From positions 1-30,542 of IMG/VR virus record IMGVR_UViG_3300006737_000112: a stretch of 30,542 nt of DNA, one strand, 5' to 3'. This document shows, piece by piece, positions 1 to 30,542 of this stretch. Numbering within the stretch: position 1 is the first letter of the stretch; every line of letters starts with the position of its first letter. This DNA is from a virus. The notes beneath the pieces were generated by a model. That model saw only the letters and a list, made by a program, of their open reading frames with translations, was not told the origin of the DNA and made no database searches. Position numbers and translations under genes: made by a program.

Positions 1-721
1 CGCCAGAGCGGGTCAAGACGTCTGGAAGTTGGCGGGGTCTGCCACCTGATCGATCCTGGAAACCTTGGCCTGATCTGCCCTTCCAGTCCCGAGCGCATGG
101 GGTTGGCAGGCTGTTCGTCAAGACGACCGCCGAACCAGCTAGCCTTCTTTTCTGGTGAGCCTTCTCGTAATTCAGATTCGGTCCCGAGTCCTTGTGGTCT
201 CGTGCTGTCGGAGTTGGTAGAGGTGGGTTCCTCATCTCCTTCAGTTCCTCGAAGAGTTGAATCGCTTCTGGATTGACTGCTTCCCTGAGATTGGAGAGTT
301 GTGTCCTGCCTGGTCTCGTCTCTGTCACTTGCTTGATCATGGATTCCTTGCTCCTTAGAGGGAGGGAGTCCATTGTGTTTGGGGTAGGCAATGATCCAGA
401 TCCTCTCGCGCTTGTGACAGGCTCCCACATCTCTAGCTGAAACAATAGACCATTCAGCATCGTACCCTCTTTTGGCAATTTGAAAGAGAATTTCTTGGAA
501 GGTTTCCCCTTGCTGGTGCGAGATAAGATTTCTAACGTTTTCAAGTAGGACGAATCGAGGTCGAATGATCCCAACCAAGTGCATGACGGAGTAGAAAAGA
601 CCGCTGCGAGTTCCCGCTCCAATACCCTTCTGCGATCCAGCCACGGACAAATCTTGGCAAGGAAATCCTGCTGTGAGTACGTCGTACTCTCCTTGGTATG
701 ACTGGAATGTTGTAATGTCAT
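1..721 (-). CDS. Overlapping +1-frame ORF with LPTP repeats, partial
   Basis: This is a second open frame inside the methyltransferase gene, shifted +1, with no stop from ATG 719-721 to the window edge (240 codons). Its C-terminal half looks more like protein than the methyltransferase frame does: three spaced motifs LPTPNTMD, LPTPTARD and LPTPCARD, plus NLREAVNPEA and FEELKEMRNP between them. The stretch GTMLNGLLFQ then GSGSLPTPN lies opposite methyltransferase motif VIII. From memory, proteins with such LPTPxxxD repeats are annotated next to phage cytosine methylases; I cannot verify this here. It may be a dual-coded gene, the true C-terminus reached by frameshift, or a shadow kept open by the methylase codons. 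Confidence 0.4.
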   Translation of the reverse strand, partial: MTLQHSSHTKESTTYSQQDFLAKICPWLDRRRVLERELAAVFSTPSCTWLGSFDLDSSYLKTLEILSRTSKGKPSKKFSFKLPKEGTMLNGLLFQLEMWEPVTSARGSGSLPTPNTMDSLPLRSKESMIKQVTETRPGRTQLSNLREAVNPEAIQLFEELKEMRNPPLPTPTARDHKDSGPNLNYEKAHQKRRLAGSAVVLTNSLPTPCARDWKGRSGQGFQDRSGGRPRQLPDVLTRSG

Positions 722-887
722 TGTGTATAGGAACGTTGGGAAAGTTCTTCTTTAAAACTGATTGACAGTAAGGATCGATTTCAATGAATTGTTTAGTTTC
801 AAATCCACCGACTAGTCTTTCAGCTGCATAAGAGAATCCTCCTATGCCAGCAAAGGCGTCTAATAGTTTCAACTTACATTGGTTCAT
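1..887 (-). CDS. C5-cytosine DNA methyltransferase, 3' end cut by window edge
   Basis: It transfers a methyl group from S-adenosylmethionine to C5 of cytosine in DNA, probably to shield phage DNA from host restriction. From ATG 885-887, 295 codons are visible with no stop. Motif I is LLDAFAGIGG (residues 8-17), binding SAM. Motif IV is GFPCQ (74-78) with catalytic Cys77. ENV at 116-118 is motif VI, and HKRERIWIIA (158-167) fits motif VIII. The target-recognition domain and motifs IX-X would follow; after residue 170 the reading becomes Ser/Thr/Gln/Arg-rich and loses obvious family signature. It overlaps the preceding minus gene by 14 bases. See the overlapping +1-frame entry for doubt about the C-terminal half. 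The family is sure; the extent is not. Confidence 0.92.
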   Translation of the reverse strand, partial: MNQCKLKLLDAFAGIGGFSYAAERLVGGFETKQFIEIDPYCQSVLKKNFPNVPIHNDITTFQSYQGEYDVLTAGFPCQDLSVAGSQKGIGAGTRSGLFYSVMHLVGIIRPRFVLLENVRNLISHQQGETFQEILFQIAKRGYDAEWSIVSARDVGACHKRERIWIIAYPKHNGLPPSKEQGIHDQASDRDETRQDTTLQSQGSSQSRSDSTLRGTEGDEEPTSTNSDSTRPQGLGTESELREGSPEKKASWFGGRLDEQPANPMRSGLEGQIRPRFPGSIRWQTPPTSRRLDPLW

Positions 888-1089
888 CGTCGGTAACAGC
901 GCACCAAGCTATTTGAAAATCTATTAACCATTGTCGCTGATCTTTGGAAAGATACAAGTCATCACTGGCATCTTTATGCAGAAGATCATCACAACACCAA
1001 TTAGGTAGTGATTGTTCTTTGCAGAATTGTTCAAGTTGCTCTGATAAGCAGACTCGAAACTCTTTCACAGGAGCAATAGTTTTACTCAT
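874..1089 (-). CDS. Hypothetical protein, 71 aa
   Basis: Not recognised. It is a small, mildly acidic, soluble-looking protein with two Trp-containing helical stretches (LPNWCCDDLL and RQWLIDFQIAWC) and no membrane segment. Its start ATG (1087-1089) overlaps the stop of the upstream 57-aa gene in an ATGAGTAA arrangement, and its own 3' end overlaps the methyltransferase start by 14 bases, so all three are likely translated from one minus-strand message. It may be a partner of the methyltransferase, but only position suggests so. Confidence 0.7.
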   Translation of the reverse strand: MSKTIAPVKEFRVCLSEQLEQFCKEQSLPNWCCDDLLHKDASDDLYLSKDQRQWLIDFQIAWCAVTDDEPM

Positions 1090-1255
1090 TAGGATCCTCG
1101 ATGCTATCTATACCGAGACAGTTACTAGTTGAATCAACACGGTTGAGATCTTCGAACTCTGACTCATGCATTTCTTCAACATCTTCAATACTGTCAGCCT
1201 TGACGTGAACGGTATAGGTGGTCTTCTCTGAGAGAGTGACGTGGAAAATTGGCAT
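1082..1255 (-). CDS. Hypothetical acidic protein, 57 aa
   Basis: A short gene read from ATG 1253-1255 to TAA 1082-1084, beginning MPIFHVTLSEKTTYTVHVKA. The first 20 residues look like a beta hairpin; the rest is strongly acidic (ADSIEDVEEMHESEFEDL). The start shares one base with the stop of the upstream gene (TAATG), and the end overlaps the downstream start, so it is held in a coupled chain, which supports its reality despite the small size. Function unknown. Confidence 0.65.
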   Translation of the reverse strand: MPIFHVTLSEKTTYTVHVKADSIEDVEEMHESEFEDLNRVDSTSNCLGIDSIEDPNE

Positions 1256-1482
1256 TAGTTTTCCTCAGGGTTGGTTACGTTATCAACTAATTCCTTATAT
1301 AACTCCTTGTCATGTGTTGTCTCTACTTGAGTTTGCAACTCTTCTATTGAGTAGTCCTGATAAGTATCTGTTAGTTGTTTAGTAATAACTTGAGTCATCG
1401 TTTTGATGTCCATGTTATCGATGACTAACTCTACATACTGTTCAATCAATCCATCTCTTTGCTTGTCAGTAAGATCAGTCAT
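1255..1482 (-). CDS. Hypothetical protein, 75 aa
   Basis: Not recognised. It is a small, acidic, all-helical-looking protein beginning MTDLTDKQRDGLIEQYVELV, with predicted helices over most of its length and no cysteines or membrane segment. It overlaps the upstream DUF6915-like gene by 8 bases and the downstream gene by one base (TAATG), consistent with translational coupling in the minus-strand operon. Confidence 0.75.
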   Translation of the reverse strand: MTDLTDKQRDGLIEQYVELVIDNMDIKTMTQVITKQLTDTYQDYSIEELQTQVETTHDKELYKELVDNVTNPEEN

Positions 1483-1837
1483 TAGACCTCGTCATGAATT
1501 TGGTATACAACATTTTTGCTGGTTGAGATGCCCAGCGTGGAGTACGAAGACATTCGATGTAATGATCCAAGGTTGGAACAAAACCGAGATCTTCTGTAAT
1601 GTGTTGCTCAAGGATGAGAGAGGTAGGTACTTTTCTTCCTTTGGAATTAGTGAAGGTGTCGCCAAATAAGGCAACACCATCTGCTATTCCTTGGGTGTGA
1701 TGACACAACATCCTGTGAAGGATCTTGCTTGTACCTGCACGTCCTCTATCCATCCACTTATGTAGTGGTGCATAGTCTTCTGGTTCACCACCAAAAGCTT
1801 TAGCAGAACTTACACAGTGATAGTGGTAGTGGGACAT
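1475..1837 (-). CDS. DUF6915-like protein
   Basis: The 120-aa product has a pattern I associate with the uncharacterised DUF6915 family of phage and bacterial proteins: HYHCVSSAKAFGGEPEDY, then LHKWMD, a His-rich RMLCHHTQGI, a GDTFTNSKGRKVP segment and EQHITEDLGFVPTLDHYIE near the C-terminus. The many conserved-looking histidines (HYHYH, LCHH, EQH) hint at metal binding, which is inference. Its start overlaps the upstream stop by one base (TAATG). The family name is from memory and unverified; the biochemical role is unknown. Confidence 0.75.
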   Translation of the reverse strand: MSHYHYHCVSSAKAFGGEPEDYAPLHKWMDRGRAGTSKILHRMLCHHTQGIADGVALFGDTFTNSKGRKVPTSLILEQHITEDLGFVPTLDHYIECLRTPRWASQPAKMLYTKFMTRSND

Positions 1838-2406
1838 TAGAACATCTCCACTTCGACAGATTCGACTTGAATGGTATTATTCTCGTGATCACAGGTACAT
1901 TTCCATTGACCTAGATCTTCATGATCTTTTTTGAAATCAATTTCACCTTGACCGCCTTCATTGTTATGAAAGCCAGGAGAAACGTCTTGAGTTATCCACC
2001 ATGAAACTCTTGATACATGCTGATAAATAAAATCATCGCTGGAGATATTTATAACTTTACCTTTCTTGTCATAGAACTCGATATCTTCAATATTACCGTC
2101 ATCTCCGGAACCTTCATATTTGACATTGATAGAGTCCAATGCAGGATGGACAAGAGTGATTGCATTTAGCCCGTGCTTGAAAGCTTGCATTCTTTTCATG
2201 AAATAATCATGCTCCCATGCCTGTGATTGAGACCAGAAAGTAGGCCAATCCCCTTCTTTATCAGGGAAGGTAGGCTTCTTTCTTCCTACAAGATTTTCTG
2301 CATTTTGGTAGTCAAAATACTTATCAATACGTTCGAAGTATTCAAATAGTGATTCGTCGCTATTCTTTTTAAAGTCCAATGGGACTACTGTGCTGGAATT
2401 TGACAT
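1837..2406 (-). CDS. Hypothetical protein, DUF6878-like pattern
   Basis: The 189-aa soluble protein has an N-terminal helical half (EYFERIDKYFDYQNAENLVG) and a C-terminal half with KYEGSGDDGNIEDIEFYD followed by GFHNNEGGQGEIDF and ending in beta-like NTIQVESVEVEMF. A paired GSGDDG and NNEGGQGE pattern occurs in small uncharacterised phage and plasmid proteins (DUF6878-like, from memory). It starts two bases after the upstream GP88-like gene stops and is coupled by TAATG to the downstream gene. No enzymatic function can be assigned. Confidence 0.75.
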   Translation of the reverse strand: MSNSSTVVPLDFKKNSDESLFEYFERIDKYFDYQNAENLVGRKKPTFPDKEGDWPTFWSQSQAWEHDYFMKRMQAFKHGLNAITLVHPALDSINVKYEGSGDDGNIEDIEFYDKKGKVINISSDDFIYQHVSRVSWWITQDVSPGFHNNEGGQGEIDFKKDHEDLGQWKCTCDHENNTIQVESVEVEMF

Positions 2407-2408
2407 GG

Positions 2409-3050
2409 TTAGTGGTATAGAAGAGCAAAGGGTTGGTCGATAGGACCGTAAGCAAGATCATCTTTCTTATCAATAGGGAGGTTAAGCTTGGCAGCTTCTT
2501 CTACTGAACGAACGACTCTTGCGTTACGTGGAAAGTCAATAGGGTTGATGAGGTGATCGAAGCGACCTCCCCAACTAGCACTTAGCCGATAATTCTCAGG
2601 CTTTTTAATGTCTAAGAACAAGGGTAAGTTTTTGGTGTAAGAGTAATGAATGAGGTGATTCAATTCTCTTGCAGTATTAAAGATTGCATCACGGAGTTTT
2701 TCCGAATCGCAATCACCTGAAACAAACCATCTGAACATCTCAGCTTTCTTGTAAGCTTTATGCTTTACGGCTGATAAGATCATGAGGTCTGTAAGATCTG
2801 TAAGAGTCAGAGAATCTATAAGATCTTTGTTGTGCCAACGAGCATTGCGTACTGTTGGCCAACGTGCTTCCATGCGAGATGCATAGCAGTCATAGAGAAG
2901 GTTGGCAGCTTTAGTTAGCTTGCCTGTGTCTCTGTCAGCGAGGACGTGACAATGTTTAGCACCAGGGCAGCAATGACCTGCGGGTGTGCTGAAGGTAAGG
3001 ATTGTATCTGCGAGCTTAGCGTTACCTGCACCAAGCTTAAGCAATGACAT
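2409..3050 (-). CDS. GP88-like phage protein (conserved Cys cluster)
   Basis: The 213-aa product resembles the phage 'Gene product 88' family. STPAGHCCPGAKHC (residues 21-34) puts Cys at 27, 28 and 34, with a further DCYA Cys55, then FRWFVSGDCDSEKLR (106-120), YSYTKNLP (137-143), RLSASWGG (155-162) and a C-terminal VVRSVEEAAKLNLPIDKKDD. The pattern of an N-terminal Cys cluster followed by FRWFxSGD, YTK and SxS elements fits that family, whose function is not established. It is the first gene after a terminator plus 12-bp promoter-like element and has only three bases between element and ATG. Head of the 874-3050 unit. Confidence 0.75.
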   Translation of the reverse strand: MSLLKLGAGNAKLADTILTFSTPAGHCCPGAKHCHVLADRDTGKLTKAANLLYDCYASRMEARWPTVRNARWHNKDLIDSLTLTDLTDLMILSAVKHKAYKKAEMFRWFVSGDCDSEKLRDAIFNTARELNHLIHYSYTKNLPLFLDIKKPENYRLSASWGGRFDHLINPIDFPRNARVVRSVEEAAKLNLPIDKKDDLAYGPIDQPFALLYH

Positions 3051-3053
3051 AAG

Positions 3054-3065
3054 AATGTACCGATG
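3054..3065 (-). promoter_or_regulatory. 12-bp early element, copy 1
   Basis: On the minus strand this reads CATCGGTACATT, 3 bases before the ATG of the GP88-like gene. Upstream it is preceded by TTTTTTAGTGTCC, whose T-run belongs to the terminator at 3078-3110. Same layout as copies 4, 5 and 6. Confidence 0.65.
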
Positions 3066-3077
3066 GTAAAGGACACT

Positions 3078-3110
3078 AAAAAACCCCCTACGCCCACCAC
3101 GTAGAGGGTT
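3078..3110 (-). terminator. Rho-independent terminator, minus strand
   Basis: On the minus strand CCCTCTACG, a 7-base loop and CGTAGGGGG form a 9-bp stem (one wobble) followed by TTTTTT. It ends transcription from the 3197-3475 gene and abuts the promoter-like element of the next unit. Confidence 0.85.
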
Positions 3111-3177
3111 ATTAGTCTGGGCTTACATGAGTAGCTGGTTGACTCAGTCAGTCTTCATATATAAACGCAGCTAACCC

Positions 3178-3200
3178 CTAGTCTCACTGCCAGAGACTAG
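3178..3200 (-). other. Stem-loop at the 3' end of the 3197 gene
   Basis: A perfect 8-bp inverted repeat, CTAGTCTC / GAGACTAG, with a 7-base loop overlaps the stop codon of the 92-aa gene. No T-run follows in either direction, so it is more likely a transcript-stabilising or decay-limiting hairpin than a terminator. Confidence 0.5.
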
Positions 3201-3475
3201 TCGAGGTTACCTTTGTCTAGTGGGGCAATTGATGTTCTTCCTTTCTGTTTGCCGTTAAGTATTTCAGCTACGAATTCGTTAGTCTTAGCAATTAAAGCAG
3301 CTTTAGTTTCTGACTCCTCTGTATTTCTAGCTGGCACTTGATCTATAGCAGTTCTGATGAACAGAAGTTCTGATATGGAATACTCAACATCTTGAGGTCG
3401 TTCTACTAGTTCCATTACTGCTTGTGTATCTTCTTCGAGGTTGCGTCCTTTGAAGAAATAGTTGGGATCTGACAT
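3197..3475 (-). CDS. Hypothetical protein, 92 aa
   Basis: Not recognised. It is a charged, mostly helical protein (LEEDTQAVMELVERPQDVEY, then SELLFIRTAIDQVP) with a basic C-terminal segment (NGKQKGRTS). It is the last gene of the minus-strand run that starts near 5969, and its stop lies inside a stem-loop, with a strong terminator about 90 bases beyond. The start ATG at 3473-3475 falls inside the 3' part of the preceding small ORF. Confidence 0.75.
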   Translation of the reverse strand: MSDPNYFFKGRNLEEDTQAVMELVERPQDVEYSISELLFIRTAIDQVPARNTEESETKAALIAKTNEFVAEILNGKQKGRTSIAPLDKGNLD

Positions 3476-3603
3476 TGTGTAGATGTGGGGTAAAGATTAC
3501 AAAAACCGTTAGGTTGTTTTGATAAAACTGAATCAGCGGCTGATTCTATTTGTTTTAGGAGTTTTTCTCGAGGCGTTAATGTCGAGAACGTCGATGTGAC
3601 CAT
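3415..3603 (-). CDS. Small ORF, 62 aa, overlapping both neighbours
   Basis: The first 45 residues look protein-like (TPREKLLKQIESAADSVL forms a plausible amphipathic helix). The last 15 are read out of frame through the start of the next gene and look arbitrary. It overlaps the upstream ORF by 71 bases and the downstream one by 61. It may be real, or may be part of a longer product joined by frameshift to a neighbour. Confidence 0.45.
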   Translation of the reverse strand: MVTSTFSTLTPREKLLKQIESAADSVLSKQPNGFCNLYPTSTQCQIPTISSKDATSKKIHKQ

Positions 3604-3715
3604 CTTGGAATAAGGGCGTGCCGTCTAGTTGTAGTTGATGTCTAAGAGATCGCTTAAAGCTACCTTCTCTTAGTCTATATTTTTGACTGCAAGTCTTCCT
3701 TTTGTGTTTGCCCAT
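3533..3715 (-). CDS. Small basic ORF, 60 aa
   Basis: It begins MGKHKRKTCSQKYRLREG and is rich in Lys/Arg through its first half, suggesting nucleic-acid contact; then QLDGTPLFQDGHIDVLD. It overlaps the SH3-like gene by 41 bases and the next ORF by 71. The compact basic N-terminus is credible, but the C-terminal 20 residues lie in the overlap and may be arbitrary. Confidence 0.45.
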   Translation of the reverse strand: MGKHKRKTCSQKYRLREGSFKRSLRHQLQLDGTPLFQDGHIDVLDINASRKTPKTNRISR

Positions 3716-3944
3716 TTTCTATCGGGTGGAGCATTCTCTGCTCAATATGGTGTAAGCGAGGGTTGTTGTCAAACCTAATCCAATAGGCTTTATGAGTAGC
3801 GCCTGTTTTATACTTCACATCTTCTCGAGAGATGATGATTCCGTCTTTCCTGCCAGTGCTACCGTTCTTAGCTTTATAGACTCGATCCCCCGCTTTGAAG
3901 CGAGGGCCTTGAGTTTGTCCTGATCTTTGTTTAAAGGGTGACAT
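3675..3944 (-). CDS. Small SH3-like (beta-barrel) hypothetical protein
   Basis: Read from ATG 3942-3944, 89 aa. The earlier in-frame ATG at 4016 would overlap the DUF932 gene by 86 bases, whereas this start overlaps by 14. A core of alternating beta strands, FKAGDRVYKAKNGSTGRKDG, then GIIISRED, AYWIRFDN and EQRMLHPIE, resembles SH3/KOW-like small barrels that bind nucleic acid or protein. That fold call rests on the GDRVY...G.I...YW.RFD spacing only. Confidence 0.65.
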   Translation of the reverse strand: MSPFKQRSGQTQGPRFKAGDRVYKAKNGSTGRKDGIIISREDVKYKTGATHKAYWIRFDNNPRLHHIEQRMLHPIENGQTQKEDLQSKI

Positions 3945-5106
3945 CGAAGTTACGACCTGTCGTTTGCTTTTGAAGGAACTCAGTGAACTGAGTATTGATC
4001 CTTGAAAGATTGCCATCTAACTGCTTGGCAAATCTTGAATCATCACCGTTTCTAACAGCTTTGTGGTGACTTGTGTATTGAGTTACTGCGGAATGCACAC
4101 GGAATAAGTTGTCTTGCCTTGTCTCAAGGTTTCCACCTTTAAGACCATGCAAGAATGTATGTTCCAGTGTATTTATAACTCGAGAGTCAACGCTACAAGT
4201 AGGATTATCTATTGCATACTGACGATGTTCTTCTGGAATTGAATCTTGGAAGAAACGACGGATGTATCTCCTGCCGTCAGTCTCATTACATGGAGTATCT
4301 ATGAAGCTTTCTTTTATGTAAACGTGTCGCTTAGCTTCTAATACAGCAGCTTCTAATGCTTGATATACATCAACCTCTCCACGAGCTTTTCTGTGATTAA
4401 TAGTTGCCTGACCATCTTTGATTCGACGTGTCATGCCATTTTCACAGACTAATTCGTTAGCCCATATCTGAGCTTTCATAGCTCTAGGTTCCATATAATT
4501 GATACTGAACATAAGGAAGAAATCAGTTGTATCACCAACTTCTTTTAACCTTTCAGGATTCATATCAGTTAGCTTGGATGCAAAGTATAGAACTCTTTGA
4601 TCAGGTAGATATCCTATGACATCAAGCGTGAGTTCTTGTAAGAAAGCAGCTTTGGTTTTATGAATGAACTCTTTGTACCAATTCAAACCATCTTGAGGAT
4701 GGATGATATGTCTGCAATTAGAGAACTGACCTAAGCGATCTCCATCACTGGTGTACCAGTTAACGATCTCGGGATAGGTTCTGTCATATCTTTTGGAGTA
4801 CAAAGGCTCAGGAGTTACTAACCAACTGCAACCAACAGATTTCAATTGTTCTTCTGTTGATTGCCATTCTCGGCATTCGGATTTCAGTCCTTGGAAGAAA
4901 CTAGCGTCTGCTCGAGTGACTTTGCCAGGCATGAAAGTTTCAGAACCTGGGTCTTCTACATCTTTGGTGCAGAGTCCTGTTACAGTTGTGGGCATAACAG
5001 TGGGTTCGTGGGTTTGTTCTTGAGTTGAGAGCACTTGTGAGAGCAGGGGTTTTAGATTGTGTAGGGGTTGCATGATGGTTGGTGAAAAGTCAGCGAACCT
5101 AGTCAT
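3931..5106 (-). CDS. DUF932 (phage/plasmid-like) protein
   Basis: The 391-aa product matches the DUF932 / TIGR03299 phage-plasmid family in layout. A central region DFFLMFSINYMEPRAMKAQI is followed by ANELVCENGM, the counterpart of the family's conserved V-C-x-N segment. A C-terminal LFRVHSAVTQYTSHH is the counterpart of its N-A-V-T-E-Y block. The first 60 residues are variable. The family is common in phage early regions, with no settled function; links to DNA metabolism are suggested elsewhere but not shown here. It overlaps the next upstream gene by 8 bases and the downstream gene by 14. Confidence 0.8.
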   Translation of the reverse strand: MTRFADFSPTIMQPLHNLKPLLSQVLSTQEQTHEPTVMPTTVTGLCTKDVEDPGSETFMPGKVTRADASFFQGLKSECREWQSTEEQLKSVGCSWLVTPEPLYSKRYDRTYPEIVNWYTSDGDRLGQFSNCRHIIHPQDGLNWYKEFIHKTKAAFLQELTLDVIGYLPDQRVLYFASKLTDMNPERLKEVGDTTDFFLMFSINYMEPRAMKAQIWANELVCENGMTRRIKDGQATINHRKARGEVDVYQALEAAVLEAKRHVYIKESFIDTPCNETDGRRYIRRFFQDSIPEEHRQYAIDNPTCSVDSRVINTLEHTFLHGLKGGNLETRQDNLFRVHSAVTQYTSHHKAVRNGDDSRFAKQLDGNLSRINTQFTEFLQKQTTGRNFDVTL

Positions 5107-5332
5107 CTTTCATATTGCTAAGAATTTCTTCTAGCACTATTTCCAAAGATGTTAGTTTCCTTCTGTATTTGGGTGGCAGTTGAACTTTTAACGAAGCAAT
5201 ACTCTTAATTAAATGTTCAACTGTAGCTGGAACTCCTAGATAGGTAGGAGTTGGTTGGGATACTCGATCTAGTAAAGCCTTTTGCTTTTTGAATAAAGAA
5301 AGATCTACTACTGTTGCAGTGTTAAGTTGCAT
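5099..5332 (-). CDS. Hypothetical protein, 77 aa
   Basis: Not recognised. Taken from ATG 5330-5332, which overlaps the upstream gene's stop by 11 bases; a TTG nine bases earlier is possible. It has a helical N-terminal third (LSLFKKQKALLDRVS), a Pro/Thr linker and a C-terminal helix pair (HLIKSIASLKVQLPPKYRRK, then SLEIVLEEILSNMKDD). No membrane segment. It is embedded between the 215-aa unknown and the DUF932 gene in one operon. Confidence 0.7.
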   Translation of the reverse strand: MQLNTATVVDLSLFKKQKALLDRVSQPTPTYLGVPATVEHLIKSIASLKVQLPPKYRRKLTSLEIVLEEILSNMKDD

Positions 5333-5969
5333 CGATAACAAGTGGGAATAGAGTATTTTGACCCATAGCCTGACAAATGTGATTCAACTCACATTGGAAT
5401 TGGTCAGGATCTCGGTTCAAAGGCACACCATCGAGAGGTTCGTTACTCATGGAGTAAATGTTGGCAAAGATGCCACCTTTACTGCCTTTGCTTGTGTATA
5501 TGATGCCGTTAAAATCCGATTGGTCAATGTGGCTAGTCCATTGTTGTGTCCTAAGGTCACCGCAGAAACTAGCAGGTGCGTTTTGAACCAACATTTTACC
5601 TGTATCTTCATTAGGTAGTCCACCTATTTTCATCTTGAGAACAGTTAAACCATTCTTTACTGGAGCGAATACTCCATTCAGCTGGTTACCGTCATCGTCG
5701 AATGCAAACGTATTTAGATACACGTTGAGATAAGGTTGTTTCCTACCTTTAGTGACGTGGTGAGTGAGAGAAAGGATGGGCTTGCCAAAGAAGACTAGAC
5801 CTGTATCGATTGCCAAGGTAAACTTAGGTTCACTTGGTGATGGACCATATCCATAAATACAGCCGTCTCGATTGATGCCAATCGTTTGAACTGGCAGGGA
5901 AGGTCTAACAGGCAAGCCTGTCTCTGTAGTGGTGATGGGTTGAACTTGTTTGGTTTCTAACTCAGACAT
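5322..5969 (-). CDS. Hypothetical protein, 215 aa, head of an early operon
   Basis: Not recognised. Starting at ATG 5967-5969 (a TTG at 5987 is possible but less likely), the protein is beta-rich and Gly/Pro/Asn-containing, e.g. TLAIDTGLVFFGKPILSLTHH, KQPYLNVYLNTFAFDDDGNQ and GLTVLKMKIGGLPNEDTGK. No catalytic motif stands out. The alternating strands could suit an OB-like or jelly-roll fold, which is speculation. A copy of the 12-bp early element lies 20 bases before its ATG, so it probably heads the minus unit running down to 3197. Confidence 0.7.
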   Translation of the reverse strand: MSELETKQVQPITTTETGLPVRPSLPVQTIGINRDGCIYGYGPSPSEPKFTLAIDTGLVFFGKPILSLTHHVTKGRKQPYLNVYLNTFAFDDDGNQLNGVFAPVKNGLTVLKMKIGGLPNEDTGKMLVQNAPASFCGDLRTQQWTSHIDQSDFNGIIYTSKGSKGGIFANIYSMSNEPLDGVPLNRDPDQFQCELNHICQAMGQNTLFPLVIDAT

Positions 5970-5989
5970 AAGAGCGAAGTAATACAACA

Positions 5990-6001
5990 GATGTACCGAT
6001 G
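5990..6001 (-). promoter_or_regulatory. 12-bp early element, copy 2
   Basis: On the minus strand this reads CATCGGTACATC (last base off consensus), 20 bases upstream of ATG 5969. With the preceding bases it forms a small dyad, CCGAT-TTGC-ATCGG. It lies in the 82-base space between divergent genes (5969 minus, 6052 plus). Confidence 0.6.
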
Positions 6002-6051
6002 CAAATCGGCAATAACAAACGCTTTACAATGGAAACAGCTACGCAAAGGAA

Positions 6052-6579
6052 ATGGATTTAGTGCCAAACCCAACAGGAGAATTACACATTAAAGTATTAC
6101 CTCAAGAAGAGGGTGGACAAGGTAATGTCCCTGACTTGGCGCAGAAGTTAGTATTGTTAGCGTCTTTCGTGAGAGAGTTACAAACTCAATCACATTTGAT
6201 TCATTTCAATTATGAAGATCAAAATTTCTTAGCAGTCCATGCATTCTTGAAGGATCAATACGAAGCACACCTAGGTCAGTTTGATAAGTTGGGCGAGTTG
6301 GTGAGAACTCTTGACTATTGGATGCCTATGTGTTCTTGCGGATTAAAAGATGCATTAGGGTCTTGTTTTAAGAATGTTGAGTCTTATGAAGGTGTGGAAC
6401 AATTAAATACTTATTTACAGAATCTTGAAGCTTTCTCCAACATGCTCAAGATGATTGAGCCGGCTGCAGCAAAGTGTCAAGCGTATGACGTATCGAACTA
6501 TATAGGAGAGTTACTAGGAGATGTATGGAAAGCTTGTTGGATGATCAAAGCGACCATCCGTTCAAACAATCATTCATAG
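6052..6579 (+). CDS. Dps-like ferritin-fold protein
   Basis: The 175-aa product has the helix and ligand layout of Dps (DNA protection during starvation) proteins, which oxidise and store iron and can coat DNA. LIHFNYEDQNFLAVHAFLKD (residues 49-68) gives H51 and H63, and FDKLGE (77-82) gives D78 and E82. The spacings of 12, 27 and 31 residues from H51 equal those of the Dps ferroxidase ligands; the position of the usual extra Asp (16 after H51) is Lys67. There is no Lys-rich DNA-binding tail. It is alone on the plus strand between minus-strand operons, with only 51 bases separating it from the divergent early element, and it overlaps the next minus gene tail to tail by 10 bases. Iron handling is inferred from family. 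Confidence 0.75.
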   Translation: MDLVPNPTGELHIKVLPQEEGGQGNVPDLAQKLVLLASFVRELQTQSHLIHFNYEDQNFLAVHAFLKDQYEAHLGQFDKLGELVRTLDYWMPMCSCGLKDALGSCFKNVESYEGVEQLNTYLQNLEAFSNMLKMIEPAAAKCQAYDVSNYIGELLGDVWKACWMIKATIRSNNHS

Positions 6580-6782
6580 TTATCAACAGGACATAAAGAC
6601 CAATTACTATTACTAGTACCTCTTTCTTCTTCGGGGATTAAAGCAAGAAAGAGATTCCAAGCTTGTGCAGCAGTGCAGTGCTCTGCAACAAATAGCTGTG
6701 AATATGGACTTTTGTATTGATATCTGATCTCCCAGTCAGCAGGCTTCTTAGCCAACGTGTTCATCTCAATAAGATGGGACAT
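6570..6782 (-). CDS. Hypothetical protein, 70 aa
   Basis: Not recognised. It is compact, with aromatic residues (DWEIRYQYKSPYSQLFVAEH) and a helix (TAAQAWNLFLALIPEEER), and no membrane segment. It overlaps the upstream Cys-motif gene by 17 bases and converges with the Dps-like gene, overlapping it by 10 bases at the 3' ends. It is the last gene of the minus unit starting at 8967. Confidence 0.7.
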   Translation of the reverse strand: MSHLIEMNTLAKKPADWEIRYQYKSPYSQLFVAEHCTAAQAWNLFLALIPEEERGTSNSNWSLCPVDNYE

Positions 6783-6987
6783 TTAGCTGAGCTATGTCGT
6801 TTTCTTTTAGTTCTTCTACACATTCTGTAGCGCATTCTGTATCAGTTGGTGGGCAACTGGTGATGCATTCAAAGTATTGATCAACGTCATCTAACTTGGT
6901 TGCATCGGTGGGAATTAACCTTGTTTTACTCATGTCGATTGTTGTAGCTGACACTAGTGTAATCGTCATGTTTTGACGTCGTAACAT
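6766..6987 (-). CDS. Small protein with twin CX3C motif
   Basis: 73 aa from ATG 6985-6987 (an internal ATG at 6969 is an alternative). The notable element is CITSCPPTDTECATEC, a C-x3-C-x6-C-x3-C pattern at about residues 43-58, followed by an acidic helix (VEELKEND). Such paired CX3C pairs can bind a metal or form two disulfides on a helical hairpin. No family is recognised and the role is unknown. Confidence 0.65.
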   Translation of the reverse strand: MLRRQNMTITLVSATTIDMSKTRLIPTDATKLDDVDQYFECITSCPPTDTECATECVEELKENDIAQLNVPSY

Positions 6988-7004
6988 TCCCTATTGGGTT
7001 TGTG

Positions 7005-7220
7005 CTAGAGCTCTTGAATTTGGATGTTGTCGAGCATATGTAGTGGAATACCTTCAGGAGATATGACTATATCTCTTTCGGGATGTTCCACTAGCTTTAC
7101 ATATTTGTAGTCTCGAACATCTAATTTGAACTCTTTAGACACAGAAGTAATAACGTCCTCTAATGCTAGAGGTGGGTTGTTGCAAGTGAATTCAACTCGA
7201 TACCGTGAAACTGGTTCCAT
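7005..7220 (-). CDS. Hypothetical protein, 71 aa
   Basis: Not recognised. A small alpha/beta protein: strand (SRYRVEFTC), helix (ALEDVITSVSKEFKLDV), strand (YKYVKLVEH) and strand (RDIVISPEGIPL), ending IQIQEL. This beta-alpha-beta-beta order suggests a ferredoxin-like or ubiquitin-like miniature fold, as inference. It overlaps the upstream gene by 29 bases. Confidence 0.65.
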   Translation of the reverse strand: MEPVSRYRVEFTCNNPPLALEDVITSVSKEFKLDVRDYKYVKLVEHPERDIVISPEGIPLHMLDNIQIQEL

Positions 7221-7503
7221 CCTCGCTGACCTCTGCTTGTATGTGAGAACAATCTTGGTTCACGATACCAGGATGAGTATTAATAATCAAGGACAATTCT
7301 GTTAAAGCTTTGTCCATTTTACGTCTAACCATAGTGCCTCCGTTGCCACGTTGGAAATGATAGACGTTGACATGTCCATCCTTGGGCATAAAGCAGAATT
7401 CTTCAGGTACTGAGTCTTTAGATCCGTCAGTAACTGCAAAGTAAACTGTATAGCCTTTGGCTAGGACTTCTACTGGTTGTTTCAGGTGTGATGGAATAGT
7501 CAT
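7192..7503 (-). CDS. Hypothetical protein, 103 aa
   Basis: Not recognised. It has beta-rich content in its first half (KGYTVYFAVTDGSK, HVNVYHFQRGNGGTMVRRK), then a helix (MDKALTELSLIINTH) and a strand tail. The GNGGTMVRRKMDK element might be a phosphate- or nucleic-acid-binding loop, but no family is assigned. Its start overlaps the upstream stop in an ATGA arrangement (7500-7503). Confidence 0.7.
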   Translation of the reverse strand: MTIPSHLKQPVEVLAKGYTVYFAVTDGSKDSVPEEFCFMPKDGHVNVYHFQRGNGGTMVRRKMDKALTELSLIINTHPGIVNQDCSHIQAEVSEDGTSFTVSS

Positions 7504-8156
7504 GAAAGTTCTCCTATTTGTTTCTTAGCTTTGTAGATGTCTACGAAAGCAATGTTGACTGAAGTGACATACTTCTGAATTGTATCCGGACGAATATGTT
7601 CTCTAACTCCTAGTCGTGATGTCATGTAGACATGACCGTTGAGACATTGATCAAGTAAGAATTTAAAATCTGGGTCTAACCGTGACTCAGCATATTCTGC
7701 CTTGCTCACTGTCTTTTGACTAGAAGCAGGGAAGGGATCTTGCTCTAGGTTTGAGAGTTCAGTGATACTGTCAGAGTCTTGGTATCCTTCGAAATCTGCT
7801 GAAGGCTCCTGATGACTTTCTTCCATCGATTGGTCGCCGCTGGGTTTGAGGTGATTAAAAACGAGTTCCTCGCATTTGAGAGCTTCGTTGTACTTGAGTT
7901 CTGAGGTAAAGTTGCGTCCATCTTTGAGGAGTGTGCCGTCAGTACTGATACGCATGCCTCTTTTGACAAGGTCTTTATTAACTTTGTGGAATGCAATAGG
8001 GGCATTCTTTCCGTTACCGAGGACGTAGTCGATTCTTGCGAACCAGTATCCTGCTCGTTTTTGGTCTGGTTGGATGCTGGCTCCTGGAGTTGTTGTGACA
8101 ACGTGGACTGGATCGTACTTTGAATTTCTCTGAGTACGTGGAGTGGATGTAACCAT
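7500..8156 (-). CDS. Hypothetical protein, 218 aa
   Basis: Not recognised. The N-terminal half includes AGYWFARIDYVLGNGKNAPI and KDLVKRGMRISTDGTLLKDG, suggesting a small alpha/beta domain. Residues about 110-150 are an acidic, Ser/Gln-rich linker. The C-terminus is helical (FKFLLDQCLNGHVYMTSRL, then IQKYVTSVNIAFVDIYKAKK). The first 412 bases are also open in another frame, belonging to the upstream ORF; this frame is the more protein-like of the two there. Confidence 0.7.
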   Translation of the reverse strand: MVTSTPRTQRNSKYDPVHVVTTTPGASIQPDQKRAGYWFARIDYVLGNGKNAPIAFHKVNKDLVKRGMRISTDGTLLKDGRNFTSELKYNEALKCEELVFNHLKPSGDQSMEESHQEPSADFEGYQDSDSITELSNLEQDPFPASSQKTVSKAEYAESRLDPDFKFLLDQCLNGHVYMTSRLGVREHIRPDTIQKYVTSVNIAFVDIYKAKKQIGELS

Positions 8157-8347
8157 GAGATAGTGAATTCAGATGGGATAAAAGTGTCTACAAATAAAGC
8201 AATGTCTTCATAACTGTGTATAAAAGACGAACCTTCAGGGTGGTCAGGTACAACCTCAGATAGGTATTTGATTGCTTTGTGGGTGATAGGGGTGAGACTA
8301 ACTAAGTTGTCGTCACCGCTTGAGACTAAGAAGTCGTAATCGTTCAT
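7745..8347 (-). CDS. Hypothetical ORF, 200 aa, deep overlap with next gene
   Basis: The start is well supported: its ATG (8345-8347) overlaps the Gp157-like gene's stop as ATGA. The first 65 residues look real (VSLTPITHKAIKYLSEVVPD, SYEDIALFVDTFIPSEFTIS). From about residue 65 the frame lies over the next gene for 412 bases and becomes Ser/Thr/Gln-rich, as an overprinted frame would. Possible explanations are a real long overlap, a programmed frameshift into the 8156 frame, or a recent indel that lost the original stop. Confidence 0.55.
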   Translation of the reverse strand: MNDYDFLVSSGDDNLVSLTPITHKAIKYLSEVVPDHPEGSSFIHSYEDIALFVDTFIPSEFTISWLHPLHVLREIQSTIQSTLSQQLQEPASNQTKNEQDTGSQESTTSSVTERMPLLHSTKLIKTLSKEACVSVLTAHSSKMDATLPQNSSTTKLSNARNSFLITSNPAATNRWKKVIRSLQQISKDTKTLTVSLNSQT

Positions 8348-8967
8348 TTGAAAGAGAATTTCCTTTCGGTCTTGAGTGAAACGCCTGAATACTTCAGGTT
8401 GGTTTTAAGAAGCTTCTTGATCTCGGGCTTATCAAGAGTGATTGCTCCTTGTCTTTGACAAGATGGTGGAATTTTGTCCCAATCAATAAGCATATAGTCG
8501 ACTTCTACAGACTCTGTCTTACGTGATGTGATTTTGTGAGTAGGCAGATCATATTTTGTGAACCCTTGATCGCTGTATACATGGTTAAACATTTTGTATA
8601 CATAGGATTCCAACTGTTCAGCAGTCTTCTCGTCTCTTTCTGCAAGAGCCTTGATCCTGTTAGCTTCGTCCTTACGGAACTTTGCACGGTTGCGAAACCA
8701 GCTGACCATAGTAAGGATCTGATCTGCATTATTGTCAAATTCTTCTGCTCCTACGAGGCACATTTCTACTTGTTCTTGTGCTTTCTGCTTGAGAACAGGA
8801 TCTTCTGCCGTAAGATCTTCTAGGAACTCGGCTTCTGGAGGACATTGCATCATATCGAATGCAAGGTCTCTCAATTTGCGCTGGAGATGACTTTGGTTTG
8901 GAATAATCTTTGCCGAAGAAACTGGCTTAGATTGCGCTTTGGTTTTAGCTTTTGATGAAGATGTCAT
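8344..8967 (-). CDS. Siphovirus Gp157-family protein
   Basis: The 207-aa product fits the Siphovirus Gp157 family. A long charged coiled-coil helix (about residues 80-130: WFRNRAKFRKDEANRIKAL, then ERDEKTAEQLESYVYKMF) precedes a KYDLPTHKITSRKTESVEVD beta segment, an IPPSCQRQ segment and a C-terminal DKPEIKKLLKTNLKYSGVSL, matching the family's helix, T-x-x-x-S-x-R/K, 'IP' and 'DK..IK..LK.G' order. The first 25 residues are a low-complexity Ser/Lys tail. The family lies in phage early or recombination regions; its activity is not established. It heads the minus unit down to 6570 and sits directly after a terminator. Confidence 0.8.
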   Translation of the reverse strand: MTSSSKAKTKAQSKPVSSAKIIPNQSHLQRKLRDLAFDMMQCPPEAEFLEDLTAEDPVLKQKAQEQVEMCLVGAEEFDNNADQILTMVSWFRNRAKFRKDEANRIKALAERDEKTAEQLESYVYKMFNHVYSDQGFTKYDLPTHKITSRKTESVEVDYMLIDWDKIPPSCQRQGAITLDKPEIKKLLKTNLKYSGVSLKTERKFSFK

Positions 8968-8976
8968 TGTAATGGT

Positions 8977-9003
8977 GAGAAAAGAGGGGCTTTTGACAGC
9001 CCC
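8977..9003 (-). terminator. Terminator, minus strand
   Basis: Minus strand GGGGCT, loop GTCAAA, AGCCCC, then TCTTTTCTC. A perfect 6-bp GC-rich stem with an interrupted U-run just after the 9012-9377 gene. It ends only 9 bases before the Gp157-like start, so it may act as an attenuator for that operon. Confidence 0.75.
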
Positions 9004-9011
9004 ATTTGTGT

Positions 9012-9377
9012 TTATGCAGGTTGGATCTGAGGGTCAGTACCGTCTGAACCTTTGGCTGCTTTGATAGCTTGCTGACGCTTGTAATCAGCAACCATAGTTT
9101 TGAGAGGAACCTCACCAACAGGCTTGCCGCCCATGATGAGGATCTTTCGGTGTATCTTCTGACCGTCTACGACTTCGAAGATGTTTGGATCGTCTTGACC
9201 CATAGCTTTAACAGCGTGGTCAGACTTGAAGCCTGCGTTGACAATCGTCTCTAATCTTGAGTCGTCTTTACCCGACCAAGTTAGAAATTCGATATGCCCC
9301 CAATTAGCTCCGTTACCGTATTTGTTATCGGTACCTGAATAGAAGTTCAGCTCCGCATTGACGAGTGGGATTTTCAT
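9012..9377 (-). CDS. Hypothetical protein, 121 aa, own transcription unit
   Basis: Not recognised. A soluble alpha/beta protein: AELNFYSGTDNKYGNGANWG is Gly/Asn-rich, then HIEFLTWSGKDD, a helix (DSRLETIVNAGF), IHRKILIMGGKPVGEVPLK and a charged C-terminal helix (TMVADYKRQQAIKAAK). A copy of the 12-bp early element lies 37 bases before the ATG and a terminator follows the stop, so it is probably a single-gene unit. Its neighbour is the Gp157-like gene. Confidence 0.75.
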   Translation of the reverse strand: MKIPLVNAELNFYSGTDNKYGNGANWGHIEFLTWSGKDDSRLETIVNAGFKSDHAVKAMGQDDPNIFEVVDGQKIHRKILIMGGKPVGEVPLKTMVADYKRQQAIKAAKGSDGTDPQIQPA

Positions 9378-9414
9378 AAGAGAAATCAGACAGCACAGGC
9401 GATGACAGGTACAA

Positions 9415-9426
9415 AATGTACTGATG
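9415..9426 (-). promoter_or_regulatory. 12-bp early element, copy 3
   Basis: Minus strand CATCAGTACATT, followed directly by TTGTACC, 37 bases before ATG 9377. It lies in the 104-base space between divergent genes. The upstream side is AT-rich (TTTATTTATAG). Confidence 0.6.
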
Positions 9427-9481
9427 ACATAGCCTATAAATAAAACACATAGAATATAGTTATTGCAATTATTGTTAACAG

Positions 9482-9973
9482 ATGTTCAAGCGTAATCCTA
9501 TTGGCGAATTTGATGAGTACGTAAGACGTGGGATGACTGGAGCTGCTGATGAAGCACGGACGCAAGGTGACCTAGCTCTACAAGAGTCTTTGAATAGACG
9601 AATGGGTGCGCCTGACTTGAATGAGAATTCATTACAAGGTATAGCAGCCGCTATCGCTCAAGAGACTAACTCTACTCCTGAGACAGTCTTAGCTGCTTTG
9701 AAAAGACAGCAAAATATGAGTCCTGACTTGAGGAAGTCTCAACAAGACATCATGATTCAGACTGCTGTAGATAATAGAGGAGCCGGTCCAGTAGAAGGAT
9801 ATCTAGGACTCATGGGTGGAACCGATGCTCCATCCCGAGTCACACAGGTAGGTAGCTATGGCGCTGCAGGTGGTGCATTAACAGCTGGTGCTGCGGGCTT
9901 GATCGATATTATGCAATATCTAACAAGTGGTAATGACCAAGCTGAAGATAGAATGGACGTCTTGACTTCATGA
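9482..9973 (+). CDS. Presumed virion protein, Gly/Ala-rich, 163 aa
   Basis: Not a recognised family, but its style matches the late block far downstream. A charged helical N-terminal region (EYVRRGMTGAADEARTQGDL) and a middle with AAAIAQETNSTPETVLAALK precede a Gly/Ala hydrophobic stretch near the C-terminus (SYGAAGGALTAGAAGLIDIM, about residues 124-143). Such hydrophobic glycine-rich segments suggest a membrane-active or internal virion protein. It heads a three-gene plus-strand island placed between minus-strand units. Confidence 0.7.
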   Translation: MFKRNPIGEFDEYVRRGMTGAADEARTQGDLALQESLNRRMGAPDLNENSLQGIAAAIAQETNSTPETVLAALKRQQNMSPDLRKSQQDIMIQTAVDNRGAGPVEGYLGLMGGTDAPSRVTQVGSYGAAGGALTAGAAGLIDIMQYLTSGNDQAEDRMDVLTS

Positions 9974-10125
9974 TTAAACAACCGACTCCTGCTGAATGTG
10001 ACATAGCTAGAAAGGTGTTGTACTCCATGGAAACACATGGAAAAACAACAGGTAATAAGTATGTCAGCTATCAAGAGACGGTAAGAATATGTGAGCGCAG
10101 AGAGGCTAAATCATGGAAGGATTAA
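9970..10125 (+). CDS. Small hypothetical protein, 51 aa
   Basis: Read from ATG 9970-9972 to TAA 10123-10125, beginning MIKQPTPAECDIARKVLYSM and ending REAKSWKD. It overlaps the stop of the upstream gene (ATGA) and the start of the next by 13 bases, so it fills what would otherwise be a 139-base hole in a coupled trio. Helical and basic, no membrane segment, function unknown. Confidence 0.7.
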   Translation: MIKQPTPAECDIARKVLYSMETHGKTTGNKYVSYQETVRICERREAKSWKD

Positions 10126-10331
10126 GAATTGCTGGAGATGTCTTCGACATCGATTTAAGGGATGGGTTAAAGAATGATGACATAGAGAATTTAAGGAGAG
10201 GTTTTCGTAGAGACAAACTGATTCCGAGGTCGTTGCTGAAGGACTTCCAGAATGACATGGCGCCTGAGTACAGTCAGCCAGAGTATGCGTTGTCGGGTTC
10301 CTATCAGCCTGAGCCGACCTACGGAGCGTAG
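10113..10331 (+). CDS. Small protein with RIAGD motif, 72 aa
   Basis: Not recognised. It begins MEGLRIAGDVFDIDLRDGL, and its residues 4-9 (LRIAGD) match a short motif seen in many late-block proteins of this window (RMAGD and variants), linking this island to the virion genes. The middle is charged (DDIENLRRGFRRDKLIPRSL) and the C-terminus Pro/Tyr/Gln-rich (PEYSQPEYALSGSYQPEP). Last gene of the island; it converges with minus gene 10405-10773. Confidence 0.7.
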   Translation: MEGLRIAGDVFDIDLRDGLKNDDIENLRRGFRRDKLIPRSLLKDFQNDMAPEYSQPEYALSGSYQPEPTYGA

Positions 10332-10361
10332 TAGAAACAGCTAGTACTGGTGTATTACAAT

Positions 10362-10395
10362 AAAAAACCCTTAACAGTGTGAAACCATTAAGGGT
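10362..10395 (-). terminator. Terminator, minus strand
   Basis: Minus strand ACCCTTAA, a 13-base loop, TTAAGGGT, then TTTTTTA. A perfect 8-bp stem and a good T-run, 10 bases after the 10405-10773 gene. In the plus direction no T-run follows, so it serves the minus strand only. Confidence 0.8.
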
Positions 10396-10404
10396 AGGAA
10401 GGAC

Positions 10405-10773
10405 TTACTTCTTCTTACTATGGAAGCTTCCATCTAGACCTTTGAGTCGGCCAGTTGGAGTTTTGTATACCCAATAGTCTTCAGTGCGTAAGTTGTATAA
10501 GTAGTTGATTAGTCGAAGTAGTGGTCTATTGTTAGTAGCCCACTTGTTGTATCTATACAGAAGACGAACGATTGATGGGATAACAGCGTGAAAGGTAGCC
10601 TTGCTGAATTTAACAACAAAGCCAGTGACGAGAGCTACTTTAGATATGAGTTTCAATAGTTGTTCACTAACATACTCACTCATAGTAGTCTCGTATTCGC
10701 TGAGATGGTGATCGTCGTATAATTCTCCTGGTTGAACTGGGACGATGTCCCATTTAGATACGTTGTTAGTCAT
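10405..10773 (-). CDS. Hypothetical protein with one possible membrane helix
   Basis: 122 aa from ATG 10771-10773; an upstream in-frame start at 10836 would lie deep in the preceding gene, whereas this one overlaps its stop by 8 bases. A hydrophobic stretch around residues 43-58 (LISKVALVTGFVVKFS) could span a membrane or be a buried helix. The C-terminus is basic (GRLKGLDGSFHSKKK) and Tyr/Arg/Asn-rich before that (RLINYLYNLRTEDYW). Last gene of the minus unit starting at 11288. Confidence 0.7.
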   Translation of the reverse strand: MTNNVSKWDIVPVQPGELYDDHHLSEYETTMSEYVSEQLLKLISKVALVTGFVVKFSKATFHAVIPSIVRLLYRYNKWATNNRPLLRLINYLYNLRTEDYWVYKTPTGRLKGLDGSFHSKKK

Positions 10774-10963
10774 CGTAGTTTTTGATGAAGGCTCTGCCAG
10801 TAATAGTTGTGTCGTCGTCGTCATCCCACGGGTCATCTTCTACGAAGGGTTCGACTTCTTGTATGAAGTCAGGCTCGTATACATTACTGACCTTGTGGGT
10901 GCCGACATAGAAATCTTTACGGGGGTTAGGGACGAGCCCCTCGAATCCACGTTTGTCACTCAT
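10766..10963 (-). CDS. Hypothetical acidic-tailed protein, 65 aa
   Basis: Not recognised. It starts MSDKRGFEGLVPNPRKDFYV and carries a strongly acidic stretch, EVEPFVEDDPWDDDDD, at about residues 36-51. Acidic tails of this kind occur on DNA mimics and on chaperone-like partners, but nothing more can be said. It overlaps both neighbours by 8 bases. Confidence 0.65.
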   Translation of the reverse strand: MSDKRGFEGLVPNPRKDFYVGTHKVSNVYEPDFIQEVEPFVEDDPWDDDDDTTITGRAFIKNYDD

Positions 10964-11288
10964 TGTTATTGTCCTGAGAGAAAGTGTCTATTGTTATACC
11001 TAGCTGTTTCTTGACTCTCTGTTCTGAGACTGTGTATTCGGCAAGCTGCTGTCGCAGTCCTGCGTTGTCAGTCTCGAACTTGGCGCATTGAGCTGCTTGA
11101 GAGTGGAGCTTCTCGTGAACAGATTGGATGATCTGGTAGTGAAGCCTGTCTAGGTCTTTATCTGGACGTAAATGAGCGGCGCTGATGATGGCAAGAGCTT
11201 CTCGACTGGTAATGTTACCAATGTAGATATCTTCCCTATCATCTGGAGTGTTGTAAGGAATTGCGTCGTCGTTGTAAAGATACGCCAT
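10956..11288 (-). CDS. Hypothetical coiled-coil protein, 110 aa
   Basis: Taken from ATG 11286-11288 (MAYLYNDDAIPYN), four bases after a copy of the early element; the earlier in-frame start at 11330 would lie inside the upstream terminator. The first 30 residues are loop-like. Residues about 45-100 form a probable coiled coil (HYQIIQSVHEKLHSQAAQ, then GLRQQLAEYTVSEQRVKKQL). Not recognised. Head of a three-gene unit ending at the 10362 terminator. Confidence 0.7.
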   Translation of the reverse strand: MAYLYNDDAIPYNTPDDREDIYIGNITSREALAIISAAHLRPDKDLDRLHYQIIQSVHEKLHSQAAQCAKFETDNAGLRQQLAEYTVSEQRVKKQLGITIDTFSQDNNNE

Positions 11289-11292
11289 AAAG

Positions 11293-11304
11293 AATGTACT
11301 GGTA
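11293..11304 (-). promoter_or_regulatory. 12-bp early element, copy 4
   Basis: Minus strand TACCAGTACATT, then CTTT and ATG 11288. The left end departs from CATCRG, but the core AGTACATT and the upstream TTTTTATTGTTC, which follows the terminator at 11314-11355, match the other copies. Confidence 0.6.
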
Positions 11305-11313
11305 AGAGGTGAA

Positions 11314-11355
11314 CAATAAAAATACCCCACCTAGCATTTAGATGCCAAGCAGGGT
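11314..11355 (-). terminator. Terminator, minus strand
   Basis: Minus strand ACCCTGCTTGGCAT, loop CTAA, ATGCTAGGTGGGGT, then ATTTTTATTG. A 14-bp stem with several G-T pairs, directly after the 11365-11853 gene and directly before early element copy 4. Confidence 0.85.
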
Positions 11356-11364
11356 AATGAATCG

Positions 11365-11853
11365 TTATGAGACAGGAAGTTCCTGTTGCTTTTGGAGTTG
11401 TGACTTAGCCACAGGGATATCGGAAATAGTCACGACTACGAATTTATCGCAGGTGATATCTTCTCCATTCCTGCTGTAAACCCAAGTGTCGTAGCGGGCA
11501 CGGACAATGATGTCACGTTGGCCTTCCTGAATGCGTCTTTCGACTTCAGAGGCAAGTGCGCCAAATCCGTTGTCCTTAGCTTCGAAGTAGTAGCCTCTAC
11601 CTTCTCTGTAGGACTTTGCATCACGATCCCAAACTAATGGTGTCGCTGAGAACTTGACGGACTTGTTGCCGTTATACTCACTTGGTTGAAGATCATTTAG
11701 ATCTGATGGGAGGCGAAGTTTGCACTCTAAGTTAGCCCATGGCTGACCTTGTGTAGCCTCACGCTCTTTAGAACGCTCGGCCTCCAACTGAGACTTAACT
11801 GTTGCTAACTCGTCAGTTAGAGTTTCGATCTTGGTTACTTGAGCTGCGGTCAT
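11365..11853 (-). CDS. Possible single-stranded DNA-binding (OB-fold) protein
   Basis: 162 aa. Residues 1-35 form a short coiled coil (KIETLTDELATVKSQLEAER). The rest looks like a beta-barrel: LECKLRLPSD, KSVKFSATPLVWDRD, GRGYYFEAKDNGFG, then VERRIQEGQRDIIVRARYDT followed by WVYSRNGEDI and KFVVVTISDIPV. The run of strands with a helix before 'EGQRDIIVRARYDTW' recalls the 'KGD.V.V.G.L....W' part of SSB OB-folds, so a ssDNA-binding role is proposed at modest confidence. It is a single-gene unit: element copy 5 upstream, terminator downstream. Confidence 0.7.
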   Translation of the reverse strand: MTAAQVTKIETLTDELATVKSQLEAERSKEREATQGQPWANLECKLRLPSDLNDLQPSEYNGNKSVKFSATPLVWDRDAKSYREGRGYYFEAKDNGFGALASEVERRIQEGQRDIIVRARYDTWVYSRNGEDITCDKFVVVTISDIPVAKSQLQKQQELPVS

Positions 11854-11876
11854 AGAAATTAACCTGTAGGTGGGAA

Positions 11877-11888
11877 AATGTACCGATG
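11877..11888 (-). promoter_or_regulatory. 12-bp early element, copy 5
   Basis: Minus strand CATCGGTACATT, 23 bases before ATG 11853. Upstream is TTTTTTAGTGTGCCGATC, so CCGAT-CC-ATCGG forms a dyad at the element's left end. The T-run comes from the adjoining terminator. Confidence 0.65.
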
Positions 11889-11900
11889 GATCGGCACACT

Positions 11901-11933
11901 AAAAAACCCCCACTGGTGCAGAACCAGCAGGGG
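11901..11933 (-). terminator. Terminator, minus strand
   Basis: Minus strand CCCCTGCTGGT, loop TCTGC, ACCAGTGGGGG, then TTTTTT. An 11-bp stem. It follows the 49-aa gene and abuts early element copy 5. Confidence 0.85.
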
Positions 11934-11960
11934 CAGTAGGGGATTGAGCTGACCTGGTGG

Positions 11961-12110
11961 TTACCAAATGTATAGGTGACACATCGCAGGTTCTAGGCCA
12001 TCTTTAACACATTGCATGTAAGCTGTGTAGTCCTCGTCAGAGAGTTTGTGCATCTTATCGATGCGTTTCTCCTGTAGGACTTCTGTGACATAATCAACTG
12101 AGTTAAGCAT
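11961..12110 (-). CDS. Small hypothetical protein, 49 aa
   Basis: Read from ATG 12108-12110 to TAA 11961-11963, beginning MLNSVDYVTEVLQEKRIDKM and ending CHLYIW. Helical and charged, with two Cys (MQCV, AMCH). Support comes from context: element copy 6 lies 14 bases before the ATG and a strong terminator 28 bases after the stop, so a whole transcription unit exists for this short gene. Function unknown. Confidence 0.65.
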   Translation of the reverse strand: MLNSVDYVTEVLQEKRIDKMHKLSDEDYTAYMQCVKDGLEPAMCHLYIW

Positions 12111-12124
12111 GACAGAGAGTACAG

Positions 12125-12136
12125 AATGTACTGATG
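12125..12136 (-). promoter_or_regulatory. 12-bp early element, copy 6
   Basis: Minus strand CATCAGTACATT, 14 bases before ATG 12110, preceded by TTTTTTAGTTGTCC from the adjoining terminator. Confidence 0.65.
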
Positions 12137-12149
12137 TGGGTGGACAACT

Positions 12150-12184
12150 AAAAAACCCCCACCTCGACTGAATCGAAGCAGGGG
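12150..12184 (-). terminator. Terminator, minus strand
   Basis: Minus strand CCCCTGCTTCGA, loop TTCAG, TCGAGGTGGGGG, then TTTTTT. A 12-bp stem with G-T pairs. It ends the 53-aa gene's unit and abuts early element copy 6. Confidence 0.85.
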
Positions 12185-12203
12185 TATTGGGATGTCATGG
12201 TGC

Positions 12204-12365
12204 TTACCTGGTGAGTAGATTGAACTCTGGAAGCGTAGGAGTAAAGTCCCAGAGCTTGAGCGAAAAGAAGAGGTTCCAGTCGCCATCGCAGTTGTAGTAG
12301 CGTAATGCTATGCCAATGCAGGCGCCAATGAACCAAGGGTTTGCAAGAGATTTGAGCGTAGTCAT
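12204..12365 (-). CDS. Small hypothetical protein, 53 aa
   Basis: Read from ATG 12363-12365 to TAA 12204-12206. It begins MTTLKSLANPWFIGACIGIA, giving a short hydrophobic N-terminal segment (WFIGACIGIAL, about residues 11-21), and ends in an aromatic, Leu-rich tail (LFFSLKLWDFTP). It could be a small membrane-associated peptide. Element copy 7 is 7 bases before the ATG and a terminator follows the stop, so it appears to be an independent unit. Confidence 0.6.
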   Translation of the reverse strand: MTTLKSLANPWFIGACIGIALRYYNCDGDWNLFFSLKLWDFTPTLPEFNLLTR

Positions 12366-12372
12366 GAATAAA

Positions 12373-12384
12373 AATGTACTGATG
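12373..12384 (-). promoter_or_regulatory. 12-bp early element, copy 7
   Basis: Minus strand CATCAGTACATT, 7 bases before ATG 12365. Upstream is TTTTTATTGTAAGC, matching the T-run and TTGT of other copies, although here the terminator lies about 30 bases further up. Confidence 0.65.
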
Positions 12385-12432
12385 AATGCTTACAATAAAA
12401 AGCTGACATGGTAACCCCTTCAAGCCACCTTC

Positions 12433-12459
12433 AAAAAGAAACCCCTACCGAAGCAGGGG
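12433..12459 (-). terminator. Terminator with TTCG tetraloop, minus strand
   Basis: Minus strand CCCCTGC-TTCG-GTAGGGG then TTTCTTTTT. A 7-bp stem closed on a stable TTCG tetraloop, 9 bases after the stop of the 99-aa gene. Confidence 0.85.
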
Positions 12460-12467
12460 CGTTTGAT

Positions 12468-12767
12468 TCAGAAAGGAAGCTCAAGGTTCTCGAAGTGTTC
12501 CTTAAGCTCTTTCAAAGCGGAGTTGAATGGGTCTGGGCCTATTAAGACATCGTAATAATCGAGAGTAGGCCTGCCATAATCATCGTCGTACCAATAGATG
12601 AACTTTTCAGACGCTGCGCCACAAGGATGCGTGCTGTAGCGATCTTCTGAGTAGACCCAATCGTTACTGCTATAAACTTCTTGCCAGTCAGCAGCTTTAA
12701 GAGCGTGAGTGCCTTGGCAAGCTTGGATGTCTAGAGGGTAAGCTTTGTTGAGGGTGACGGGATACAT
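12468..12767 (-). CDS. Hypothetical protein, 99 aa
   Basis: Not recognised. Aromatic- and Asp-rich: LKAADWQEVYSSNDWVYSED, then KFIYWYDDDYGRPTLDYYDV, ending with a charged helix (SALKELKEHFENLELPF). No membrane segment. The ATG (12765-12767) begins inside the last base of element copy 8, leaving no leader if the element is a promoter upstream of transcription start; either the message is essentially leaderless or the element acts in another way. Single-gene unit closed by the TTCG-loop terminator. Confidence 0.75.
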   Translation of the reverse strand: MYPVTLNKAYPLDIQACQGTHALKAADWQEVYSSNDWVYSEDRYSTHPCGAASEKFIYWYDDDYGRPTLDYYDVLIGPDPFNSALKELKEHFENLELPF

Positions 12768-12778
12768 ATGTACTGATG
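12767..12778 (-). promoter_or_regulatory. 12-bp early element, copy 8
   Basis: Minus strand CATCAGTACATA, whose last base is the A of start codon 12767. Upstream TGTTAATGTCCAC keeps the TGTCC found in copies 1 and 6. No terminator hairpin adjoins it. Confidence 0.6.
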
Positions 12779-12852
12779 TAAGTGGACATTAACATGGGAC
12801 TAACATCAAATTGTTAACCCCTACTGGGATGAGCTGTATGTACAAAATACGC

Positions 12853-12951
12853 CTACCATTGGGAGTTGATAGCATATAAGTGTGAGATAGCGTAAGCGAT
12901 ATCCAGCTTGTCAATAGGTTTGGCGCCAAGGAGCGAGAGGAGGAGCGGCAT
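12853..12951 (-). CDS. Possible 32-residue ORF
   Basis: ATG 12949-12951 to TAG 12853-12855, product beginning MPLLLSLLGAKPIDKLDIAY and ending INSQW. The sequence looks protein-like (Leu-rich start, then an amphipathic helix), but the frame is closed by a TAG four codons upstream, no Shine-Dalgarno is visible, and it lies within the loop and left arm of the large inverted repeat. It may be a small peptide gene, a remnant of a longer gene, or chance. Confidence 0.3.
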   Translation of the reverse strand: MPLLLSLLGAKPIDKLDIAYAISHLYAINSQW

Positions 12952-13012
12952 GGGAAATATGCGCTATGTATGCGGGAGTGTGCTGGATAACTGTTGCTTA
13001 CGCAGGGACACA
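12881..13012. repeat. Long-range interrupted inverted repeat
   Basis: Left arm TGTG, GCGTAAGC and TATCCAGC (12881-12907) pairs with right arm GCTGGATA, GCTTACGC and CACA (12982-13012): 8+8 perfect base pairs separated by an internal loop of 2 against 6 bases, plus 4 outer pairs. The 74-base centre contains the palindrome TTGGCGCCAA. In RNA from either strand this would be a stable branched structure. Confidence 0.6.
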
Positions 13013-13151
13013 TGGGGATATCAAATGAATACAATGGTTATGCTCCATTGGCGGCGCGCTTCAGGGCAACTGCGCTGACATTAGTGTGTACTTGTGTTGC
13101 GATTGCGATTGATTGTTATCAATTAACTAACATCGCGTTGTGTACAACTAA

Positions 13152-13163
13152 CATGTACCGATG
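13152..13163 (-). promoter_or_regulatory. 12-bp early element, copy 9 (orphan)
   Basis: Minus strand CATCGGTACATG. It faces the noncoding region; the first ATG after it opens only an 11-codon frame, and no gene starts nearby. If it is a promoter, its transcript would run through the inverted repeat at 12881-13012. Confidence 0.5.
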
Positions 13164-13198
13164 TGTTGCCCAAGAGAAATAGCGTATATTTTTTTTGT

Positions 13199-13214
13199 TT
13201 GAGTAGTTACTCAA
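13199..13214. promoter_or_regulatory. Dyad TTGAGTA-GT-TACTCAA, possible operator
   Basis: A perfect 7-bp inverted repeat with a 2-base centre, next to a T-run, between the last minus element and the first late gene. The size and symmetry suit binding of a dimeric repressor or activator. No regulator gene is identified in the window. Confidence 0.4.
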
Positions 13215-13360
13215 TCCGCAGTGGGTGTTTAATGTATACCGCGCTGAGCAGAATTTTTCGAATTTCTTCCGCGAGGGCTGTTCTAGTGATAATACGCTTC
13301 ATCAGGAAAAACGTTTTCCCTATTTTCTGCCATAATTAAACAGTCGCTTAGTCGCTCAGG

Positions 13361-14008
13361 ATGGACACCTCCTCAGAAACTGAATCAAAAAATATTCCAC
13401 CTAATCCTTTAGTCAATCTTGTCAAAAACGCGGATGCCAGCTTCACGCATCGCAAAGAACATCCATACATGAAATTCCACTATAAAAATCACAAAAACAT
13501 TAAAAAATCTCTGCAAAATTTTATTTCATCAAGATTTGCAATGACAGTCCTAGGAGGCGCCTCTCGTACTCGCTTCAACTTGCATCAAGAAAACCCCAGG
13601 CCAGATTGCTTAGAAGAAATATTAATGTTTCTAAATGTATGCATGCATGAGACATGTGTACGTTTTTCTGCAGGGCAAACAGGAGAAAAGATAGATCCCA
13701 GCACTCATCACTTGAATTTTGATCCTAATAAATTCGTTTTAGCTGAATGTTGGGGAATTCAGTACAAACAAAACGAAGGGGTTACTACTCATAATCATTT
13801 TCCGTATATCTTGTCGTGGACTTACAATATCCACACTCCGACAGGATCTGCACCTTTAGTCTTGGATCAACCTAGTGGATCTATAGATATCCCAGCGGAA
13901 GAAGGATCTTTAGTTATATTCTTAGGATCCAAGTTCCACAAGGTCATACCTCAAGATCAGAAAGGGGATGATCGCTGCTGCTTAATAGGAAATGTCTCTT
14001 ATGGATAA
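13361..14008 (+). CDS. 2OG-Fe(II) oxygenase-like protein, first of two
   Basis: The 215-aa product carries the double-stranded beta-helix core of 2-oxoglutarate/Fe(II) dioxygenases, which hydroxylate or oxidise a substrate while decarboxylating 2-oxoglutarate. CWGIQYKQNEGVTTHNHF (130-147) supplies H144 and H146, then SWTYNIH; GSLVIFLGSKFHKV (182-195) supplies distal H193 and R205 fits the 2OG-binding Arg. Where the second oxygenase here has H-x-D (HAD), this one has H-F-P, so the acidic iron ligand is not obvious. It opens the plus-strand late block. The substrate is unknown. Confidence 0.7.
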   Translation: MDTSSETESKNIPPNPLVNLVKNADASFTHRKEHPYMKFHYKNHKNIKKSLQNFISSRFAMTVLGGASRTRFNLHQENPRPDCLEEILMFLNVCMHETCVRFSAGQTGEKIDPSTHHLNFDPNKFVLAECWGIQYKQNEGVTTHNHFPYILSWTYNIHTPTGSAPLVLDQPSGSIDIPAEEGSLVIFLGSKFHKVIPQDQKGDDRCCLIGNVSYG

Positions 14009-14045
14009 AAGATAGAATAAAAAAATAGTCTTTGTTAGATGTTCC

Positions 14046-14723
14046 GTGGATAAAAGAAGAATACTTCGTATGGCCGGTGGTGACGATTTCACTAAGGCGC
14101 TCCTGCAATCAGCGGCACTGGGAACTGGAGCAACAGCCTTGGCAGGAGCAGCCGATTCTTTAGTGGGCGAAACTAATATGTTTAACTCTGGTGAAGGACC
14201 ATTAAATATTCTTCTCGCTTCGCTTCCTTTGGCAACAGGCGGATCTACTGCCGCTGCGATATCTACGGGCACCACTAATCCCTTAGCGGATCCTGTAGTG
14301 CAAGAATTTCTTGATCGAGGAACAGCAGAAGAAAAGCTTATGATCATAAATCGTCTAATGAAAGAAGATACCTTCCATGCATTAGATTTAGATCAACAAA
14401 CTACTCTCAGACAATTACGTAGACAAGCTATAGAGGATATCGCTTCAGGCGCGACTCCTTATACAGATATTGAATATGTAAGAGAACAAGCAGAGCGTGG
14501 TTATAACAAAGCGGATGCTGACAAAGCTGCAGCAGGTGTTCCAAACGAAAAGCCATTAAGTAGAGAAGATTTCATAAAAGGTAGATTCAGACGAGGTGCG
14601 GGATTAGTTGCAGGAGCTACGGCTTTAGGAGCAATACCAGCTGTAATGTTAATGAAAGATGATGATCCAAACATGGCTCAATATGTTGATCAAGCAAGAC
14701 AAGTATCAAGAAATATGAACTAG
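14046..14723 (+). CDS. Presumed virion protein, Gly/Ala-rich, 225 aa
   Basis: It starts at GTG 14046 or at ATG 14070 (MAGGDDF). The N-terminus contains ILRMAGGDDF, one of the RMAGD-type motifs. Hydrophobic Ala/Gly segments follow (ALLQSAALGTGATALAGAAD, then LLASLPLATGG) and another near the C-terminus (GAGLVAGATALGAIPAVMLM, about 187-206). The middle is a charged helical region (EEKLMIINRLMKED, QQTTLRQLRRQAIED). This looks like an internal, ejection-type virion protein able to insert in membranes. Not a recognised family. Confidence 0.75.
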   Translation: MDKRRILRMAGGDDFTKALLQSAALGTGATALAGAADSLVGETNMFNSGEGPLNILLASLPLATGGSTAAAISTGTTNPLADPVVQEFLDRGTAEEKLMIINRLMKEDTFHALDLDQQTTLRQLRRQAIEDIASGATPYTDIEYVREQAERGYNKADADKAAAGVPNEKPLSREDFIKGRFRRGAGLVAGATALGAIPAVMLMKDDDPNMAQYVDQARQVSRNMN

Positions 14724-14730
14724 TAGACTT

Positions 14731-14750
14731 GTAATACAGATATATCTCGT
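14731..14750 (+). promoter_or_regulatory. AT-rich late element, copy A
   Basis: GTAATACAGATATATCTCGT, 9 bases before the 807-aa gene. It shares AGATATAT and CTCGT with the copy at 17638, and GTAATACAG with a site after 25030. Possible late promoter or activator site. Confidence 0.4.
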
Positions 14751-14758
14751 AAAAATAG

Positions 14759-17182
14759 ATGGCTATCGGCGGAGTCGGACAATTCCCTGTGAGAGGAGAT
14801 GAGAATGATCCTCGTAGAGGTAGACGTAAGCCTATAGATAGAGATGAGCTTATTAGAGAAATACTTGATGAAAAACAAGTTGTTTCAAACGTAAATGTTG
14901 GTCCTACTCCTATATCTGACAAGGCTTTTGCGGCTCTAGAAGAAGAAGAGTATTTACAATCTTTAAAGCCAGAAGATCAGATAGAAACAGATAAGGGAAC
15001 AAGAAGGCAAAGACGCTCTGACGATCTTAAAGGTCTTCGTGCTTTGATGGCAGGAGATGTTAATGAGGTAAGGCTAGTTGACAGCAACATGTTGGCTGGT
15101 AAATTCGCTGATGGTACTGCAACAAGACTTAAAACTGTAGGAGATAGGCCAAGCATTATCAGGAGGTCTGACTCGATAATTTATCCGAAACGAGTTCCTT
15201 CCAAGAAAAACCCTAGTAGAAACATTCAAGATCCAGCAACGAGAGGAGAAGAAATTTTAAGACCTCGGGATGGCAGTAGTTATGACACGGTATTAGGGTC
15301 TATTCAATCTCCAAGAAGCTACGGTTTCGGAAAGATGGCAGGAAAATTGCAAGACGAAAAGCAAGGAACTTATATGGATGTTCCTGGCGACCCCGGTAAT
15401 CAAAACACGTCAGATCCTTTCGAAGTAGCGGATAAAAGTAAAGCTCGAACAGGCGATGATATGAAACCATTCACTCCTGTCGAAACTCGAAGTAGAAATC
15501 AAGGCTACATTCCTAAAAGTTTCAAGAACGAAACAGAATTAGACAAAGTATTTCCAAAAAATATAGACATAGATCCGACAATTAGGGTAGAAGCGGGCGC
15601 AGAAGACGGTAAAAAATTAGGTAAAATTGCGTCAGACATCTTACGCGAGGCTAAAACTGAGCTAGTTGACTATCAAAACCCAAGAATTGCCAATGCAATA
15701 AAAGAATATAACGATGCAGAGAAAGTAGACTACATTGAAAAGAATAATCTCGGCCAAAATTCCCAAGAAGCGCGAAATATTGTAGGAGAAATAACCAGAA
15801 CTAAGGTTGTAAAAGTTGCAGGACAAGGAACAAGGGAAATCACACAAACATTGCCAGTATTTGAGTGGGGAGGAACAGAAAATACTGGTTTATTGCGTGT
15901 CGGCAACCCATTAGCTCGTGATATTGCGTACTTGCGTGAACAATCTTACCGTCTCGGGCTCGTTCCAACGACCACAAAAGAAGCAATCAAGAGGAAACAG
16001 CAAACAATTTCGATGGCTGATATTAAAAGAGTTCAATCAAGAGGATATTCTTTTAGGCGTCTAGATGAGCGTGGTGCTAGTGCGGAAATGGTCAGACCTG
16101 ACGGTACTAAAACCTTATTGAATTTATTACCCGACGGATCTGGGTACCGCATTTCAGATGCTTATAGGACTTTCGATAAAGGAATAACTCAACTGCTTAA
16201 TCAGCCTGACGATTCTTACGCTCGCTATAGAGGAGAACAGTTGACGGATCTGAACACGATTGATTTTTATAAGCGTTTATCCGATGGCAGTTGGATGGAA
16301 GAACCTACAGATGAGAGTCGGAAAGCTCTAAATAATATTGCAGATGCAATTATGACGGGCAAATTAAAAACAAGAAAAGGAGTTGTAGATGTTGACCCTC
16401 AAGCATTACTAGCTCAATTCGAACCAGGTAGTGCTGCTCTTCAAGATTTAACAAGTGCTATCAGAGCTAAGTCCACGACTGGTAGAGAAATAGATGTTTC
16501 TGGAGAAGCGTCAATTACGAATAAAAACAGAGCTGCTAGAGAATTGTATGAAAATTTAATTGATTACAAGACGAAGATGGGTGCTGCTATGCCTGTCGAT
16601 TTAGGAACCGAATTGATTGTGACTTTAGGTAAGAAATATAACTTAGATCCTACGGATGTAGCAACTTCTATCAGAGAGCTGCCTATTGAATATTTAAAGG
16701 CTGATAATAAAGAGGCTACAAAAATGGAGATGGAGCGTAAGACTAGAAAAAGAAGTTCTGCTCAAGCAAATGAAATGACAATCAGAGATCCTGATAAAAC
16801 ATACAAGCAAACTCTTGAGCAACTTCCTAGTCAAGTAGATGTGTCACAGGCTCGACAGATCATTCCAGAGGGTTCTAATGCTGAAAAATATTTCATTGAG
16901 AAAGGATACAGACGTAATCTAGGAACGGCCTTAGAAAGTGGAGACGCAGCCGTAACTCGGATCCGCGACGCCTATCAAGTAAATCAAGAGTCATCTAACA
17001 TACCCCAATCCTCTTCTATAAATACTGCACAAGCTTCGCAGGTCAACGCTCCAGAATCTCCAGTTACACCAACGACTTACAAGCAAATGTCAGAAGGGTT
17101 AGGCTCTGATGTCGGTTCTGCTGAACATGATAAAGCTATGAATGAGTTAATGCAACGACTCCTTAGAAATAGGCGCCGATGA
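14759..17182 (+). CDS. Large presumed virion protein, 807 aa
   Basis: Not recognised, and the longest gene here. Mostly charged and hydrophilic with long disordered or helical stretches. A Gly/Arg-rich N-terminus (DENDPRRGRRKPIDRDEL) is followed by LRALMAGDVNEV at residues 93-104, another RMAGD-like motif. A possible compact domain occurs at about 430-500 (RVQSRGYSFRRLDERGASAE, then MVRPDGTKTLLNLLPDGSGY). The tail, about 740-780, is Ser/Gln/Pro-rich. No lysozyme or transglycosylase motif was found. Size and position suit an internal virion or tail protein. The next gene overlaps its stop (ATGA). Confidence 0.75.
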   Translation: MAIGGVGQFPVRGDENDPRRGRRKPIDRDELIREILDEKQVVSNVNVGPTPISDKAFAALEEEEYLQSLKPEDQIETDKGTRRQRRSDDLKGLRALMAGDVNEVRLVDSNMLAGKFADGTATRLKTVGDRPSIIRRSDSIIYPKRVPSKKNPSRNIQDPATRGEEILRPRDGSSYDTVLGSIQSPRSYGFGKMAGKLQDEKQGTYMDVPGDPGNQNTSDPFEVADKSKARTGDDMKPFTPVETRSRNQGYIPKSFKNETELDKVFPKNIDIDPTIRVEAGAEDGKKLGKIASDILREAKTELVDYQNPRIANAIKEYNDAEKVDYIEKNNLGQNSQEARNIVGEITRTKVVKVAGQGTREITQTLPVFEWGGTENTGLLRVGNPLARDIAYLREQSYRLGLVPTTTKEAIKRKQQTISMADIKRVQSRGYSFRRLDERGASAEMVRPDGTKTLLNLLPDGSGYRISDAYRTFDKGITQLLNQPDDSYARYRGEQLTDLNTIDFYKRLSDGSWMEEPTDESRKALNNIADAIMTGKLKTRKGVVDVDPQALLAQFEPGSAALQDLTSAIRAKSTTGREIDVSGEASITNKNRAARELYENLIDYKTKMGAAMPVDLGTELIVTLGKKYNLDPTDVATSIRELPIEYLKADNKEATKMEMERKTRKRSSAQANEMTIRDPDKTYKQTLEQLPSQVDVSQARQIIPEGSNAEKYFIEKGYRRNLGTALESGDAAVTRIRDAYQVNQESSNIPQSSSINTAQASQVNAPESPVTPTTYKQMSEGLGSDVGSAEHDKAMNELMQRLLRNRRR

Positions 17183-17394
17183 AGAAACACGAATTCAAGA
17201 TCACTCCTGAAGACATGAGACGTCATACTGAGCAAGGATATGCTTTGCTTGGTGCGTTAACAAAAGATAATGGTTTCGATCCTGTCTCTATCGTAATTTT
17301 TTCAACTTTAATTTTTAATACGCATACATGGCTGATGTATCAGTACGTGCTAAAAGGTAAAGATCTTATTGGAGTAGAATTGAGGGATGAGTGA
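17179..17394 (+). CDS. Small protein with a membrane-like segment, 71 aa
   Basis: Not recognised. A basic N-terminal half (MKKHEFKITPEDMRRHTEQG) is followed by a hydrophobic segment (DPVSIVIFSTLIFNTHTWLM, about residues 34-53) that could span a membrane once. The start overlaps the stop of the large upstream gene and the end overlaps the next start by 8 bases. It could be a small lysis or ejection protein; nothing specific shows this. Confidence 0.7.
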   Translation: MKKHEFKITPEDMRRHTEQGYALLGALTKDNGFDPVSIVIFSTLIFNTHTWLMYQYVLKGKDLIGVELRDE

Positions 17395-17626
17395 AGAAAA
17401 ACGCAAGAAGGCTAAGGCTTTAGCTCAGGCTTTTAAAAAGATGAAAAAGCCTATGAGTAAGGGCGGCACAGGAGGTACTTTTACAGCCGCTGCAACTAAG
17501 GCGGGACATGAAGATACCCCAGAAGGGAGGAAGGCCTTCGCTAATAAGGTTTTAAATGATAAGGAAAACTATTCAGACAAGATGGTTAAGAAGGCTAATT
17601 TTTATAAGAATGTGATCTCGAAATAA
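17387..17626 (+). CDS. Small Lys-rich protein with GGTGGTF motif, 79 aa
   Basis: Very basic: EEKRKKAKALAQAFKKMKKP, then SKGGTGGTFTAAATKAGH, and a C-terminal helix (RKAFANKVLNDKENYSDKMV). The order KKxxxKGGTGGTFTAAA...KVLxxKExYSxxMVKKANF looks like a conserved small phage protein family seen from memory in aquatic phages, without known function. The charge suggests binding DNA or acidic virion surfaces. Confidence 0.75.
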   Translation: MSEEKRKKAKALAQAFKKMKKPMSKGGTGGTFTAAATKAGHEDTPEGRKAFANKVLNDKENYSDKMVKKANFYKNVISK

Positions 17627-17637
17627 GTAACATAGTT

Positions 17638-17656
17638 ATAGATATATACACTCGTA
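17638..17656 (+). promoter_or_regulatory. AT-rich late element, copy B
   Basis: ATAGATATATACACTCGTA, ending directly at the ATG of the cupredoxin protein gene. Shares AGATATAT and CTCGTA with copy A. Confidence 0.4.
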
Positions 17657-18403
17657 ATGACTAATAGATTCCTTGAGGTTGAATATGATCCAGTTGAAGA
17701 CAAGCTATATGCTTCTAGAAAGATAGAAGGAATTGCAAGGGTTCTACTAACTCCTTCTTCTAAATCTATTACGACTTCTACTTATACAATTACTACTGAC
17801 GATGCAGAAAGCGTTTTAATCTGTGAAACGGTAGATACCACGATAACTCTTAGCTCAGGCTCTTTCAGACTGGGATCTACTATTACGTTGTTATCAGGAG
17901 AATCTAATGAATTAACTCTTGTTGGTAGCGGGATCACTTTAAATACTGCGTCTAGTAATACTTCAAGTTCTAATACTTACAGGAATCCATTTTCTCACGC
18001 AAAGATTACTTTGACTTGTGTTGGCACGGATAAATGGATTGTTTCTGGAGATATAACTGCAGACGTTAAAAAAACCTATACTGTCACAGCCGATAGTGGA
18101 AATTATGTCTTTAACGGTAGTGGATTATCAGATTCTATAAATCCAGCTCTAACTCTTTCTGTTGGACAATTTATGGAAATAGATAATCAATCAGGATCTA
18201 GCCACCCTTTCGTTGTCAAAAAAGGTAATGTGAGTGGTGCAGCTACAGGTGTAGGACCTACCTCTCCTGGTTGGGCTCGTTTAGAAAATAATAATCAACA
18301 CGGATCAGATAACAAACTTAGAGTTTCTTTCCGAGAAACAGGAGATTATTATTACATATGTCAATATCATGGCACTATGAAAGCAGCTATTACTGTTTCA
18401 TAA
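17657..18403 (+). CDS. Virion-type protein with C-terminal cupredoxin domain
   Basis: The 248-aa product has two parts. Residues about 35-133 read like a beta-strand domain common in phage tail-fibre or decoration proteins (YTITTDDAESVLICETVDTT, GSTITLLSGES, TLTCVGTDKWIVSGDI). Residues about 138-248 form a cupredoxin-like domain, ending YYYICQYHGTMKAAITV. Candidate type-1 copper ligands are H183 (SSHPF), C235, H238 and M241, with the C-x2-H-x2-M spacing seen in amicyanin. The domain could bind copper or simply use the fold as a surface module. An AT-rich element abuts its start. Confidence 0.8.
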   Translation: MTNRFLEVEYDPVEDKLYASRKIEGIARVLLTPSSKSITTSTYTITTDDAESVLICETVDTTITLSSGSFRLGSTITLLSGESNELTLVGSGITLNTASSNTSSSNTYRNPFSHAKITLTCVGTDKWIVSGDITADVKKTYTVTADSGNYVFNGSGLSDSINPALTLSVGQFMEIDNQSGSSHPFVVKKGNVSGAATGVGPTSPGWARLENNNQHGSDNKLRVSFRETGDYYYICQYHGTMKAAITVS

Positions 18404-18430
18404 GAGTCCAATAAAAAAGGAGTTAAGATA

Positions 18431-18442
18431 ATAGATATATAG
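18431..18442 (+). promoter_or_regulatory. AT-rich late element, copy C
   Basis: ATAGATATATAG, 13 bases before GTG 18455. Shares ATAGATATATA with copy B. Confidence 0.35.
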
Positions 18443-18454
18443 TGCAGTCTTCGT

Positions 18455-18817
18455 GTGTCTTATAAGATCAACCAAGATCCTAGCGCAGTACGGTCGACGT
18501 TAGCTCAAGCAGTCGAGAATCGTAGAGCAACAGGAGAACGTCAGGTTGATTTTCAATCTGGTTCATCAGTTAGTCAATTAGTTCCTGATAAAAGGTTTGC
18601 AGGAGACATATGGGATCCACAGTCCGAGACAGGTATAACAGGTGAATTTGGTGGCCCAGCTAATACTGTTGCTGGACCCACTGCAAGTGCTGTAGCTCAG
18701 GACAAACTTAAGCAATTCATGGAAATGTTTATGAGTAATTCTCGTAACGTAGCCGACTTCAATCCTCCAACTGAAGTAGCTCCAGCTCCATTTCCTGTAG
18801 AGGAGGCAGCGGTATAA
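18455..18817 (+). CDS. Presumed virion protein with RFAGD motif, 120 aa
   Basis: It starts at GTG 18455. Mostly disordered and polar, with DKRFAGDIWD at residues 46-54 (an RMAGD-type motif), a short helix (QDKLKQFMEMFMSNSRNVAD) and a Pro/Ala/Glu tail (PTEVAPAPFPVEEAAV). The stop overlaps the next ATG (TAATG), and GAGGAGG in its last codons can serve as ribosome-binding site for that next gene. Not recognised. Confidence 0.7.
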   Translation: MSYKINQDPSAVRSTLAQAVENRRATGERQVDFQSGSSVSQLVPDKRFAGDIWDPQSETGITGEFGGPANTVAGPTASAVAQDKLKQFMEMFMSNSRNVADFNPPTEVAPAPFPVEEAAV

Positions 18818-19287
18818 TGATAAGAAGAGCAGGCGACATTCTTAAAATAATTGCTAGAGAGGTTGCTCCTACAAAAAGAGCCGCTCTATTCAGATTCGGT
18901 CCTGACGTCTTATTTGGTGGAGCAGCCGCCATGAGACTTCCAGAAGGCGCAACGTGGGGAGAAAGAGGTATGGCTTTTACAGAAGATGCAGGGATAGGTC
19001 TTGCAGGATCTTTATTGGGTATAGGCGCGGGTATAGGTGGTGCTAGAGCACTTGGATTGAAAGGTAATAGATATAACGATGTTGTTACCGCTGCAGATTT
19101 CGTCGGTAGTGCTTTACCTGCTACAGGTATTTATAACTTCCCTGTTACCAATAGAATTTATCAAGATATAGCAGAACGTACTCAAGGTAAGAATATAGCT
19201 CCTCCTAGTCCCGAACAATTAACACAAGCCGAACTTCAACAAGCATTAATTAGTGCTGCATTACAAGCTGGTGGAGCTTTGACCTAG
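18817..19287 (+). CDS. Presumed virion protein, Gly-rich hydrophobic, 156 aa
   Basis: It begins MIRRAGDILKIIAREVAPTK; RRAGD at residues 3-7 is another variant of the shared motif. The centre is glycine-rich and hydrophobic (IGLAGSLLGIGAGIGGARAL, about 55-74), consistent with membrane insertion or packing of helices. The C-terminal 30 residues are helical and polar (SPEQLTQAELQQALISAAL). No known family. Its start is coupled to the upstream stop and is preceded by GAGGAGG at 10 bases. Confidence 0.72.
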   Translation: MIRRAGDILKIIAREVAPTKRAALFRFGPDVLFGGAAAMRLPEGATWGERGMAFTEDAGIGLAGSLLGIGAGIGGARALGLKGNRYNDVVTAADFVGSALPATGIYNFPVTNRIYQDIAERTQGKNIAPPSPEQLTQAELQQALISAALQAGGALT

Positions 19288-19289
19288 TT

Positions 19290-20693
19290 ATGGCGATTGC
19301 ACGTAACGACGAATTTAAAGATGCCTTCCTGTCTAGTCCTCGCAACTATCAGGACTTAGTTCGCAATAAAGGAAATATCGTTTATCAGAATGCACCCCTT
19401 GAAGATATGTTGGGTGGATCCGCAGCTGTTGATTTAATTAGACAATACTTACCTTATAACCTTGCAGAATCAGATTTATTTCAGTCAGCCGTAAGACAAG
19501 TCGATAGATTGCCGACAAATGTTTTAGGAGATAACAGGTCGATACAGAGAAAAATTCTCAATAAAGTTCAACAGGTTCCTCTAGGGGGCTACTCTCCTGA
19601 GAGAAGAAAAGAATTTGCACAAAACTTATCTGAGAATCCAGAGGTTGCACGCAAGGTTGTTAACGTCTACGGACAAGGAGAAGCTCCCAGTGCAGGCGCA
19701 CGATTAAAGCAAGCAGGTGGAGCATTAGCGGCAGATGTGATGAGTGATGGTTTAAGAAATATATGGTGGTTCCTGAATGCTCCTCAGGCTTTGACTCAAC
19801 TCACGACATTGCAAACATTGCACGATGCTCAGAAATCTATAGAACAAGCAGGACCTAATGCCAGTGCTGCTGAAGTAGCAGAGGCTAAAAGGATTAGAGA
19901 GTTAACGGGAGGAGAAAGCTTATTAAGAAATAGAAATGTACGTCTAGCTGCCACCGTGCCTGCCATTATTGCAATGTCTACAGGTATAGGAAATATAGGA
20001 AGACCTGCAGGATACAAAGCAATATTACCAAGTGAGACAGATCCTCGTAGAACTGATTCTCCTTTAGGTGAATTTGTGAGCAGATACTTCCTAGGAAGGA
20101 CAGGCAAACTTCTTCCTTACGGCGAATTTGCTAAAGAAAGACCAGATGTTTCTGAATCAGAGTACAGAAGATACAAAGCGTACCAATTCGACAGGAAAAC
20201 AGACCTTAATCCTTTAGATGATGGCAAATTCAACGTTTTAGGTGCGTTAAAAGGCAACTTAACTGGAATTCATGGTCCTGAAATCAACTTCATGGGTAAA
20301 TCCATGCCTGCTGCTACCGCAATCTTGCCTACATTGGCTGCTGCAGCCGGTGCACGTGCTGGATTTAGGCGTGGAGGAAGAAAGATGGCTCGAGTAGGTG
20401 GAGAATTAGAGCAGATGCAAGGTGTTGAAGCTCAAATCCAAGACCGAATGAAGCAAAGAGACAACATCATCAAGGAAGCAGCCAAGAAAGACCAAAGTCC
20501 TGCTCCTGGTCAGTTAGAAGAACTCAGAAATGAAATGAAAGACTTGAAGATTCAGAAGGAACGAATAAGCGAAAAAGGTCAAGTTGATATGTTATGGGAA
20601 ACATTGAAGTATGGTGCGGGTGCTGCTGCTGTTGGAGGAGTAACAGGGCAAGGATTAGAATCAATAAGACGAAGCATGGGTACTGAAAACTAA
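19290..20693 (+). CDS. Presumed internal virion protein, 467 aa
   Basis: Not recognised. Layout: a polar N-terminal 150 residues; hydrophobic helices at about 160-235 (DGLRNIWWFLNAPQALTQLT, then NVRLAATVPAIIAMSTGIGN); an alanine-rich segment at about 340-358 (AATAILPTLAAAAGARAGF); a long coiled coil at about 370-430 (ELEQMQGVEAQIQDRMKQRD, then QLEELRNEMKDLKIQKERIS); and a Gly/Ala tail (YGAGAAAVGGVTGQG). Several potential membrane helices plus a coiled coil suit an ejection or channel protein. The stop overlaps the next ATG (TAATG). Confidence 0.72.
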   Translation: MAIARNDEFKDAFLSSPRNYQDLVRNKGNIVYQNAPLEDMLGGSAAVDLIRQYLPYNLAESDLFQSAVRQVDRLPTNVLGDNRSIQRKILNKVQQVPLGGYSPERRKEFAQNLSENPEVARKVVNVYGQGEAPSAGARLKQAGGALAADVMSDGLRNIWWFLNAPQALTQLTTLQTLHDAQKSIEQAGPNASAAEVAEAKRIRELTGGESLLRNRNVRLAATVPAIIAMSTGIGNIGRPAGYKAILPSETDPRRTDSPLGEFVSRYFLGRTGKLLPYGEFAKERPDVSESEYRRYKAYQFDRKTDLNPLDDGKFNVLGALKGNLTGIHGPEINFMGKSMPAATAILPTLAAAAGARAGFRRGGRKMARVGGELEQMQGVEAQIQDRMKQRDNIIKEAAKKDQSPAPGQLEELRNEMKDLKIQKERISEKGQVDMLWETLKYGAGAAAVGGVTGQGLESIRRSMGTEN

Positions 20694-21178
20694 TGAATAT
20701 CGCTGGCCTAGGTGCCATTAAACAAAATGTAGGAGAGAATGCTGCTCGCAATATTATTAAGCAAAATCGTATGGCAGGTGATTCTTTAGCACGTCACATG
20801 CTTAATTTGAAATCTGCTAAAGAAGTTACAGAGCATGAGGCTAGAGCGAAGGAATATGCAGGTAAAGTCGGAGGTGAAGCAGCTGCGTGGTCAGGTATTA
20901 ATAATTTAATCAATGCGGGCATTAACTTAGGTGGTGCTTATTTAGGATCTCAAATAGGAAGTGGAAATTCATTTAGTGGTAGAGGCAGTAGTGGAACAGA
21001 TTCCTTTGGTAGAGATTTTGATGATCCTTGGGCTACAACGAACGCAACGGGATTGATTGTTGATCCTTTTGGAACTGATACCACGATTGGTGGTGCTACG
21101 ACTGAATGGAACACAGACATGGGTATTAATTCAGGTGGAGGCCTTTTCGGAAACAGAGGCCTTAATAGTTGGTTTTAA
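20693..21178 (+). CDS. Presumed virion protein with RMAGD motif, 161 aa
   Basis: Residues 26-30 are RMAGD, followed by SLARHMLNLKSAKEV, a charged helix (VTEHEARAKEYAGKVGGEAA) and a hydrophobic stretch INNLINAGINLGGAYLGSQI (about 69-88). The order and spacing repeat those of the next gene (RMAGD, charged helix, N-x2-L-x-N-x-G-x3-G-x2-YL-x-SQ), so the two appear paralogous over about 60 residues. The C-terminal half is Gly/Ser/Thr-rich and probably disordered. No known family. Confidence 0.72.
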   Translation: MNIAGLGAIKQNVGENAARNIIKQNRMAGDSLARHMLNLKSAKEVTEHEARAKEYAGKVGGEAAAWSGINNLINAGINLGGAYLGSQIGSGNSFSGRGSSGTDSFGRDFDDPWATTNATGLIVDPFGTDTTIGGATTEWNTDMGINSGGGLFGNRGLNSWF

Positions 21179-21191
21179 CTAAAATAAACTT

Positions 21192-21620
21192 ATGGCTTTC
21201 GATTTAGACCCAGTAGCCGTTTTAGAGGCTCTTAGAAAAGATCAATCCAAATCTGGATTACTTGGTCCTGACCCTGCGGATTTTAAATTTAACAATGCAA
21301 CTGGATATTACAAGTCGAAACAGAATTCATTAACACCAAATATTCAAACAGGATTAACAGACGTAGCCGCCAACAACAGTACTCAGGATGCTGTGGATAC
21401 TATGGCTGATAGTAATTTATATGGAATAAGAATGGCAGGAGATGCCTTAGAAGCAAAGATGAGAGAAGACTTGGCTTATCGCAAGCGTTTAGCTGACGAA
21501 AGATACGCAAGACGAGTTAGCCAAGGACAATCAAAAGGAGGTTTCTTCAACACACTCGCAAATGTAGGATTGACTGCTGGGAAGATTTACTTAGCTTCAC
21601 AAGGCGTTCCGACTATCTAG
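21192..21620 (+). CDS. Presumed virion protein, paralogue of preceding gene, 142 aa
   Basis: A disordered N-terminal 75 residues, then YGIRMAGDALEAKM (77-90), a charged helix (EDLAYRKRLADERYARRVSQ) and the C-terminal hydrophobic segment FFNTLANVGLTAGKIYLASQ (118-137). The hydrophobic segment matches that of the upstream gene at 9 of 19 positions, including N, L, N, G, G, YL and SQ. Function unknown. Confidence 0.72.
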   Translation: MAFDLDPVAVLEALRKDQSKSGLLGPDPADFKFNNATGYYKSKQNSLTPNIQTGLTDVAANNSTQDAVDTMADSNLYGIRMAGDALEAKMREDLAYRKRLADERYARRVSQGQSKGGFFNTLANVGLTAGKIYLASQGVPTI

Positions 21621-21635
21621 GTTGCAATATCAGAG

Positions 21636-21773
21636 ATGAACGATAGTATTGATTATCCAGAATCGTTCGAAATGTCAGAAGCTATTTACGAACAGTTAAA
21701 AACACCGAGTTCAATTATTAAGCATTATTTTCTGTCTGCTCGTCCAGAGGATCTTCCTTACTGCGAGGAATAA
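21636..21773 (+). CDS. Small hypothetical protein, 45 aa
   Basis: Read from ATG 21636-21638 to TAA 21771-21773, beginning MNDSIDYPESFEMSEAIYEQ and ending EDLPYCEE. Acidic and helical. It fills the space between two late genes in the same direction, which supports it. Weak purine-rich signal (CAGAG) ahead of the ATG. Function unknown. Confidence 0.6.
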   Translation: MNDSIDYPESFEMSEAIYEQLKTPSSIIKHYFLSARPEDLPYCEE

Positions 21774-21805
21774 GTAGTCGTATTGTATTAACCATTAGAA
21801 TCTAA

Positions 21806-21832
21806 ACAGTAGGCTTACTGTGTCTGTACAGA
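21806..21832. promoter_or_regulatory. Two adjacent dyads before the 264-aa gene
   Basis: ACAGTA-GGCT-TACTGT (21806-21821) and the perfect 10-bp palindrome TCTGTACAGA (21823-21832) lie back to back and end exactly at ATG 21833. They could be an operator or a translation-blocking hairpin. Confidence 0.4.
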
Positions 21833-22627
21833 ATGGATGAATTAGGTATTTTTGGTAATCCTAGCGATATACCAAGAAATTCGACGACCAATGTACTCGG
21901 CAATACTATCCCCATGGCTATGGGGGCTGGTTTTTTCAATAATCTTCGTAGAGGTACTACTAAGCCGTTATTAAATCTTTTGTATGGAGAAGCACTGAAA
22001 GATCCAAATGTCTTAAAAGAAATATCAGGAAAAGTACCGACTTTCCAGAATGTACAAGGATTAAGCAAACGAGTCAGCTCAGGTCCTTTACGCGTAGGAG
22101 CAGGAGTTAAAGGCCCAGGTGACTATCTGAAGCTGATGGGTAAAGTACCTCGGGTAAGAGGTGTTGCAGGTTTGACAGGTTTATTCGCATTGCTAGATGC
22201 AGCTCAAGAATTAAGAGATCCTACAGATCCAGTGGCTGTAAACGTTGCTGAAGCTGGTGGAAAAATTGGCGGCACCCTTGGTGGAGCTGCTCTAGGGGGA
22301 ATTTTAGGTCAAGCTTTAATTCCTATCCCTGGCGTTGGTTGGGTTATTGGATCAACCGCTGGAGGATTGCTAGGCGGAGGCGCAGGTAAAGGATTAGCTA
22401 GAGGTGTATATAGTGCCTTTGATCCTAACGTAGATTTAAACCAAGCTAAAAAGAAAGCACGTATACAGAATGAGATAAATAAGATTGGTATGGAACCAGC
22501 AAAAGAATTATTAAGAGAGCAGAATGCATTAGCAAGACAATCACAGCAAGATGCAATATTGGCTAATGCAATGATGAATGCAAATGCTGTTGGCGGTCAA
22601 ACCGTTAATTCATTAATAGGTTTCTAA
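21833..22627 (+). CDS. Presumed virion protein with glycine-zipper segment, 264 aa
   Basis: Not a named family, but residues about 142-185 form a strong glycine-zipper hydrophobic hairpin: GGKIGGTLGGAALGGILGQA, then IPIPGVGWVIGSTAGGLLGG. Such segments insert in membranes and pack as oligomeric channels in other proteins (bacteriocins, glycine-zipper lipoproteins). It is followed by a charged helix (NQAKKKARIQNEINKIGMEP) and a Gln/Asn/Ala tail. A role in forming or guiding the DNA-ejection channel is plausible inference. Confidence 0.72.
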   Translation: MDELGIFGNPSDIPRNSTTNVLGNTIPMAMGAGFFNNLRRGTTKPLLNLLYGEALKDPNVLKEISGKVPTFQNVQGLSKRVSSGPLRVGAGVKGPGDYLKLMGKVPRVRGVAGLTGLFALLDAAQELRDPTDPVAVNVAEAGGKIGGTLGGAALGGILGQALIPIPGVGWVIGSTAGGLLGGGAGKGLARGVYSAFDPNVDLNQAKKKARIQNEINKIGMEPAKELLREQNALARQSQQDAILANAMMNANAVGGQTVNSLIGF

Positions 22628-22628
22628 A

Positions 22629-23039
22629 ATGGCAGTAAGCTTACCTAGCGGATTCGGTAGCGCAAGTGCTGCATACCTAAATAACTTTCCTGGGAATCCT
22701 CCTATAGAAGGTTTTAGTGCTATTAAGACGACAGATTCAACAGATACGGCAAGAGAGATTAATAAGCTGAATTTTACGAAAGGAATGGATTTAGCAGGCC
22801 TTGCTTTAAAAGAGAAGGGAGACCTAGTAGAAAGAGAAATGATTAACGAGCAGTCGCAGTGGCTTGCCGAGAAAGAAATACAACTGGCAAGAAAAAAGAG
22901 TTTGCAACAAACATTAGGTAATATTTGGGGTCAGCCTACACAGATCAGGATGGCTGGAGAAGGCCTTACAGGAAGCAAGCAAAGCAACAGTGCAACAGTT
23001 AAAAATTTCCTTATGAATGATCTTGGCTTTGATACTTAG
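22629..23039 (+). CDS. Presumed virion protein with RMAGE motif, 136 aa
   Basis: A polar N-terminus (LPSGFGSASAAYLNNF) precedes a central charged helix at about 54-92 (LAGLALKEKGDLVEREMINE, then QSQWLAEKEIQLARKK). The motif QIRMAGEGLTG is near the C-terminus (105-115), unlike the N-terminal position in most other carriers. No hydrophobic hairpin. It begins one base after the upstream stop codon. Confidence 0.7.
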   Translation: MAVSLPSGFGSASAAYLNNFPGNPPIEGFSAIKTTDSTDTAREINKLNFTKGMDLAGLALKEKGDLVEREMINEQSQWLAEKEIQLARKKSLQQTLGNIWGQPTQIRMAGEGLTGSKQSNSATVKNFLMNDLGFDT

Positions 23040-23077
23040 TAATTGATTAAAATAACAAGGAGGATCGATTTACAGTA

Positions 23078-23485
23078 ATGGGATTTAACGCGGCAAAGCT
23101 TCAAGATTTAATGGTTCAGCAAGCCTCGATGAATCCTGGCTATCTGCAATTAAAAGAGAAAGCTAAAAGTGGACTTCTTAGCAGAGATGAAGCTGCACAA
23201 GAAATTAATAAATTATTGAAAGACAATAACTTTGCCAGCACGATGAGTACTGCTTTAAAAGAAGCAGCAATGGCTCCTGCTTACGCTATCGAAGGATTGA
23301 CTAAAGGTGTAGATACTAGGCTTCCAGAAGGACATCAAATGTTAGGAGATATTGGTTTAGGTTTTCGTGACAAGAGGCAAAAACAAGACTTGCAAAACGT
23401 CATCAATCCTCAATTACGTCACGATATGACATCACGCATTATTGGCAGTGGTGCTGCATTGCTTCCTTATCTACTAGGCAATTAA
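23078..23485 (+). CDS. Presumed virion protein, 135 aa
   Basis: Not recognised. Helical and polar, beginning MGFNAAKLQDLMVQQASMNP, with a central AAMAPAYAIEGLTKGVDTRL and a hydrophobic C-terminal tail (IIGSGAALLPYLLGN). AAGGAGG lies at 23057-23063, a near-perfect Shine-Dalgarno, though 14 bases from the ATG. The next gene starts directly after its stop codon. Confidence 0.7.
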   Translation: MGFNAAKLQDLMVQQASMNPGYLQLKEKAKSGLLSRDEAAQEINKLLKDNNFASTMSTALKEAAMAPAYAIEGLTKGVDTRLPEGHQMLGDIGLGFRDKRQKQDLQNVINPQLRHDMTSRIIGSGAALLPYLLGN

Positions 23486-25030
23486 ATGGCTTCTTATATA
23501 CAACGACTACCTGGTCTTGCAGAAGACGGTTTTTACGAGGAAGAATTAGAAAGGATTAGAAATCGCAAGCAGGACGTTGGTTTAACTTATGAGCCTACTC
23601 CTGTGGACGGTGGGACATTTCCTGAACTTCCTGACGATGGTCAGAACTGGAGATATGACGAGTACAATCAGCCTACGTTGAACCCAGGTGTAGGTGATGA
23701 AAGTTATAGAAATATCACGATTGATTATGCTCCGGGTACTAATGTAACGCCTGAGCGATATCGTCGAGACCAAAAAACTGCTGAAGATAGATATAACGAC
23801 ATCTTTGGTAGTCCTAGAGATGGTGGAACTTCAGGAGATGATTCTCGTCAATTACCTTCTCCTCCTCCTGATACAGGCAGAGCCGATTACGGTGGTCGTA
23901 TAGGAGCAGACCCTGATTCCATGTTCACCATGGATTTTCAAGATAAAGATGGTGACGGCACAGATGATAGACATCAAAGAGGTCCAGGTCAGCCATATAT
24001 AACTTGGGAAGATTCCACGCCTGAAGAAAGAGGTAAATTTGGTCGTGGGGGTGGAGAAGATCGTAGAGATCGTAGAGAGCCACCTAGACGGCGTGGCGAT
24101 GATCAATTTGGACCAGGCTACGGAACCTTACCTGTCGCACCTTTTCCAGAACCAAAGCCCGGACCTAGACCTCCAAGGCCTGAACCAAGACCTAGGCCTG
24201 TAAGACCTGAACCTAGCCCAAGCCCTGACCCCGGCCCTAGACCTCCAAGACGTATAGATGATGGTGATGGCTTCCCTGGCTTCGACCCTGATCGGGAATA
24301 TCCCGGCTTTGATCCTTTGCCTGGCTTCCCTGGTCGTCCTCCTATTAGCGAGGAACAGCAGTTAGATAATCAGGTAGAAGATTTGTACAACGAAATTCTT
24401 GGACGGAAATCTGATGCAGACGGAAAAGAATATTGGAAGTCAATGGTTAGAGACGGCATGTCTATGGATGAGGTTATAACATCCTTTAAGCAGTCTCCAG
24501 AAGCTCAAGACCGAAAGGCCAGCAGAAATTTTGACGATCCAGACGAATATACCGATAAAGTACAACCTTACCAAGATGTTGAACCTATAGTCAGGTATAA
24601 CGACGGGTACACTCCAACCCCTGATGAACATCAACAGAATATAGACAAACTGAAAAAGGATGACAGTTGGAGAGCTCCTCTAGAAAGATACGGTGTTAAA
24701 AGGAAAGCCAAAGAAGCAGAGCTTATTTCTCAGACTCCAGACGTAGGAGAATCTCCTAAGCAGGAAGCTAGGAGCAGAGCAGAGAAAGCAGCTATGGATC
24801 AGCAAAAGAGAGCAGAAAGGCGTTCTATCTCTAGACCTGTCCCCACAGTCTCGAAGCCTAGTACCTCTTCTACTTCAGATTTCTTAGATAGTGTGTATCA
24901 AAAAGAGTTAGGAAGATCAGCTGATAGTGGAGGAAAAGACTATTGGTCTCAACAGATAGAATCAGGTGCTCAAACTCGTGATGATGTCATAGCCAATATC
25001 AGGCGTTCGCAAGAATTTAAAAATAAGTAA
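23486..25030 (+). CDS. Proline-rich protein with two DUF4214 modules
   Basis: 514 aa. Residues 1-215 are acidic and Gly/Asp-rich, with DKDGDGTDD (153-161), a calcium-loop-like sequence. Residues about 216-290 are a Pro/Arg/Glu linker (PKPGPRPPRPEPRPRPVRPE). A first DUF4214 module follows (299-340: LYNEILGRKSDADGKEYW, then DEVITSFKQSPEAQ), a charged spacer, and a second at the C-terminus (468-514: VYQKELGRSADSGGKDYW, then FKNK). DUF4214 is found in surface and extracellular proteins of bacteria. The rod-like linker plus repeated end modules suggests an exposed tail or head fibre. Confidence 0.78.
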   Translation: MASYIQRLPGLAEDGFYEEELERIRNRKQDVGLTYEPTPVDGGTFPELPDDGQNWRYDEYNQPTLNPGVGDESYRNITIDYAPGTNVTPERYRRDQKTAEDRYNDIFGSPRDGGTSGDDSRQLPSPPPDTGRADYGGRIGADPDSMFTMDFQDKDGDGTDDRHQRGPGQPYITWEDSTPEERGKFGRGGGEDRRDRREPPRRRGDDQFGPGYGTLPVAPFPEPKPGPRPPRPEPRPRPVRPEPSPSPDPGPRPPRRIDDGDGFPGFDPDREYPGFDPLPGFPGRPPISEEQQLDNQVEDLYNEILGRKSDADGKEYWKSMVRDGMSMDEVITSFKQSPEAQDRKASRNFDDPDEYTDKVQPYQDVEPIVRYNDGYTPTPDEHQQNIDKLKKDDSWRAPLERYGVKRKAKEAELISQTPDVGESPKQEARSRAEKAAMDQQKRAERRSISRPVPTVSKPSTSSTSDFLDSVYQKELGRSADSGGKDYWSQQIESGAQTRDDVIANIRRSQEFKNK

Positions 25031-25056
25031 ACTAGTAATACAGCGAGATTAGATTT

Positions 25057-25656
25057 ATGTCTTCCTTGGCAAATCAAAGTGGAAATTCTTGGCAGTACAA
25101 ACCAGGTACGACTGGAGGAAAAATGTATGATACTGGTTTACAGGATATGGTCACATGGGTTAAAGGTAACCCTAAAGATAAGAATTTAGGTGGTCAACTA
25201 TCTGGAGCCATGATGGATTCCAATAGGATGTTGATGAACATGGGACTAGGCCTTCAATGGCAGCGTGGGCAACTTGGAAACTGGGCTGAATATCACGGAG
25301 GGATGGAGAATCTAAAGACAGGTAATACCTTGAAAATTATGGGTGCTGAAGGTGGCATTGTGAAAGAGTTAATGGGTAAGCAGGGAGAGGAAGGCAGAAG
25401 ACAAATTAGAACACAAGGAGATCAAGACAGAAAGTCTCTAAGAGTTACAGGTCAAGAACAGCGCTTAGGTCAACAAGAATTGGGCAGTCAAACAAGAATG
25501 AATTATATGTCTAAAGGTTTGCAGGATCGACTACAACTTCGAGAAGCAGGCTCAGAAAATAGAAAGACTCAAAGAGATAAGTATAACGAAGAGAGAAAGA
25601 TGCGTGCTGACGCAAGAGGTGCTATAGATAGAGCAGGTTCTAAATTCTTTGGTTAA
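25057..25656 (+). CDS. Hendecad-repeat protein, 199 aa
   Basis: The C-terminal half is a run of 11-residue units with pattern x-x-G-x-x-x-R-x-x-x-R/Q: KQGEEGRRQIR, TQGDQDRKSLR, VTGQEQRLGQQ, ELGSQTRMNYM, SKGLQDRLQLR, EAGSENRKTQR, then two degenerate units. Hendecads form long straight coiled coils. The N-terminal half is Gly/Met/Asn-rich (MLMNMGLGLQWQRGQLGNWA). A fibrous virion or internal-core role is likely. The stop overlaps the next ATG (TAATG). Confidence 0.75.
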   Translation: MSSLANQSGNSWQYKPGTTGGKMYDTGLQDMVTWVKGNPKDKNLGGQLSGAMMDSNRMLMNMGLGLQWQRGQLGNWAEYHGGMENLKTGNTLKIMGAEGGIVKELMGKQGEEGRRQIRTQGDQDRKSLRVTGQEQRLGQQELGSQTRMNYMSKGLQDRLQLREAGSENRKTQRDKYNEERKMRADARGAIDRAGSKFFG

Positions 25657-26165
25657 TGGTTATAGAAAAGGATAATACGGTTCAAAATTTTCTAACATCA
25701 TTAGACCAAGATCGCCACGAGGCCTTTTTGGTATATGTAGAAAATACATATTCGATTGTTGAAATTTGGTTATATGCAACTGTCTTGGGGTATGAAGGTG
25801 GTTTTACGCCTTTAGAAAAATGGGTCTCTAACAATTTTCCAAAATTAAATCGTAGGCAACTGATGTTGGGAGAGATTGTCAAACTGGAATATGATATTGA
25901 TTTCTTAAGACAGCAAGTACAAGCAGATATTGTCAAACCAGATGCAGCGGCAACTCGAATAGCACATCTATCTAAAGAATTGCGTGGCCATGTTGTAGAG
26001 GTTGAAAAGATGTCTCGAGGTACAGATAAAAGAGGATTAATCTTATCTGGAGCCGATAAAGTTATGAGGGAATTAAGATCTATTTTTAAGGGTAACGAGG
26101 ATATGACAAACGCTTTAGATTTAGCTTATGAATCTGTATGGGCAGCTCTCATTGAAGAGAAGTAG
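25656..26165 (+). CDS. Possible small terminase subunit, 169 aa
   Basis: Not recognised by motif. A soluble protein with helical content (HEAFLVYVENTYSIVEIWLY, NRRQLMLGEIVKLEYDIDFL, TRIAHLSKELRGHVVEVEKM). Small terminases are often helical, of this size and a few genes before the large subunit, as here, but no helix-turn-helix is clear. Coupled by TAATG to the hendecad gene. Confidence 0.6.
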   Translation: MVIEKDNTVQNFLTSLDQDRHEAFLVYVENTYSIVEIWLYATVLGYEGGFTPLEKWVSNNFPKLNRRQLMLGEIVKLEYDIDFLRQQVQADIVKPDAAATRIAHLSKELRGHVVEVEKMSRGTDKRGLILSGADKVMRELRSIFKGNEDMTNALDLAYESVWAALIEEK

Positions 26166-26191
26166 GCTACTCGTAACAGTTTCATACATGT

Positions 26192-26482
26192 ATGACTGAA
26201 GAAAAAATTAGAGAGATTTTACCTCATTTGTGTTACACGAAAGACGAAGTAGTTATTATGTTGGCCGATGCTGTAGCCAAGGCTAAGGCTATTGACGAGG
26301 CCTCTATGAAACAACACAATAGAAATGCAACAATTATTAGTATGATTCTTGGATTTACGTGCCTTGCATTATTTGTCGATGGGTTACTTAGAATTCTTGG
26401 AATTATTCCACCTTTCTTAGGTTTGGATGTAAATATTATTGATCAAATAGTAGAAAAGGTTAGGCACTATGGACAACTATAA
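26192..26482 (+). CDS. Holin-like small membrane protein, 96 aa
   Basis: An N-terminal charged helix (KIREILPHLC, then DEVVIMLADAVAKAKAIDEA) is followed by one strongly hydrophobic stretch of about 28 residues (NATIISMILGFTCLALFVDG, then LLRILGIIPPFLGL, about 45-77), probably one or two membrane segments. Ends IVEKVRHYGQL. Size and layout suit a holin or spanin-like lysis protein, though no endolysin gene is visible nearby. It overlaps the next gene by 14 bases. Confidence 0.6.
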   Translation: MTEEKIREILPHLCYTKDEVVIMLADAVAKAKAIDEASMKQHNRNATIISMILGFTCLALFVDGLLRILGIIPPFLGLDVNIIDQIVEKVRHYGQL

Positions 26483-27068
26483 AGGATATGTAGATGTCTT
26501 CCCTACGCGAATACATAAGGTTGGCTTGGATACAAAGGTAATTCCTACTGACGTATCTTCCGAGGAATTGAACTTCAAGGGTTATGCGGATGTCCTAAGA
26601 GATCCAAAATATAAAACTTTAAATGAAATGGTTCTGAAAGAAGCCTCTAGTCTTTGCCCTCGGCATCCAAATATAGGTGACTGGAAAATAGTAGCAGCTT
26701 GGATCAATAAACAGAAACCAGGAGAAGAAGGCTTTGTTTTTCATAGTCATGCAGATTCTTTTATGTCGTGCGTGCTTTATGTAGAGGGCAGCAATATGTC
26801 TTTAATTGTAAAAGAAGAACCTAAGACGAGTAAAGCTACTAATGCTACTCAAGACTGTTTCTTTGATATAGTAGTGCGTCATAGTTGGCACCCTGAAGTT
26901 GAATTGCCTGCGGAAAATGGAGACTTGCTAGTTTTTCCTAGTTATCAAATACATAAGGCGAATAAGAACACAACAGACCAAGATAGGATTAGCATTGCTT
27001 ATAATTTACTTCCTTCCAAAATCCATAATAAGAAAGATCTCCCCTGGCTCATAGATTTAGAACTATAG
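26469..27068 (+). CDS. 2OG-Fe(II) oxygenase, second of two
   Basis: The 199-aa product is a clearer dioxygenase than the first. AAWINKQKPGEEGFVFHSHA (76-95) leads into H92-S-H94-A-D96-S with H94-x-D96 as likely iron ligands; VELPAENGDLLVFPSYQIHK (144-163) provides the distal H162; and DRISIAYNLL (172-181) supplies R173, the 2OG-binding Arg. This matches phage-type 2OG-Fe(II) oxygenases of about 200 aa that may modify nucleic acid or host protein. The substrate is unknown. It sits three genes from the terminase. Confidence 0.82.
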   Translation: MDNYKGYVDVFPTRIHKVGLDTKVIPTDVSSEELNFKGYADVLRDPKYKTLNEMVLKEASSLCPRHPNIGDWKIVAAWINKQKPGEEGFVFHSHADSFMSCVLYVEGSNMSLIVKEEPKTSKATNATQDCFFDIVVRHSWHPEVELPAENGDLLVFPSYQIHKANKNTTDQDRISIAYNLLPSKIHNKKDLPWLIDLEL

Positions 27069-27104
27069 TGAACAAATATACCTTAATTGAGTTTATCACT
27101 ATTT

Positions 27105-27338
27105 ATGGATAGGGAACAACAAAACGCTCATACTCCTATACCTATGTATGATCTCCTAGACGCTTGCTGTGCCTTGCATGGCGGTCTAGAACTGGATAAA
27201 TTTGAAGATAAAAATTATGCCCTAAAACATGCGTTGAATAGATTTTTTGGTTATTTAACTCCAGAAGCTAAAGCTGAATTTCAAGATTGGGTAGACAGAA
27301 AAGGTTGGAGGCAAAAAGAAAAAATTATTCTTATGTAG
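27105..27338 (+). CDS. Hypothetical protein, 77 aa
   Basis: Taken from ATG 27105 (MDREQQNAHTPIPMYD); an in-frame TTG at 27087 is a weaker choice. Helical: YDLLDACCALHGGLELDK, then YALKHALNRFFGYLTPEAKA, FQDWVDRKGWRQKEK. A helical bundle with a Cys pair (ACCA). Located between the second oxygenase and the terminase. Function unknown. Confidence 0.65.
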   Translation: MDREQQNAHTPIPMYDLLDACCALHGGLELDKFEDKNYALKHALNRFFGYLTPEAKAEFQDWVDRKGWRQKEKIILM

Positions 27339-27370
27339 CTTCAATAGTGAATAACGCCTAGACTTCTTAC

Positions 27371-28903
27371 ATGTCTAATGCATCGATATCTCTCGCTCGT
27401 AGACGAAGTGCCCAATTAGCTGCTCGTGCTATACAGAGTCAGCCAGAGGTCGTTACAACTCCTCCACACGTCTTAAAAGCACGTAAAAGTTTTGCTTTCT
27501 TTTGCGAGCTAATGGGAAAACCTGCAGCTCGTCATATGAAGGTGTGGCACCAAGAGTTTTTAACAGGTGAAAGCAACGAGCATTTGCTCGATATTGCGGG
27601 TCCCAATACATGCTTATTAAGTCCTAGAGGCAGTGCTAAATCTACAGTAATAGGATTATTAGTTGCTTGGTTGATAGGACGTCATGCTCAGGCTAAAAAA
27701 TTATTAAGAACTTTATACGTTTCATACAACGTAGACGTTGCAAGGAATAAAAGTGCTGCAATAAAAAACCTCATTTCCAATAAAGAATATCAAGAAATTT
27801 TTCCGACAGTTCGATTATCCAAGCATCGCACGAGCGATGAATTATGGTCTATTGATTTCGAACACGCAGAGATAGACGTTAGAGGAGAAGACGCTTTCAC
27901 TGTTGCTTGTGCAGGATTGAAAGGAACTATTACTTCTAAGCGAAGTTCGTTAATCATCGTTGATGACGCTATCAAAAGCGCAGCAGCCATCGCTAATCCA
28001 GATATAAGAAGAGAGATGGAATCTAATTGGACAAATGTTATTGTTCCAACCATGTTTCAAGGTGCTCGTGCTATTGCTTTAGGAACTCGATTTCATTTTG
28101 ATGATTTATTTACTACAACTTTCTGTCGGAAAAAAGGATGGAAAGTTATATCACAAGGGGCATTAAGTTATGACGATAGTGGTGCTCCTAAATCTTATTG
28201 GCCTTCTTTTTGGTCTGTTAAATATCTTTTAAAATTACAAGCTGATGATCGTGTCGCTTTCTCTTACCAATACTTAAACCAACCAATTAAAACGACTGAG
28301 CTTGGGATCTCTCCTGAATTATTTGTCAAAGGTGAAGTACCAGATGAATATGACACGATTGGAGTGGGTATTGATCTGTCTGCAGGTATGACAGAACGAA
28401 ATGATTGGACTGTATTCACCTTGGCAGGACGCAAAGATGATCATGTTTACATCATCGACTACAAAAGAATGAGGTCGATGGGGAATCTTGAAAAGATAGA
28501 AGCTTTGTGTGAGCTATTAATAGAGTGGAATTTATTAAGTACCAACGATGAAGGTCAATACTTCAGAACAGATTCGCCTGTTGTAATTTGGCCTGAAGTA
28601 GTGGCTTATCAAAAAAGTTTTGAAGGAGATCTCAAACGAATTTTATTTAACGAGTGGCAGCTCTATAATTTAAGTGTTAGTCCTGTTAAAGGTTTTAGGG
28701 GTGATAAGCTCGCTCGCCTTAGAGGGATTATTGGTCTTTTTCAAGGTAAAAAGATTATTTTTAATAAATATCGAGATTTCACCTGCATGGTTGATGAAGT
28801 ATGCAATTTCGGTCATGCTCCTCATGATGACTGTGCCGATTCTTTGAATATCGTTGTGCAAGGTCTCATGAAACGAGGCGGCGCACAAATAGAATGGAGG
28901 TAG
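27371..28903 (+). CDS. terL: Terminase large subunit (ATPase-nuclease)
   Basis: This is the packaging motor that cuts concatemeric phage DNA and drives it into the prohead using ATP. 510 aa. The N-terminal ATPase has a Walker A-like LSPRGSAKSTV (83-93) and Walker B LIIVDD (194-199), with an ALGTR coupling segment (236-240). The C-terminal RNase H-like nuclease has GVGIDLSAG (331-339, D335) and HDDCADSL (485-492) as likely metal-binding sites. Length is typical. It is followed directly by the portal gene, the usual pair. Confidence 0.93.
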   Translation: MSNASISLARRRSAQLAARAIQSQPEVVTTPPHVLKARKSFAFFCELMGKPAARHMKVWHQEFLTGESNEHLLDIAGPNTCLLSPRGSAKSTVIGLLVAWLIGRHAQAKKLLRTLYVSYNVDVARNKSAAIKNLISNKEYQEIFPTVRLSKHRTSDELWSIDFEHAEIDVRGEDAFTVACAGLKGTITSKRSSLIIVDDAIKSAAAIANPDIRREMESNWTNVIVPTMFQGARAIALGTRFHFDDLFTTTFCRKKGWKVISQGALSYDDSGAPKSYWPSFWSVKYLLKLQADDRVAFSYQYLNQPIKTTELGISPELFVKGEVPDEYDTIGVGIDLSAGMTERNDWTVFTLAGRKDDHVYIIDYKRMRSMGNLEKIEALCELLIEWNLLSTNDEGQYFRTDSPVVIWPEVVAYQKSFEGDLKRILFNEWQLYNLSVSPVKGFRGDKLARLRGIIGLFQGKKIIFNKYRDFTCMVDEVCNFGHAPHDDCADSLNIVVQGLMKRGGAQIEWR

Positions 28904-28912
28904 GATTAGAGA

Positions 28913-30542
28913 ATGATTAAACCAGGCACCGAACGTTTTCGTCAGATACTAGAAGCCGCTAGAAAGAGAGATGGCTCTAGTGGTACTGACACGATGGTTG
29001 TCAATAGCCATCTTGCACAGATGAAGCTATTTATGCTTCGTCAAGGTATTGAATTTTTTCCAGCACAAGATACTTTTGGTTTTAGAAGATTATTCCTTCA
29101 ACAGCTGGTAGAAGAGAATGAGATTGATAGTCGATTGGAAGGTATCGTTGATGATTTTTTAATCGATGGAAAAGGTTTATTTTATTTCAGACCAGTTGAT
29201 GACACGTATAGAGTCATGTGGTTTAGCAAGGATAATTATCGTGCTTATTACGACGCTGGCTCTCAATTAGAAGAAGTCGAATTAATTTATTCTTTTTCTG
29301 TACGTAGTGGAATTGGAGCTTTGGCTACTCCTAGTTCTGAAAATGGCAGTGAACGATGGGTAAAACTACAAGTACGTCGAGATACTATTAAAGAATCTAT
29401 CACGAATGAAAAGCCATCGTTTGAAGCAGGAGTAGGTAAAAACTTTACTTATTCGCCAAGTTCAACACGAACATTAATTAATAGTCTTGGCTTTATACCT
29501 GCAGTTGAATCTTTCAACACCATGCGTTCTACTGGCATGGATTCGACAGGAGATTTTGATTGGCTCAGTGATCAAATTGTTTTACATGATGATTTAGTTA
29601 AAAATATTAGAACCAATATCACTTTCTTCGGGAATCCTACGCTTGTCTCTAGCAGGCCAAAACATGACTTAGTTGAGTCAGGTAGTGATGAAGCTATGAG
29701 ACCTACTATTAGTTCTCAAGCTGGTTTCTCTTCTATGGGAAGGCCTTCTACACGAGTTAGCCAACCGACAGGATCGGGAATTGGAGGCATGAAAGTACCT
29801 AGGATTATTGCCAATGTAGAAGCAACTGATAGAGCTGTTTACTTAACTCCTGATGCAGTTTCTGGAGATCAGAATTTATACGCACGTCAATATCGGGAAG
29901 AATTGCGTACAGCGATGGGAGGGGTTGACGAATTAGGAATTAGTTCTGGAGCAACTGCATACGAAATTAAATCGTTATACGGTAGAGCTGCTACTACTGC
30001 AACACGTAGATGCCGAGGTTTATTGACCTATGGTTTATGTAAGTTATTAGGTTTAATTATTTTTCACGAAGAAAGAATTTTCCGTGATTCATTTGCTGCC
30101 GCTATAAATCTACCAAAACCACCACCACCAATCCTAGAAGATTTTCCTGACGAAACAAGTCATGCAGAAGCCATGGCTGCATTCCAAGTTGCAGAGTCTG
30201 ACTACGAGGCTCAGCTAGAACAATCCATTAGAGAAGCAGTACAAAACAGTGAATTACCTAATGGAGTCGTTGGTTTAATTCCCGACGGCAATCGAAAAGT
30301 AGAGTGGAGATGGAAAGGTCCAGTCTTCGAAGATGGCACAGAGGATATACTAAATTCAAGTATTGTTGTTCGTAACTTACAAGAACTCGGTGTTAACAGC
30401 ATTGAGGCGTTACGATACCTCTTCCCTGACAAGACAGATGAAGAAAGAAGCGCAATGCTTAGTGGCTATCCATTTAGAATGGCTCAAGCCACACAAAGCA
30501 GTATTGGACAATTCTTGGCGCTGATAAATGACATGCGTCAAA
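28913..30542 (+). CDS. Portal protein, 3' end cut by window edge
   Basis: An open frame from ATG 28913 to the window end (543 codons, no stop), beginning MIKPGTERFRQILEAARKRD. The portal is the dodecameric ring at the head vertex through which DNA passes, docking the terminase. Support: it directly follows the large terminase; the length and mixed alpha/beta content suit; there is an N-terminal helical region (HLAQMKLFMLRQGIEFFPAQ), a beta-rich section (KGLFYFRPVDDTYRVMWFSK), a helical part (QYREELRTAMGGVDELGI, then SATAYEIKS-like GATAYEIKSLYGR) and a late DILNSSIVVRNLQELGVNSI. GGAGG lies about 12 bases before the ATG. Family assigned by position and general pattern. Confidence 0.8.
   Translation, partial: MIKPGTERFRQILEAARKRDGSSGTDTMVVNSHLAQMKLFMLRQGIEFFPAQDTFGFRRLFLQQLVEENEIDSRLEGIVDDFLIDGKGLFYFRPVDDTYRVMWFSKDNYRAYYDAGSQLEEVELIYSFSVRSGIGALATPSSENGSERWVKLQVRRDTIKESITNEKPSFEAGVGKNFTYSPSSTRTLINSLGFIPAVESFNTMRSTGMDSTGDFDWLSDQIVLHDDLVKNIRTNITFFGNPTLVSSRPKHDLVESGSDEAMRPTISSQAGFSSMGRPSTRVSQPTGSGIGGMKVPRIIANVEATDRAVYLTPDAVSGDQNLYARQYREELRTAMGGVDELGISSGATAYEIKSLYGRAATTATRRCRGLLTYGLCKLLGLIIFHEERIFRDSFAAAINLPKPPPPILEDFPDETSHAEAMAAFQVAESDYEAQLEQSIREAVQNSELPNGVVGLIPDGNRKVEWRWKGPVFEDGTEDILNSSIVVRNLQELGVNSIEALRYLFPDKTDEERSAMLSGYPFRMAQATQSSIGQFLALINDMRQ

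Follow-up and report, generated by a model that had tools for sequence, protein, structure and literature searches.

The hallmark of the Dps fold is a short helix that follows the second long helix and precedes the third. In the canonical ferroxidase site of Dps proteins, residue 67 is an Asp or Glu that binds site B via water; in Nostoc Dps4 (NpDps4), neither Asn67 nor the adjacent D68 takes part, and iron is still oxidised (PMC6675082). DNA binding by E. coli Dps has been attributed to its lysine tail, MsDps2 binds DNA without a tail, and the L. innocua and streptococcal Dps proteins do not bind DNA but protect through ferroxidation or iron sequestration (PMC10536872). Dps-type genes are also present in Lactobacillus plantarum phages (PMC6669764), and in a lytic infection of Yersinia few host genes are induced as strongly as dps (PMC7354516).

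The closest described relative of the gene studied here belongs to the Synechococcus phage S-EIV1 (AHV82153.1, KJ410740), which is alone among named phages in having a close dps and in which the product is already annotated as a 'DNA-binding ferritin-like protein'. Here, we analysed a window comprising 30,542 bases of an IMG/VR virus record that includes a terminase and encodes a Dps-type protein 42% (41.6%) identical to that of S-EIV1 over 96% of the protein. The two share the same ligands; by contrast, the S-EIV1 protein has a Lys-containing tail and Gly67-Glu68.

Results

The open reading frame at 6052-6579 on the plus strand starts with ATG, encodes 175 residues and is a genuine Dps-type gene. 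The protein matched the Pfam Ferritin family PF00210 with an E-value of 9.2e-8 and 32.6 bits, above the gathering cut-off of 24.5; all 49 aligned members of its S-EIV1-type subfamily also matched the ferritin family. It also matched PHROG 3636, named 'DNA binding protein', over residues 29-169 (E 1e-16, 62 bits); judged by its name and by this score, against the 240-312 bits that phage members reach with the subfamily profile, PHROG 3636 is a broad phage family and not a subfamily marker. A phmmer search against solved proteins matched Dps, with 3kwo at the top (E 1.8e-4), and a 49-row profile improved this match to 1e-13, with HP-NAP, CAIP and other Dps proteins next.

An AlphaFold monomer model, given 49 phage sequences as input, showed Dps topology with a pLDDT of 87.5, comprising long helices at residues 26-53, 59-86, 114-141 and 145-173 and a short BC helix at 95-102. 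Foldseek returned Dps proteins as its top PDB matches (E 1e-6), and VIA-align gave Z scores of ~20-22 over ~140-160 residues to Dps of many bacteria, with Z ~22 to 2chp and 2vzb, 1.4 Å over 145 residues to MrgA, and further matches to Staphylococcus and Listeria Dps and to the cyanobacterial Dps proteins 2c41, 2vxx and 5hjf. The original prediction had described a phage-borne, Dps-like protein of ferritin fold and had proposed a profile search against ferritin families and a structure prediction as checks; the PF00210 match above its cut-off, the four-helix bundle with a short BC helix in the monomer model, and the Foldseek and VIA-align matches support each part of this description. As the model is a monomer, a metal site between subunits and a 12-mer shell are what we infer from knowledge of the family.

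The predicted ferroxidase ligands H51, H63, D78 and E82 lie at exactly the residue numbers originally claimed, matching E. coli Dps numbering. The codons for H51 to H63 (6202-6240, plus strand) cover the first half of the putative ferroxidase site, on helices A and B, and those for D78 to E82 (6283-6297, plus strand) the second half. Among 94 distinct phage sequences of the S-EIV1-type subfamily, H48, H51, N53, F59, H63, Y70, H73, Q76, D78, E82, R85, K160 and W163 were invariant. The spacing H-x11-H-x14-D-x3-E arose in 60 of 100,000 shuffles of the protein's own residues and occurred in one of the 56 open reading frames of the window, but homology, namely the PF00210 and PHROG 3636 matches and the invariance of the His/His/Asp/Glu set, takes the ferroxidase motif far beyond chance. 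H73 (codon 6268-6270) is as invariant as the ligands, yet a helical wheel places it on a face of helix B that points away from them.

Residue 67 (codon 6250-6252, plus strand), the usual place of a further Asp or Glu ligand, is Lys in the window protein, again as the original prediction stated. A canonical Asp or Glu at this position was absent across the 94 sequences, which carry Lys (82), Gly (11) or Arg (1). Met67 was found in 9 of the 12 Cyanobiaceae Dps loci read, and the Dps of phage S-SRM01 has Gly67. Given that Lys, Gly or Arg occupies the position throughout the subfamily and that Met67 is common in the Dps of host Cyanobiaceae, K67 is a variant common to the whole family, at a position that tolerates change, rather than a lost site, and Asn67 in NpDps4 together with Met67 in host Dps indicates that membership of Dps is independent of Asp/Glu67. 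K67 may change the kinetics, and its charge could weaken the second iron site, but it is no demonstration that function has been lost. We rejected D68 as a stand-in for D67, since it is replaced by Glu, Gly, Ala or Lys in 10 of the 94 sequences, lies ~80 degrees from D78 on the helical wheel, and is non-binding in NpDps4 (PMC6675082).

A second departure lies at position 52, which is Leu or Phe throughout the 94 sequences and never Trp, whereas W52 adjoins H51 in most Dps. Together with the uniform K/G/R at position 67 and the occurrence, in BFVD models from other uncultured phages, of Dps folds within longer 'prohead protease' proteins, the absence of Trp52 would fit a Dps fold that has lost its ferroxidase activity through Lys67 and now has a metal-binding or structural role, for instance as part of the virion. 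We regard this as decidedly unlikely, because four of the five ligands are invariant and under strong purifying selection, NpDps4 oxidises iron with a non-participating Asn67 (PMC6675082), nine of 12 host Dps proteins have Met67, and dps is placed outside the structural block.

We also compared the site with the His-type ferroxidase centre of Nostoc Dps4 and Thermosynechococcus DpsA. These proteins resemble the phage Dps in fold (Z ~21) and in having no ligand at position 67, but they use His78 and His164, whereas the phage Dps keeps Asp78; His78 was not found in any of the 94 subfamily sequences, all of which have Asp78.

The N-terminal tail, residues 1-25 (6052-6126, plus strand), is mostly disordered in the model, with pLDDT below 50 at residues 1-6 and 8-23. 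In the window protein, its sequence is MDLVPNPTGELHIKVLPQEEGGQGN, with a net charge of −3, one basic residue in 25 and no Lys cluster, so the Lys-rich N-terminal tail of the E. coli type was not found in this protein. In most S-EIV1-type members the tail reads KPKxPxKSK and carries a net charge of +1 to +3; acidic tails are found in the window protein and its branch (L073-L080, L082, L098, L106 and L112), and the 10-row branch of our tree that contains the window protein is acidic-tailed.

These tails bear on whether the protein mainly binds and compacts DNA like E. coli Dps, covering phage DNA or condensing the host chromosome. The name of PHROG 3636 and the KPKxPxKSK tails of most relatives, similar to the E. 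coli lysine tail (PMC10536872), speak for such a function, but the net charge of −3, the acidic branch and an overall composition of 13 Lys and Arg against 22 Asp and Glu speak against it in the window copy, although the argument from the tail is softened by MsDps2, which binds DNA without one (PMC10536872). We therefore consider a mainly DNA-compacting protein unlikely. Compaction of host DNA had been among the roles first suggested, and for the window copy it is weakly supported, as the tail is without the Lys cluster of most relatives. Chiefly on account of this acidic, Lys-poor tail, iron and peroxide chemistry seems the more likely role of the window copy.

Between 874 and 9377, all non-overlapping open reading frames lie on the minus strand except dps, other plus-strand frames being antisense to minus-strand genes; the region is bounded by two small plus-strand frames (97-440) and by plus-strand genes from 9482. 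The claim that dps is the only plus-strand gene of a 9-kb minus-strand region thus stands as to the lone gene, while the region measures ~8.5 kb. The block contains Gp157/Gam-like, GP88 and DUF932 genes, and a recognised structural gene was not found in it; it may correspond to an early region. Upstream of dps lies a divergent neighbour (5322-5987, minus strand) and downstream a convergent one (6570-6782, minus strand) that overlaps the end of dps by 10 bases. The closest relative, locus L073 (73% identity), has the same two neighbours (56% and 64% identity, respectively) and full synteny on both sides, with dps alone reversed, and in L074, L075, L076, L080 and L082 dps is likewise the single plus-strand gene among minus-strand neighbours. 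Within the branch of the window, dps mostly occurs in this solitary plus-strand arrangement. In S-EIV1 and many others, dps is on the same strand as a neighbour; in S-EIV1 it is followed by a same-strand gene annotated as sulfate adenylyltransferase (8528-9994 of locus L001), whereas the window dps stands alone.

A consensus scan upstream of dps did not find a full sigma-70 promoter. The window and the syntenic L073 have in common a TACAAT patch ~22 bases upstream of the ATG (6025-6030, plus strand) with similar flanking bases, which is a candidate −10 element; dps may possibly have its own promoter there.

The terminase large subunit of the window (27371-28903, plus strand; PHROG 38, E 1e-69) links the phage to the S-EIV1 group: it shares 53% identity with the S-EIV1 terminase, the relatives listed after that reach 25% at most, and the terminases of four IMG/VR phages that carry a subfamily dps are 81-89% identical to it. 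Since both the terminase and the dps point to S-EIV1, the sole named phage with a closely related dps, a picocyanobacterium is the probable host. The S-EIV1 terminase itself (W01, KJ410740.1, 54092-56617) matches that of the window in two pieces, separated by ~330 extra codons within a single 849-residue frame, a pattern expected from an intein or some other insert.

The original prediction took phage-borne Dps-like proteins to be uncommon, a view contradicted by our searches and by the annotated S-EIV1 gene. With a single ordinary cyanobacterial Dps as query, a Dps-like gene was found in at least 207 phage records, whose hosts include Escherichia, Streptomyces, Proteus, Salmonella, Cronobacter and Synechococcus and several of which are annotated as Dps, and at least 335 IMG/VR stretches encode the S-EIV1-type subfamily. 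The window gene is thus sound but not unusual, a member of a large subfamily already represented in S-EIV1-related viruses. S-SRM01, Proteus phage Privateer, Salmonella phage 7-11, Streptomyces phage Comrade and Lactobacillus phage Semele likewise carry Dps-type genes; the proteins of the first four fall outside the S-EIV1-type clade in our tree, and Semele is not among the tree rows. Foldseek identified the BFVD models A0A6J7WPK9, A0A6J7XDU5 and A0A6J7WIS1 of uncultured phages as the Dps folds within longer 'prohead protease' proteins, a possible virion-linked use of Dps.

In the 61-row tree, which came from a short search and in which deep placement is unsure, the 31 S-EIV1-type phage proteins fell on one side of a branch with an SH-aLRT of 99 and a stem of 4.4 changes per site. 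The top PF00210 matches in Cyanobiaceae (L231-L260) were left out of the tree, as they had no Dps-profile match and looked like classical ferritins. The best cellular scores with the subfamily profile were 52 bits in 386 genomes of the cyanobacterial phylum and 46 bits in 400 Cyanobiaceae genomes, and a scan of 84,980 cellular genomes for phage-specific motifs found no relative, although such pattern scans miss distant ones. By these measures, the S-EIV1-type Dps group as one phage clade on a very long stem, for which a close cellular relative was not found, and appear to have drifted very far from all bacterial Dps. Cyanobacterial Dps, including those of Cyanobiaceae, share the fold family and the H51/H63/D78/E82 spacing, and several have no carboxylate at position 67 (Met or Gln), but they read HWN or HWD where the phage proteins read HFN or HLN, they score 52 bits or less with the phage profile, and Lys67 was not seen in the loci read. 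The best cellular scores with this profile came from two adjacent Dps genes (L214 and L230) in one cyanobacterial genome (G595, contig 31).

A Dps protein query matched 104 of 201 Cyanobiaceae genomes. The NCBIfam cyanobacterial DpsA model at E 1e-20 matched none of the 201, and we rejected the resulting notion of hosts without Dps as misleading in light of the protein query. About half of the Cyanobiaceae genomes thus have a possible donor for a recently captured host gene, which would make dps an ordinary auxiliary metabolic gene. The well-supported branch and long stem, the gap between the 240-312 bits of the phage proteins and the 52 bits or less of the cellular ones, and the empty motif scan all argue against recent capture, which we judge most improbable. 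Where dS could be estimated, pairwise dN/dS was 0.03-0.11, with dS near 2 in two pairs, values indicative of strong purifying selection on dps.

Discussion

Taking these observations together, we consider it probable that the gene encodes a Dps-type mini-ferritin of S-EIV1-like cyanophages, a 12-mer that would oxidise iron(II) during infection and spare phage DNA. The gene would form a plus-strand transcription unit of its own, expressed during infection, and its subunits would assemble into a 12-mer shell with Fe(II)-oxidising sites between neighbours, to which one subunit would contribute H51 and H63 and its neighbour D78 and E82. As the photosynthetic host is broken down, the free iron(II) set loose would be taken up by the shell, oxidised with peroxide or oxygen and stored, keeping Fenton chemistry off phage DNA under replication. 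With a tail that is acidic and poor in lysine, the protein would probably protect by removing iron and peroxide rather than by coating the DNA. The Lys at the place of the fifth ligand and the Phe or Leu instead of W52 are potential counterpoints to this role.

Iron is scarce for picocyanobacteria, yet plentiful inside them in their photosystems. Given that 104 of 201 Cyanobiaceae already encode Dps, it is not obvious what a phage would gain from a copy of its own; that copy might add to or replace the host Dps function, which may fail once host expression stops. The wide occurrence of phage Dps suggests that picocyanobacterial viruses manage iron and peroxide while dismantling the cell, and the lysine-tailed and acidic-tailed phage proteins offer a natural contrast by which the need for DNA binding and that for iron oxidation become testable.

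More speculatively, and in our view rather improbably, the subfamily could be a mini-ferritin lineage exclusive to phages, with a metal site that has been re-tuned (Lys, Gly or Arg67, no Trp52 and an added invariant His73) and tails that are lysine-rich or acidic by branch, in which the acidic branch, instead of binding DNA, would hold a reserve of iron in the infected cell, perhaps also feeding Fe(II)-dependent oxygenases of the phage. The window encodes two 2OG-Fe(II) oxygenase-like proteins (13361-14008 and 26469-27068, both plus strand) that match PF13759, the first below the cut-off, so that the phage would encode Fe(II)-requiring enzymes beside the mini-ferritin. In the structural block, the protein encoded at 17657-18403 (plus strand) carries at its C-terminus a plastocyanin/cupredoxin-like domain (PF00127, E 5e-4, narrowly under the cut-off), and its end, CQYHGTM, reads as a copper-site pattern.
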